Source: Tupaia tana (Eukaryota > Chordata > Mammalia > Scandentia > Tupaiidae). Taken from it: DNA of 64,000 nucleotides. The translations under genes were made by a program, and so were the position numbers. Shown here in pieces: positions 1 to 64,000 of this stretch (its first letter is position 1; every line of letters begins with the position of its first letter). The stretch is from the NCBI GenBank assembly GCA_026018925.1, contig JAKSZU010000018.1:2868505-2932504 (forward strand), written 5' to 3'. The notes beneath the pieces are model-generated. The model saw nothing but the letters and a program-made list of their open reading frames with translations, was not told the origin of the DNA and searched no databases.

Positions 1-172
1 GATTCATACATGCACACACAGGGACATGCATGCATACTCACAGAGATCTTGGGTTCCTGGGGGTTCACACATGCACACACACAGGCACACATGCATGCAC
101 ACAGGGATCTTGGGTTCCTGGGGGTTCACATACATGCAGGCAGGTACACATGCATGCATGCATACACAGGCA
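1..172. repeat. 61-bp tandem repeat, CA/TG-rich
   Basis: The phrase GATCTTGGGTTCCTGGGGG recurs at 45 and 106, a period of 61 bp, separated by alternating CA/TG sequence with ATGCATGC palindromes. The array is cut by the window edge, so its full length is unknown. Small open frames here are by-products of the repeat. Confidence 0.85.
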
Positions 173-1539
173 CCAGTAACCTCTCAGCAAGGGCTACCCA
201 GAGCTGGTGTATAAATACTCCAGTGACCTCTGTGGGGGGCTCTGAGCATCTGCCTGCACCTGCTCCCAGAGTCTCTCAGCAGGGCTGAGCTCGGTGGCCC
301 ATTTTGCCAACTGCCCACTGTCCCTGTGACTCCTCCTCACTCAGGTTCTGCCTTTCCTGGGGCCACCAGCTGCATGAACTCTTGCCATGTGTGCTTGTCA
401 CTGCATCTCTTTGGCAGGAACCCAGGCAGCCTGGCTGCCCCTAGCAGATGCAGAGGCTTCCCCAGACCAGCCTCCAGCGCAGGCTCCTAAACATGCCAGC
501 TCAGGGAGTCCCTCATCCAGAGCTGTCCCATGCAAGATTGGGATCACTGGGGACGTGGCCGCCTGGACAGCTCCAGGTCCTGAGTCTTCAGAAAGGTCTG
601 GCAGGGGTGAGTGAAGGCGGCAAGTGGAGGTTTCATGAGCCGGAGCCTCAGCTGTGGCAGGAGAGGGGCTGCAGATGGGGGCACCCGTGAGAGGTGGCTG
701 TTCGTGGTCTCCGTCCAGGCCGGCATCATGATGACCCCTCCCACCTGGGGACGCAGGCACGTCCCCTCCCTGCCGTGCGGTGCCCCTTCATCCTTCTTTA
801 TGGAGCCAGGTAATAAGAACCATGTGAAATTACAGTGAAGTCCGCCTATCCGGGCTAATACTCGAACCTATGCGTGTAAGGGCGCCTGGGATAACTTGTC
901 ACCACATGGCCCTGCTGAGGAGGGAGTGTGATAACTGGAAGGCTGCTGACTCGGAAAAATCACAGTGACTGACGGAGACCCAGTTTGCGTCTAGATTAAA
1001 CTCACATTACCGATTCTCCTGGCCAGCTTCCTTTCAAGTTTTTATTGGCGTAATTCAGGGAGCTCCTTTACAAAGGAGGCTGGCCGCTGTTTACATTTAA
1101 CCCCAGAACCCTGCAATTACCGCTCTGGCCCTGGGGAGGTGAGACAGGCCCAGCCCCCGACCTCCAGCAGGCCCGGCAGGCCCCTTGCTCGCTGGAACAA
1201 GGGTTCCGATGGGAGACAGAGTGAGCGAGGGTCAGCCTCCCCCGGTGGCAACCACGCAGGGCTCCAAAGGAGCGGTTGTTGCACTCAGCGGAGCTGTGAG
1301 TTTTCCGACCACGGCATACAACCAAAGGCAGCTTATGCTCCAGATCATTTCAGGTGTAGACTGGTGTTTGTCCACTGGGCCAACCTCCGCAGTGTCTCCG
1401 GGGCTCTGAGGGTGTGGGCCTGGGGGTGCTGAGGTGCTGGGGCTGCTTAGCACGGCTCAGGGTGGGTGTCAGCCTACCTGCTGGCTTTTGCCCCGGTGGG
1501 GACCCTGCTGGCCATCCCAACAATAGAGGTGTTTGGAAA
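173..1539. other. unique sequence, no gene recognised
   Basis: Moderately GC-rich unique DNA. Open frames of 60-120 codons occur on both strands, but none has a recognisable domain or a convincing exon pattern. I see no RNA gene or strong repeat. Confidence 0.5.
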
Positions 1540-1635
1540 CCGGCTACTCCCTCTAGCTAGCTGTGTCACCTCGGGCGAGGTACTTAGCCTTTCTGGTGGA
1601 CCTCAGTTTCTTCCTTAAAATGGAGATAACCCTGG
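1540..1635 (+). repeat. MIR SINE fragment
   Basis: It contains the MIR hallmark order: a block like 'agctgtgtcacctcgggc' followed by 'cctcagtttcttccttaaaatggagata'. This matches the MIR region usually read as tgtgacc-ttgggcaagt and cctcagtttcctcatctgtaaaatgggga. Ancient copy, diverged, forward orientation. Confidence 0.8.
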
Positions 1636-2000
1636 GCCATGGCGACCCGTTAGAAGGCCAGGGCTGTTCGCATGGACTGCGGATGATTAGCTACGAAGCT
1701 GAGCAGAAGGGGACAGAGGAGCTGAGACGCTTACGAGCGTGGAACCTTCCCTCGCCCCGTGACGCCTTGTCCCATCCTCGCGTCAGTCCCCCACTTGAAC
1801 TGTCCCCTCTCCGCCATGCGGTGTCCCTTCCAGACAGGAACATCGACGTCAGTGAGGAAGACACTGCCCCCACCGGCTCAGGCATTTCTGCTCACCTCCG
1901 ATTGCATCCCTCCTGGAGCAGTGATGATGTGATCAGAGGGTGTGCGTGCCACCTGCCGTGGCCAGAGCACCTGGGGAAAGTGCTGCAAGCAAGGAAGGCC
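1636..2000. other. unique sequence between MIR and VNTR
   Basis: Nothing recognisable. A long frame entering from the VNTR runs through here, but this upstream part has no domain or signal peptide and I do not call it a gene. Confidence 0.5.
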
Positions 2001-2987
2001 GGGCGCTGGGGCGCCGGGCGCTGGGGTGCCGGGCGCTGGGGTGCAGGGCGCTGGGGTGCCGGGCGCTGGGGTGCAGGGCGCTCGGGTGCAGGGCGCTGGG
2101 GTGCCGGGCGCTGGGGTGCCGGGCGCTGGGGTGCCGGGTGCTGGGGTGCCGGGTGCTGGGGTGCTGGGCGCTGGGGTGTAGGGCGCTGGGGTGCTGGGCG
2201 CTGGGGTGTAGGGCGCTGGGGTGCAGGGCACTGGGGTGCCGGGCGCTGGGGTGCCGGGTGCTGGGGGGCGCTGGGGTGCCGGGTGCTGGGGTGCCGGGTG
2301 CTGGGGTGCCGGGTGCTGGGGTGCAGGGCGCTGGGGTGCCGGGTGCTGGGGTGCAGGGCGCTGGGGTGCCGGGCGCTGGGGTGCCGGGCGCTGGGGTGCC
2401 GGGTGCTGGGGTGCCGGGTGCTGGGGTGCAGGGTGCTGGGGTGCCGGGTGCTGGGGTGCTGGGCGCTGGGGTGCAGGGCGCTGGGGTGCAGGGCGCTGGG
2501 GTGCCGGGTGCTGGGGGCGCTGGGGTGCCGGGTGCTGGGGTGCCGGGTGCTGGGGTGCTGGGTGCTGGGGTGCAGGGCGCTGGGGTGCTGGGCGCTGGGG
2601 TGCAGGGCGCTGGGGTGCCGGGTGCTGGGGGGCGCTGGGGTGCCGGGTGCTGGGGTGCCGGGTGCTGGGGTGCTGGGCGCTGGGGTGCAGGGCGCTGGGG
2701 TGCTGGGCGCTGGGGTGCAGGGCGCTGGGTTGCCGGGTGCTGGGGGGCGCTGGGGTGCCGGGTGCTGGGGTGCTGGGCGCTGGGGTGCAGGGCGCTGGGG
2801 TGCTGGGCACTGGGGTGTTGGGCGCTGGGGTGCCGGGTGCTGGGGGGCGCTGGGGTGCTGGGTGCTGGGGTGCCGGGTGCTGGGGTGCAGGGTGCTGGGG
2901 TGCAGGGCGCTGGGGTGCTGGGCCCTGGGGTGCAGGGCGCTGGGGTGCAGGGCGCTGGGGTGCAGGGCCCTGGGGTGCAGAGCGCAG
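2001..2987. repeat. 15-bp G-rich minisatellite (about 65 units)
   Basis: The unit is GGGCGCTGGGGTGCC, varying mainly at C/T in GGGYGCT and at the last two bases (CC, CA, CT, TA). Several shortened units (for example GGGGGCGCTGG near 2263, 2513, 2631, 2743) mark slippage points. As 15 bp is a multiple of 3, several frames on both strands stay open and yield long pentapeptide-repeat products (WGAGR, LGCRV, PGAGV; QHPAP on the other strand). These are artefacts of the array. G runs of 3-4 at 4-nt spacing make it a continuous G-quadruplex-prone tract on the + strand. Confidence 0.95.
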
Positions 2988-3106
2988 GCTCGTCAGGGGC
3001 TCCCATAGGCTCCCCTGGGGTTTCCGGTTTGATTTCCTTGGCTGAGAGTTCAGTTCTTGGCTTAACCACAACCTCGTGAAATAGTAACAATTTTCCCCAC
3101 TGGAAA

Positions 3107-3160
3107 GTGTGTGTGTGCATGTGTGTGTGTGTGTAAGCATGCACACACGGGTGCATACAT
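3107..3160. repeat. TG/CA dinucleotide microsatellite
   Basis: An alternating (TG)n run followed by GCATGCACACACGGGTGCATACAT. This is alternating purine-pyrimidine, hence Z-DNA-prone. It is one of several such tracts in the window. Confidence 0.85.
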
Positions 3161-3279
3161 AATATTATTCTTGAAAATCCTAAAAGCACACAGTGGTGTG
3201 GTCAGAGAGCACTGTCACTCTGGCCAAGTCCTAGGACATGGTTCTCCTCGAATCTCTGCGATGCCCTACGGTTGAGATT

Positions 3280-3402
3280 GTCTTCACCTGTTACAGAGAT
3301 GAAGAACCTGAGTCAGACAAGACGCCTGAGGCACCCAGGGCCTTGTGGCAGGACAGGGGTGGGGTCAGACCCAGCCTCAGGCTGTGCTGACTCTGTGTTC
3401 GG
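3280..3402 (-). repeat. MIR SINE fragment, reverse
   Basis: It reads as the reverse complement of MIR: 'ttacagagatgaagaacctgag', then a protected-site-like stretch and 'ggggtcagacccagcctcaggctg', as in the MIR head read backwards. Strongly diverged. Confidence 0.65.
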
Positions 3403-3672
3403 GCAGGGTTGTAGATGCTGCCCAGTTCTGGACCTGTCCCAGGAGGCCGAGTCCTCTTGAGGAGACTGCACCTCCTCTAAGAGCAGATGGAGAGCCCGCA
3501 GCCCTGCTCAGCACCAGCAAGCTCGCGTGGCATGGTGGCAGCCCGCTGTGGGAGACTGCGCACCAGCGAGTCTGCCGAGGTTTCTCAGAGAGCAAACAAT
3601 TGCCATGATTGGTTCTCTTCATAAAACCTGACCTTCGAAACCTTGCTCTGATTGGCCACTAGAATCCCTCAG

Positions 3673-3802
3673 ATTTGCATATCCGGCACCTCATGATTGG
3701 TCCAAAAGCAACCAATCATAACCCACCATTTACAACCAATCACGACCCACCATTTACAACCAATCATAACCCACCTTTTACGATCCACCAACGTGTATAT
3801 AA
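3673..3802 (+). promoter_or_regulatory. 5' LTR promoter: octamer, CCAAT array, TATA box
   Basis: A perfect POU octamer ATTTGCAT lies at 3673-3680. CCAAT boxes sit at about 3712, 3736 and 3760 with 24-bp spacing, preceded by inverted copies (ATTGG) at about 3607, 3652 and 3696. TATATAA lies at 3796-3802. CCAAT spacing near two helical turns is compatible with cooperative NF-Y binding. The octamer, the TATA box and the CCAAT array recur in the 3' LTR, which has four CCAAT units. Binding is inferred from motifs only. Confidence 0.75.
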
Positions 3803-3880
3803 CCACCATGCCTGGCCCACAATAGCCAGACAACCAGGAAGACAACGAAGACGACACAGAAGACCAGGAAGACGACGACC

Positions 3881-4133
3881 CCAGACGAGCCTGAAGAGCT
3901 GGAACACCGCACAGTCTCCAGATGACCCTGAAGAGTTGTAACACTACATCGTCTCCAGACGACCCTGAAGAGTTGTAACACTACATCGTCTCCAGATGAC
4001 CCTGAAGAGCTGTGACACCGCGTCGTCTCCGTGCTGCTCACAACAGACGACGCGACCCTAAAGAGTTGTAACAGTGTGTCGTCTCTGTGCTGTACCGTGC
4101 TGCCCACAATAAACAGACGACACTGTGTCGTCT
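3881..4133 (+). repeat. R-region 37-bp tandem units and inverted repeats
   Basis: Four 37-bp units run 3881-4028, each of the form CCAGAYGACCCTGAAGAG...CGTCT. Perfect inverted repeats follow: GCGTCGTCT (4020-4028) pairs with AGACGACGC (4045-4053) across a 16-nt loop. AGACGACA (4115-4122) pairs with TGTCGTCT (4126-4133) across a 3-nt loop, directly 3' of AATAAA. Both hairpins are preserved in the 3' LTR (6767-6800 and 6862-6880). They would form in the viral RNA, one right at the polyadenylation signal. Confidence 0.85.
4108..4113 (+). terminator. LTR polyadenylation signal AATAAA
   Basis: Canonical AATAAA just upstream of a perfect 8-bp hairpin. In the 3' LTR, where the signal would be used, the same position reads TATAAA, a weak variant. 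Confidence 0.8.
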
Positions 4134-4207
4134 CCGTGCTGTGACACTGTGCCGCTTGTCCCGGCTCTCACTCCTTCCCTCAGGAAACCTGTTCGACTGT
4201 CCCCCCG

Positions 4208-4265
4208 GGGTCGGGACACGTGGCTCCTGAACCGGGTCGGGACAAGTGGCGCTCGAACAAGGGAC
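4208..4265 (+). other. duplicated LTR end and tRNA-Lys-like primer-binding site
   Basis: GGGTCGGGACA at 4208-4218 (true LTR end) recurs 26 bp later at 4234-4244. Each copy is followed by two bases and a TGG-initiated primer-site-like stretch. The first, TGGCTCCTGAACC, is poor. The second, TGGCGCTCGAACAAGGGAC (4247-4265), matches the tRNA-Lys(UUU)-type site apart from one substitution and one extra A. So the LTR/PBS junction was tandemly duplicated and only the second copy looks usable. Confidence 0.8.
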
Positions 4266-4304
4266 CTGAGTACGAAGGGTCCAGTGAAGAGCACCCGAGG
4301 AGGG

Positions 4305-4408
4305 GACGGCAGAGAATCGTCCCGAAATAGGATGGCAGAGAATCGTCCCGAGATAGGACGACAGAGAATCGTCCCAAGATAGGACGGCAGAGAATCGTCC
4401 CAGTGAGT
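4305..4408 (+). repeat. 26-bp leader repeat (4 units) ending in a splice-donor-like site
   Basis: Units start at 4305, 4331, 4357 and 4383 with the shared core GGCAGAGAATCGTCCC (GACAGAG in the third). The last unit runs into CCA|GTGAGTAA (GT at 4403), a good match to a 5' splice site and in the expected place for the major retroviral donor upstream of gag. Donor use is inferred. Confidence 0.8.
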
Positions 4409-4445
4409 AACAAAGATTGCTTACTTATAAGTAATAAGGGTAATG

Positions 4446-5144
4446 ATGGGACAAGTAATAAGGGTAATGATGGGACAAGAGCTTAGCCAGCACGAACAAG
4501 AGCTTAGTCAGCATGAACAAGAGCTTAGTCAGCACGAACAAGAGCTTAGTCAGCACGAACAAGAGCTTAGTCAGCATGAACAAAAGCTTAGTCAGCACAA
4601 ACAAAAGCTTAGTCAGCACGAATTATTTGTTCAGGGCTTGAAAGAAGCCCTCAAGACACGGGGAGTTAAGATTAAGATTAAGCAGTTGCTCTCCTTTTTT
4701 TGATTTCTTAAAAGAAGTTTGTCCATGGTTCCCTCAAGAAGGAACCATAGATGAGAAAATGTGGAAAAGAGTATGGGACCCTTTAAAAGATTATTATACC
4801 ACATTCGGCCCAGAAAAAGTTCCCATGACTACTTTTTTGTACTGGAACTTAATAGACGAAATTCTCAGGCTCCGCACAGTGACCCCAAAATTGTCGCTAT
4901 AGTCACTAAGGGAGAGCAGATCATGCAAAATGATCAACCCCAGGAGGAGGCTATAGCCGCCTCAGATCTAACCAAGGATTCTGAAATTGAAAAAGAACAG
5001 GGAGAGGATCTTATTTCCCTAGATAGTGAGGAAGAAGTTAAAAGCCCTGAAGGCGAGACAAAACCCAAAAAATCCAAAAAACTAAAAAATAAAAACAACC
5101 TTAAGTCTCTACAAGAGCCAAAGAAAAACAAGTCAAAAACGGAG
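4446..5144 (+). pseudogene. gag: gag remnant: matrix and spacer region
   Basis: Degenerate betaretroviral Gag N-terminus. The frame opens with Met-Gly-Gln, a classic N-myristoylation start, duplicated by a 24-bp in-frame repeat (ATG at 4446 and 4470). Seven heptapeptide repeats follow, then a matrix-like segment (LFVQGLKEALKTRGVKIK). The frame is lost at a run of seven T's (4694-4700). The next frame gives recognisable matrix sequence with a CPWFP motif until a stop near 4901. A third frame carries an acidic then lysine-rich spacer (SLDSEEE, then KPKKSKK) up to the captured host segment. At least two frameshifts separate the parts, so no matrix protein can be made. Assignment rests on the myristoylation start, the CPWFP motif and the position after the primer site. 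Confidence 0.88.
4476..4622 (+). repeat. 21-bp in-frame repeat in gag (7 heptapeptide units)
   Basis: Seven units of CAAGAGCTTAGTCAGCACGAA encode QELSQHE, with E-to-K changes in units 6 and 7. No unit contains a stop or indel. The heptad length and polar composition could extend a helix, but there is no clear hydrophobic a/d pattern, so a coiled coil is not assured. Confidence 0.92.
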
Positions 5145-5342
5145 TCAGTTTTTTGAACAATGTTCTGCTGTTTATCTTATTTCTATATGGTCTCTGCTTG
5201 GGGTGGTTATGTGTTTATCATCAACCTTATTCCACTGCATGCGTTTGTGTTGTTACTGATGCAGAGATATAGCAAAAGAGTCTACATAGCATATAGCATT
5301 TTCTACATTGTGGGTTTAATATTATCCATGCAGATACCTTTT
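5145..5342 (+). pseudogene. STT3B: captured host STT3B coding segment inside gag
   Basis: Sixty-six codons, collinear and intronless, read as part of the membrane domain of STT3B, the catalytic subunit of the ER oligosaccharyltransferase complex that N-glycosylates proteins. Diagnostic short stretches seen here are [35 protein letters not shown] and [10 protein letters not shown]. From memory, STT3A differs at several of these positions (for example SSWGGYVFL, GRFSHRIYVAY), so STT3B is the better match. About four codons differ from the STT3B I recall: a Trp codon is now TGA (5154-5156), Cys to Phe, Val to Ala and Thr to Ile. Similarity stops at 5342, where gag sequence resumes in the same frame. 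It may extend a few codons 5' of 5145 (Lys-Thr). It would encode two or three hydrophobic helices. It lacks the catalytic WWDYG region, so it has no enzyme activity. Likely origin: template switching onto co-packaged host mRNA. Confidence 0.93.
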
Positions 5343-5636
5343 ATATCACAATTAGAGAAACTAAAAACCAATACAGACAAAGAAACAAAACTAGTTCAGG
5401 GATCACATGCGACAGACTTTGAGACATTCCCTGTTATGGAAACTATAGATCCCCAAGGACAGGTTTGGTGCCGTCACAGTAGGTTTATGGTAAAAGAGAG
5501 AAAGGGCAGCAGTTGCCCAATACGGAGCTACTGCTCCATATACCTTAGCTATAGTTGAAGCTATCACCGAGGGCTGGCTCACACCGTCTGATTGGCAAAC
5601 ATTAGCCTGAGCTATCCTTCTTAAATCTCAAAACTC
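5343..5636 (+). pseudogene. gag: gag remnant: pre-capsid and N-terminal capsid
   Basis: Directly after the host segment and in the same frame comes a short acidic/polar stretch, then [14 protein letters not shown], which resembles the start of a betaretroviral capsid. After a frameshift between about 5490 and 5518, the capsid-like [19 protein letters not shown] and [10 protein letters not shown] follow, with an in-frame TGA at 5608-5610 where an Arg codon is expected. Similarity ends near 5636, well short of the major homology region, because of the large deletion that joins this point to env. Not functional. Confidence 0.85.
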
Positions 5637-5650
5637 TCAGCCTTTATGTT

Positions 5651-6089
5651 CCCCTAACCGCAGCTACAGCTGCTGGCTCCACTGACTTGGGTTATTACGC
5701 CAAGTCACTGAGGATCTTATCTCAGACCAACTAGGTTCCCCGGCTGAGGTGGTTCTTCAAAATAGACGAGGTTTAAATCTCCTCCTGGCAGAATAGGGAG
5801 GTCTCTGTCTTGCTTTACAGGAACGCTGCTTTTATGCCAACAAGTCCGGCACCGTTTGTGATAACATACATCAACTCCAAGAATCTCTCCAACAACGTAG
5901 AAAACAACTCGCTGATGGTCTGCCTGGAACGGTCTCCTCCCTTTCCCGCTCCCCCTACTTGGCCCATTCATTGGCTTTTTAATTGTTTGCTCACTGGGAC
6001 CTGTTATATTTAATAGGTACATGTCATTCCTCAAACAGCAGATTGACTCACTTATGGAAGACCAACACCCCTATACTGGTCTCGCCTGA
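5651..6089 (+). pseudogene. env: env transmembrane (TM) subunit remnant
   Basis: From N to C: an Ala/Thr-rich fusion-peptide-like end (LTAATAAGSTDLG); a helical ectodomain with the conserved QNRRGLNLL stretch; and a CX6C motif (Cys codons at 5806 and 5827). Phe follows where type-D and gammaretroviral TM proteins normally have a third Cys. A membrane-spanning segment is at about 5955-6015 and a short tail ends at TGA 6087-6089. Frames change near 5695 and again at about 5930-5955, and a stop lies within the ectodomain (TAG at about 5794). The surface subunit is absent. The TM type places env with the gammaretrovirus-like envelopes carried by type-D betaretroviruses. Non-functional. Confidence 0.88.
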
Positions 6090-6305
6090 GGCGCTGAATC
6101 GGTTAGCCAAAGACGGGTAAGAGAGTCTGATGAACCCAATAACTGTTCAGTCCTTCCACCTAAGACAGGAGGTCCATCATAGCTATGGGACTCTCCAATG
6201 ACGGATAAGAATGGGCTTATGGTTCCATAAACGACTCCAACCTAAGACAGGCACGATTCCCCCAGGCCTTTACCTCATCTCTCAAATTAAAACAGAGAAG
6301 GGGGA
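6090..6305 (+). other. env 3' tail and polypurine tract
   Basis: 6090-6293 has no recognisable product. AGAGAAGGGGGA at 6294-6305 is the polypurine tract that primes plus-strand synthesis. It sits two bases before the LTR start TGTGGG at 6308, as expected. Confidence 0.8.
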
Positions 6306-6307
6306 TA

Positions 6308-6964
6308 TGTGGGAGGCTGCGCACCAGCGAGTCTGCCGAAGTTTCTCAGAGAGCAAACAATTGCCATGATTGGTTCTCTTCATAAAACCTGACCTTCGAA
6401 ACCTTGCTCTGATTGGCCACTAGAATCCCTCAGATTTGCATATCCGGCACCTCATGATTGGTCCAAAAGCAACCAATCATAACCCACCGTTTACAACCAA
6501 TCACGGCCCACCGTTTACAACCAATCACGCCCACCGTTTACAACCAATCATAACCCACCTTTTACGATCCACCAACGTGTATATAACCACCGTGCCTGGC
6601 CCACAATAGCCAGACGACCAGGAAGACAACGAAGACGACACAGAAGACCAGGAAGACGACGACCCCAGACGAGCCTGAAGAGTTGAAACACCGCACAGTC
6701 TCCAGACAATCCTGAAGAGCTGTAACACTACATCATCTCCAGACGACTCTGAAGAGTTGTGACACCGCGTCGTCTCCGTGCTGCTCACAACAGACGACGC
6801 GACCCTAAAGAGTTGTAACACTGTGTCGTCTCCGTGCTGTACCGTGCTGCCCACTATAAACAGACGACACTGTGTCGTCTCCATGCTGTGACACTGCGCC
6901 GCTTGTCCCAGCTCTCACTCCTTCCCTCAGGAAACCTGTTCGACTGTCCCCCCGGGTCGGGACA
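6308..6964 (+). mobile_element. 3' LTR (657 bp)
   Basis: Same ends as the 5' LTR. Differences: four CCAAT units instead of three, three 37-bp R units (6665-6775) instead of four, TATAAA in place of AATAAA (near 6855), and scattered substitutions, many at CpG. ATTTGCAT is at 6434-6441 and TATATAA at 6580-6586. The moderate number of differences indicates an integration that is not recent but much younger than the MIR/L2 relics. Confidence 0.93.
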
Positions 6965-7290
6965 GCCCACCAGGAGTCCATCTCCCATGCTTTTCCTCTC
7001 TGGTTTCAGAACCCCGGGGTTGTTTGGAACCCTCTGTTCTCCTGTCTCTAACTCTCGCTTCACGGGCTGCGAGGAGTCCGAGCGTCTCCACTCTCCTGCA
7101 GGGCCGGGGAGTGCAGCCTTCTGGTGATTTGGTGTGCCTCTGCCACGTCCTTCACCATGGCATCCTTAGGCTGGGGGAGCCCCCGGCTGGGAAGTGCGTC
7201 CCCTCAAGGGCGAAGTCCTCCTTCACTTCTGGGATGGGACAGGGTCACCGCAGCGCGTTCGCCATCTGATGGCCTTCCTTTCCTCCCGAA
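6965..7290. other. unique sequence 3' of the provirus
   Basis: The first six bases are the right target-site copy (GCCCAC). The rest is GC-rich unique DNA with no recognised feature. Confidence 0.6.
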
Positions 7291-7390
7291 ACCAAGCACA
7301 GCCTGGATGTGGACTCCAGCTCTGCCCTGACTGCAGCGTGACCTTGGGCAGGTGACAGCCTCTCATTCTCACCTGGAATGTGAGGCCAGC
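7291..7390 (+). repeat. MIR SINE fragment
   Basis: Contains a MIR-like 'ctggatgtggactccagctctgcc', then 'gcgtgaccttgggcaggtgac' and 'ctcattctcacctggaatgtg', in the MIR forward order. A 15-bp G run lies just downstream near 7442. Confidence 0.7.
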
Positions 7391-7745
7391 AATACGCGTC
7401 GCAGGGGAGATGCAGGGTGAGGGAGGGGAACTGTGCGGCGCGGGGGGGGGGGGGGCTGCCCACGGGGGGCCCAGCCCTGGAGCTCCTTCCTTGGTCCCCA
7501 GCTCGTTTTCAGTGTCGGGCAAAGCTGGCTGCCTTCTTGCAGATAAAAGGGCTGCGGCAGCACCGTGGTTTCTGCACTCCGAGGGCTCGCAACCCCTAGA
7601 GAGAGCCTCCTTTTACAAAGCGAATTACACGGAACCCATCGCCGCCTCCCTTCCTAACCCGTGCTCTGAGGTAGGGAAGTGCCACCAACCCAGCAATCCT
7701 ATTCTCATCCCGGCAACTCGAATCTCAGTGGCAAAGACGTGTGGA

Positions 7746-8150
7746 GGGGCCAACCCCACAGGCAGCAGTTAAGTGCGTTGCACTGGGTGACGGGTCACAC
7801 GTGGCTGGCCACGGTTTAAATCTCAGTCCTGGCTGCTTGAAAAACACGCCCGGTACGTGTGTGCGCACATACCCCAAATCTGGACATGGATCCTGGACAG
7901 GAGAAATGGAAGAGAAAGGTTTGCAGCGTGGCCACACCCCATTGCGAGGTGGCCACACCCCACTGTGAGGTGGCCACACCCCACTGCGAGGTGGCCACAC
8001 CCCACTGTGAGGTGGCCACACCCCATTGCGAGGTGGCCACACCCCACTGCGAGGTGGCCACACCCCATTGCGAGGTGGCCACACCCCACTGCGAGGTGGC
8101 CGCTCTCTCTCTGGCCAGCACGCATGCCCTCTGGCAATAAAGGGAAAAAA
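7746..8150 (+). mobile_element. old tRNA-derived SINE split by an internal minisatellite
   Basis: The head GGGGCCAACCCC...GGCTGGCCACGGTTTAAATCTCAGTCC (B-box-like), the middle 'ggatcctggacaggagaaatgg' and the tail 'ctctctctctggccagcacgcatgccct...' ending in an A-rich run match the lineage-specific SINE seen at 31745 and 57167. The unit at 7928-8103 is an expansion of the SINE's own internal GCGTGGCCACACCCC segment. Confidence 0.75.
7928..8103. repeat. 21-bp minisatellite inside the SINE (8 units)
   Basis: Unit GTGGCCACACCCCATTGCGAG, starts at 7928, 7949, 7970 and so on; GTGGCC of the ninth is at 8096. Variation is nearly confined to ATTGC/ACTGC/ACTGT. The 21-bp unit keeps frames open on both strands (heptapeptides WPHPIAR and GHLAVGC), which are not genes. 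Confidence 0.93.
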
Positions 8151-9454
8151 GCTGGGAATTTTCTGGCATTAAAATACTATTGCTCAAAATAAACCAGAGA
8201 CTGAATACTGAGGAGGGCCGGGTGCGCTGAGGTTCCAGGAGAGACCGTGACAGGCTGCCTGGCCACCGGGGCATCACACACGCCAGTCTCAGCAGACACT
8301 TGCCACGCCCCTGCAGCGGGGGTAACGCTGCTCACTTTGGTCCCCCAGGCCCACACCTAGAACCACGTGGGTACTGCTGTGTCTGGAAAGAGTGGGGGTC
8401 TCTGGAAGTTGTGAGAAGGAAAAGCAAGCGACCACTAGAACGTTGCTGTGAAGTGACCCTGTTGGGGGTGATCTTTGGGAGCGCTGGGAGGCGTGGACCA
8501 CACAGAACGAAGCCATGGGAGACTCTCATTTACAGAATTTGGGAAGAAGTCTCAGCTTGTGCAACAGAGACCCAGCCCAGCAGTGGTCTACTGCAGACCG
8601 AAGGTTCCGTTGTGGACAACCTACCTCGGACGTCACTGCTCTCCACTGGAAGCCAGAAACTGGCAGGCTCACCAGTGGGCGCTGGATTTGGGATGGGAAG
8701 AGAACGCCTCCCAGTCGGGGAGGCTGGTGGGCCACACGCACGGCAGGGTGTCCACCAGCGGAGGCCCGGAGGGCGGGGAGAGATCCACAAGTGGCGGCTG
8801 TGTGTGTGTGTGGGTGGGGGGGTGCAGGGCAAACGAAGAGGGAGGGGGCCTCGGGCTGTGTAATCGAGAGAAGCAGCTTCAGTCCGTAAAAATGTCCAGC
8901 CTCCTCAATGAACGTCTGGATTTTCAGCTCCTGAGCCTCCTCCCTTCTCACACCAGCCCGTTCTCAAGCAAAGCCCAAGGCTGCCTTTGGGGTGAGCTAA
9001 AAGATGCTCAGAATATTTCCCTGACAGCACCAACCTCTTGAGCCCAGTTGCAAACACTAACTAAGAAAAACAAGCCTTGGCTTCCAGACTCCTCCAGCTT
9101 TCCTCCTTTGGCCCGTGTTCCTGATGACGGGGAGGCCTCGGTTCCTGGAAGGGACCTCCTTCTGTGTAAACAAAGCCGCCACATCCTGATGTCACGGCTC
9201 TGGAGTTCAGAACTTCCAGCTTCTGGTCTCTTCATGGGACTTTCCAGACTTTTCCCCCTTTCCCAAATTTAACGTGGAAACCCGAAATTGAAGTCACTGG
9301 GACTACGAACTGAAAGAAGGTGTACAAGACGCTTCCGTTTCTTCGACAAATGTAGTTCTGTAATAGTGTTGACAAAAGACCGAGAGGAAAACGGGGGACG
9401 AGAGGCCAAGGAGACCAGGGATAACCATACAATGACAGTGGCCATCATGGGGGG
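8151..9454. other. unique sequence, no gene recognised
   Basis: Several overlapping open frames up to 188 codons on both strands (8300-9041), but they shadow each other and show no domain. A short TG tract lies at about 8803. Nothing else supportable. Confidence 0.45.
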
Positions 9455-9690
9455 CTGCCTAATGGGCCAGGCACTGTGTTCACCTGTTCGTTTTAATGTA
9501 TCTTTTATCTTTTAATTTGACCAGAGAGAGAGAGAGAGAGCAAGAAAGCAAGCCACCAGGTCCAGGACCCACACCACAGTTGGCCATGTGGGAGCCCGTC
9601 ACCTTAGTCACCACGCTGGCCCCTGTGCCCACCTGTTCAGACATGTGATCTCATCTAACTGCAGCAGTGCCGGGGGAGCGGGTGCGCTCA
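9455..9690 (-). repeat. MIR-like relic interrupted by a SINE
   Basis: 'gggccaggcactgtgttcacctg' and, past the SINE, 'gatctcatctaactgcagcag' together resemble a reversed MIR/L2-type end. The original element was split by the SINE at 9490-9629. Confidence 0.45.
9490..9629 (-). mobile_element. tRNA-derived SINE (short form), reverse, with target duplication
   Basis: Reverse orientation: T-rich tail, (GA)n, 'caagccaccaggtccagg', and the head read backwards ending 'accacgctggcccc'. The 9-bp direct repeat CACCTGTTC at 9481-9489 and 9630-9638 flanks it, showing a true retroposition. Confidence 0.85.
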
Positions 9691-10785
9691 CTGTCCCGTG
9701 TTACCGGTGGGGCTGGGGTGCTCTCGCTTCCTTTTCACTGTATGGATGAGTGGATGGATGGATACAGTGCGCAACGTCTGTGCAGAACTCATAGCTCTTG
9801 CATTTAAAACATCAGGCAGGAAGAGATGTGCTGTCTCTGTTACAACCTCTCTGTAACTCACCGTGAACAGCAGGCCACCAGAGCAGTGGCCCTGACACTG
9901 GCTCGCTGCACCTTTTCTGCTTCCTCCTGGTCTCTGAGACCTGGGTGGCCTGGATCTTCTCTCCCCCACGTGTTTGCTTTTCTCATCCTGGATGAGGAGG
10001 CAGGGTTTTCAGCACGCACTGATGCGTTTTCCTTGGGCCACCCAAGAAGTCATAGACCAAAGAGGGATTAAAATGCCTCTCTCCTGAGTGTCTCTTCAGG
10101 AAGGGACTAAGTGATGGAAGTGATCGTGAAGTGCGTGCGAAGAAGCTTAGGGTCAGATGACTGTCAGGCCTCCTGAGGAAGTGGTTGGAGCCCACGCTTT
10201 GCGTCAACCTCCAACTGAGCATAGGCTTGGAGGGTATTCCCCAGAATGTCAGCCTGAGTCCTGGTGGCCAGTGGGTCTGCCAGCCACGATTAACCGGGAG
10301 AGGCTGGGGGAAGGTGAGCGTCCTAACCCAGAGGTCCTAGTGGGACTGTGGATTTGACGCTCAGACACTTGCTGGTGGGTCACCCTGGGGACATGCTGCA
10401 GTGGGTGAAGGAAGCAGCAGAGGCACTGAGAGTAGACACACATGGGTTCAAAGTTTCCCTCTGGTTCCTGCCAAGGGAGAATAGCTCCATTCTTCCAGGT
10501 CCCACCTCTCACTTCTGAAACCCTGGACGTAATGCAACAGGCCACAGACTCTGAAGTGTGAAAGAGAGAAGGCAGACGAGATGGAGGTCTCAGAACTTAA
10601 GGAACAACTCAGCGGTGAGCCCCCGGGTTTCCTTATTGCCCCCCTATCCCAGACTAATTTCGTAGAGAAGCCTGTTCCAGGAAGAGTTTAGGCTGACAGC
10701 ACAGTAAAACCTTCACAACCACACCCATCCCACCAATCCAACCAAATGACGATGCAAAAGCTCTCTCTACCCCCAAAGAAACTTT
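9691..10785. other. unique sequence, no gene recognised
   Basis: No domain-bearing frame, RNA gene or clear repeat was found. Confidence 0.45.
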
Positions 10786-11160
10786 TATTTTTTTTTCAAG
10801 TTTTTAAAAAAATTCATGATAGATCATATGCATGTGAATTAGACAGACACAGAGACAGAGAAAGGGGCAATGCTCCACAGGGGTCCATCCCACCACAGCT
10901 CCCCTCCTCCAGTCCTTCAGGCCTCCAGGATCCTGGGAACTCATGCACACACCACACCCAGCAGGCTGAACAGCGACACAGTTGTTCTATTCCCTGTTCC
11001 AATCTCATGGATGCAATTTTCCATACAGTGGTGTTGGCAGAGTCAAGTGGTGCCCTGATCTTCAGTCCTTACCCAGCACAAACAGACAGCACTCCTGCTG
11101 AGGAGGTGTTGGTGGGGACCCGAACCCCCAACTCACCCAACAAAAGCAAAATTGAATAAG
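10786..11160 (-). repeat. older SINE-related composite, reverse
   Basis: A T-rich tail, a GA-rich stretch, and 'ccttcaggcctccaggatcctggga' parallel the reversed SINE middle. A B-box-like 'gggacccgaacccccaactc' closes the unit. The centre (about 10980-11080) is unlike the young family, so this is either an old subfamily or two fused copies. Confidence 0.5.
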
Positions 11161-11163
11161 GAA

Positions 11164-11345
11164 GGGGCTGGGTGGTAGCACAATGGTAACACAACCAAAT
11201 CTACATTAGAAAGATCCTGACACACAGGCTTGTGATGTGAGCCAGCTGAGATGAGGGGAAGATCACAGTGTGAAGACCATGTTGGGGGTGAGTGTGTATC
11301 TCTCTGTTTCTCTCTCATGTAAGAAACTTTATAAAAGAGAGAAAA
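11164..11345 (+). repeat. diverged tRNA-derived SINE
   Basis: Head 'ggggctgggtggtagcacaatggtaacac' with an A-box-like core, and a CT-rich tail 'tatctctctgtttctctctcatg' followed by an A-rich end. The middle is strongly diverged from the young family. Confidence 0.55.
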
Positions 11346-11441
11346 TTGGAGGAGGAAGCAACAGACTCTCAGGGACCTGTGGGATAATACAAAATATCTA
11401 ACATTCATATGTTAGATATGGGCTGAAGGAAATGTTTGGCT

Positions 11442-11612
11442 AAGGCCAGCGAGTGGTGTGGTGGTTAAGGCACTGGACTCCCATATGGCTGACCATGATT
11501 GAATTCCCAAACCAGACAGCTTGCTTTCTCACTCTCTGTCTCTCTCCGGTAAGCACATGTGCCCTATAGCAAATAAAATAATAATAATAATAAATTAAAT
11601 AAATAATTCTGA
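11442..11612 (+). mobile_element. tRNA-derived SINE, short subfamily
   Basis: Head 'aaggccagcgagtggtgtggtggttaaggc', 'ggctgaccatgattgaattccc' as B box, then directly 'gcttgctttctcactctctgtctc' and 'gcacatgtgccctatagcaaat' with an (AAT)n tail. It lacks the roughly 100-bp middle found in the long copies. Confidence 0.85.
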
Positions 11613-11619
11613 AAAAAGA

Positions 11620-12640
11620 AATAATTTCTTAAACTTGGTAAAAGATATAAACCTAACAGACTCAAGAAGTGTGAAACCAAAAAGAATAAACTCAAAAAAA
11701 TTTACACAAAGATATATCATAATCAAATATCTAAAAACTAAAGACAAGAAAATAATCTTAAAGAAAGTTAAAGGAAATGACATATTACTTACCAGAGACT
11801 ATAAATTAAATTGACAGAGTATTTCTCATCTGAAACCATGAAGGACAGGACAAAATCATGGAGGATATTTTTCAATTAAAAAAAAAAAGCCACCTATAAA
11901 TTTTATACCCATCAAAACTATCCTTCAAGACTGAAGGGAAAGAAAAGAAATTCTCTGGTAAAGGGAAACTAAGAGAATTCATCTTTAGCAGACCTATTCT
12001 GAGAGAATGGCTAAAAGAAGTCCTCCAAAGAACTTCAGAAAGGGAGAATGGATAATAAGCAAGTGTAAATCTAACAAACTACTTCTCCTCATGAGTTTCT
12101 CAATTTGTATTTATGAAGCAAAAATCATGACACCATCAGAGATAGTGTTCAATGTATATAGAGGAAATACTTAAGGTAATTATTATTTTAAAACTATGAG
12201 GGAAAAGGAACTAAATGTCACTCAAAGCAGTGGAATCTTTATACCAATGGATGGTGATAGGCTATGTAGTATATTTGTAATATTTAGAAGAGCCATTAAG
12301 AAAACTATAAAAATTATATACTCAAAATCATTACAAATAAATCAAAATGAGATCCCTAAAAAGGTTCACATAACTATGAAAATGCAACAAGTAAGAAATA
12401 AAGGAATGAGAAAAAGAGGTAGCAGAACATAAATAATAAAATGGCAGACTTGAGCTGTAATATATCAATTAAACATATACGATCTAAATATAATAATTAA
12501 AAGACAGAGATTGACAGAGTGGATTAACAAGAAACATGATCCAGCTATAGGTTATCTACGAGAAACTCACGTTCAACATAATGACGCAGGTAGGCTGTAA
12601 GTCAAAGACGGAAGGACATCTATCTTGCAAATATTAATTT
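11620..12640 (+). repeat. ancient L1 fragment: ORF1 3' end through ORF2 endonuclease start
   Basis: AT-rich and A-biased on the + strand, as L1 sense strands are. 'ataaattttatacccatcaaaactatcctt' followed by 'aaactaagagaattcatctttagcagacct' matches the C-terminal end of L1 ORF1. Further on, 'aaaagacagagattgacagagtgg' and 'ctacgagaaactcacgttca' match the ORF2 endonuclease start (RLTEWI...RETH). All frames are broken. Truncated at both ends; the right end is hit by another SINE. Confidence 0.8.
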
Positions 12641-12655
12641 TAAGAAGGCATAGAC

Positions 12656-12890
12656 TTTCTTTCTTTCAAGTGTTTTTCCATGAAAGACAGAAGAGAGAGA
12701 GAAGCAACCTCAGAAGTTCACACACTGGGACTGTCCCTCCCCCCACTCCCTGCCTTCAGGCCAGCCAGGATCCTGGGCAGGTGCACCCTGTACACACAGG
12801 CCTTCCAAGAAACTAAACTTGTGATCTCTTGTGTTGGCCAAGCTTCACTTGAGCAGCATGTTACCACAGCACCACCAAAAAAGCCCAGGT
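12656..12890 (-). repeat. older tRNA-SINE-related copy, reverse
   Basis: T-rich tail, 'cagaagagagagagaagcaacctcagaag', then 'ccttcaggccagccaggatcctgggcaggtgcacc', the same reversed middle as at 10900. It sits at the downstream end of the L1 fragment. Confidence 0.6.
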
Positions 12891-12954
12891 GTGGGCTTTA
12901 GAGCAAAGAAAGTAACCTGGGGCAGAGATGTGTATTACATAATGATAAGAAAAT

Positions 12955-13115
12955 CAGTCCACTGAGTCTCACCTCTGCCACTTACTGCCTTTGATACCAA
13001 GCGACATAATCACTTTGAGCCTCAGTTTCTCCAAAAAAGGAGACGATAATCAGCTTCATATGCTATTATGAGGTTACATGCTTAGTTCAGGTTAGCACAT
13101 TTGTAAAGGCTCGAC
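12955..13115 (+). repeat. MIR SINE
   Basis: 'cacctctgccacttactgcctttgata', 'aatcactttgagcctcagtttctcc' and 'gctattatgaggttacatg' follow the MIR consensus order almost to its 3' part. One of the best preserved MIRs here. Confidence 0.85.
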
Positions 13116-13672
13116 AAAGAGAGCTCTATCATCATCCTAAATAATGTGTATGTTAAGAAAACAAGAGCCGCATCAGCATGTGCGTGCGAGAGGACATCTA
13201 ACATAAAAGTGATCATTTCTGCCATTTTCCAGGCCCAGCTCAGTAGGATCAAGTCCCTAGTTGTGCAACCACACCGCTGTCTCTCTCTCCATCCCCCACT
13301 AACGCTCCGGCCCGTGAAGCACACCACTTATTTTAATGCAGTGAATTTAATACAGGTAATTTAAAAAACCAAGTATTGGAGGAGTGAAATGGCAAAAGGG
13401 GAACCTCGGAACCACCACAGAGACAGACAGCAACTACAAAAGAACTCAGCTAGATCTTGGGGGACACAGGGGAGAGGCTGAGAGTGTGACCATTTGGGGC
13501 CTGGAAGCGGATGAGGGAGCAAAGCCAGGAGGTTGGTGCGGAGGGTGCGAGGAGGGTGGGGGAGCAACCTCGGAAGGTGGAACCAGCTGCTCCTGCTGGT
13601 GAAGGGCCGTTCACGCCATGTCGCGGATGGAAACAGGCAGGAAGGCAGGCGCTCTGCAGCAGTCTCTCTCTA
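13116..13672. other. unique sequence
   Basis: No gene seen. It becomes GC-richer toward the CTCF-like motif at its right end. Confidence 0.5.
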
Positions 13673-13686
13673 GCGCCCCCTACTGG
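13673..13686 (-). promoter_or_regulatory. strong CTCF-like motif
   Basis: The + strand reads GCGCCCCCTACTGG; its reverse complement CCAGTAGGGGGCGC fits the 14-bp CTCF core CCASYAGRKGGCRS at every position. It lies outside the SINEs. Binding is inferred from sequence only. Confidence 0.7.
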
Positions 13687-13737
13687 TAGAACAGAGCAGA
13701 GCGGCTGACAAAGGAGAAGCAGAGGACAGAGGGCAAG

Positions 13738-14030
13738 GTATCTGTCTCCTGTCGCTGTTGTAACAAAGTGCCACCAACTGGATGGCTTCCAACAACACAA
13801 GTTTATTCTCACATTCTGAGGCCCATCGACATGTCAGCTCCTCTGCAGGCTCTCAGGGAGGCTTCCTCCTGCTTCTTCAAGTCCCCTCTGACTCCCGCTG
13901 CTCCCTGACTTGGGGCCACTTCATTCCACCTTCACCTGCCACCTCCTCTCAGCAGCTCTCTGTGCAGCTCTCCTCCCTTATAAGGATACTGTCGTGTTGG
14001 GTCAAGACCCACCCTAATTCACACGCGCCA
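13738..14030 (+). repeat. ancient interspersed repeat, probable L1M-type 3' end
   Basis: 'gtcgctgttgtaacaaagtgccaccaactggatggcttccaacaac...tttattctcac' and later 'cccttataaggatactgtcg..gggtcaagacccaccctaat' match a common mammalian repeat I recall as L1M-type 3' sequence. I am surer that it is a repeat than of the family. Confidence 0.6.
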
Positions 14031-14127
14031 AACTATTCAGCCAGGCCAGGCCGGTCTGGAGCCGTGAGACAGGAGCTCAGCGGCCAGCACAGGCGTTGTC
14101 CTGGGCATCGGGGACGAGAGCCAGCTT

Positions 14128-14188
14128 AAGCCCACACTGTCACTTGGGCCTTTCAGCCCTCGGTTCTCCCATCTGAGAAGTGGGGAGG
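14128..14188 (+). repeat. short MIR fragment
   Basis: 'ctgtcacttgggcctttcag' plus 'ctcggttctcccatctgagaagtggg' fits the MIR core. Confidence 0.55.
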
Positions 14189-16439
14189 GGAGGGCCAGCA
14201 AACAGGCGAAGGTCAACTCTGTGCAAGTCTCCGTGTCACGTGTGCCAGATGCGAGCGCAAGACCCAGCCCTGCCCCGGGGGTGCTGCCGGCAGGTAGCGG
14301 GGACCCAGCGGAAGCAGGGGAGCCGAGCAGAGAAGGGACGCGGGAGGGCCCTTAGGGGTGTGGGGGTGCTCCGGGACCCCTGGGGGATCACCCCTGTTTG
14401 CTTGATCTGACGGGCCAGAAGCCACCAGCTGGAGTGTGGCTGGGGCTTACAGGACGGCATGCCCTTCCGGCAGTTTCCCATAGAATCGAGGAACCGCGGA
14501 CGAGACGCAGGACACACACGCGCGCTGTGCCAACTGCTTTTCACAGGACGGGCCGTGGCTTCCACACTCGTCTGGCCAGGTCCTGTAAGCTGCCGTTCTC
14601 ACCCGAGTCCTCGTTTATGTGTGCAGTTTGGGCCATTTCTGTAAATGTTTGACCCGTTCGGAAACCCAATCCAAAAGGAAGGCGAATGAGGGCTTAGACA
14701 TTGCGGAGCGGAACTCGCGGTGGACGGCGGCCACACTCTGTCATTGCAATGTCCTCGAGGGACCTGTTTTGTCTTGCTTCATTTCGTTTTGAAACATCTC
14801 AAAGAATAGGGAGAAAAACATGCATGGAATTGTAGAGTCAAGAGGTGTGAGATTGAATGACCCCTGTGGGCAGGGGTCAGGGCTCCCCACGGGCCCCCAG
14901 CACACAGACAAGGCTCGGCCAGTCTTGGGTGGCTAGACGGGAGCCCGGAGCCCAAAGCAGGGTACGCAGGCCAGCGGTGCCCACGGCGTCTCACGGCCTT
15001 CCCTCTCTGCAAGCGCAGAGGGGCCTTTCCAAGCCAGGCCTCCTCCTCTTCTCGCTGTCCATCGGATCGGCCCGTGAGCACGCCGGGAGCTGGGCAGGGG
15101 GATGGCTCACTGCACTGATTCACGTCTTTCGAAATGAACCCAAATTTTTATAAAATGGGGCTTGCTATAGCTGACATCAAGGAGAGAGGGTGAAGGGAGA
15201 GGGAGAGGGAGACAGAGGGGAGGAGAGGGGAGGAGAGGGAGGCGAGCGTGTGTTGCCCATTCCTGGGTTTAAACTGTGTCGTCCAGTGTCACCGTCGATG
15301 TTCTGCGGGAAAGCGTGGCAGCTGCAGGTACACCGCGAACGGCAGGATCCCCGACGGAGAAAACAACACTCCCGCCGGTTCCTTCCTGAAGAGCTCGGCG
15401 ATGGTTTCCAGCCCCTCAGCCCCGCAGGCCCTGGGCCCTGGCCGCTCACGTGGCCAGCAGCGAGGACCGCTGGGTGCGCAGTGTCGTGTCTGTGCCCCGG
15501 AGCGCGCGCGGTCCTGCGCCACATGGAGGGTTAAAGAGCTTAGGCGTGGGCGCTGGCCACATTGGGCCTGTCCCACGGTGGAGACCGCGGCCCGCGAGGA
15601 CCCCCCGAGAACCGTGGTAAACTCGCAGACTCGGGGCCCTTCCCCAGGGGTTCCGATTCACTGGGCTTGGGGCAGGGCCTGGAAGCTGCATGTTCTCCAG
15701 GGTCCCCAAGGTCCCCCTGCCCTGGTGGAGCCCGGGAGCAGAGCCCGCCCTGGCTGCTTGCTGCACCGTGCCTGGCGTGCCCTTCCAGAGATGCAGCGGC
15801 GTCTGTGGGATGATGAGGGCTTCCGAGGGGTGAGTGCGAAGTCTGTGTCCTGCTCGGGGTCCTGATGGAGCCGGAGGTGCCACGCAGCCTAGAATTCAGG
15901 AAGGTCTGCTTACCAAGGGACCTGCGGTGCATGTGGGATGGGGTAAGTGCCCAGGGATGGCACTGCCCTGGTCCCGAGGGACAAGGGAAGGGAGGTTGGC
16001 AGGGGCTGGCCTGAGGTGACCTCAAGGAGAGAGAAGAGTAAATACCCCAAATATCCTCTTCCTCCTCCCTGCCCCACGGCCCCTGTGTTTCCCGTGGGCT
16101 GAGCTCAGTGGGAAGCTGGGGACAGGAGACGGTGGCCTTGGCCTTGTGCCTGGTCCACCTCGGGGCAGGCTGGGGACGGCGAGAGCATGGCAGGACGCCT
16201 CCTCGCTGACAAGGTGCCCTACCTGTGCATTCTTCCTAACTCCACCTGCGTCTCTCCCTGCAGTCCCCGCCCTGCATCGTTTTGTGCCCGATTGTCATCA
16301 CAGCTTCCGAACAGGCCTCCCTCCCCATTCTCACTGTCCCAAGCTACCTCCCAGAGGCAGAGACCCAGGATTCTAATACCCACACTGGCACTGCCAGCCC
16401 AGTCCCCTCCCAGCCCCACCCCTACCTGCCAGCCTCCCG
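14189..16439. other. unique GC-rich sequence with a GA tract
   Basis: Overlapping frames of 60-205 codons without domains, typical of GC-rich non-coding DNA. A GA-rich purine tract (GGGAGA/GGAGAG) at about 15178-15245 is the only structure. No exon is supported. Confidence 0.45.
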
Positions 16440-16620
16440 CCCCTGTCTGCAGGTACCACTTGGGTGGTTTCCTGCCTTCGCACCTTTGCATACCTGCTCG
16501 TTCCAGGTGGACCCACACTCTGGTCTTGGGGGAGGAGCTCCTGCCTCCTTCAAGATTCTGCATCAGTAGCACCTCCTCCAGGAAGCCTCCCCGATGACAT
16601 CTGCATCCAGTCCCTTCTCT
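16440..16620 (+). repeat. L2 LINE 3' fragment
   Basis: 'ttcgcacctttgcatacctgctcgttcc' and 'agcacctcctccaggaagcctccccgatgac' follow the L2 3' region (cttgctgttcc ... tcacctcctcagagaggccttccctgacc). Confidence 0.65.
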
Positions 16621-17329
16621 GACTGCCAACAGGGCTTTCATCCCTCATGATCAATGGGCCCCCACAAATGACTGGTGCAGTGGCCAGGTTTTGGCAGGTG
16701 GACGTGGACATCTGAGGGAGGGGCAGAGGAGGAGCCTTGTCCCCAAATGTTGGGTGAAACGAGACTACCAACTAATGGCGCCCACAGCACCAAATCCTTC
16801 GGTCCTGACATCACTGCAGCCATGGCTGATCACTGAGTCGCTCACAGGGCCTTCTGGGGGCCAGGCTCGGGTGCGGGCTGGGTGTGGGGTCGCGGCAGGA
16901 GCTTTGCAGAGGACATTGGCCAGGCTCAGCTCTGCCGCTAAGACCTCCCATTGCTTCTCTGCTAGTTCTAGGAAATGCATTGTCCTTGGACGTGTGGTCC
17001 CCAGAGGATGCAACCTGGGTCTTTAACCCTGGAACACTGCCAGGCGCCCTCACCAGCTAGGTGGTGGTTGGAGACGGCAGGGTAGGAGGGAAGTGGGGGG
17101 AGGACAGACAGGATGAGGGCGTGAGGGGTGCTATTAAGTGTCCCCAGCCTCAGACTCCATCCCAGAACCCTGGCCAGCAGTGGGACACCCAGCTTGGGCT
17201 TGGACCGGGTCCTGATCTGGAAGACAGTGACGCCTCTATTCTGCCCAAGCTGAAAATCACCCCACCCCCGGGCGTTCGCGTTGGCTGGGTTTGCGGTCAC
17301 GTCCAAGCTGTTCAGTTTCACCCAGATCA
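16621..17329. other. unique sequence
   Basis: No gene, RNA or clear repeat seen. Long frames on the minus strand (16968-17825) lack any domain. Confidence 0.45.
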
Positions 17330-17480
17330 GCAGCACTTGGGGTGTCGGTCTCAGCCTGTGGGTTCGGCGCCCATCAGTGCCAATTACTGAAAACGCCAGT
17401 TGCCACAGCAATTCTACCTTCGCACAGGCCAAGAGAAGAGAAAAATCAGCCTGAGAGCTAATTGAAACCAAACAGAGACC
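17330..17480. other. enhancer-like unique block
   Basis: Low-CpG, AT-richer than its surroundings and clean of repeats, with TAAT-type cores: 'gccaattactgaaaacgcc', 'gagctaattgaaacc'. It reads like a conserved non-coding element; conservation itself cannot be seen here. Confidence 0.3.
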
Positions 17481-17689
17481 ACATGTCTCCTCTGGGGGAC
17501 CACCGGCCCTTCCCCTGTCCTTTCCTCCTCGGGGTGTGGAGGCCGGCCTCCCTCCCGGCACACATCTGATCTGTGCGCAGCCCGCCTCCGTGGGATCCAG
17601 GCTGCATTCTGTTAGCGGCCGCCCTCGCCGGGCACACAGACCCTCTGCTGCGGGATTCCCGCCCTCACAGAGGCGCACGGCAGCGCCGG

Positions 17690-17900
17690 GACCGTCAGAC
17701 ATCAAGTTACATGAGCGGGCGGGGCGCGGGAGGACGAGCCCGCGGTCTGCCGGGATGGAGTTTCTCTGAGACCCGCTGGTTCCTAGAGCCCGTCGGAGCC
17801 TCTTGACTGTTGGTGGAAATGACACTGATTATGCAGTATCAGCGTTTCCCTGGCAAGGCTCGGAGCTGGGCCGCCGCTGGGTGTCCTTGACCCACCATGC
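17690..17900. other. enhancer-like unique block
   Basis: Contains 'gaaatgacactgattatgcagtatcagcg' and 'tgcggcgagtagttaacac' in otherwise GC-rich DNA. Same reasoning as the block at 17330; weak. Confidence 0.22.
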
Positions 17901-18056
17901 GGCGAGTAGTTAACACGGCGCGAGACTGAGCTGGAGGGCGCAGAGCTCACGGCAGACGTGTCCGTGCCAGAGGGCGGAGTTTATCTCACCATTCTGAGCA
18001 CAGCGTTTGTTTGTTTGTTTGTTTCCAAAGATATATTTTTACAAATTTATGTATCT

Positions 18057-18345
18057 GGGCCAGCAGGTGGCACAGTGGTGAAGGTGCTAGACCCCCACGT
18101 GGCAGACTGGTTTGAGTCCTGAACTGGCGACTTGAAAGCTTGCCTGGCATTTGTGCATGCATGCTCAAAATCCCAGGAGAACAGAAAAGAAGGGATTGTG
18201 GCACGGGCACCCCTCCCCGAGGATTGATTTCTCACTTTCCCTTTCACTGACTTCACTCTCTGGTGAGTGCACGTGCCCTGTGGCAAAAACCTTAAAAAAA
18301 AAACACTAACCAACCAACCAAACAAACAAAACACAAATACATCTA
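18057..18345 (+). mobile_element. tRNA-derived SINE, long subfamily, with CTCF-like head
   Basis: Head GGGCCAGCAGGTGGCACAGTGG, B box 'ggtttgagtcc', middle 'aaaatcccaggagaacagaaaag', CT-rich tail and an A-rich tail with CAAACAAA blocks. A (TTTG)n run precedes it at about 18006. The 14 bases 18060-18073 fit the CTCF core at all positions and overlap the pol III A box. Confidence 0.88.
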
Positions 18346-19033
18346 TCTATAAAAACAGTTGTATTGATCTGTAAGTCAGTGCCATACAAGTCTCTCATCT
18401 GAAGCATGAAATTCAATGGGTTTTGTTCTATTACCTAATAAGCATTTTAAAAATATATACATATGCACATAAAAGCTTAACCATGTTTACGTGTATAGCT
18501 CATTGGCATCAGCTACACTGACAACGTGGCCCAAGCACCATCACCGTGTATTCCCAAAACATCCTGCAGAGGGGTATTTTCCTATCATCTTGTCTCTCCA
18601 AAGAGTGTAAGACTGTTCAGAAGAGAAGTGAAAAAATATTGGCATATTAACCATGAAGTGCAGACACCTGGCTGATGGGCGCTGGAAGGTGCTGGTTCCT
18701 CTGTGAGGCAGGGACTTGGGCTCGGCCTCGCCGGCACCCTAACTGGTGTCTGGCGTACGTGGGAGCAGGTCTGCATCAGGGCTGACGTTGGGGTTTCTGG
18801 AGTGTGGCATTGTATCGCATAACCGTGGCTGGGGTGGTCGGGGTACAGCGTGCCCTGCCCCCTCTGGGGACTCTCTGGCAGCAGAGGAGACCACAGTGGG
18901 ACTGGCAGCAAGGGGCACTGGGTCTTCGTGGTGCCAGGGGCTCACAAGAACTGGATCCGAGCGGGGCTCTGAGTTGGCAGCCACGACCAATTCCACCCTC
19001 CTATGCAGCACCATAGTGGCTGACACCCGCCAG
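18346..19033. other. unique sequence
   Basis: Nothing recognised; AT-rich at 18360-18500, then GC-rich. Confidence 0.45.
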
Positions 19034-19045
19034 AACTTGGCATTT

Positions 19046-19301
19046 GCCTTTTTTCTTTTCTTTTTTTCTTTTTTAAAGATTTTTGCTATGAGGCACGTGT
19101 GCTTACTGGAGAGAGAAAATTGAGAAATCACCCCCCAGGGAAGATGGTCAGACCGCAATCCCTTTCTCTCCATTCTCCTCTCAGGATATTGGGCTAGTAT
19201 GCACCTGCACCCAGTGTGTTTCAAGCCAGGTCTGGGGCTCAAACCACAGTTGGCCACATGGAAGTCTAGAGCATTAACCACTATGCCACCTGCTGGCCCC
19301 A
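19046..19301 (-). mobile_element. tRNA-derived SINE, long subfamily, reverse, 12-bp target duplication
   Basis: T-rich tail at the left, 'gagaaatcaccccccaggg', 'ctccattctcctctcagg', 'ctcaaaccacagttggccacatgg' and the head 'atgccacctgctggcccc'. AACTTGGCATTT at 19034-19045 and 19302-19313 is the target duplication. The head keeps 13 of 14 positions of the CTCF core (19283-19296). Confidence 0.93.
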
Positions 19302-19313
19302 AACTTGGCATTT

Positions 19314-20559
19314 TTCTACTCTTGAAATAAGTAGAACAAGCCATCCGTGGCCCCTCTCACGGGTGAATAACCAAGGTGCCAGAACGCCCTGGCCACAAGG
19401 CTGGGTGAGGTGAGGGTCGGGGCTATGTCTGCCCCAGTTCCCGGGGGGCCAAGAGGACCCTGACTGTCCTCCTTGGATGGATCTCAAGGTAGGAATACCA
19501 CCGGCACAACGTGGGGCGCCCGCCTCTGAGGAGCCTGTGCCGCGCTGTCCACGTGCGTGACTTTAAACTGCCTCCTCCCACCCAAAGTGGGTCTGAGCTC
19601 TCCCTGCGGACATCGGCTTGCTCAGCCGCCTGCTCCAGCCCACAGGAAGTGGCAGACATGACCCGGTGTGGGTTCCAGGAGCGCCACAGGTGATGCAGCA
19701 CCCACCTAGCCGCCTCTGTCCGGAGCAGCCACCACACACAGGACCCAGGCCCACGCGGCCCACGCGGCCCTGCTCCGGCCAGCAGCCTCAGCCAAGGCCC
19801 TCATGGCCAGCGGCCTGCACCCACCCGGCGAGTGAGCGTCCAGCCCGCAGGGACCTTCCTAGGTAGACACGGAGCTCTGGGGAGGCCGTTCCCAGCGGCG
19901 GGCGGCGGGGCAGTGGTGTCGCCGCTCCAGGAGCCCCTTTACGGGGCCTCAGACCCTGTCACCAGCTCTGCCAGCGGCCTCTCGTTCCGGCCCGGGGTGG
20001 GTTTGATGATGAGAAGCCAGCCATCACATGCGGCACCAGGGCCAAGCTGTGCCCCTCGCGTGGTACGTGGGGACAGTGCTATCTATGCTGGTCCTGCCAG
20101 GGGTCCCCAGCACTCAGCACAGGTGTCCATTTCTCACCTAACCACAGAGACCCCCAGCAGGCAGACCGCAGGGGGCTCTGGGACCCACCTCTGGGCGGGA
20201 CGGTTCTGGGAGCCCCGCCCGAGAGCAGGTGCACCGTGACCATCCCTAAGCTGCAGACGGTGGCACGGCGGTGAAGGGAGGACATGCTTCCACGCCCGTG
20301 GCCAAGCCGTAACTCCCGTGCGGCCCAGCCCTACGCCACGCTAGCTGTGGAGACGCGGGTGGCCATGCGGGGGCCCACGGCGGGAGCGGCGGCCTCTGGG
20401 TGCTGAGAGTGGAGAGCAGCCTCCAGCGGACAGGAACCTTGGGTGCCCGCCCTCAGCCCACAGCCAGGTTCTGCCAACAGCTGGAGGCAGCTGGGAAGGG
20501 CTCCTCCTCTGGCCACACCCCAGCCTGTGCTCGGACCCTGCCCCGGCTGCTCCTGCCTG
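19314..20559. other. unique GC-rich sequence
   Basis: No supportable gene. Frames on both strands overlap without domains. Confidence 0.45.
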
Positions 20560-20870
20560 CCCTGACCACGTCTCCTGCCCCGCCCTCACTCTAGGCTCCA
20601 GCCTCACAGGCCTCGCATCGAGCTCACCTCCACTTCGCAATGGCCATTCCCTTTCTGGAATGTTCCTTCCACACAGCTGGCTCCTCCTCTGAGAGCCCTT
20701 CCTGCCCAACGCCCCCCACCTCAGCCCTCCTCTTTATCTCGGCCCTGTCTGTGCCCACCCTGTGAACCCCGAGCTCCAGGAGTCACACCTCAGCCCTCTT
20801 CTTTATCTCGGCCCTGTCTGTGCCCACACTGTGAGCCCCGAGCTCCAGGAGTGAGGGGACCCTGTTCTGT
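20560..20870 (+). repeat. L2 LINE 3' fragment with an internal duplication
   Basis: 'tggccattccctttctggaatgttccttcc' and 'ctggctcctcctctgagagcccttcctg' match the L2 3' region (cctggaatgctcttcc ... cagagaggccttccctg), and 'ccgagctccaggag' matches its terminal part. Confidence 0.65.
20718..20853. repeat. 69-bp tandem duplication (2 copies)
   Basis: ACCTCAGCCCT starts at 20718 and 20787; both copies run to GAGCTCCAGGAGT with only a few differences. It lies inside the L2 relic. Confidence 0.9.
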
Positions 20871-21004
20871 CAGCTGTGGCAGCCCCCATGCTGGGCTGGT
20901 CCAGGTGCCCCACTACCCCTGTCATCCTACCCAGTGGTGTTCCCTCCTGGCGGTGTGAGTGCCCCTTCCCCCGCACCCCTAGTCCCTGTGGGGAAGCTGA
21001 CCCC
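20871..21004. other. unique sequence
   Basis: Short GC-rich interval, nothing recognised. Confidence 0.4.
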
Positions 21005-21235
21005 TCAGACGGATGCTGGGCCTTCAAATTGGAGCAAATAAACAACTTGAACAACCTCCGCTGTGGGGAGTCCCAGCGCCCTGGGAGCAGGCAGGGAGCG
21101 ATTTATGTGTGGCTGGGCTGCGACTCCCGCCGGGGGAGCCTCTGCAGCCCTGGCCGCCAGCCCCACTGCAGGAAAGCGCCATTCATAAGTCTGTGGCTCC
21201 GACAGTGACAGGATCATTGTCACCGAGCTACGGAC
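21005..21235. other. enhancer-like unique block
   Basis: Repeat-free, with 'aaattggagcaaataaacaacttg', 'gagcgatttatgtgtggctg', 'cgccattcataagtctgtgg' and a SOX-like core in 'gacaggatcattgtcaccg'. Candidate conserved regulatory element. Confidence 0.32.
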
Positions 21236-22409
21236 TCCGGCTCCTCCTGTTTTCTTCCAGTCTGGCAGGCTGGGCCACGGGGTGACAGAGAGAGCCATGC
21301 CCCGAGGCCGCTGCCAGCCCCGGCACAGGCTCCCCGCCCGGCAGTCCCGCATCAGTGAGGATGCCGAGGGCCGTCGGCAGGGCGGCCTGCCTGTGTCTCA
21401 GCACGGGACACCCAGGCCCAGCGGGCAGGAGGACGGCCAGGCCTCAGGGGCCCTGCGGAATGATGGTTCCTTCATAGTCATCAAGAAAAACGAGAATTCC
21501 TAGACCCGCGGAGATCCCAGGCGCTGGGCTCTGTGCGACCTGGTGGGCATGGGCACCAGGAGGCGGCTCGGCTGCTGGTGCCTGCTCTAAGACGTGGGCC
21601 CTCTTCCCAGTCCCCCAGCCTGCATCTCGCCAGGGACCCCGGCTCCACTAGGACCTGGAGGCTTCGGGGCACTGACCAGCAGGGTCGGCTGGCATTTGAA
21701 TGGCAAAGCCAGGGTGCGAGACTCCCGTGGGAACTCTGCCTGGGGAAGAGGGGTCTCGAGCCCTCGGGCACCCCGTCCGGGCGGGCACAGCCTGTCTCTC
21801 CTTCCTAGGGGCGTGGGCCGTGCTCAGCCGTAATGACGCTGACAGCGGGAGGGGAGCGGTCTGTGCATTCCCTCCATTTCACCCCCGGCCTCTCCCATTC
21901 AGACACGTGCAGGGGCCCCTCAGCCCCGTGCCAAGGCAGCGACCTCAGCCCTGGGAGCTGAGGCTGGAGCCCAGCGAGGCAGACAGGCTTCCATCAAAGA
22001 CATCCATGAACACGGGGCCCCAACCGTAGCTGGCACGAGAAGGGGGGTCTAGCCAGTGGGCAGATGAGAACCTCATTTTGTGGTGGGGGTCTGAGGCCAG
22101 ACAGGAGAGCTTTCAAGGCTCCGTCCTGCCCGAGGGGAGTTCCCCTGCTTGTTGGCGAAATGATGTGTGTCCTCGTACTGGGCTCCACCCTGTGGGGACA
22201 CAGGGATCTAGCCCCCACAGACTTGGACACCCCGGCTGTGTCACCGAGGTATCACCGAGAAACCCCCAGGGCTGTGTCACCAACCTGTAATCTGGCATCA
22301 GGTCTCTAGCCCAGAGGTTCCGTGTCCCAGCTGTGACAGGGGCACGTCAGAGAGGGGTGTCTGCAGAGACCATGGCTACTACTCTGCAGCCCACACTGCC
22401 CCTCCTCTG
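21236..22409. other. unique GC-rich sequence
   Basis: Frames up to about 110 codons on both strands, none with a domain. No RNA gene seen. Confidence 0.45.
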
Positions 22410-23794
22410 ACAGCATCTCTCCTGTACACCATGTGCACACACGTGCGAGGCTGAGGCTCCCCTGTACATGTATGCATATGCTAGGTGGAGGTTCTGTACG
22501 TGTGTGTATGCACGTGTCAGGCCAAGGTTCTCCTATACACATGCCTGCACACACATGCTAGACTGAGGCTTTCCTGTATGTGTGTGTACACGTGCTAGGC
22601 TGAGGCTCTCCTGTTCACATGTGTGGTGTGTGTACACATGCTAGGTGGAATTTCTCCTGTTCATGCATGTGCACACATGTGCTAGGACAAGGTTCCCCTG
22701 TACTTGTGTGCACACACACGCTAATACGAGGCTTCCCTGTACTTGTGTGTGCACACACGGGCTAAGACAAGGCTCTCCTGTACATATGCGTGCAACATGT
22801 GCTAGGCAGAGGCCCCCTGTACATACGTGTGCACACATGTGCTAAGATGAGGCTCCCCTGTGTGTGTACTCATGTGCTAGGTGGAGGCTCCCCTGTACAT
22901 GTGTGTGCACTCATGTGCTAGGCCGAGGCTCTCCTGTACACGTATGTACACACATGTGCTAGACAGAGGCTCCCATGTACACACGTGCACGCACACATGC
23001 TAAAACGAGGCTTCCCTGTACATGTGTGTGTACTCATGTGCTAGACGGAGGCTCCCCTGTACATGCGTGTGCACTCACATGCTAGGCGGAGGCTCCCCTG
23101 TACATGTGTGTGCACTCACATGCTAGGCGGAGGCTCCCCTGTACATGCGTGTGCACTCACATGCTAGGCGGAGGCTCCCCTGTACATGCGTGTGCACTCA
23201 TGTGCTAGGCCGAGGCTCCCCTGTACACGTATGTACACACATGTGCTAGACAGAGGCTCCCATGTACACACGTGCATGCACACATGCTAAGATGAGGCTT
23301 CCCTGTACATGCGTGTGCACTCATGTGCTAGGCCGAGGCTCCCCTGTACACGTATGTACACACATGTGCTAGACAGAGGCTCCCATGTACACACGTGCAT
23401 GCACACATGCTAAGATGAGGCTTCCCTGTACATGCGTGTGTACTCATGTGCTAGACGGAGGCTCCCCTGTACATATGTGTGCACTCACATGCTAGGCGGA
23501 GGCTCCCCTGTACATGTGTGTGCACTCACATGCTAGGCGGAGGCTCCCCTGTACATGCGTGTGCACTCACATGCTAGGCGGAGGCTCCCCTGTACATGTG
23601 TGTGCACTCACATGCTAGGCGGAGGCTCCCCTGTACATGCTTGTGCACTCACATGCTAGGCGGAGGCTCCCCTGTACATGTGTGTGCACTCACATGCTAG
23701 GCGGAGGCTCCCCTGTACATGCATGTGCACTCACATGCTAGGCGGAGGCTCCACTGTACATGCGTGTGCACACAGGTGCTAGGCTAAAGCTCCC
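22410..23794. repeat. 41-bp minisatellite (about 33 units)
   Basis: Unit CTAGGCGGAGGCTCCCCTGTACATGCGTGTGCACTCACATG. Diverged units at the left, homogeneous units at 23050-23160 and 23480-23760. A three-unit block of about 122 bp (CGTATGTACACACATGTGC...GCTAAGATGAGG) is repeated back to back at about 23220 and 23341, showing higher-order amplification. Alternating purine-pyrimidine pieces (TGTGTGCAC) recur in every unit. Confidence 0.95.
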
Positions 23795-24389
23795 CACTCC
23801 ATAGGCTTTGTTCTGTGTAGGTGATCAGACGTGGCCTCAAATTATATGAGAACCACCTAGGATGGTTTGTCTGTGCAAAACATGGAGAAGTGTGTGTGGG
23901 TGTGTGCACCCCACATGTGTGCATGTCAGTGTGCAAGTGTGCCTGTGTGTGCATGCAGTATATACACACAAGTAAGCATGCATGAGTGTGCATATGGTGA
24001 GGGTGGGCAAGAGCGTGCACACATGTGTGCACAGGTGGTGAAGGTGCCCCGTATGTGCATCAGAGGGATGAGGGCAGGTTGGCTCCACGCACCCCCATGC
24101 CCTAGGACCCCCCCTCAGGACGTGCCATGGGCCCACCAGGGGATTTCTACAACACGAGGACGGTGTGGGGACCACACAGGAGGAAGCGCCTTCCGGTCAG
24201 GGGAGAACACGGCGGCCTGGCGCGGTGTTGCTGCAGATGCGGGCTGCCCCTCAGTGCGTGGGGCTCTGCCCAGCGACCTGCAAGAAGCTTGGAAGGTTCC
24301 TTCTACATCAGAAATGCCATGAAACCCTTTTGCTTAAATATCAAACAAGGCATTATTATCTTTCCTATTTTTTCTCATCACATCATCAC
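23795..24389. other. TG-rich spacer then unique sequence
   Basis: 23885-24030 is rich in TGTG/CATG dinucleotides, probably decayed satellite. The rest is unique with nothing recognised. Confidence 0.5.
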
Positions 24390-24540
24390 AAAAGTCCCCA
24401 GAGAGTGGGGTGGAAGGGGAAATTTTCCTCATGTTCTGATGCAGAATTCAAAGCGTGGTAAGGTGAAGTGACTTGTTCAAAGTCACCGTGAATGAGACAG
24501 AGGTGGGCAAGTCCTGGGGACTCGCAGGACGGAAGCAGAA
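24390..24540 (-). repeat. MIR SINE fragment, reverse
   Basis: 'aggtgaagtgacttgttcaaagtcacc' is the reversed MIR core (gttaagtgacttgcccaaggtcac). Further bases fit poorly. Confidence 0.65.
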
Positions 24541-25679
24541 GTGCATGTCAGCCCACACGCCTAGCACGCATCGCAGGACGACTGAGCCCGCCTCCGCTTC
24601 GGCCTGTCCTGCTCCTTCTCACGTTCTCGCGACCACCCTCGCCAGTCGCTCGACCGTGCCATCTCTTCCCGTGTCCCGATGCATGCACCCCGTCTGAGGT
24701 GGGAGCTGTCTGCTGGTGCCGAGCGTCCCCTTGCAGCACCTCGCAGCGAGGCCTGAACCACAGGGCTCGGGAATGGTTTGTCTGTGCACCCCCAGAGCGC
24801 AGTGAGCCGGGTCTGCTTCCAGAGATCTGAGGTCCTGAAGATGCAGCTGCAGGGCAGAGGCAGTTGGCCATTTATTTATTGCCATCCTTGGGGTTTTACT
24901 GGGGTCTCCATAAAATCTGCTCGTTGAGTCAGGAAGGTTTATGGTCTGGGTTGTGTTTTGGGGATTTTAGATTCTGCTTGTTTGGTTTGTCATTTTGAGA
25001 AAAGCCACAAGTTTTGTTTTGTTTTGCTTTGCTTTAAACAAAGGAATTTCAGGATTTGTGGGGAAGCCGAAGAGGACCCTACATCCTGCAGAAGGGAAGG
25101 AAACATTTTCTGGGACGTTTTCAGGGAAACAGAAGCTAGGGAGAGTTGGGACAGTTCGTGTGGATTTTTTCAGCCCTCAATACTAAATTTTCTAACCTCG
25201 CTTTTCCCTTTCATCCCTGTGAAATAGCTGAATCAGGTAAAAGGAGAACTTCAGAGGGAAGGCCGGAGCCATCTCTGCGGCTTCCGAGGGTCCTGTCGTT
25301 CTCACGCGTGGACAGCTAAAACATGCTCACCGTTGTAAGAAATGTTCGCACTTAGCCAAAATGCCATACAACTCTTCTGAAGGCATGCCTTGCTTCTTCC
25401 ATAAAGAGTGTAGATGTAAAACTCCCTGAAATATTTTTCCTCCATGCTCAATTTTTTCTTAAAAGATTAAGAAGGGTGCCAAGGGCGCCGTTTCCCCACA
25501 AACGAGACACAGCCTGGGTGTCTCTGCAGCACATGGCTGGCATCTGCGTGTGTCAGTGAGCAAAGCGTTTCAGGGGCGCGTGCAGTGTTTTCTCTCTTTG
25601 CTGACTTTGCCGTAAATTCTGCAGTGGCTTTGGAAGAACACAGAGAAGCTCACCTGTCACTGTCCATGCTCGTCAATAT
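24541..25679. other. unique sequence
   Basis: AT-richer from 24870 on. No gene, RNA or assigned repeat; 25000-25050 has T/G-rich runs. Confidence 0.4.
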
Positions 25680-25960
25680 TCCCTCCACGTGAACTTTGCT
25701 TTCAATCATTTCAACTTTTAACACGAACGGCACAGAAATACGCTGTTTCCGTCTATGTGCTTATAAGACGTGCAGAGCCGTCGCCGGCGGGACCATGTTT
25801 TGCTGCATGATCGGGTCCCTGGGAGTACAGACATAGCACAAACTGAGCTGCGTTCAAACAGCTGTCCTAGTCGCTGAAACCAGACATAGCACAAGCCAAA
25901 GCGAGCTACAAGAATTTTCATAATGGCTCAAAGTTAATGAGTAATTTTAAGAAGGTTCCG
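25680..25960. other. enhancer-like unique block with an internal 14-bp direct repeat
   Basis: CAGACATAGCACAA occurs twice 59 bp apart (about 25827 and 25886). The flanks 'tttcaatcatttcaacttttaac' and 'ggctcaaagttaatgagtaatttt' are TAAT-rich and low in CpG. Candidate regulatory element. Confidence 0.33.
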
Positions 25961-26899
25961 ATAGCCCCGTCCAGGGGCCCGTGAATACAGCAGTCTGTAT
26001 TTTGGCAAGGAGGGTCGGACTGGGAGATGCAAACACCGCACAAGCAGCTCTCTTTCACCACGTCATTTGAAACGGATGACAGAATGGAGGGGCACTAATT
26101 GATCCCAAAGAACACTTTCACTCTCCCCCGAAAGAGCACCAATTTCCAACGCCCCCCAATAAGTCACAAGGGTTATCTGCTGGTGAAGACATGCCCCATC
26201 CCAGCGGCTGATCAACTCCTGCAGCCACTTAAGCCCAGAGCAGCCCCCGGGAGGGAAACACCCTTCGGCAACTATTTCTGGGGAAGGGGGGCAGGGGGCC
26301 TCCTCCCAGTGGCCTGCTGTTTGCCCTGGGCCAATGCCACCTTCTAACGGAGAGAAACCCCAGGGGAGCTTTTCGATGCCTTGATGACAGGATTTTAAAA
26401 GCCCACGTGAGGCAGAACATGGGCGGTGTGGCTGACTGAATCGAAGCCCTGTAACCAGATTTCTGGGGTTGCAGGTACGATCCAAACTGCCTGCGTTTCG
26501 TCCAGAGGTACCGCAGTTTACAGCTCTCTCCTGCAGCCTCCTGGCTCTGCCCTCCACAAGCCGATGGGAGTGCCGTGCCCAGGGCCTCATCAGGGCTGAG
26601 CTGCAGGCAGACGGGGGTGCTCGCCCGGCCCGGCCTCTGCTCCCCACACGGGAGGGGCAGTCGGGCCACGCTTGGGTCCTGGTCACAGTTTTAGTGGTGC
26701 CGTTCACTCTTGAAAGCGTCTGGACTCAGATGACAGAGTAAATGGTCACCCTCCGCATCAACAAACGGGTGACGCACGGCCCCTCATTAGCACGTGGGGC
26801 GGTACCCAGGATGGCTCTGTCCACACGCGGTTGTCCTTGGTCCTCACCTAGGGAAACGAACCCTGGGACCCCTCGCTCTTCCCCTTCCCCACACCCCTG
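25961..26899. other. unique sequence
   Basis: 26080-26180 contains 'gcactaattgatcccaaag' and 'gcaccaatttcc', again enhancer-like but weaker. A minus-strand frame of 214 codons (26063-26707) has no domain and is not called. Confidence 0.4.
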
Positions 26900-26984
26900 C
26901 ACACAGGTTCACATACACACAAACGGGAGAGCACTTGCTAGGTGTGTGCAGAGCCTCGCTCTCCTGAGGGGTCATGCTCTGTCT

Positions 26985-27815
26985 TCAGACATATGTGTGC
27001 ACAGGAGTGTGTGTGTGTGTGTGTGTGTGTGTGCAGGTGTGTGTGTGTGTGTGTGTGTGCAGGGGTACATATGTGTGCAGGGGTTTGTGTGCACAGGGGT
27101 GTGTGTGTATGTGTGTGCAGGGGTATATGTGTGTGTGCAGTGTGTGTGCACAGGAATACGTGTGTGTGTGTGTGCACGCAGGGGTATATGTATGTGCAGG
27201 GGTTTGTGTGTGTAGGGACATATGTGTGCAGGTGTATGTATGTATAGGTGTGTGTGTATGCAGGGGTATATCTGTGTGTGCAGGTATGTATGTGTACAGG
27301 GGTATATGTGTGCAGGGGTATGTGTGTATGTGCAGGGGTATATGTGTGTGTGCAGGTGCGTGTGTGCAGGGGTATATGTGTGTGTGCAGGTATGTGTGTT
27401 CAGGGTATGTGTGTAGGGTGTGTGTGTGCAGGGGTATATATTTGTACAAGGTATGTGTGTGCAGGTAAGTGTGTGCAGGGCTATGTGTGTGCAGGTGTGT
27501 ATGTGCAGGGTATATGTGTAGGGTGTGTGTGCAGGAGTATATGTGTGTGTAAGATGTGTGTGTGCAGGTGTGTTTGTACAGGATGTGTGTGTGTATAGGT
27601 GTATGTTTCTGTGCAGGGGTGTGTGTTTCTGGACAGGGGTGTGTGTTTCTGGGCAGGGGTGTGTGTCTCTGGGCAGGGGTGTGTGTCTCTGGGCAGGGGT
27701 GTGTGTCTCTGGGCAGGGGTTGTGTCTCTGGGCAGGGGTGTGTGTTTCTGGGCAGGCGTGTGTTTCCGTGCAGGGGTGTGTGTGTGCAGGGGTGTGTATA
27801 CGTGCAGGGAGAAGT
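26985..27815. repeat. TG-rich compound array (TG)n, TGTGCAGGGGTATA and a 20-bp unit
   Basis: Pure (TG)n at about 27008-27060, then units of TGTGTGTGCAGGGGTATATG (27061-27600), then nine or so copies of a 20-bp unit TGTGTGTCTCTGGGCAGGGG (27603-27782). Frames across it code Cys/Val repeats (VCAGVCV) and, in reverse, His/Thr repeats (HTPAHTH); these are artefacts. Strongly Z-DNA-prone. Confidence 0.92.
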
Positions 27816-28250
27816 GCGGTCCTGTGGTGGACAGCACAGGTAAACCAGGGGACCAGAGAAAAACCGAGAGGGACAGACCGCGGTGACAGAGAAACCCAAA
27901 CCCCCTACAGCTTTGAAAAGCAACGTGTTTAATCTGCAGCCCAGGACCAGCGGGAGGCTCTTCCTCCTGCTTCTGGGCCAGGCCTCGGTGGGCGGCAGCG
28001 TGGACCTGGCTCGTAGGCCCCACGCAGAGCCTGAGGAGGTGGGCTGGGGTGTCTCGTTTCCCTCCCAGCTTTACTGAGGGAGGGGCACAGCTGAAGCCCG
28101 AACGTAGCTGAGGTGTGCAGCTGTCTGCTGCAACATGTGCATCGTGGGACGGCCACACTCACGCCAGCTGCACACCCTTTGCCGTCCTGGCTCTGGGCCA
28201 GCCACCATGCAGGACCAGAGCTCTGCACCGAGAGCCGCCGCTGTCCCTCC

Positions 28251-28310
28251 CAGCCCCGGCCCCCAGCCCCGGCCCCCAGCCCCGGCCCCCAGCCCCGGCT
28301 CCCAGCCCTG
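28251..28310. repeat. 13-bp C-rich repeat (4 units)
   Basis: CAGCCCCGGCCCC at 28251, 28264, 28277 and 28290. The complementary strand has GGGGG/GGGG runs that could form a G-quadruplex. Confidence 0.9.
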
Positions 28311-30051
28311 GCAACCACCACCCTGCTCTGTCCCGTGAGGTCGACTTTCTAGATCCCACACAGCGGTGAGCGCGGGCGTGACCGACTGCGTGACAGAGCT
28401 TCTTGGAGCTAAGCCCCAGGTCGGGCCGCACAGAGGAATTCCAGTTCCGAGGGTGTAAAGGAGCGAGGGGCTTGTCGAGGGGCCGGGGGCAGGGAGCTTC
28501 TGGTTGGCCCAGGGACGTCGTTTCCTGCTCTCCGGCCAGAGACAGGGTGGGTGGAGACACTCAGGGCCTGGGGAGGCAGGAAGGGCAGGTACCTGCCCCA
28601 AGTGCCCTCTCTGCACTCCCCTGTGGGCGCCCCACCTACGCCCTGCTCAGCAGGTGCTAGGCCACCCAAGGAGCTGTCTGCTCCCCGTGGGCACAAGGCT
28701 GGTGGGATCACCTGGGGGCCGTGTTGCTCACATCCAGGCCAGGGGGGCACTGGCCTCCGTGCCTCGTGGGCTCCCGTAGGCACTCAGGGTCACAGCAGCC
28801 TGCTCCCAGTAGCACAGCAGTGGCCCAGAGTGTGGCTGTCCTCACAGCCAGGGGTGCGCAGTGTGCACGTCAGCCCTGAGGAAGGCCGTGACTGCTGTCC
28901 ACGGCCTCCCAGGCCTCCCAGGCAGCCCCCCGTAGACAGAGCCCGGGAGCTCGCCCTCCGGCTGCTCAGCACCTCTTGGAAGGGGAGAGAGGGAGGCAGT
29001 TCCCACGCTCCCTCCTGGCCAGGCACCGGCTGACTGCATTGGAGCCGTCCCCAATCCCCCTGAGGTACCTCAGCTAGGGCCACACCCTGGGCCGCTCCTC
29101 CACCACGGCCCTGGCCTACAGCACCAGTCCGAGTCCAGTCCCTTTCTCTGGGCATCGCCATGGAGCGGAGGAGGGGCATGATTCAGAAAGATGCCTCTGA
29201 GGACAGAGACAGCGAAGGAGGGCCGGGGAGCCGCAGCTGAGCGTTCTACACACGAAGCGCCTTCGTCCAGCCCGGCTAAAATTAAATGCTGGCAAGGATG
29301 TGAGAGCCGCTGTGGGAGCGTGGACTTCCCTTTTGGAAAAACGTTTGGCGGCGTCTGGGAACGCCGGACACCATGCCTGCTGGGTGACCCGGAGTTCCGC
29401 TCCCGGAGCACAGGCAGCAGGGAGGCCAGCACGCCGTGCTCGGGGCCCCAGGCCGGGAGCTGCCAGCGGTGCTCAGCAGTTGGGTCTACGCGGGCAGCAC
29501 CGCACGCCCGAGAAGACGGTGCACGTACCCCAGGCTGGCTGTCACGTGCTGAGACCTTCTGGGCACACCCACCTGGGATCCCCTTACAGACTGCCCCAGA
29601 TTAGGCTCCAGGGAGGGAGGGGCATGGGGCTCCTGGGGTGGCGGCTGCACAAGTGTGTTCGCTTCTCGCGACGCAGTGATCCTCCAAGGGACCCGAGCCC
29701 ACTCCTGCCTGCATTCCACAGTTTTAAGCTCGATGAAGTGATCCCTAAGCTACCCACGTGCAAAGGCTAACAGGACGGAGGGCCAGTGCTGGGAGGCCGA
29801 GGCCAGACCCACGCTCAGCTCGCCGGGCAGCCTCAGCCCCCATGGGCCTGTGCGGAAGGGCTCCCCTCCTGTGAGTGTCTGGACCCTCTGAAAAGTGTTG
29901 AACCTTCACCCAGAAAATGCACAAGTACCCTGTTTTCTGTGCAGACTCTGGGGCTCTGGTCCCCCGGGCTCTCACCCAGGCTCACCCCACAATCTGCAGG
30001 TGCAGGAGCTCTGAATGGGGGATGCTGGGCACCAGATACGAGCAGCCCTGG
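28311..30051. other. unique GC-rich sequence
   Basis: Dense overlapping frames on both strands up to 181 codons, none with a domain; no repeat recognised. Confidence 0.4.
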
Positions 30052-30152
30052 GGCTGAGTCCTGGCCCCAACCCTTGTCGTGGGGGAGCCTGGGGACAGTG
30101 GCTTATGTTTGGGTCTCAGTCTCCTCATCTGCAAAATGGGATCAGGAAGCCC
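30052..30152 (+). repeat. MIR SINE fragment
   Basis: 'gtctcagtctcctcatctgcaaaatgggatcagg' is a clear MIR core, preceded by a poorer head. Confidence 0.75.
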
Positions 30153-31729
30153 AGGAGAAGATTGGGGGGCAGGGGTGTTCTGTGCTGATAAGGCACCCGA
30201 GCACATAACTCTAAGCCCGTCACCCAGTAAGAATGTCGTGAACGTCAGCCGCTGCTCCGAGGTGGCCTCCAAGCCTCCCTCCAGCTCTGACATTCCAGAT
30301 TCTATTATCTACCGAAAATTCCACCCTCGGCTTAGCATTGAGCAACACCAGGGAGCGCGTGTCCTCCGCATCGAGGTCAGGTTTCCTCTGGAAGGTCGTG
30401 GTTTTGGCACTTGGGCTCTCTGGAAAATAAAGTCAGCTTGCAAATGAGATGTCACATGTGTCCGGTGACAGTGTCACAGGCCTGCGTGCAGAGCAGTTTC
30501 CAGAACATCGGTTCCAGCCCAGAAGCTGCTGGGCAGCCCTGCGTGGTCCCGGCTGCGTGACTCTGGCTTTATAGCGAGCAGCCTTTGCCAGAAGACTGCT
30601 GGGAGCCTTAGTCGAGTCTCCTCTCTGCAGTGGGGGAAGCCAGACCGCAGGCCCGGGGAGCCCTTGGGCAGGGGAGGTGCCCTTCTCGGGGGCCATGTGG
30701 CTCTCCCGCTGTCCCGCTTAGCTCCTGTCACGCCAGTAAGGAGACTTGCAGCAATGGTAATGGGGCCTGTGGGTTCACGGCGTCACCCCCTTCGCCACCG
30801 GGAAAGCCCGTCCTGGGGAGCAGCCAGGGCGTGGGGGCCGGGCAGGACAGAGATGGGCCCCGGCCCCCAGCGCTGCTTCGCCATCAGAGAAGCGGTCACC
30901 TCTGCTCCGAGGCCTGGCATCAAAGCGGCAAGACTCCCGCAGCTGCCTCCCTGCTGGGCACCCCAACACCGAGAGCGGGCAGCCTGGGGAGGCCTCCGCC
31001 CGCAGAGCTGCACGAGCCCACGGCACTTCTGAATGAGACGCTCCGACTCATTTTACAGAGGACATGGGTTCCGGGGAGCCGAGCGTCTGGGCCGCACTGG
31101 CCGTCAGCGAGTGCAGGAGCGGGCCTGGAGGCCCAGAGCCATGCCCTCACCGTGTGCCCGCCACCGTCTTACAACGGCCCGATATGAAGACGGGCCATTT
31201 TCTCCGTTCCCATCTGAGCAAAGAGGCCATGCCCTGGCAGGAAACTGACCAGAAAGCCGGTGGCCCGTCTCACTCCAGCGGGGCCAGATCCCACAGAGGG
31301 CTTTGCTCAGAGCACCCGAACCGTTCTCAAACCATCAAGGTCGCTGGAAACCAGGAGAGAGCCTGCGAGTCGACAGCCGGGTGCAGCCTGCGGCCTGTGA
31401 CAACCAGCTGTCACGTGGGTCCTGGACGGCGTCCTGGGGCAGACAGGCTGACAAACTGAACACGTGTGGCCAGAGAACGGTCGTAGAGAGCGATGCTGAG
31501 AGCAGGCCCGTGTTGGGTCCCGGGCTGCAGCGAGTGGGCCGGACCCCGAATGCCCGTATGTGTAAGGGGCTTACAACACGAGGGCTGGCCGGGGACTCTG
31601 CACTATTTTCTCACTCTTTTCCATGAACCTGAAAGTGTTTTAAAAAATAAAGTTTACTATTAGGTCGTCGGAAGTCATGACATATTTTTTCTATGCAAAA
31701 ACGCGTCATGACTTTTCTGACATCCCGAT
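30153..31729. other. unique sequence
   Basis: No gene recognised. A short 'ctcattttacagagg' near 31049 could be a MIR scrap. The right end (31620-31740) is AT-rich. Confidence 0.4.
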
Positions 31730-31744
31730 AAAAAGATTACAGTC

Positions 31745-32001
31745 GGGACCAGCAGTTAGCGTAATGGTTATGTCGCTGGACTCCCATGTAGTCGACCGCG
31801 GTTTGAGTCCCAGACCTGGTGGCTTAAACAGACACCGGGCGCATGTGCGTGCGTGCCCAAGATCCCAAGAGGAGAATGGAGGAGAAGGGATTGCGGCGTG
31901 ACCATCCCCCCTGGGGGGTGATTTCTCGCTTTCTGTCTCTCTGTCTGTCTTTCCAGCGAGCACAAGCGCCCTATAGCAAAAACCTCTCAAAAGAAAAAAA
32001 A
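31745..32001 (+). mobile_element. tRNA-derived SINE, long subfamily, 15-bp target duplication
   Basis: Starts GGGACCAGCAGTTAGCGTAATGG; B box GGTTTGAGTCC; middle 'cccaagatcccaagaggag' and an inverted repeat TCCCCCCTGGGGGG; CT-rich tail 'tctgtctctctgtctgtc'; 'gccctatagcaaaaacctctc' and poly-A. AAAAAGATTACaGTC (31730-31744) and AAAAAGATTACgGTC (32002-32016) are the target duplication with one mismatch. Near-identical to the copies at 49617 and 57167, so a young subfamily. Confidence 0.95.
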
Positions 32002-32016
32002 AAAAAGATTACGGTC

Positions 32017-32378
32017 ATTAGAAAGCTGGGTAGAGGAGGGAGGAGGCAGGGAGGGAGGCAGGAGGCAGAGGCAGAGGGGCCGAAGCAGCCCCACGGTGCG
32101 GACCCCGCGGCCCTGTGGTGGACGCTGTACTCTGCGTCCTCCATACACGTGCCACATTCTAGGAGCTTGGAGCAAGCACTGGCCCACTCCTCAGGAGTGC
32201 TGGTCACCCCGGCACAGGCCACACAACATGGTCCCGGACCCAGGGTCCCTTTCTTCCGAAGTGGATGCGCGTCTTGCCAGGGTCAGCATCAAAGGCTGTG
32301 CTCCGGGGCAGGCCAAGGGGTGGGAGTAGAGACGAGCACCACCACCATCACCAACATCAGCAATACCAATAGCATCAG
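32017..32378. other. unique sequence, purine-rich start
   Basis: GGAGGCAGGGAGGGAGGC-type purine run at 32035-32080, then nothing recognised. Confidence 0.45.
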
Positions 32379-32555
32379 CCGCCTTCCCGGCCATGGGGCA
32401 CCGCCTTCCCGGCCATGGGGCACCGCCTTCCCGGCCATGGGGCACCGCCTTCCCAGCCATGGGGGACCGCCTTCCCAGTCATGGGGGACCGCCTTCCCGG
32501 CCATGGGGCACCGCCTTCCCAGCCATAGGGGACCGCCTTCCCAGTCACAAGGCCC
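32379..32555. repeat. 22-bp minisatellite (about 8 units)
   Basis: Unit CCGCCTTCCCGGCCATGGGGCA, alternating with a CCAGTCATGGGGGA variant. Clean array with abrupt right end. Confidence 0.92.
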
Positions 32556-34861
32556 AGTAGTCGTTTGAGGGGTCCAGTGTAGCTGCATGGTGGGCTTCGT
32601 GTTGAGCCCTCCCCAGCCCTGGAGGGGGTCTCACGCCTCAGGACTAGCGACCGTCAGCGCCGTGGAGAAAGCACAGTGAGAGGGACGGGTGCTCCTGGCA
32701 GCTGCGGACAGCTCGGGGGACAGACCTGTCCTGCCGCGAGGCGACAGCCCCTCCGCTGGCTGGTGTACGACAGCGCACACAGACAGCCCCCACGCTTCCG
32801 GTCTGGTCCCCGAGGAGAGGGCGCCTGAGGGCACAGGGAACCTGCCACCCGGAGCTGTAGCCGAGGGGTCGTGTTTCTGCGTCACAGTAACTGGTCAGGA
32901 TTGGTCTCTGAGGAGCAAGAGAAAAGGCCGTGCTGTGGCACGGGCGTGGGCCCTCCACGCGGGGGTGGTGGTGGAGGTGAAAGAAAATGTCTCGGGCTGA
33001 CCGAGCCCTTCTCCCAGCCGCCTCCTGCGGGGCTGGTTCCCCTTCCTGGGCTGAGGTGCACCTGCTGCCCCTGACGGGGTGGTGGGGATCTTCCGTGAGC
33101 GAGGACGCAGGGACTCTCAAGGGGCCGAGGGCTGTGCTTTTCCCCCGGGAAAGCCGCGAACACACCGGACAGCAGAATCAGGGTTCGGCCCCCCAGGAGC
33201 CATTTTCCTCTCTCACCGCCTTGTACCTGCTTGAGGAATGGCGACTCCTCGGTCTGCCTCTGGGCCGGGCTCAGTCAACCGTGCTAGCCCTCAGAGGAGC
33301 AGCCTCCTCGCTGGGAACGCAGCAGGGACAGACGTGGCGACGGCCCCCTGCCCAAACGCATGCTCCGGCTCTCATGTTTGGGGTGGGGGATGGCACAGCG
33401 GCCCCGGCTCATGTTGAGGTTCTGGTGTTCAGGACAGGGAAGCCACAGCCATACCCCAGCCAGTGTAGACTTCTGCAGGTGCCAGGGATGCTTGGGGTCA
33501 GACCGGGCTGGCCACATCGACTTCGTGACTCGGGCTGATCCTCCACGGTGGCAGGCACCCAATGGTGACAGTGACCATGCCTCCCTGTGGGGCTTAGAAA
33601 GTAGCCACTGCCTAAAACATGCAGACCAGTACGAGGACCCGGTAAGTGCTGCCATAACTGGCAGATCAATGCTGTTTTGGGGTGATCCAACTCCGCTTCC
33701 CAGAGCCGGGCCTTCCCTGTAAGCAGCTAAGAGCTGAAAGGTTGTGCTCTGAGACCGGGTGTCTGAGCTCCGGGTCTTCCTCAAGAGCTGTGAGTGAGGA
33801 GCCACTAGAGGCCACCCGCCCAGGGGCACCGCCTGACAGCCAGCCCGAGGCTTGGACATGCCACAAGTGCACTCGCCCCTTCTTCATCCCCCCACACCTG
33901 GGGACAGATGGGGACCAGGAAGGAGCAATGGACACTGCCGGTCCTGGTCATGCCCTTCCCAGGCCCAGCCCACTGCAGCCCGGCACCCAAGGTGACAGCA
34001 AACATCGTCCACTTAAAGAAACGAAGCCCCCCTTCTCCCAGCAAGCCCAGGCCGCAGTGTGGACTCACAGGACCGCCGCCCGCCCCAGCATGCCAGGCGC
34101 AGCTGTGCGCTCCTGTCCAATGAGCTCTGCAACGTGGGCAGCTTTTCTTCTGCTTTCTCTTGATGACTGGCTTTCTGGGAAAAGGATGTGGGCTGGGGAT
34201 TTTGAGCTCAATAGAGAAGGGAATGGAACTTCCAGGGAGCGCCCCGAGCCTCAAAGCCCTGCTCTGCACTGAGGCCGGGACGCGGGTACCCTAGAGAGAA
34301 CTAGGTAGCCTGGCATGCACACAGGTCTCCGTGGGCAGTGGTCCTGTGCAGAAGGGCCGGTTCCCCGGTGGCCGACCACACCACGTGCCCCTCTCCCACC
34401 CACTCCAGGACTGCCCCACTCTCCTCCCCGGGGGAGTCTGACAAGTACTGCAGCTGCCAGGGAACCTATTGGCTGGGATCCTGGAACTAGCCTGCCCAGA
34501 GCCATTTACTGCTTCACCCATCCCTCCATTCACTGTTCCAACAATGATTTACCCCTCAGCAAACTGGCCATGAGGTCTCCTCTGGGCCGGGCGTGATTTT
34601 GAGATAACAGGTGCAGAGTCATTTGTGCAGCCTCAATGCCTAGACCAACCAGTGCGTGGCACCTCAGAATATGCAGTTTCAAGGAATAGATGGGTAGGTG
34701 GGTGGTGAATGGGTGGACGATCTTCACACATCCCCCCAGGAAGACAGTCTTGGCTGCATCCACGTAAAATCCATACGAGTCTCTCTCTCTGAAAAGAAGT
34801 GGGCAGACCCCCCCCCCCCCCGCCCCCGGGACAGATTCAGGCTCTCATTCTCTTTTGTTCT
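32556..34861. other. unique sequence with poly-C run
   Basis: No supported gene. A C run lies at about 34811-34822. A weak CTCF-like string CCACTAGAGGCCAC lies at about 33802, short of the consensus. Frames up to 196 codons overlap without domains. Confidence 0.4.
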
Positions 34862-34985
34862 CTATGTCCAACAACTACTAAGCCCCTACCATATGCTCAG
34901 TATCGTGCTGGGTCCTGGGAGTTGGGGTTGCAAAGGAATAAAGGATAGACCTTGCCAAAAGAGTGAGGGTTCTCTGCCCTGAGCC
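34862..34985 (-). repeat. L2 LINE 3' end, reverse
   Basis: 'actaagcccctaccatatgctcagtatcgtgctgggtcctggg' followed by 'gcaaaggaataaagg' is the reverse of the L2 terminal region (…gagcacctactatgtgccaggcactgtgctaggcgctggggata…). Confidence 0.8.
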
Positions 34986-35019
34986 CTGCAGGGAAGGTCT
35001 CCCATCACCCTCCTGCACA

Positions 35020-35100
35020 GGCAAAGAAGCCAAGATGCAGAAAAGTCAAGCGATTCGGTTGAAGTCACTTTGTCAGCAACTTGAGCTCTGTGTCTGCTCT
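35020..35100 (-). repeat. MIR-like fragment, reverse
   Basis: 'gccaagatgcagaaaagtcaagcgattcggttgaagtcac' resembles a reversed MIR core. Diverged. Confidence 0.5.
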
Positions 35101-35412
35101 GGCTGGCTCCGAGGGGCCAGTGCTGACGAGAACAGGGAAGGAAGCAGGTCAGTGCAGTTGAGTGACAGGCTCTACCCACTCAAGGACTTTAAGGGACAAG
35201 GGAGGGAGGACTGGAAGACCCAAGAGAGGCTTTAAGGGCAGTAGATCAGGTGAGCAGTGGGGACTGGTACTGTCCCATGGGGGCAGGAACTCTAAAGGTT
35301 GGAGAGGATGAGGGAGAGTGGCCCTCAGTCAGGCCAGTGGAAAAGTTACCCTCAAATGCAATTGGTCACTGAGATCAGGTCCACATTCCTCTCTCCTCCT
35401 CCTTATTTTCCC

Positions 35413-36335
35413 CCACCAATACCAACATCATCATAACCAGCACCAGCACCACCACCATCACCGACATCAACAACACCAACACCACCATCACTAACATCAG
35501 CACCATCACCACCATCACCACCACTATCGCCAACATCAACAACACCAACACCATCATCACTAACACTGTCACCACCACAAGCATCACCACTATCATCACC
35601 AACATCAACACCAACACAATCATTATTAATATCACCACTATCAACACCATCACCACCACTATCACCAACACCATCCTTAGCATCATTACCACCAATACAC
35701 CAACACCATCACTAACATCACCACCACCACGATCACCACCGCTATCACTAACATCATGACACCAATACCATCATCACCAACATCATCACCACCACCACAA
35801 TCACCACCACTATCACTAACATCATGACAACACCATCACTAACATCACCACCACCACGATCACCACCACTATCACTAACATCATGACAACACCATCATCA
35901 CCAACATCATCACCACCACCACGATCACCACCACTATCACTAACATCATGACAACACCATCATCACCAACATCATCCCACCACCACGATCACCACCACTA
36001 TCACCAACACCAACACCATCACTAACATCACCACCATGATCACCACCATCACTAACATCAATGACACCAACACCATCATCACCAACATCACCACCACTAT
36101 CACTAACATCAGCAATACCAATAGCATCGTCACCACCAATAACAGCATCACCACCAGTATCAACAACACCAATACCATCACCACTAACATCACCACCACC
36201 GCCACCACCACTATCACCATCAATATCAACAGCACCAACCCCATCCTCACTAATATCCCCAACAATAATGCTGTCACAACCATCATCACCAGTAACATCA
36301 ATTGTGTCATTGCCAACAATACACAACAATAGCAA
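35413..36335. repeat. CAC/CAT/AAC triplet-based array (about 0.9 kb)
   Basis: Imperfect triplets (ATC, ACC, AAC) in phrases such as ATCACCACCACTATCACTAACATC. Larger blocks of about 60-70 bp (ACATCATGACAACACCATCATCACC...) repeat at 35820-35970. Triplet structure keeps frames open on both strands (Thr/Ile/Asn/Ser one way, Val/Met/Leu the other); not genes. The + strand is nearly G-free, a strong strand asymmetry. Confidence 0.95.
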
Positions 36336-36844
36336 CGACATTACCAACAAGACCAACGCTATCGGCAATGACATCACAAAGGGCAGCAGCAGAAACAGGA
36401 AGGACCGCTAAGCAGATCTGACCTCGACGGTGTGTAGGGCCCTGAGTGAGAGCTCTGTGCGTTGTTTTGTTTGGTTCTCCTGAGAAAGAACTACGGAGAG
36501 GGCACTGCTGTGACGCTCTCGTTCATGATGAGGAACCGAGACGTTTGCCCAGGCTCCTCTGACTTGACCAGGCCAGGACCCCAACCCAGACATTGGATCC
36601 CGGAGTCAGTGGCCCTGACTGCTCCCCGCGGCTCTGTTCAGAGCGTCCTTAGGACGTGATCGCATCGGCACACGCTGACGTAGCCAGTCACAGACTCTGA
36701 CCCGACCCTGAGATGGCCCCGGTCCTCCCTGTGGGCCTATAAGGAACAGTCCTGACCGCCCAGGGCCCGAGGGTGGCTCTGAGCTTTGCTCTCTGCGGCC
36801 TGACGCCCACGTCCTCATGTTGCCCCTGCGCGAAGCTGTGTTCT
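36336..36844. other. unique sequence
   Basis: Nothing recognised. Confidence 0.4.
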
Positions 36845-36905
36845 TGGGTCCAACTCTAGCTTTCCGTCTCTGGACTCAGTTTCCCCATGGGTAAAACAAG
36901 TGGAT
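36845..36905 (+). repeat. MIR fragment
   Basis: 'gggtccaactctagctttccgtctctggactcagtttccccatgggtaaaac' fits the MIR core. Confidence 0.65.
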
Positions 36906-37499
36906 TTCTCACTCAGGGCGATCTGCCCCCGGGGACCTTCGGCTGTGTGTGGAGGCACAGCTGGCCATCACCACCGGGAGGGGGGACGAGAGGTGGGGGG
37001 TGCTGGTGACCGGACATCTGGCCCAGGGACACTGGGCCGCACCTCGCAGTTCACACGGAAGGACCCGGCACAGTGCCAGGTGAAGGCACCCTGAGCTGGA
37101 GGGTCCCACACTCCCAGGCCCTGTGACACCCCCCCAAAGCTGGGAGGAACTTCAATTCTCTATCAAGATCCTTAAAAGGAAAGAAAAAAGTCCTGTCTCT
37201 GTTTTCCTGACTCTAGCCCCAGAAAACACACTTGGCCACGCGCAGCCGAGAGCCCTCGCTAAGCGGGGCCGGGGGTGCCTGAGAGCCACCGTGCTCCCGA
37301 CAGGAGAGCCGCTAATTCCCTGGAATGGCCGGCTTATTCCACTGGATACCTGCGCCTCGGCCAGCCCTTTCCCGGTGCTCCAGGCGGGCAGCCAGTTCCT
37401 GTTGGCGCGCTCCCCTCCCCGCTGCCCTGGGACTGAGGCTGGTGAACCCTGGCGTGGGCTGTAAGAGCGTCTTTCTAAAAGGCTGCACGAGATGTCTCG
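36906..37499. other. unique sequence
   Basis: GC-rich; no gene recognised. Confidence 0.4.
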
Positions 37500-37640
37500 C
37501 TGTATCGGAGTTCCTGAGGGTGATGTATCACGTTACTAATTCCCTTAATTGCATGTCTGGGCTAAAAACAGACTCTCTTAGTTTTCCTAAGAAGTTACAT
37601 TCTTAATGACATTAAACACTGTGGTAGATGAAGCTAAACC
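37500..37640. other. enhancer-like unique block
   Basis: AT-rich island in GC-rich DNA with several homeodomain-type TAAT/ATTA cores: 'cgttactaattcccttaattgcatg' and 'cattcttaatgacattaaac'. No CpG cluster, no repeat. Candidate conserved non-coding element. Confidence 0.38.
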
Positions 37641-38129
37641 TCGCCGATGCACTTACAGCCTGAACCAGGCCGTCCAGCGTCTACATCTTGTTTACCCTGC
37701 TCGCTCGCTCATCTCGGACGTTTGGCCTAGAGGACAGGGCAGCAGTGGTGTCAGGTTCGGTGTCTGGAAACGACTCAAGAATTTTTGTTTTCTTGCGATT
37801 TTTTAGCCCCAGACTGAGTGGACGCTGCAATCATGTAGCAATCAGAGAATCAGAAAGAGGGGGCGGCTGCAGGCTGGGCCACTCCGGATTTCTGCAGACG
37901 GGGCGGGCAGAGAAGCTGTGCGGAGATGGTGCTTTTCCCTCGAGGATGACAACTCCTAACCTGCTATTGTTTCTTTCTTTCCAATGCGATTTTTTAAAAA
38001 TTGCCAAGATAGACGGATGACAGCGGGAGACGTCAACAGGCACCCCTTCTAGCTGCTGGGGTTCTCGGCACGGCACGCTGTGCATTTAGCCCCAGAATTC
38101 TCCCCGCGGGTCCAGGAAGCAGTGCAGCA
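37641..38129. other. unique sequence
   Basis: Nothing recognised beyond an A/T-rich stretch near 37990. Confidence 0.4.
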
Positions 38130-38260
38130 TCCCTCCCTCAGGGAGCTAAGGCCTGGAAAGGCGAAAACTCGTCCCAGGTGACAGCCAGCGGGCAGAGGGC
38201 CTGGGATTTGACCCCAGCGGGCGGATGCCGCGCTCCTGCGTTAGCCATTACACTTTCTAC
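38130..38260 (-). repeat. MIR SINE, reverse
   Basis: 'ggtgacagccagcgggcagagggcctgggatttgacccc' and 'ctcctgcgttagccattacac' match the reversed MIR head (gtggcagagctgggattcgaaccc … aaccactacac). Confidence 0.75.
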
Positions 38261-40019
38261 CCGAGAATCTACCTGCGAAGCTTCCAGAAGGAGATGTCTG
38301 GGAAGAGAAACAGCCAGGCCCAGACTTCGCTGCGAGCCTTTATCCCTGAAAGCCCGTCACTCGGAGAGTTAGCATCGACGCTGTGCTGGCTCCTCTCCCT
38401 CCCTCGATGTGTGAGGTGTCTATGTCTTATTTGGTGATCGTTTATTTTTAAAACACAGTGCAGGGTCCAGGCCAGCCAGCGGCCCCTCAGCCCCGGTCGA
38501 CTCTCTTGCTATTGTATCTAAAGGAACCATCGTAACAGATACTGAGCTCCACCTGGTGATGCGAGTACAGAGCGGCTGGGGTCGTGCACTGAGAGCTGCC
38601 ACTCGCTTCGAAATGCACCCAGAGCATAAGCAGGCAGGCTTGCGGATGGGCAGAAGGAGGGAGGGCGAGAGCAGGGACTGCGGGAGGGCAGAGACACGTG
38701 GTGACCACGCGGAGCAACGTTTTCATTTCAGAGACTGAAATTCAGAGGCAAGCGGTGGGTACTCCCAGTGGAATTCTTCAACCTTTCTGCTTAGTTGCAA
38801 ATTTTCGTTAAAAATGGTCAAGAAAAGACAGAAAAAGGAGTACGTAGCCACTTGGTAGAAATCCCAAAGACGCCAGTTAACAAAGTCTTCCTCCACCTGG
38901 CGGGCACCCCCTTGCGGAGTCCCTGGCCGTCCACAGCGCCATGTTACAGGTAGCCTTCCAGGGCTGCGCGAAGCCCATTTCAACAATGCGTGCTTACTTT
39001 TCACGGCTGGTGCCGATATGCCACAGCCGCGTGCGGTCCTGCATGTTCAATGTACGCTGAGTCACAAAACCTTCTGCAGCTCCCCACGGTGGATGCCGCG
39101 CTGGCCGGATCTTACAGACGAAACGAGCGAGCAGTGAAAGAGCTTGCACACCCTCACCCGCCTCGGCGCTAAGCTAGCGGCCGAGCGGCCTCCGCACAGC
39201 CCCGAGGGCTGACTGCAGACACCTCACAGCGTGCACACTTGGGTCCTGCCGCTTTGCTCTTTGCCTGACAGATACACCAGAATTATCCAGCTCTCCCGGG
39301 ACGAGCACCTGGCTGTCCTCATGCGTTTGCTACTAAGAACAAGGCTGAGATGCGAGAGCAGGCCACGCAGGCTGTGCGGTCAGTGGGCTCACTGCGGGGC
39401 GGGGTCCCCACCAGTAACGCTAACGCAGCTCAGTCTGATGGCAACTGCCAAATGCCTTTCCGCAGGGGGCTACTGGGTCCCGCCCTCCGCTAGCCATGTG
39501 GGAGAGCGCTGACCTCAGACTCAGCATAGCACCCCAGCTCAACAATGCCCCGGGGCCACGCAGTGCCCTGCGTGCATGGGACACATGGCAGCCCTGAGCT
39601 GGCAGGCAGACAGGCTCGCTGTGGTTGGAATCTATGTCTTCGATACAGAGGAGACGGGATCATTTCTACACATGCGGCCTCACTCTGCCCTGGTCTTCTG
39701 ACTAGGTCATGTTTTTCCCAAACTGGGCTTCGCGGTTAGACATGGGTTAATGCCTTCCACCACTGTCCCTACTGAAGGTAGGTCAGGAAATAGCATGCAC
39801 CAAAAAAGAGATATATTTGTGCTAAAGGAAAGAAAAAAACGATTCAAGCAAGATTGAAGAGCAAGCGCATGAAAAAGGAAGAAACCGAAGTTGGGCTGTG
39901 GAGCCAGCGAGGAGCCTGGGCCAAGTCGCCCACTTGAATTCATTATAGTCCAGCCCTGTTGCGACATTTTCCGAAACACTAGGAAAGGAGACGCGCGGGA
40001 AGTGGGGGAGGGCGATACA
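38261..40019. other. unique sequence
   Basis: No gene, RNA or clear repeat. AT-rich at 38740-38830 and A-rich at 39800-39890. Confidence 0.4.
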
Positions 40020-40130
40020 CGGCATGTGCCCATGTGCGCCTGTCAGCGTGTCTGTGTGTGTATCTGTGCCTGCGCTTGCACGTGTGTGTGTGCCTTTGCC
40101 TGTGTCTGTGTGTGCTTGCACCAGTGCACT
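40020..40130. repeat. TG-rich simple repeat
   Basis: (TGTG)n with CTG/CCTG interruptions: GTGTCTGTGTGTGTATCTG, GTGTGTGTGTGCC. Confidence 0.8.
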
Positions 40131-40572
40131 TTAAACTTGAACTTGTAACAGCTGGGGAACAGGGGAGTCAGGAAGAAGAGCACCACGCGGAGTCATCATG
40201 GAGGCCCCTCCGAGGAGGTACGGCGAGAGGACCTGTGTGTCTGGGGTCTCTGCAGGCGTGCCCACCGGGACACATCCGTCAGTGGGCGTCCGTCCCCGGG
40301 AGGGAGACCGCTCTGGAGCAGCCCTGGAGCGCCCCTCCCGGTGCCCTCTGAACAACACTGTGGGTTTCCGAGATGAGCACGGCCCGGCCGTGCCTCTGAC
40401 CTAACTCCACTGGAACGCGACCTGGGAGACAGCGCTGTGTGTCTTCTTGCAAAACTGCTCCCAGACTCTTCCCCTTGGAAACCATGACGTCCTTGGGGAC
40501 ATTTAGGCAACTCCTTCACCCACCTCGTCAGGGAGGGCTGGTCCCCAGGTCTGGGTGGAGGAGGCCAGCCTC
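40131..40572. other. unique GC-rich sequence
   Basis: A minus-strand frame of 294 codons crosses here (40196-41080) but has no domain and spans the poly-T and a repeat relic, so it is not called. Confidence 0.4.
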
Positions 40573-40820
40573 TTTTTTTTTTTTTTTTTAATCGTGATGA
40601 AATTGCAAACTTACATCCTGAAGCCAAAATCAAACGGAGGGAAGTTCTGCCGTCGTGGGTGGTCTTCCTCCGCCCCTCGGGGGGAGGGCTCGAGGGAGCC
40701 CCAGGGCGTTCAGCAACGTTTCCACTAGGGCCCTGACAGCAGTAATGATAGCTGTCCCGCTTGGGAAGGGAACGGCAAAAGCCTGCATGGCGGTGAAAAT
40801 AAACACTGTTAGCGCCGGCC
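40573..40820. other. poly-T run and enhancer-like block
   Basis: A T run at 40573-40590 is followed by 'gatgaaattgcaaacttacatcctg', 'cagcagtaatgatagctgtcccg' and 'gcggtgaaaataaacactgttagc'. Repeat-free and AT-richer than its surroundings; weak regulatory candidate. Confidence 0.28.
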
Positions 40821-41114
40821 GCGGAGGCCTGGCTCGCTCTGAACTTGGACGACATCAAAGTGAGGGCCGGTATCAGGCGTCCGGGCTCGGGCTCCGCTGC
40901 GTCCTGCCCAGCACTTTTATGATCCATCTGGACGCCCGAGGATGCTTGCCCAGCCGGCGTGCTGCGCGGAGTCAGAGAGGGAAGGAGGTCCTGGCTCTGA
41001 AGATGGACAGGGCCACGGGATGAAATTTCACAGGGGTCACCTGGAGCACCCGCGTTTAGACTCCCAGAGTTCTGATCCACAAAGGGCAGCGTGCAGAGAA
41101 GCGAGGGCCCAGGT

Positions 41115-41215
41115 CGAGGTTAAGCGCCGGGGAGGAGGCCAGGTCTGCCGCCCACCAGTTATGGCACACGCTGCCGGAGCCTCGGCCTCCCGGCTGCACA
41201 GAGGGGTGAAGAGGA
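41115..41215 (+). repeat. MIR fragment
   Basis: 'aggccaggtctgccgcccaccagttatggcac' then 'ggagcctcggcctcccggctgcacag' is MIR-like but GC-shifted. Confidence 0.5.
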
Positions 41216-41246
41216 AAGTGGGCAACGTCACCCAGGAGCCCCCTTA

Positions 41247-41310
41247 ACTCCAGCCACGTGCCAGGCATGGTTTGGGGCACTAGGAATAAACTGGTGAGAA
41301 AATCAAATTT
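41247..41310 (-). repeat. L2 3' end, reverse
   Basis: 'ccacgtgccaggcatggtttggggcactaggaataaactgg' matches the reversed L2 terminus. Confidence 0.7.
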
Positions 41311-41749
41311 TTAAAAAACTCCTCGTGGTGACGGGAACAGTTTGAGCCACACTGCGGGCGGACGCGGGAACGTGTGCGAAGTTACATAGCAGTAAGCATG
41401 GTGTGTGCGTGTGTGCACAGCAGCAAGCGTGGTGTGTGCCCACGCACACACCCCAGACACCCCGGAGAAGCGGAGTGGAGGGTGAGCTGACCCACGTTGA
41501 CAGCCTGTCTGTACCCTTGTCCTGCAGTTTTGCACAGTGTGGCCCTGGGGCAACCACAGGGGTTAGACATGGGTTGAAATCATTTTACCTCTGGCTGGGA
41601 GCTCCGGCCTCAAAGCCCTGTCTAGGCAAGATGAGGGGCTGAGAAGGTGTCAGGGGCGGGGGGCCTGCACACCGTCCTGTGAGTGGGGTCGAGGTCACCA
41701 GTGTCCCCTTCACCCAACCTCTGTCCCTCTGGCCGGCAAGTGCCAGGCA
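41311..41749. other. unique sequence with CA/TG patches
   Basis: GTGTGTGCGTGTGTGCACAGCAGCAAGC is partly duplicated within 41387-41430. Nothing else recognised. Confidence 0.4.
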
Positions 41750-41910
41750 GCTGGAGTCAGACAGCACAGTCCAGCTCGGCCCGCTGTTCCTACTGGATCC
41801 TCTTCGGTGAGTTTTGCTCAGAGCCTCGGGTTCCCCAGTTGCAGAATGGGCATGTGCCCACCACCAGGGTCTCGTGAAGGGTAAATATCACTGCACGACG
41901 GGCTTTCAGA
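41750..41910 (+). repeat. MIR SINE
   Basis: 'gttttgctcagagcctcgggttccccagttgcagaatgggcatg' and 'gtctcgtgaagggtaaatatcac' follow MIR forward order. Confidence 0.75.
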
Positions 41911-42394
41911 CCCGTGCCCAGGCCACCCACTGGCCACTGTCCAGTGGAGGTGGGCACGGGAGGTGCTGGGACCTTTAGTTGTTAACAGCTCCTGCGGGGA
42001 ACTGGAGAGCTCGACCACCGGGGACGCCATGTCCTAATCCACAGGACCCGCACCATGCTGCCTCCTGTGGCAAAGGCACTTAGCAGGTGTGAGTTCAGTA
42101 AGGACGTGGAAGGCAGAGCTGATCAGAGGACCTAGGAGGCCAGGGTCACACGGGTCTCAGTGGAAGGAGGAGGCAGATGGAAACCCCTTCCGAGGCTGCT
42201 CAATGCTGGCTGTGCAGGCAGACAAGGGCTACCAGCCGGGGCAGTGGCCTCTCGAAGCTGGAAAGGCAGGGGACAGACTCCCCTGGAGCCTCCAGAAGGA
42301 GCCAGCCGTGCCCACCTCCCCTGCAGCCCAGCGAGGCCCGTGCAGAACTCTGACTCCAGGGTCGTAAGAGAAGAAGCATGCGCTGCTTCGAGCT
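41911..42394. other. unique sequence
   Basis: Nothing recognised. Confidence 0.4.
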
Positions 42395-42957
42395 GCTAAC
42401 CACGTGACCATTTGTACCCACAGTCAGGCCAACACACTGCTGACCACGGACCGTTTGTACCCGCGTCAGGCTAACACGCTGCTGACCACGGACCGTGTGT
42501 ACCCGCCGCCAGGCTAACGTGCAGCTGACTACGGACCGTTTGTACCCGCCGTCAGGCTAACGCGCTGCTGACCACGGACCGTGTGTACCCGCCGTCAGGC
42601 TAACGCGCTGCTGACCACGGACCGTGTGTACCCGCTGCCAGGCCAATGTGCGGCTGACCATGGACCGTGTGTACCCGCAGTCAGGCTAACACACTGCTGA
42701 CCACATGACCGTTTGTACCCACTGCCAGGCTAACACGCTGCTGACCACGGACCGTGTGTACCCACAGTCAGGCTAACACGCTGCTGACCACGGACCGTTT
42801 GTACCCACTGCCAGGCTAACACACTGCTGACCACGGACCGTTTGTACCCACCGCCAGGCTAACACACTGCTGACCACGGACCGTTTGTACCCGCCGTCAG
42901 GCTAACACGCTGCTGACCACGGACCGTTTGTACCCGCAGTCAGGCTAACACGCTGAC
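42395..42957. repeat. 43-bp minisatellite (about 13 units)
   Basis: Unit GCTGACCACGGACCGTTTGTACCCGCCGTCAGGCTAACRCGCT with GTGTGT/GTTTGT and GCCGTC/GCAGTC/ACTGCC variants; period 42-43 bp. Sharp boundaries. Confidence 0.95.
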
Positions 42958-43004
42958 CGGGAGGAGGTGTCTTCGTCTTGCCTAATCGTCATTGACTCCT
43001 GACC

Positions 43005-43225
43005 ATCGCCTGTCCCCAGGGCCACCCTGTGCCAGGCTTTGCAGCCACATCCTCCTTCCCAGCTGCCCCGGGAAGCAGGTGCTGCAGTCTATGCCTGAAG
43101 CTTTGGGAACAGCCTGCGAGACCGAGCAGCCTGCCTGGGGCCACGCAGCCAGGGCTGGGCAGGCCTCACAGAGACTCACGTCCAGGCCCGCTTGGGCCAA
43201 GTCTGCGTGCTCTTCCCACTGCACC
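43005..43225 (-). repeat. MIR SINE, near full length, reverse
   Basis: 'ccagggccaccctgtgccagg', 'gcctggggccacgcagccagggctgggcaggcctc' and 'gcgtgctcttcccactgcaccgcg' match the reversed MIR from 3' part to head. Confidence 0.75.
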
Positions 43226-43784
43226 GCGTCCCCAGCGCTTTGAGGTCTGGGGGATCAGGAGGGGCGCTAGCAAAACGTGCCAAGAGGCCACGCCCAAGAG
43301 GCCACGCCGAATGCGGCTCCCTTTCCTGACTCCCGCGGAGAGGAGACGCGTCCATGTGTTCCCACCCGCCTGCAGTCACTGGCGCGTCCTCGGATGGGGT
43401 CACTCGGAGCCCAGAGGGGCTAATGAGCTCCTTTCGTTTGGACCAGGAAGCCGACTGCCAGCTCTGGACAGAACTGAAACTTGGAAAGGTCCAGACTCTA
43501 TTTCCAAGTTAGAAACGAGGAAGCGGGGATGAGGCCTCCACACGGCAGAGCGTAATTAGGACCAGAGTGTATGCCCAGGGTCAGGGCCCGTGCTGGCTCT
43601 GCGTGGACGAGCCTCGGGGAGACGGTGACGGGTCCCTGCCCCGGCTCAGCCGCACGTGCTTGTGCTGGGTGATGAGTTTGCCAATGCAGGGTAGCACCTG
43701 CAGGACACCTGCCCGGCCGGCTCGGCCTGAGAACAGTGCGTGAACTCCCCCGGCCTCCCGGCAGCACTAGGCAGCGGGCTGCAC
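43226..43784. other. unique sequence
   Basis: Nothing recognised. Confidence 0.4.
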
Positions 43785-43890
43785 CATGACCCACCGTACA
43801 GGTGCGGACACCAAGGCCAGACGCGAATCGGCTATGCGCTGATCATCAGAGGTCGCAGTGCCGCAGCTGGGCTTCGAACTCAGGCCAGCG
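43785..43890 (-). repeat. MIR fragment, reverse
   Basis: 'tacaggtgcggacaccaaggccag' plus 'gaggtcgcagtgccgcagctgggcttcgaactcagg' is a reversed MIR core. Confidence 0.8.
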
Positions 43891-44544
43891 TCGGGAGGCT
43901 GGACCCAGTGGGCAGGGACGAGTCAGGATGCTGGGTGTCGCGAGATGCCCGTGGGAGAAGAGCCCCACCTTCCTTACCATCTCCCCAGACTGGCCCTGGA
44001 ACTCTAAGCTGGAGGGCGGCTCTCCCCGACTCCAGGCTCTGGAGCTGCCTCTGAGCTGCTCATGGTGCTGATCCTCAGGAACCTGAGCCCTGAGCTGGGA
44101 TCCTCGAGCCACCACCCACCCTGAACTGCCTGGGTGCTGCCGTGCAGCTCCGACTCGGCAAGTCGGGGTAGGACCCGAGGTTCCCAGGGAATGCTGGGCG
44201 GCAGATGTCACGAGGCTGGCCCGGGGACATTTGCAGGGCAAAGGGGTAGGGCAGAGTTTTCCACCCCACGCTGCTCACTGGAGCCATCAGGGCAGCAGCA
44301 AAACCCAAAACAGAACTAACGACCATGCCGATGCCCGGGACCCAGCCAGACCCACGGAACCAGTAGGTCCCAAAGCTGCCCCGTGCCTCTGACACAGGGC
44401 CTGGGAGAGCCACCCTCACAGGTCAGGGGCTCCAGGACTGCGCCTTCATGTGGGAGGCTGGAACTCCCTCGGGGGGCCGCGTTCCCGAGCAAGGAGTCAG
44501 CTAGGCTGGGGCGGCGAGGAGACGTTGGGGCCCACTCCGTGCAT
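43891..44544. other. unique GC-rich sequence
   Basis: Nothing recognised. Confidence 0.4.
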
Positions 44545-44640
44545 GCCCAACAGAGCTCGGCTGGCTCACCTCTGGGCCTCACTCCCCACCTGGGGAACGG
44601 GAGATCATGGGTCTGGGGCTGATGGGGTGCTGGGGAGCTC
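44545..44640 (+). repeat. MIR fragment
   Basis: 'gctcacctctgggcctcactccccacctggggaacggg' resembles a MIR core; GC-shifted. Confidence 0.5.
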
Positions 44641-45249
44641 GGGGTTCACTCAGGGGCTTCTGCCCGGGCGGCCCGGCTGGCAAGCCCTGTCGGGTGAGCT
44701 GCTCTCACTGTGGTGGTTACTACCTGCTGGCCTGGCACCTGCATACCCGGGGTCTGCAAACGCGGGAAACGCACGGGGCCTGGGGACAAGAGGCAGTGAA
44801 GAAGCAGGGGACTCTTTGGCAGGCTGCAGCCCGGGGGGGCCTTCCTGGCTCCTCACTCGGGCTTCCCAACAGCTGCTAGGATCAGCTCGAGCCCTGACTA
44901 AATTGAACAGCCCCGTCCCGCCCCTCCACGCTCACCCGAGCCAGGCTCACTGCGTTGCTTTCTGTGCCATTCACACATTCCCCCTTACGGTCCCGCCGCC
45001 CTCGCCTGCAGCTGGCTGTCCACAGCTCACCGAGGACACACACCTGGTCAGCTGCCGTAGGGCGACGGGGCGGACGGGAGCCAGCACGAGCGGCTGAGTG
45101 CCCACCATGCCGGGGCCCACGGGAGACGCAGGACAGTCCGAGACCCGGATGCATCTGCCCTGCAAGGAGGCAGCGAGGTCACATGGAGGGATTCTCCTGG
45201 CCGACGCGTGGCAGAACCAGACCCTGTCTGTAAGGCGCGGCTGGCCGTG
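44641..45249. other. unique GC-rich sequence
   Basis: Frames of 90-215 codons overlap without domains. Confidence 0.4.
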
Positions 45250-45350
45250 TCCCTCTCATGAAGCCTGTAATTCCGTGCGCATTCCCAGGGGTGCGGCCAT
45301 CCTTGTCTCCTTCGGCCTCTCAGCAATCCTGTAAGGTTAAAACGTTCACA
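45250..45350 (-). repeat. MIR 3' part, reverse
   Basis: 'cctctcagcaatcctgtaaggtt' matches the reversed MIR 3' section (cctcacaacaaccctgtgaggta). Confidence 0.5.
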
Positions 45351-46240
45351 TTCTGCTCTAGGGTCACGGTGTCTCGCTGTTGTCCTCAGAGAGTCTCTCT
45401 GCCTGGGGTCCCCCTTGAGGGCTCCCTGGGCTCTAAACTTGGGTGGGGCAAGGCTTTGGAGTCCCTGGGCTTTGGGGTCTTTGTCGGGGTCTGGCTTTCA
45501 GGGCTGTCTGGCTGTGATCCCAATACACCGGGGGGAGCTGCGGGGCCGGGGGAGGCGGAAGGCTGGTGCCGGCCCCCCGCCCTCTGACTACTCCCCAACC
45601 AGTCCTCTGCTCTGCCTTCTCCTGCCTTCTAGACTCCCCAGCCCCATCCCTCCAGCCCTCCCCACTCTACCCCTGCAGCACTCCACGCAGAGCAGGGCCG
45701 CGTGGGAAGGAGGGATGGCCAGGGGAGTAGGAGGGACGGCCGCGTCACTCTTGTGTTCTATTTCTGTGAGGGCAACTGTTGACAGGAGCATGTCACATCA
45801 GAAGATGGATGCTGGCTTTGTCCCACAAGTCCTGGGACCTCGGTGTCAGAGGTGGCCCTGCAAGCCTTTTTCTCTATAAATTACTGCACTATTTTTTAGC
45901 CCTTGAAGGGTTGTACACAGAGCCTGGCGGGCCGTGGAGGTGGCCACAGCCACTCACTCCCCGCTGACCCTTGTTGAGGAGGGACTGCTCCGAGACACTC
46001 CTGTCTCACCTACTTGGCTCACCCCCCGCCCCGCCCTGAAGTGCAGGGCAGCAGTGGGAGGCACCCAACCGCGGGTCTGCTCCAGGTGCTCTGCACAGCC
46101 CGCAGCCAGGTCCAGGAGCCCCACTCCCAAGTAAGGAGACTGAGGTGAGGGGAGGTGGCGTCAGCTCTCAGCGGATGTGCCGGCCCATGGGCATGCTGAG
46201 CGCCGCGGAGCCACCAGAGGCGCTGTTCCCAAGCCCCGCC
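45351..46240. other. unique sequence
   Basis: No gene. A CTCF-like CCACCAGAGGCGCT at 46211 is one G short of the consensus and is not called. Confidence 0.4.
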
Positions 46241-46254
46241 CTGGGGTTCCTGCA

Positions 46255-46400
46255 CTGAGAGAGTGCCAGCCGGGAAAGAGGCTGCTCAGGTGCCCCTGGG
46301 CCCAGGACTTGAACCCGCTCCTCACTGGAAGTATAAGCCAGGGAAGGGGCTGCTCAGATGCCCCCAGGCCAGGACTCCGGCCGGCCCCTCGCCGGAGTGT
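46255..46400. repeat. 69-bp imperfect tandem duplication
   Basis: GGCTGCTCAG at 46280 and 46349, each followed by a GCCCCxGG…CCAGGACT phrase and a CCGGA/CTGGA end. Two diverged copies. Confidence 0.75.
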
Positions 46401-46689
46401 AAGCTGGTGTGGCCATCCTGGGACAGTCTGCGGTTCCTCGAGACGGTGAACCGAGACCAGACGGCCAGCAACTGCACCGCATGTGGAAGACTCCAACACA
46501 GACACGCAAGCAGTACATGTGTGCTCACAGCAGCGCTGCCATCGCGAAGGTGCAGACCACCAGGTGTTGGTCAGGAGGGGTGGACAGACAGACTGCCAGC
46601 CAGCCACAGGGAAGAGACACTCAGCAGGAAAAGGTAGGAAATTCTGGGGATGCTGGAACATGGGCCAGCCTTTAAAAGCCATGCCAGAC

Positions 46690-46889
46690 GGGGCCAGCAG
46701 GTGGCGTGGTACCTAAGGTGTTGAACTCCCACATGGCTGACTGCGGTTCAAATCCTAGACCTGGCAGCTTGCTTTCTCACTCTCTCTCTTCCTCTCTCTC
46801 TTTGTGTCTCTCTCTGGCAAGCACACGTGCCCAATAGCAAATTTAAAAACACTACTACTAATAAAAAAATAATAATGATTAAAAAAGAA
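46690..46889 (+). mobile_element. tRNA-derived SINE, short subfamily, with CTCF-like head
   Basis: Head GGGGCCAGCAGGTGGCGTGG, B box 'ggttcaaatcc', then directly 'gcttgctttctcactctctct' and an A-rich tail with (ACT)n and (AAT)n. CCAGCAGGTGGCGT at 46694-46707 keeps 13 of 14 CTCF-core positions. Confidence 0.92.
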
Positions 46890-47290
46890 AACTGAGCCAG
46901 AAAGGACCCACTGTTGTACAGACACGTGGCTGCAGGGCTGGGGGGCAGTGACAAGGAACGGCAGCTGGCCAGGGTTTCCCCTCGGCCGGTGAAAGTGCCT
47001 CGGGACCAAAGATGGCAGCCGCGCCCAGTGTGGGTGTGCGGGGTGGGCGGAGGGCCACGTTCCGGAGCTTCCTTTTGTGGTACGTTAGTTTCACCTCAAT
47101 TGTGGAAAGTATAGAGCAAGTGTGAGCCAGCAAGAAGCCGCACACCCAGGGCGAGGGTCCATGCGTGACCCCGAGGCTGCAGACTCTCTGTACAGTGCAG
47201 GGGCTGGGGCTTGCCACCACCCCGAGTGCCCTTGTCATCCTCTCATGGTATTTTGTCTTTTAGAATTATTTCGTTTTATTCATTATTATG
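46890..47290. other. unique sequence
   Basis: Nothing recognised. Confidence 0.4.
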
Positions 47291-47431
47291 ATGTTTAAAA
47301 AATTGCCATAGGACACATGTGCTCACCAGAAGGAAAGAGAGAAAGGGAGAAAGCAAGCCACCAGGTACAGGACTCAAACCATAGACGTGGGAGTCTAGTG
47401 CCCTAGCTGGTCCATTCTGCTGGTCCATTCT
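47291..47431 (-). mobile_element. tRNA-derived SINE, short subfamily, reverse
   Basis: 'gagaaagcaagccaccaggtacaggactcaaacc' and the reversed head 'ctagctggtccattctgctggtcc' identify the family. The head is partly duplicated (TGGTCCATTCTGC). Confidence 0.8.
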
Positions 47432-48119
47432 TCCTCCTATGCCCCATGTCACCTGAGCCAAGGGGCATGTTTGACTGACAGGCGGAGCAGGCAGCCTGAC
47501 CTGGGCAGAACCAGCATGGCCAAAGTCCAGCCCACGGAGCCAGGGCCTGCAGTCCTGCCGGGCCACCTCATGGCCAGTTCAGCTGGGGAGGCTCTGGAGA
47601 GCCTGGGCTGGCTCCCTGCCATGTCCTCCAAGTCTCTTTCCCTGTCTCTAGGCCCCTTTTCCCCATGTAAAATGAAGGGGTCCGTAGGTCAGTGTCTCTG
47701 AAATCTCTTTTTTCAAGTTCCAACAAAACCATCCAGGCTCTTGCCACCCTGTGTTTATGTACTTCTTCTTTTTTTTAATTAACTCACTTTAATTTTTAAT
47801 TCAATATTAAAAAATAAATAAATAAAACTTTCCACTGCTCTTGTAAGTGGAAAAGGCTCTCCTTCCAGATCACCAGACAGATGAACGCAGTGTGAATGAG
47901 ATACCAAGTGGTACCGCAGCCTGGTGGACTGTGCCCCACCCCTGCTGGGGAGGTGTGAGATGGACAGCAGCAAAGGGGTGTACTCAGGAAAATCAAAGAG
48001 AAATACGCTCTCTCTTACAGTGAAGCATGCCCCAGCTACACTCGTACAGATGAACAGGGCCGTCGCCACTGCAGCGGGTCCCAGCAGGCTCGCTGGGCCA
48101 AGCAGACTAGGTTTTCATT
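47432..48119. other. unique sequence with an A/T-rich tract
   Basis: 47765-47830 is T-rich then (AAAT)n, possibly an old retroposon tail. No gene recognised. Confidence 0.45.
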
Positions 48120-48305
48120 AGGCCCCAGGAAAACAGAGGGTGTTAAGCTGTTTGTTATTTCAAGTCAGCAGAATTAGCAGAGACTTGGAGTTTGGCACTT
48201 AAATCTATAACACCCTCCTGAAATCCAGCCTCCTTCAATTGATGTGAACTGTCCCTGAATCTCCTGTTAGTGATGCTCTTCACTGTTGAAAGATCAAGGG
48301 CCATT
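48120..48305. other. enhancer-like unique block
   Basis: 'gttaagctgtttgttatttcaagtcagcag', 'ccttcaattgatgtgaactgtccctg', 'cactgttgaaagatcaagggcc' (LEF/TCF-like AGATCAAGG). AT-rich, no CpG cluster, no repeat. Candidate conserved element. Confidence 0.38.
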
Positions 48306-48364
48306 AGGAGGCCGGAGAAGGCACAGAGACCAGGACGGCGCGGCAGAGAGCTGTCGCCGGCCGG

Positions 48365-48475
48365 CCTGGGTCGCGTCTCAGCTCCACGCAGTGACCTGCT
48401 AAGTCAGCTGCCCTTCTGCACCTCCATATCGGCGTCTGGAAAAGGGGTTTCCTGCGGCACCTGCCTCCTCCAGTG
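48365..48475 (+). repeat. MIR fragment
   Basis: 'gtctcagctccacgcagtgacctgc' and 'tgcacctccatatcggcgtctggaaaagggg' in MIR order. Confidence 0.55.
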
Positions 48476-49289
48476 GAGAGGACGAGGGGCAGAGGGGTGA
48501 GTGCCTGTCTGTGTGGCTTGCCTTCGGCTGGGCTGCCTTTTGCCAACATTATATTATTCTCACACCAGGTCTATGCCACAGCGCAGGGCAAGCGCTTCCA
48601 GTGGGCTGGGCTGGGCAGTTCTGGGAGACTTAGAGGACAGGGTGGGGCTCTGCACGGACATCCTGGACCCTCCTGCTGTAGCCCAGCCTGCCAGCTCTGC
48701 GGAGGTAGGGCCCGCCGGCCTCACAGCCCCGGAGCCGTTAGACACCATCTCCCCGGAGGGGAGCTCGGCCTCTGTCCTCTGGCATGCCTGTGATGCAGGG
48801 GTTCCCCACATCTCTGCAAGGCGCGGACCTGTATGTCCTACCAGCCTGGAGAGAAGCTGGGACCAGAAGCCTCCTCATCCCAGAGGAAGACGAGAGGGCC
48901 TCAGGCCGGGTCTCTCTTCTCTCGGCCTGCGGCTCCGATGTCTTTGTCTCTGAGCTCTGTCCCAGTGAAGAGTCATTTGTTATTTCCAGAAGGTTTCTCC
49001 TCTTGCATGAGAACAAACAGAGCCAGCCCAGCACAGCCCAGGCCCTTAGGGCTCAGGAACTGGGAAGAATAGAGAAGGAAGTTGGCGCAGGAGGTGCATC
49101 GGCCTCCCGGCTGCTCCGGCCTCCCAGCGGCCGGCCTTGTTAGTGTCCCCTCTGGAGGAGGAAGCCCAGGCCTCCCCGGGGAAGGAAGAGCCCCTCCCAG
49201 GGAGAGCAGGGGCCAGGGCCTCACCACCAGCTCACTCCACCTTCCCTGTCCATACCGTCCCCTCTCCATACCATGGATCTGCGCACGAC
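48476..49289. other. unique GC-rich sequence
   Basis: Frames up to 150 codons without domains. Confidence 0.4.
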
Positions 49290-49465
49290 ACTCGGACCCA
49301 GGGGTTCAAGTCTGCGCTCTGACTCTTACTAGCTGTTGTTCTCAGACAAGCCGTGTATGCCCCCCTCCCCCATCTGTAAAATGGGCACAGAATACTACCT
49401 GTTCCCAAGGCAGGGCCATCAGGCCACGGCAAGATGACTTAGGCCACGGGCAGTTGCTAACGCAA
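49290..49465 (+). repeat. MIR SINE, near full length
   Basis: 'gttcaagtctgcgctctgactcttactagctg', 'ccatctgtaaaatgggcacagaatactacctg' match MIR well. Confidence 0.88.
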
Positions 49466-49616
49466 TCGATCTGCTAGACACTCTGCATATGTCACCTCAT
49501 CAGGGAGGTTTGGGCTTCACAGGAAAGCCAGTGGGCCAGGAAAACCTCACTTAGAACAAATGACCAAAATTTACATCTTAATTCATCAAGGTGCGAATGT
49601 TTCCCAGAATATTCTT

Positions 49617-49884
49617 TTTTTTCCTTTTTTCGAGAAGTTTTTGCTATAGGGCGTGTGCGCTCGCCAGAAAAACAGAGAGAGAGACAGAGAAACAGAAAGC
49701 GAGAAATCACCCCCCAGGGGGTATAGCCGCACCGCAATCCCTTCTCCTCCATTCTCCTCTCGGGATCTTGGGCACGCACGCACACGCACCTGGCGTGAGT
49801 TTAAGCCACTGGGTCCGGGACTCGAACTGCAGTCATACTATGTGGGAGTCCAGTGACATAGCCATTACGCTAACTGCTGGTCCC
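49617..49884 (-). mobile_element. tRNA-derived SINE, long young subfamily, reverse, 14-bp target duplication
   Basis: Poly-T tail, 'ctatagggcgtgtgcgctcgcc', (GA)n, 'gagaaatcaccccccaggggg', 'ctcctctcgggatcttggg', and the head 'cattacgctaactgctggtcc'. CCCAGAATATTCTT (49603-49616) and CCCAGAATACTCTT (49885-49898) form the target duplication. Confidence 0.95.
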
Positions 49885-49898
49885 CCCAGAATACTCTT

Positions 49899-50842
49899 AA
49901 AATTGCATCTTTGCTGTGTCGCACTACATTTACCAAGAAAGAGGACACCCCCGGCTGCTCCCAGGGCTTGCCGTGGGGCAGGCTGGTAGCATCGGGCCAA
50001 CCTCCTCAGCTCTCCCTCCGGACAGGGGCCCCGCTTGCCAGGGGTGGGGGCGGCCCACGAGTTCTCAGTCCTTCAGGCCCATCGACCGGCCAGAGCAGAT
50101 GTAGCATCCGGGAAGCATTTCCCTGCACAGAGCATTTTGGCTTCACCAGAACCAGCCGGAAGTGCCCTCGCCCAGAAGGTCCGTCCCAGGGCATCTGCTG
50201 TGAGGGAGCCAGTGCCTCCCATGCAGGTGTGCCATGGCCGCTGGGCAGGGCCAGTCCCTGCCCGGATGGGCATCCTCAGGGGGCGACTGGGAGACAGGAA
50301 GAGAGACCCCGAAGGCCCGCAGCCCTCTGGAGAGCGGCGGCAAGCAGGCGGTTCAGCCAGCAGCGGTGTCCGACCCTGCTGCCCCGTGTCCTGGGAGCTG
50401 GGAAAAAGCAGGAAGGTGCTCCCCCACACATGCCAGAACATTCCCTGCTTGGGCGTGCTGGCACCCACTGCAGAGGCTCTCTAGGGGGCCAAGGGGCCGA
50501 GAACCGCCGGGCTGGAGGACCAGAGGCTTAGGGCACTAGCAGCCAGAGACCAAGCGGGCTTCGGCCAAATGGTGAGAGGGTGGGGGATGATGTCACGCCC
50601 TGCCGTGCCTGAAATGGGTCTAAACAGAAGAATAAGCCCGTCTTCTCCAGGTTGAGAGGAGGTGACACAACTTCCCAGGCGCTGGGGAAACTCTTCTGGC
50701 GTTTGGAGCAGCGGTGTGACCGACTCCAGGCCAGTAACCAGGGCAGGGCCTGCTGAGTGTTGTTTCCTGGGTCCTTCGACAATACCCAGAATACAGAAAT
50801 GAATAAAAATACCAACATAGATTTCGGAAGCACCTTTCATTC
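49899..50842. other. unique sequence
   Basis: No gene, RNA or assigned repeat. Confidence 0.4.
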
Positions 50843-51092
50843 TTATTTATTTAAAAAATATGTATGGGTGCGTATGCTCGCAGGGTAGAGGCGGAGGGAG
50901 GGGAAAGCGAGAAAGCATTTCCCCAGGGGCATGGCCACGCCACAGTCCCTTCTCCTCTATTCTCCTCTCAGAATTTTAAGCACACATGCACAAATGTCCT
51001 GCGTGTTTTTCAGGCTGCAGGGTGTGGGACTTGAACCCTCTGTCGGCCGTGTGGATCCAGCCACCTTCACCGGCAGCCCCCTGGCTGACCCA
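50843..51092 (-). mobile_element. tRNA-derived SINE, older long copy, reverse
   Basis: A/T-rich tail, 'cccaggggcatggccacgccacagtccc', 'ctcctctattctcctctcagaattt', 'gggacttgaacc' and a decayed head. The GGCATGGCCACGCC segment is the kind that was amplified in the 7928 minisatellite. Confidence 0.8.
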
Positions 51093-51739
51093 GGGCAACT
51101 TTTATGCTACAACCCCTTCCAAGGTTGAGAGAAGCGGCCACACAGCAGTCTGCACCCTCGTCCCACGCGGCCACCGCACCAGGGTCGCGCCCCACCTCCC
51201 GACGCTGCGTAGACCGGTTCTCGGCCTCACATCCCACACGTCCGAAGCTCAGTGGGGGAGAGGTCAGTAGATAGGAGAGGCAGACTCCCGGCCGGGACAG
51301 ACCTTGCCTCATTCTCAGTCTCTCGTTGTACAGAAGGAGGGCGTGCGGCCCCACAGCGAAGGGGAGAGCGCCCCTCACGCCCAGCCTCCGGGGAGCCCGG
51401 GCCCCAGCTCCGACCGGGCCGGCACAGCGCGGGCGTGCTGTAGGACCGCATCCACAAGCTCACGGACGTGGGGAAGGGTGGGGCTTTCTATCCCAAATGA
51501 TTTCTTTTCGTTTGAACATAGACATCTGGAGTCCTATAAATAAAATTCAGAATGTAAATACTGGAAGGCCCATTAGAGAGTGGTTTTAGGTCTGGGGAGA
51601 GCACGGGTCAGTGGCTCTCCCGCCGACCGCGGTGGGAAAACACCGCCCGGACGTGGGTGTTCTGGCCCGAGCACGTCAGCCGTGTCGCCGCGTGGGCTGG
51701 GCTGCGCTCGGGCTTCAGGATAAACAGTAAAGCACGGGT
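51093..51739. other. unique sequence
   Basis: Nothing recognised. Confidence 0.4.
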
Positions 51740-52110
51740 CAGTTGTCTTCTATTTATTATGTTGCAGTAACAGTTTTAAACAGCTACCTAAAAACCTTTC
51801 TGCTTTCATTTTATGCATGGGGAAAAAGGGACTTGGCCAGGGGAGAGGCCCACGCTTTTCATCGTAAGAGCACATTCGACACACAGTGAGGCCGTGGGAC
51901 ACGCACTTGGCCAGATCTGTGATAGCAGGTTTAAAATGCTCTTCAAAGGCATTTTCTCTCCGAGACGTATAAAACAAGCTTTATTTAATAATGCCCGATT
52001 TGGCTTATCCAATTTAAATATTTGCTCTGATCAGCGACCATTTGATGCCAGCCTCGTTTCAGGCCGGAGAGTAATTCCTCTGGGTTATTTTTCTTTGGCA
52101 TTAGGTTGAT
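51740..52110. other. enhancer-like unique block
   Basis: Long repeat-free AT-rich stretch: 'cttctatttattatgttgcagtaacag', 'acaagctttatttaataatgcccg', 'ggcttatccaatttaaatatttgctctgatcag'. Low CpG and dense homeodomain/MEF2-like cores. One of the best candidate conserved elements. Confidence 0.42.
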
Positions 52111-53635
52111 CCTCCTGGAGGCAGGATGGCCGCTCTTGGGTTCCCTACGTTTCTCGAACCTGTGCTGCGTCCAGGAAGTAAGCGAGCCAGAAAAGGCACG
52201 TCAAGCCTGCTTTTATAACGCTCGCCTTGCTCCTCGTGTCTGTCTGCTGAAGACAGAGGTATCATTTCCAGAACCTTTCCTGGTCGCTTAATTATAAGGA
52301 GAGGATTTTATTGTTAAAATTTTTTAATAAAGCATGAAAATGTAAAAAAAAATGTCTCTAAGAAGGCTTTTTTTTTTTAGATGTATTCTTCCGTCCTCTT
52401 CCCCCTCCTTCTCGGGGACGTTTACACCCCCATATTTACCAAATGGGGGTGCTCTGTAGGAGCCAAGGCTTTCAAGATACGGGGGTGGAGACGAGAGGGC
52501 CGTGAGGAGGGAGCGCTTTTCTGCTGTACGACCCAGCGAGCTTCACAGGAGACGCTCGGCCCAGCAGCTGGGGATGTTTCCTGCAGAGCTTTCGCTGCTG
52601 GGCTCGCTGTCCTCGCTGTCCTCACGATTTCACCAGCTCAGCATCCGCGCACAAACCTCGCATCTTGTCTTTGCACGCCGTCTTCAAAAGTAGCCCGGGC
52701 CCCCTGAGAGGCGTCGTAAAGTCATTCGTAAGGACCTGCAGGTCTGACAGCTCCCTCCCTGATCCCAGCCCGGGAGGTCGCCAAGGCGGGGTGAGAAGAA
52801 CTCCAAACATTATCCGAGCGGCCCCCACACAGGGACTCTGCTCCCAGACGGAGAAGGTGGCTTTCTCCGTGAAAGGGGCGTTTATCAGCACAGGGCCAGC
52901 GCCTGGTTTATGGCCTCGGCCTGGCGGGAAGGTGCCACCTGGCTCCGCCTGCAGCCTGGTCCTGGCCCAAAATGTTCACGGGCTGATTTACACCGTGTAG
53001 GTGTGCGCTCGGGAGACGCCCGGCCGGCGCTGACAGCGAACACCCGGGGTTCGCAGGCTCCACATTTCTATTTCGCAGCGGTCAGAGGGCAAGAGAGACT
53101 GCTCGGAAAGCACGCTGGCCCTGACAAGTGTCCCTCCTGTGATGGCCGCGGGAGGGCCGAGCACCCTCTTCAGCCGAACCCCCCAGCGCCTGCCGGGCGG
53201 GGACCAGCTGTCGCAGCGGCGGGCAAGGCAGTGCTCTGGGCCAGTGTGTGCCGGCAGGCCCTCGCCTCGGCCCTTCCCTTCGGTGGCCGCTGCTAACCCT
53301 TCTGCTGCGGCGCCGGGGCTTCAAAGGGGCCTGCCCTAGCTTCCCTCTGAATGGAGACTGGGGTCTCCGCCTGGCAGACACACTTTACAGGAGACCGCCG
53401 TGTCACCTCACCACGGCCGCCTCTGCTGGGGCCGCATTCCCAGGCATCCGCTTTCCGGGAGCTGCTTTCTCAGGGGGCCACTTTCTGTTGTTTCCGCTCA
53501 CATGTGGAGTCAGGTGGGGGTGTCACTGTCTCCCCACCAGGTCCCCCGGGGACCCTCGTGCCTCCGCCGTGGTAGGTGGCCTTGCACCATCTGAATGCCA
53601 GGTTAAAACATGCTCCAAGAAATCAAAAGGCCTTT
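52111..53635. other. unique sequence, AT-rich then GC-rich
   Basis: 52290-52380 is A/T-rich with a T run. 53040-53330 is GC-rich but has too few ordered CpGs to call an island by eye. No exon supported. Confidence 0.4.
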
Positions 53636-53735
53636 CTGTTTGTTAAAAAGCATGGATGTAAAAGCGTGCTGTCAGGCCGCCCCTCCTGTTTGTTAAAAAG
53701 CATGGATGTAAAAGCGTGCTGTCAGGCCGCCCCTC
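53636..53735. repeat. perfect 50-bp tandem duplication
   Basis: CTGTTTGTTAAAAAGCATGG... at 53636-53685 and 53686-53735 are identical over all 50 bp. Confidence 0.98.
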
Positions 53736-55394
53736 CGTCCGGGCAGCGGGGCCATTGGTTGCAGATCCGTCTCCATCCCTGTCCGACTTCTCTGCAGACA
53801 CTCCGATGCACTGACGAGAAAGAAAACAAATGTGCTTTTGCCTCAGAGAAACTATATATAGGTCAATGTATTTGGGGAGGGCGCAGGATGCATGTGGGGA
53901 CATAGAAAATGATTCTTTGTCCAAGTTTTCATTTTTACAAATAATCCTGTACGGACCCCGGGAGCACCGGGCCGACTTGAAAGGCTCGCTCCCGCGTGGC
54001 TGCAGTCTCTCCCTGGGGGGCTCGACAGCCACGCTTTCCCCACTGTGCTGCCCGCAGACGTAAAGTACTCGCTGACACACGGGGCCCGTGTCAGCAGAAA
54101 ACAGAATCCCTCTGCTCCGGGTTCTGTGTTTAAAACAGTCTTTAGGCCAACAGTTGAGTACTACAAAATCCTCCTTAAAAAATTCTAGCTGTCCTTTTAC
54201 GCGTCTTTCTCCTTAGACCATAAGTGTGTAAACCTTCCAACAGTGAAAAAATACCACTTTGCCTTCCTTACTAAGCGGGGAAATGCTTCCACTAGCCGCG
54301 ATTGTTTAAAATGACCAGCCCTGAGATGAGGGGGCAAAAATTTCAGCCACGAAACAGAAACTTCGATTTCCAAACACCAGGTGACAGCCTTTCAGGAACT
54401 GTGGCCCCCTGGGCAATGGCTGTTTCCCGGGCCCGAGGTGCCTGCTGCCGCTGTGAAATCGGCAGGCCAGTCTACAGCAAGTCCAGGTTGGGAAGAACAG
54501 GTTTGCCTTTACTGTAAGTGTATGAACAACGCACGCTTGTGAACGTCTGCTCTGACCGCATAGGACGCCTCGACAGCCCTGCGCCAGCGAATGCGACACA
54601 GTCCGGGAGCCCGAGCCCTGCTCCGGACAGGCTCCCGGAGGGCGCGGCGTCCCCAGGCCCTGGCGCCAGCGCAGGAAGAATGCGCTTCGACTCAGCTGCG
54701 GACTCTGCACTCTAACCTCTGCGGGAGCAGGCCGAAACACAGGTGAGTACTGAAAGACGCTTTTCTTTCAAATTCTAAATAATGAGACGGATAAAAAATT
54801 AATGTCGTTCTACGGGGTCTGAACATTAAAAGGTCCGAGAGCGTTACCCAGGGCCCAGCGAATGGCTAAACGGATTAGTAGCCTTACTTTTTAACATGTA
54901 AACATCTGAAACCCGTTTCCTGTTTAAGGGGGGGAAAGTCTAGGTGGATGACCTTGGGCACTTTTTTTGATTAACAAATGTGAATTGTACATCATGGTGG
55001 GAAAAAAATGGCCCACTCTTGGTGGTCTCTCTACAGTCTGTATATGGGAGAGAGAGAGAAATACAAAAATAAACGTTACCTCCTCACTCTCAGGGTGGGC
55101 AATGCCACTCCTACAGCCGTCCGGGCTCTGGCAAATGTTAGTGCTGTCACTGCAGACAGAGTCCCCGCGGTCTGCGTGCCTCGACGGGTCCGAAGAAAAA
55201 CATTCCTGGCATTCCTGGTGGTGGGTCCCTACTCCAGGCCTGGGACTCACCCGTCCAATGGCCTGGGCCGTGGCTGACCCACACCCAGGCCTCTCCCAGC
55301 CAGCCCCGCAGTGGGCTGAACACCGGGACCGATTTGCTGCGTGTGTGCGGAGGAACCTCACGCTAATTCCCAGCCCGTGAGCACGGAGCACCAG
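53736..55394. other. unique sequence
   Basis: Mixed composition; includes a good splice-donor-like string CACAG|GTGAGTACT at about 54741 with no recognisable exon. No gene called. Confidence 0.4.
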
Positions 55395-55830
55395 CTGCAA
55401 TGTGTTCAGCTGAAAAGGGCTTAGTGGTTCTGGCACATTCTGACAAGATACGTTTTATAGGGTTTGTGCTAAAATTTGATATTGGAAGTCAGGATTCCAA
55501 TTTTATGTCTCCAATAATAACAATAGCAGCTGGGACTTTTAAGAAATGTGTGGACCCCTTCTATTTAAGAGTTACAGGACCAAAGCTATTTATGTCAAAC
55601 ACCTTATAAGGGAAGGATTTAGCCTGCATGTCAATATAGCGCAGCATACATTTTTAATATTTAGATAGGGAAAAATCCATTACCGGTGCGAAGAACATTT
55701 CTGTTTTGGACTATTAAATATGCACGGTTTTAGGATTTTAAAGCAGCGTCTCCTTGCTTGAATTTACAGATGCATCGAATGACCGTTCCTTGGTATCATT
55801 TCTGTATAAAAGCAAGTGTGGGCGTGTCAG
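55395..55830. other. enhancer-like unique block
   Basis: About 430 bp of AT-rich, repeat-free DNA: 'gctaaaatttgatattggaag', 'ctccaataataacaatagcagctggg', 'gtcaatatagcgcagcatac', 'gactattaaatatgcacgg'. It reads like a conserved developmental enhancer. Confidence 0.42.
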
Positions 55831-57012
55831 TCTGTTTCTGCGCGCGGCGACGAGTGGGCACGACTCGGTGCTGCCGGGTCGCTCTCTGGTTCCCAGCCTG
55901 CTGCGGGCACGTCCCCAGCCTCTCGTTCTCTGACAGCAGCTGTGGGTCTGGGGACCGGGCGCTCCTGACTGCTGTGAGAGCCGGTCAGCGTTCGGGAGGG
56001 TCTGCCCCGCGAGCAGATACTGCGGCGAGACTCCGGGGGGACGTGGGGCCCTGGCGCTTCCCCAGTGGCACCAGCCAACGTTTTCTGAGGAGAGTGACAC
56101 ACTGCCAAATGAACAATGGGTTCTGCTCTGGCAGGCACTGGGAGTGACCACGCGTGGCCCCGACAGGCGGCTCGGCTAGAAAACTCAGCCTTCTTATCAC
56201 TTCTGCTAAGACAAAGAGCCGAACCCAGCAAAGACGAGATGAGAACCCCGACTAGCACAGCCGAGGGCCCGGGCACCCCGGCCGGCGCGTGGGCTCAGTT
56301 CCTCCCGGGTTTCCTCTGACTTACAGGGCGGTGCGCCATGGCTGGTGAGAAAGCCCGGCGGGCTGCTGGCAGGAGTGGCCACCGGAGGGCCGTGCTCCAG
56401 GCCCTGGCAGTGCTCTCCTCTCCCGCTGCCGGACTGCGGCCCCGAGGGGCACCAGAGGCCATAGGGACCCATGCAGAAACCGCTCCCCTCCAGGACTCTC
56501 AGAACCGGCTCCGCCAACTTAAATGCGGAAAGCGCAAGTTTATTTCCCTTGTTCTGATTTCACTAATCAAATGGAGTCGGTTCTTGGCAAATAGGATTTA
56601 GAAAATAACTTTGCACTGAGCCTCTCCTTTCCCTTCGTCAGAAAGAGGCTTCCGCTCAGGTTCCTCTCCCTTCCTAATGAAATGGCCACCCAGCTTCACT
56701 TGGCTTCTTCCCCCAGTTTGGCCACCAAATACCCGCATTGTAAAAGCCACCACCACCACCCCCGCAAACTGCCAGGAGCTCTGACGCACTGAACTTCACG
56801 TCGGGGGTGTGGACACCGCCTGTCCCCCATGGGGCCCTGCGCAGGGCGGACCAGCACTCATGAGGAAAGTCAGCACGCCTCAGATACAAAGTGCAGCTCG
56901 GAGGCCCCAAAGGGCAGTTTACTGACCGTCCCCCCCTCTCCGAGACCGCCGCCCATCCTCGTCCACCTCAGGTCCGGGGAGGTGGACGATGGGAAGATGG
57001 CTGAGAGGTCAG
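55831..57012. other. unique GC-rich sequence
   Basis: Frames up to 149 codons on both strands, none with a domain. A (CCA)n patch lies near 56745. Confidence 0.4.
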
Positions 57013-57070
57013 GAGGGGGAATGCAGCTGGGGCGTCCGGCGGTCAGTAGTGGTCAGGGCGGGGAACCCCC
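57013..57070 (+). repeat. single ancestral-like copy of the 31-bp VNTR unit plus its right flank
   Basis: GGGGGAATGCAGCTGGGGCGTC followed by CGGTCAGTAGTGGTCAGGGCGGGGA parallels the last VNTR unit and its right flank at 58370-58425 (GGTCAGTAGCGGTCAGGGTGGGGA). Confidence 0.75.
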
Positions 57071-57166
57071 TGCATGCATTCCAGAGCTACGGTGACAGGG
57101 AGGCAGGTGCCGTCACCACCTTCACTCCGAGAGGAGGAACCCAAGGCCTGTTATGAAGACTGGCCT

Positions 57167-57427
57167 GGAACCAGCAGTTAGTGTAATGGCTATGTCGCTG
57201 GACTCCCATGTAGTTGACCACGGTTCGCATCCTGGACCCGGTGGCTTAAAACTCACGCCGGGCATGTGTGCGTGCGTGCCCAAGATCCCGAGAGGAGAAT
57301 GGAGGAGAAGGGACTGCGGCGTGACCATCCCCCCTGGGGGGTGATTTCTCGCTTTCTGTCTCTATGTCTCTCTCTGTCTGTCTGGCGAGCGCACGCGCCC
57401 TATAGCAAAAACCTCTCCAAAAAAATA
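57167..57427 (+). mobile_element. tRNA-derived SINE, long young subfamily
   Basis: GGAACCAGCAGTTAGTGTAATGG, B box 'ggttcgcatcc', 'cccaagatcccgagaggag', TCCCCCCTGGGGGG, CT-rich tail, 'gccctatagcaaaaacctctcc' and poly-A. Very close to the 31745 copy. Confidence 0.93.
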
Positions 57428-57547
57428 ACGGCCTGCAAGGGAGGGGCGCCTGTCAGGACCGCAGCAGCCATCTGCCGTGCGCCCTCGCGCTGTCGTCACG
57501 GGAGTCAGTCCGGCAGTCACAGCCCAGGTCGCTCCTCCAGGGCCGCA

Positions 57548-57640
57548 GCCTCTGCCTCATCTGGGCGAGTTCTCAGTTTGTCAGCTGCGAAGTGGGGGGC
57601 AGTGGCCCCCCTTGTACAGCTGCCAGGACTGCACAAAGTA
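57548..57640 (+). repeat. MIR fragment
   Basis: 'ctctgcctcatctgggcgagttctcagtttgtcagctgcgaagtgggg' is MIR-like. Diverged. Confidence 0.5.
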
Positions 57641-57749
57641 CGGCACGAGGAGGGTGCGCCCCCCAGGGTGCAGGACAAGCACCAGGTGCTGCTGGCCGGG
57701 GGTAGGCCACCCATATCATCCCCCTCATGGGCCAGGGAACGCTGGAGAG

Positions 57750-58390
57750 AGGGGAACACAGCTGGGCGTCTCTGGGAGAGAGGGGAACGCAGAGGGGCGT
57801 CTCTGGGAGAGAGGGGAACGCAGCGGGGCGTCTCTGGGAGAGAGGGGAACGCAGAGGGGCGTCTCTGGGAGAGAGGGGAACGCAGAGGGGCGTCCCTGGG
57901 AGAGAGGGGAACGCAGAGGGGCGTCTCTGGGGGAGAGGGGAACGCAGAGGGGAGTCTCTGGGAGAGAGGGGAACGCAGAGGGGCGTCTCTGGGGGAGAGG
58001 GGAACGTAGCGGGGCGTCTCTGGGGGAGAGGGGAACGCAGAGGGGCGTCCCTGGGAGAGAGGGGAACGCAGAGGGGCGTCTCTGGGAGAGAGGGGAACGC
58101 AGAGGGGAGTCTCTGGGAGAGAGGGGAACGCAGCGGGGCGTCTCTGGGAGAGAGGGGAACGCAGAGGGGCGTCTCTGGGGGAGAGGGGAACGCAGAGGGG
58201 CGTCCCTGGGAGAGAGGGGAACGCAGAGGGGCGTCCCTGGGAGAGAGGGGAACGCAGAGGGGCGTCTCTGGGGGAGAGGGGAACGCAGCGGGGCGTCTCT
58301 GGGAGAGAGGGGAACGCAGAGGGGCGTCCCTGGGGGAGAGGGGAACGCAGAGGGGCGTCTCTGGGAGAGAGGGGAACGCAGCGGGGCGTC
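57750..58390. repeat. 31-bp minisatellite (about 20 units)
   Basis: Unit AGGGGAACGCAGAGGGGCGTCTCTGGGAGAG, with GAGG/GCGG, GTCTC/GTCCC and GGAGAG/GGGGAG variants. As 31 is not a multiple of 3, each frame passes through all three phases. Yet no phase contains a stop, so every frame on both strands codes a 31-residue repeat (ERGTQRGVSGREGNAEG...). These long frames (up to 348 codons) are artefacts. Confidence 0.95.
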
Positions 58391-60129
58391 ACGGTGGTCA
58401 GTAGCGGTCAGGGTGGGGAGCAGCCAGCCTCTCACAGGAATGCTGCCCTGTTCTCAAGCCCTCGCACAGCACACTGGTAGCGGGCGCTGCGTGGGCCCCG
58501 CAGCCAAGGCTCGGCCGGGCTGACCTGTGTCCTGCTGGCAGCTGATGCCCGAGAGTGCCCGCGGGAGCGTGGATGCAGTGCCCCAGGCACCAGCCTCCAG
58601 GAGCACTCAGAGGCCCTGATTGGCTGCAGTCTCTCAGGGAAGGCTGGGTCCCATGCACTGTGTCACCCGGAGCTGGGGGGAAGACCGCAGCTCACCAGAC
58701 CCCCTGGTTGCCTGCTGGTTTCCACCGTGTTCGGTGACAACCGCCCCCCACCCAGAGGGCCCTCCCTTAACGTCCCACCCGCCCTCGCCCTGCAAACACC
58801 GTATGGAAGGCCTACCACAAGCTGCAGGAGCCACAACAGGCCGCCGTCCTGAATCGGCGCCGCCAGTGTCCCGGCCAGCCGTGAGCTCGGCGGCCCCGCC
58901 AGGGAGGCCGGGTGGGCCACGTGCTGTCACAGGCGCGTCCCCAGAGCCTCTCTGCTCTCCCTGCCTGTCTCACTGACAGATTTGCTATGACGGGGGGGGG
59001 GGGGGGGGGGGCTCTACGAGGCCCTGCCTGAGAGGCTGGAAACGCCGGGACAGAAATTCACATCAAGGGACGTCCCATGCCATCGACGACGCGCTCGGGC
59101 ACTGAGCAGGGCCGGGCAGAGCCGGCAGACTCACCCACCGTGGACGTGCAGCGCTGAAAACAAGCAAGGCCAGCTCTAGGCCACGTGCGTCCTCGTCCTC
59201 ACCGCGGACGATGGAGACAGACATGTCGCACGATGATCTGGGCCCCTTTAGCTGGGTGCTGGGTGGGGAGCGTCAGAAAACCCTGGATACCCCAAGTGGG
59301 AGAATAAACTGTCCACACAGGTTCTGTGGAGTCCACCTGGGAGCCCAGGCCTGAGAGGAAAGCCAGAAGGGGACGGCACCCTGGGGAGTCTTCCTCCAGG
59401 GCGACCCTAGTGCACAAACACACCACTGTGCCAGCCCGGGAGCCGCCATGACACACGTCCCCGGGACCCACTGGACATGCTCCTTCCCCCCAGGTCCCTC
59501 CCCACGGAACGGGCTGGGACCTGCTGGCCCCACCTCACGAGAGACCTGAGCACCGTCTCCAGGAGGCCTGCTCAGGTGGCTGGGCCCCCGGCGACATGTT
59601 GGGTCTTACAGGGTGAGTGTCCGGTCAGAGCTTGTGTCCAGGAACCCCCAGGTGTTCTGCGCATGTCCTTCGCCCCTGCAGTCTCTGCGATCAGCAGCGT
59701 CCAGCCCACCACCCTCACCCCGGCCGGTCCCATCCAGCAGCGCCTTCCTGTCACCTGAGCCCACGAGCCGTCCTCTTGCTCAACCTTAGAGCTGCAGACG
59801 TCATTGTTTGAGCTGGACGTGTGGACGGTCAGGGAGGGTCGTCCATGACTACCGTGAGGTGCAGCTCCGACAGGCCATGCTATGGCACGTGGGACACACA
59901 GGCTCCGCCCGACGCGGGGGTCCCGGCCTGGGGCCTCCCTGCCCAGCCAGGTTTGTCTGCAGTCCCTTGCCTCTGAGCCACCACACACCAGGCTGCCCTT
60001 CCCAGCCTCCCCGCGTCACCCATCCCAGGTAGTCAGGGTCGTCCCGCCGTACTGGCCCCTCCCGGGGACCGCATGGCTCCCCAGCCCGTTGTTGCTGAGA
60101 GCAGGGCCTCCAGCTGTCACACCACCGTT
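58391..60129. other. unique GC-rich sequence with a 20-bp poly-G
   Basis: A run of 20 G's at 58992-59011 (G-quadruplex or assembly risk). Otherwise no gene, RNA or repeat recognised. Confidence 0.45.
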
Positions 60130-60195
60130 GACCTTGGCCACTGGCAGTGCCTGGACACAGTGACAGACAGACATCTGCTGAATGGACGAATGCTC
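60130..60195 (+). repeat. L2 3' end
   Basis: 'gccactggcagtgcctggacacagtgacagacagacatctgctgaatggacgaatg' fits the L2 terminus (cagtgcctggcacatagtaggcgctcaataaatatttgttgaatgaatgaatg). Confidence 0.65.
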
Positions 60196-60454
60196 GAGCT
60201 CTTTGACGCCTCCTACAGAGAAGACACCACTGTGGGTCTGCTGGGACTTCAGCAAACATGGCTGCTGAGGAGGCCTTCTGGCTCTGACCCCTGCTCTGCG
60301 AGCCGGCCAGCCCTGGAGAAAACGGGGCCCGCACTGCTTCGTGCACCTGGAACGTCCAGGGCGGGGAGCCCCTGGCTCTGAGTCGGCCTTCCATCATCGG
60401 TCCCTTTTCCCCTTCACTCCCCAAGCCCCAGTTTCGGCGTTGGTGGAACCCCAC
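60196..60454. other. unique sequence
   Basis: Nothing recognised. Confidence 0.4.
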
Positions 60455-60960
60455 CATGGTGGAACCTTCCAGAAAAGCTGCAATAATGAAGCCACGTCTT
60501 TTAAGCTGTGGTAGGTGCTTCTCCTCATTGCCATATGTCATACCAATGCTATTTCCTTTTATTATAAATAGGGTTTTTGCTCAAAGGGGTGCAGTCTCAT
60601 ACCCCCGGCTGCTTTGTACTTTAATCAGAGCTTTCCTGCCGAAAATGTTTATCTTCCAGCAAAGAGGTGCTAATTTTATCTTGCAAAAGTGGATATCTGC
60701 TTACGTCCCTTCTACCTTCAAGAAAGATAACCAAAAGCATATTATGTCATCTAAATACAGCCTCCGGGGACATCAAAGCCTAATGTACACAGCTGCCAGA
60801 GTTGATGGAGCGGCCATTGGCAGGCCCTTCCGCCCGGCTCGCGTGTGCCTCATTGATAGACGCATTTGCCATTTCTGTGAAAGAAACTCCCAAGCCCTGT
60901 TTGTGCCAATTGATTTCAATGATATTGGGGCGTTTTGAAACAAGAATCCAAAATAGACGT
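60455..60960. other. enhancer-like unique block with a 160-codon open frame
   Basis: About 500 bp of evenly AT-rich, repeat-free sequence: 'ccttttattataaatagggtttttgctc', 'ggtgctaattttatcttgcaaaag', 'ccaattgatttcaatgatattgggg'. A forward frame (60456-60938) lacks stops for 160 codons, but its product has no domain I recognise and its composition looks like a conserved non-coding element. Either possibility needs comparison across mammals. Confidence 0.42.
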
Positions 60961-62741
60961 GCCCTTTTCACCCCTCTGTGTAGGCGCCCGCTGCAGGAAA
61001 TGGCACACGGTCAGATCTTCAGAATGGAGGCAAGTGGGCCGGATAAGGAGCACGCTCCTCGCCGCGCATCGTTGTGTTCGAGCACCGTCGAGATGGCCCA
61101 GAGCGAGCACCCGAGCGAGCCGTCTGGGCCCCACTCCTGCGCTGTTCCCGTCGGTGTTTCCCACCTTCTTGGACCCCATTCTAGCATAAGAGAACACGTC
61201 GCAGCACTGTCCACATGCCCCCCCCACACACAGACACACATGCATGCACATGTACACAAGGCACACACATGCACATGCACATCTGAAGTGCAGTCATCCC
61301 TCCGTATCCCCAGGTACCACGTCAACAGGGTAATCAACTGCAGATAAGAAGGTATTTGAAAATTTCCGAGTGCCTGCCCTGAAGCGCACGGACCTCGCCC
61401 CTGCTCATAAACACGGCGCTCTCGAGACACTGGTGCTCTGGGCGACCCTGGGTGATGTGAGGACCACAGGAGACTGTGCAGACACCACCCCATGTCACAG
61501 CGGGGCCCGAGTTTCTGCAGGTCTTGGTATCCAGGGGCCCCAGATACGCAGAGTTCATGCAGCCTTCAGATGCGCAGTGTGTTCTGACACACCTCACGCT
61601 GCCCCCATCTAGACAGGCGTCTGGTTCCGCACGGAGCGCGGTCCCGGGAGCAGTGGCGTCGGCATCGATCCAGAGCTGGAAGTGCGGCCCCGGGTCGCCC
61701 CCGCAGTGCCGCAGCACCTCGGCAAGCCCCAGCAGCACGACGCTCGTCCCAGTCAAAGGCCTCGGGTCTAGTTTTTCACTTCTCGGACATGTGTTCGCGT
61801 TCCGTGATTTGGTTGCAGCTGTCTAAATCCACATCCTGCGCAGTGGTGGTTCATGGCCCAGAGTTTGACAAACATGCTTAGGCCCCGCGAGCCAGGGTTC
61901 TTGGTACCACGGGGTCCTTCTGCTCAAAGGACCACGGCATTTCTGCCCTCAGAGGTCCTTTTCCCAGACATCCTTCTGGGCTCCAGACCAGAGAGCTGAT
62001 GCCTTCTTTGCCTCCCAGCCCTCTACCCTCTGCCTCCTCCTCTGCCTGCCCCTGCCAGGAAATTCCTCAGCCCCTGCTCTGCTTCACAGGTCCCAGACTA
62101 CTCTGCAGACGGAGGCCTCCATGCTGCCGTTTCTGCAGACTCTGTCACAGCTCGGGGTCTAAGCACCTGAGCTGGGTGAGGTTGTAGAGAGCTCAGCGGG
62201 GGTAGCGGGGGACAGCGGCCTGACCAGGGCCAGGAGCCTGGAGATGTGGCCCCTTACCTGGGACTTCGGTGAGGGGCTTCTCTTTCCCTGGGTGACCTCA
62301 TCGCCACAGGGCCTTGGGTTCGAGAGGTCTGGTGAGAGATCACTGCTGGGAGACGGTGCTGAGAAGCATAGGCGGGGGTGTCAGACGCCGGGAGACAAGG
62401 CCGCACCTCCTGGAACTGGACTAGGGAGTAAAACAACAGCGCCTGCGACACCCTCGGGCACCCCCAGAAGGCCCCGTACCTCCTCAGCACAGGACAGAGC
62501 GCAATTATAAATGAGCGTAGCGCGGGAAGTGCGAGGCACGTTGGCCGTGCCAGGCCAGCACGGCGGGGTGTCCGTGCTCCTGAGGGAGAGGATGAACGTG
62601 CTGGAACTGTCGCATCCTCCCACCCATACCTTGTAAAAGATGCCCTGAGTCGATCGTGGAAGGTAGACAAGAGAGCCGAGAGGCAATAAAAGCGCCTGCG
62701 AGCCCCACTCAGAGCACTCAGCTGGCCAATCGTGTCCCAGA
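60961..62741. other. unique sequence with a short CA tract
   Basis: (CA)n with CATG at about 61220-61280. No gene or RNA called. Confidence 0.45.
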
Positions 62742-63855
62742 GTCAGCACACACTTGTGCACACCTCCCTTCAGCCTGCGCACACGTGTGCACACTGTCCT
62801 TCTGAGTCTGTGCACACACGCATGTGTGTACACCTCCCTTCTGAGTCTGCACACACACACGTACACACTGTCCTTCTGAGTCTGCGCACATACATGCACG
62901 TGCACACTGTCCTTCTGAGTCTGCGCACACACACGACATGCACACCTCCCTTCTGAGTCTGTGCACACACACGTGCACACCTCCCTTCTGAGTCTGCGCA
63001 CACACACGACATGCACAACTCCCTTCTGAGTCTGCGCACATACATGCACGTTCACACCTCCCTTCTGAGTCTGTGCACACACACGACATGCACACCTCCC
63101 TTCTGAGTCTGCGCACACACACGACATGCACACCTCTCTTCTGAGTCTGCGCACACACACGCACATCTCCCTTCTGAGTCTGCACACACATGCGACATAG
63201 ATACCTCCCTTCTGAGTCTGCACACACACATGACATGCACACCTTCCTTATGAGTCTGCACACATACACGTGCACACCTCCCTTTTGAGTCTGCACACAC
63301 ACATGTGCACACCTTCTGAGTCTGCACACACACACATGCACACTTTCCTTCTGAGTCTCTGCACACACAGCATGCACACCTCCCTTTTGAGTCTGTACAC
63401 ACACACATGCATACCAACCTTCTGATTCTGCACAGACACACATGCACACGTTCCTTCTGAATCTATGGATATGCACGCACACACCTTCCTTCTGCGTCTG
63501 AGCACACACGCAACATACACACCTTTCTTCTAAGTCTATGCACGCACGCATGTGTGCACACCTCCCTTCTGAGTCTGTGTGCACATGTGTGCACACCTCC
63601 CTTCTGAATCTGCACATGGATGTGCACACCTTCCTTCTGAATCTGCACACACACACATGCACACCTCCCTTCTGAGTCTGCACACACATGTGTGCACACC
63701 TCCCTTTTGAATCTGCACATGCACGTGCACACCTTCCTTCTGAGTCTGTGCACACGTGTGCACACCTCCCTTCCAAGTCTGCATGCACCCACGTGCACAT
63801 CTTCCTTCTATGTCTACACACACACGTGTGCACACCTCCTGAGTCTGTGAACAAA
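62742..63855. repeat. 35-39-bp minisatellite (about 29 units)
   Basis: Each unit has CCTTCTGAGTCTG followed by a variable CA/CG-rich spacer (CGCACACACACGACATGCACACCT). Unit length varies because the CA spacer varies. Open frames on the reverse strand code Cys/Val/Arg repeats (VQTQKGGVHVC), an artefact of the array. Confidence 0.95.
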
Positions 63856-64000
63856 CGTGCACAGCGCTGACATCTGCTGCCTTGGGTTACTAGCAGTGTT
63901 GCTCAGTGGTGAGGTCGTACTGCAGAGCCAGCCACCACAAAACCTCCATGTCCTCATGGCCATCTACCAGTGGGCAAGCCGGAGCCAGTGGGGCCCACCT
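63856..64000. other. unique sequence at window end
   Basis: Too short to judge; no feature recognised. Confidence 0.4.

Follow-up and report, generated by a model that had tools for sequence, protein, structure and literature searches.

Retroviral captures of host mRNA are best known from tumours, after selection for growth genes. Acutely transforming retroviruses have a defective, helper-dependent genome with spliced host sequence in the sense orientation, in many cases as a fusion to gag; as a rule, viral sequence has been lost and the captured gene is a growth gene. The mouse ETn/MusD and VL30 elements are non-autonomous, pol-less and LTR-bearing, occur in many copies, have pol-carrying relatives, and mostly contain no long frames. 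Among endogenous retroviruses (ERVs), crocodilian CrocERV29 (KIT-ligand) and CrocERV31 (nectin3) hold captured host mRNA in several copies; as far as the available part of that report goes, whole ligand or receptor frames lie between pol and env or replace env, and the captured frame is reported to be under purifying selection (PMC4299795). Pangolin betaERVs are described as having a Lys primer site, betaretroviral gag-pol, a gamma-type env and an LTR of 387 nt, and the passages of that paper available to us mention neither host-gene capture nor STT3B (PMC12584738). Among the open-licence papers listed for STT3B together with endogenous retroviruses or retrotransposons, as judged from titles and the starts of abstracts, none described an ERV-borne STT3B.

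Here we analyse a stretch of 64,000 nucleotides from Tupaia tana (contig JAKSZU010000018.1, positions 2,868,505 to 2,932,504 of the forward strand), called the window below. A sequence-only reading of the window had proposed that a retrovirus in it carries, inside gag and in the sense orientation, a piece of the host oligosaccharyltransferase subunit STT3B.

Results

A pol-less betaretroviral element carries host STT3B within gag

The element is a pol-less betaretroviral ERV that spans 3547-6964 from LTR to LTR, with all its features on the forward strand. It is flanked by a target-site duplication (3541..3546 and 6965..6970, with five of six bases the same). The 5' LTR (3547..4244, TGTGGG...GGGACA), whose end was fixed by comparison with other copies, contains 24-bp and 37-bp tandem repeats, and differs from the 3' LTR (6308..6964) by a K2P distance of 0.041. 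Sequence inspection also located a tRNA-Lys-like primer binding site (4247..4264), which we take to be that of tRNA-Lys, and a polypurine tract region (6285..6307); the leader has 26-bp tandem repeats (4304..4401). The first part of gag (4470..5135), recognized by Pfam and by the frame in other copies, comprises a start with the MGQELSQHEQ repeat, the matrix and a linker region, and has two frame breaks in the window copy. The matrix is recognized as Gag_p10 (E 5.1e-19, frame 4642-4899), 5' of the STT3B piece. The latter (5136..5343) is followed by resumed gag, the N-terminal part of capsid (5344..5640, right border approximate), which is continuous with the gag of insert-free relatives, and by a gammaretroviral-type env transmembrane-subunit piece (5641..6120, borders approximate), fused to the capsid part through a deletion. 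Pfam TLV_coat matches the frame 5916-6086 at 2.1e-4, worse than Pfam's own cut-off. A gammaretroviral-type env (5916-6086) thus stands beside a betaretroviral gag, a combination that type-D-like viruses likewise have. The span between the LTRs is only 2.1 kb, so there is no space for pol, and no dUTPase, protease, reverse transcriptase (RT) or integrase was found in the window element. The paired LTRs with 6-bp target-site duplication, the Gag_p10 matrix, and the dUTPase, protease with G-patch, RT and integrase found among relatives place the element in the betaretroviral class (class II, type-D-like).

Several repeats were observed in passing. A 26-bp tandem unit with primer-site-like sequence lies at the end of the 5' LTR (4208-4258); the extra unit also ends the 3' LTR in 15 of 16 other copies and is absent from the window 3' LTR. 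At the start of gag (4475-4622), 21-bp repeats code for (ELSQHEQ)n, and their number varies among copies. The 24-bp LTR repeats bear CCAAT and are present in about three copies in one LTR and four in the other (3709-3781 and 6470-6565). Elsewhere in the window, at 1998-2978, there is a minisatellite of about 67 copies of a 15-bp unit, several frames of which are open.

On the sense strand the captured segment translates into STT3B-like protein interrupted by a single stop. Beyond this stop, 59 of 62 residues are identical to human STT3B (PDB 6s7t_A, residues 249-310; E 1e-31); the top STT3A chain reaches a much weaker 7.1e-20 with the same part, and Pfam STT3 matches the segment with E 6.9e-19. 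The alignment therefore bears out the proposed identity, the best protein match being STT3B rather than STT3A; as a source, STT3A was rejected both for the window piece and for the longer form described below. The extent first assigned to the piece (5145..5342, 198 bp) does consist of STT3B, but borders read from the junctions are wider, approximately 5136-5343 or 208 bp, corresponding to about residues 242-310 of human STT3B. The "about four codons" said to differ turned out to be three substitutions and one stop, which is nearly private to the window copy (one of 40 other copies examined has a stop at the same codon). That gag on either side shares one frame with the insert is true of the family, in which the insert is in frame at both sides as had been claimed for the capture, but does not hold for the window copy, which has accumulated four stops and three frame-shifting indels.

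A multi-copy family carries the insert

Searching the same genome for other proviruses with the insert, a check that the sequence-only reading had proposed, uncovered a multi-copy family. All 40 scored matches to a 218-bp query, the window included, covered it in full (279 first-look candidates). A gag probe listed 40 copies, and STT3B was present in each of the 20 further ones that were fetched. A protein search with the captured STT3B part gave at least 137 scored matches (332 candidates). In all 49 other copies whose surroundings were inspected (L002-L020, L022-L042, L044-L052) the insert lies in ERV sequence. Since the best-scoring copies were examined, these counts are minimum values and do not represent a random sample.

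Many copies are better preserved than that in the window. Only 13 of the 137 scored STT3B matches have a stop inside the match; the open frame around STT3B is at least 450 amino acids long in 32 of them and at least 300 in 77. Neither a stop nor a frame-shifting indel interrupts the aligned part of 11 of 40 aligned copies (coordinate copy included). The longest frames begin at the gag start, pass through STT3B and capsid, and reach into env; many copies keep this frame, of up to about 500 codons, open. The copy in the window belongs to this multi-copy, pol-less family but has decayed. In a protein search with the gag-STT3B frame, most of the listed matches (the best 120 of 686 proteins) cover 44-62% of the query; the five that were read, including three at 74-84% coverage, are all STT3 proteins without gag, and none is a gag-STT3B protein.

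Two observations concern individual long-insert copies. L049, L050 and L051 lie on one contig within about 115 kb, have identical match scores, and look like segmental duplicates. Another copy, at G000:C309:14145799-14146247, is interrupted by some 280 bp, and 17 bp of the query are matched on either side of the break, the pattern that a short retroelement and its target repeat would leave.

Insert-free relatives define the capture site

The longer form of the insert has 357 bp, or 119 codons, and corresponds to human STT3B residues 192-310. In one such copy 114 of 119 residues are identical to human STT3B (E 1.4e-72, against 1.4e-48 for STT3A). With a probe made of gag and the 5' part of STT3B, the 40 scored hits (source copy included) divided into 21 full matches, a single partial one, and 18 confined to gag. 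In three insert-free copies that were read, gag continues unbroken where long copies carry the 357 bp. Comparison with these copies shows TA on both sides of the long insert and not a single gag base lost. The 5' junction is identical in seven long copies at the DNA level and in an eighth at the protein level, which establishes a single common insertion site. A probe from an insert-free copy gave 40 scored hits, 30 of which span the site without insert while 10 match only 3' of it; seven of the 30 have the window-type capsid-env deletion and 23 do not. As the probe itself was insert-free, these counts are no frequencies.

The flanks are indeed gag, as had been supposed: Gag_p10 lies upstream, and downstream the sequence continues as gag in relatives without STT3B. 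The segment is likewise no ordinary part of related gag genes, and the possibility that the 198 bp are normal gag was rejected because relatives read across the same site without it. Absence of the host-derived piece from the same site in close relatives makes this a host-gene-transducing ERV. The window type resembles a long type from which an in-frame deletion has removed the 5' side of the insert together with the adjoining gag.

Relatives also retain parts that the window element lacks. In a trio of near-identical long-insert copies, gag continues through capsid, zinc knuckle and dUTPase (judged by eye in one member); another member has dUTPase and RVP, and an env match follows about 0.6 kb or less past the protease, so close that RT and integrase must be missing there. 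One insert-free relative that was read further encodes RVP, G-patch, RT, RNase H and integrase. Of the downstream open stretches of at least 60 amino acids, 5 of 9 were scanned in the insert-free relative and 5 of 11 in the long-insert one. In a phylogeny of the segment 3' of the insert, a copy that lacks the insert but has the window-type deletion falls inside the insert-bearing short group (96/85), and the enzyme-linked insert-free pair groups with long copies (95/89); this tree of 50 rows is weak, good support being confined to 6 of its 47 inner branches.

The insert derives from spliced STT3B RNA

The host STT3B gene is on a different contig from the window. Mapping the insert onto it, also envisaged in the sequence-only reading, succeeded for the 3' side. 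An STT3B exon matches the final 17 nt of the insert and extends past its border, which puts the 3' end of the captured piece within an exon; STT3B and gag share a 2-nt TA match at this end. No match to the first three quarters or so of the insert was found in the 15 kb preceding that exon. The insert therefore lacks one intron at least, some 15 kb or more in length, and the source was spliced RNA, in sense orientation, as seen for the 3' side. A search with the 5' part of the insert scored all 26 candidates, none of them on the STT3B contig, where the gene sequence is partly covered. The next 174 residues of STT3B gave five matches among 18 candidates, three on the STT3B contig and two STT3A-like by identity, and no retrocopy.

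Copies have moved recently

LTR distances were obtained for 16 of 20 copies (L023-L042), the other four having a missing, incomplete or disturbed LTR. K2P ranges from 0 to 0.138 with a median of 0.021, and is at most 0.0061 in six of the 16; these six copies with nearly identical LTRs demonstrate recent movement. An exact 6-bp target-site duplication flanks 12 of 16 other copies, which hence are separate integrations. The mammalian substitution rate is about 2.2e-9 per site per year, at which, roughly, the window copy would be some 9 million years old and the youngest copies under 1.5 million. Lack of pol, retention of the cis elements and many separate insertions characterize a non-autonomous LTR element. 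The copies were probably mobilised in trans; judging by the genes of one relative, the enzyme-bearing insert-free elements are a plausible helper.

Tests for selection on the chimeric frame

Variants in 39 copies were classed site by site as private or shared and as nonsynonymous (N) or synonymous (S); the sets for this comparison and for pN/pS exclude one long-insert copy and the window copy. In gag 5' of the insert there are 100 N and 32 S private variants and 43 N and 32 S shared ones (p 0.008, or 0.016 without CpG transitions). Of two wrong-frame controls in gag, one gave p 0.15 and the other p 0.0125 in the opposite direction. STT3B has 23 N and 8 S private and 7 N and 3 S shared variants (p 1); the values for gag 3' of the insert and env are p 0.35 and p 0.80. 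Within a set of 21 copies chosen through gag, STT3B has a pN/pS of 0.96, matrix 0.72, linker 0.37, the gag that follows the insert 0.50, and env 1.07. In 18 copies picked by STT3B likeness, the corresponding values are 0.45 (a figure from few changes and a biased choice of copies), 0.65, 0.57, 0.60 and 0.84. Selection is weakly indicated in gag and not clearly in STT3B.

Among eight long copies STT3B diverges less (K2P 0.043 in the 5' part, 0.026 in the 3' part) than flanking gag (0.082 and 0.095), and its singletons number 28 N and 11 S. Purifying selection is not our preferred cause: save in the 18-copy set picked by STT3B, the low divergence comes mostly without amino-acid bias, which fits better with a capture younger than the gag lineages. 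The piece would then have spread among them by recombination, and looks like a passenger.

A hydropathy scan of three short-form frames found two strong segments per frame; in three long-form frames there were two or three, which partly overlap. The putative chimeric protein would be a Gag fragment with membrane helices, and such a membrane-anchored fragment may be made. The Gag start of the family is, we assume, a myristoylation-type motif. One could imagine that STT3B helices from the ER membrane gave a putative Gag an assembly address at the ER and aided its spread, the piece then sweeping through gag backgrounds by recombination; we regard this as improbable.

Discussion

The most probable explanation, to which we give a probability of about 0.82, is that spliced STT3B RNA was copied into gag, that the resulting pol-less elements were mobilised in trans, and that the STT3B piece is a passenger moving by recombination. 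A 357-bp piece of host RNA, comprising 119 codons for membrane sequence of the enzyme, would have been copied into gag of a type-D-like betaretroviral ERV in the sense orientation and in frame, where it came to lie between the matrix/linker part and capsid with no gag sequence lost. Most likely RT left the gag RNA at the 2-base TA match, continued on a packaged STT3B mRNA, and returned to the same spot in gag. Later, pol and other parts would have been deleted and the LTRs, primer site, leader and polypurine tract kept; the window subfamily would have arisen by in-frame loss of the 5' side of STT3B and adjoining gag. Enzymes of insert-free relatives would have copied such pol-less elements in trans. 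The STT3B piece, a passenger in a long chimeric frame, may have shifted between gag backgrounds through recombination, to which the nesting of an insert-free copy in the insert-bearing short group points.

Template switching onto a co-packaged mRNA had been proposed from the outset; the RNA origin stands, by virtue of the missing intron, and the switch out and back is what we infer. Zero gag loss is a departure from the simple oncogene-capture model, and a double switch back to the same base is unusual. The same junctions would arise if a fragment of STT3B cDNA had filled a staggered break in proviral gag DNA, leaving the 2-nt TA repeat, and the altered provirus had then been copied. The intact gag and the TA on both sides are equally compatible with this fill-in and with the double switch, and the captured piece is an internal fragment of coding sequence, which also suits the fill-in. 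A free cDNA fragment is, however, needed; the data do not separate the two routes, and we hold the fill-in to be unlikely. A LINE-1 processed pseudogene of STT3B that landed in the provirus would also be host coding sequence without at least one intron, but the junctions have neither poly(A) nor a long target repeat (7-20 bp), which led us to reject it; moreover, both ends of the coding sequence are missing and the neighbouring 174 residues revealed no retrocopy. This origin is very improbable.

Whatever its origin, the gag-STT3B protein could be functional and kept by selection, either for the element, by anchoring Gag in the ER membrane, or by the host. The long open frames (at least 450 amino acids in 32 and at least 300 in 77 of 137 matches), the 11 of 40 aligned copies free of stops and frame-shifting indels, the shortage of amino-acid changes among shared variants in gag 5' of the insert (p 0.008), and the pN/pS of 0.45 in the small and biased STT3B-picked set all speak for function. 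Youth alone, however, keeps frames open; shared and private variants of STT3B do not differ (p 1), its pN/pS in the gag-picked copies is 0.96, singletons in the long copies stand at 28 N to 11 S, and one wrong-frame gag control deviates as well (p 0.0125, opposite direction). We consider a selected function improbable, and prefer to see the piece as a passenger. A captured piece can then be carried along by a large family even where constraint on the piece itself is not clear. A single genome here displays insert-free relatives, a longer insert, a trimmed form and the amplification of a housekeeping-enzyme capture, and the junction rules of such captures become testable.

Capture of host genes by ERVs is already known; what is new is that an ER membrane enzyme was taken up, in frame within gag and with no gag loss. 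The elements resemble acutely transforming retroviruses in their sense, spliced host piece, gag fusion and defective genome, but here the capture cost no base of gag at its site and concerned a housekeeping gene. With ETn/MusD and VL30 they share the organization of a pol-less, multi-copy LTR family with pol-carrying relatives, and differ in the gag-STT3B-capsid-env frame, up to about 500 codons long and open in many copies. The Lys primer site, betaretroviral gag-pol and gamma-type env transmembrane part are like those of pangolin betaERVs, as described in the accessible part of the report, but the window LTRs, at 658-698 nt, are unlike the 387-nt LTR given there (PMC12584738). Like CrocERV29 and CrocERV31, insofar as the available part of their description extends, the family represents a host mRNA captured by an ERV and present in multiple copies; in contrast to them, it carries an internal piece of an ER enzyme, in frame within gag, in a pol-less family that shows no clear constraint on the piece (PMC4299795).
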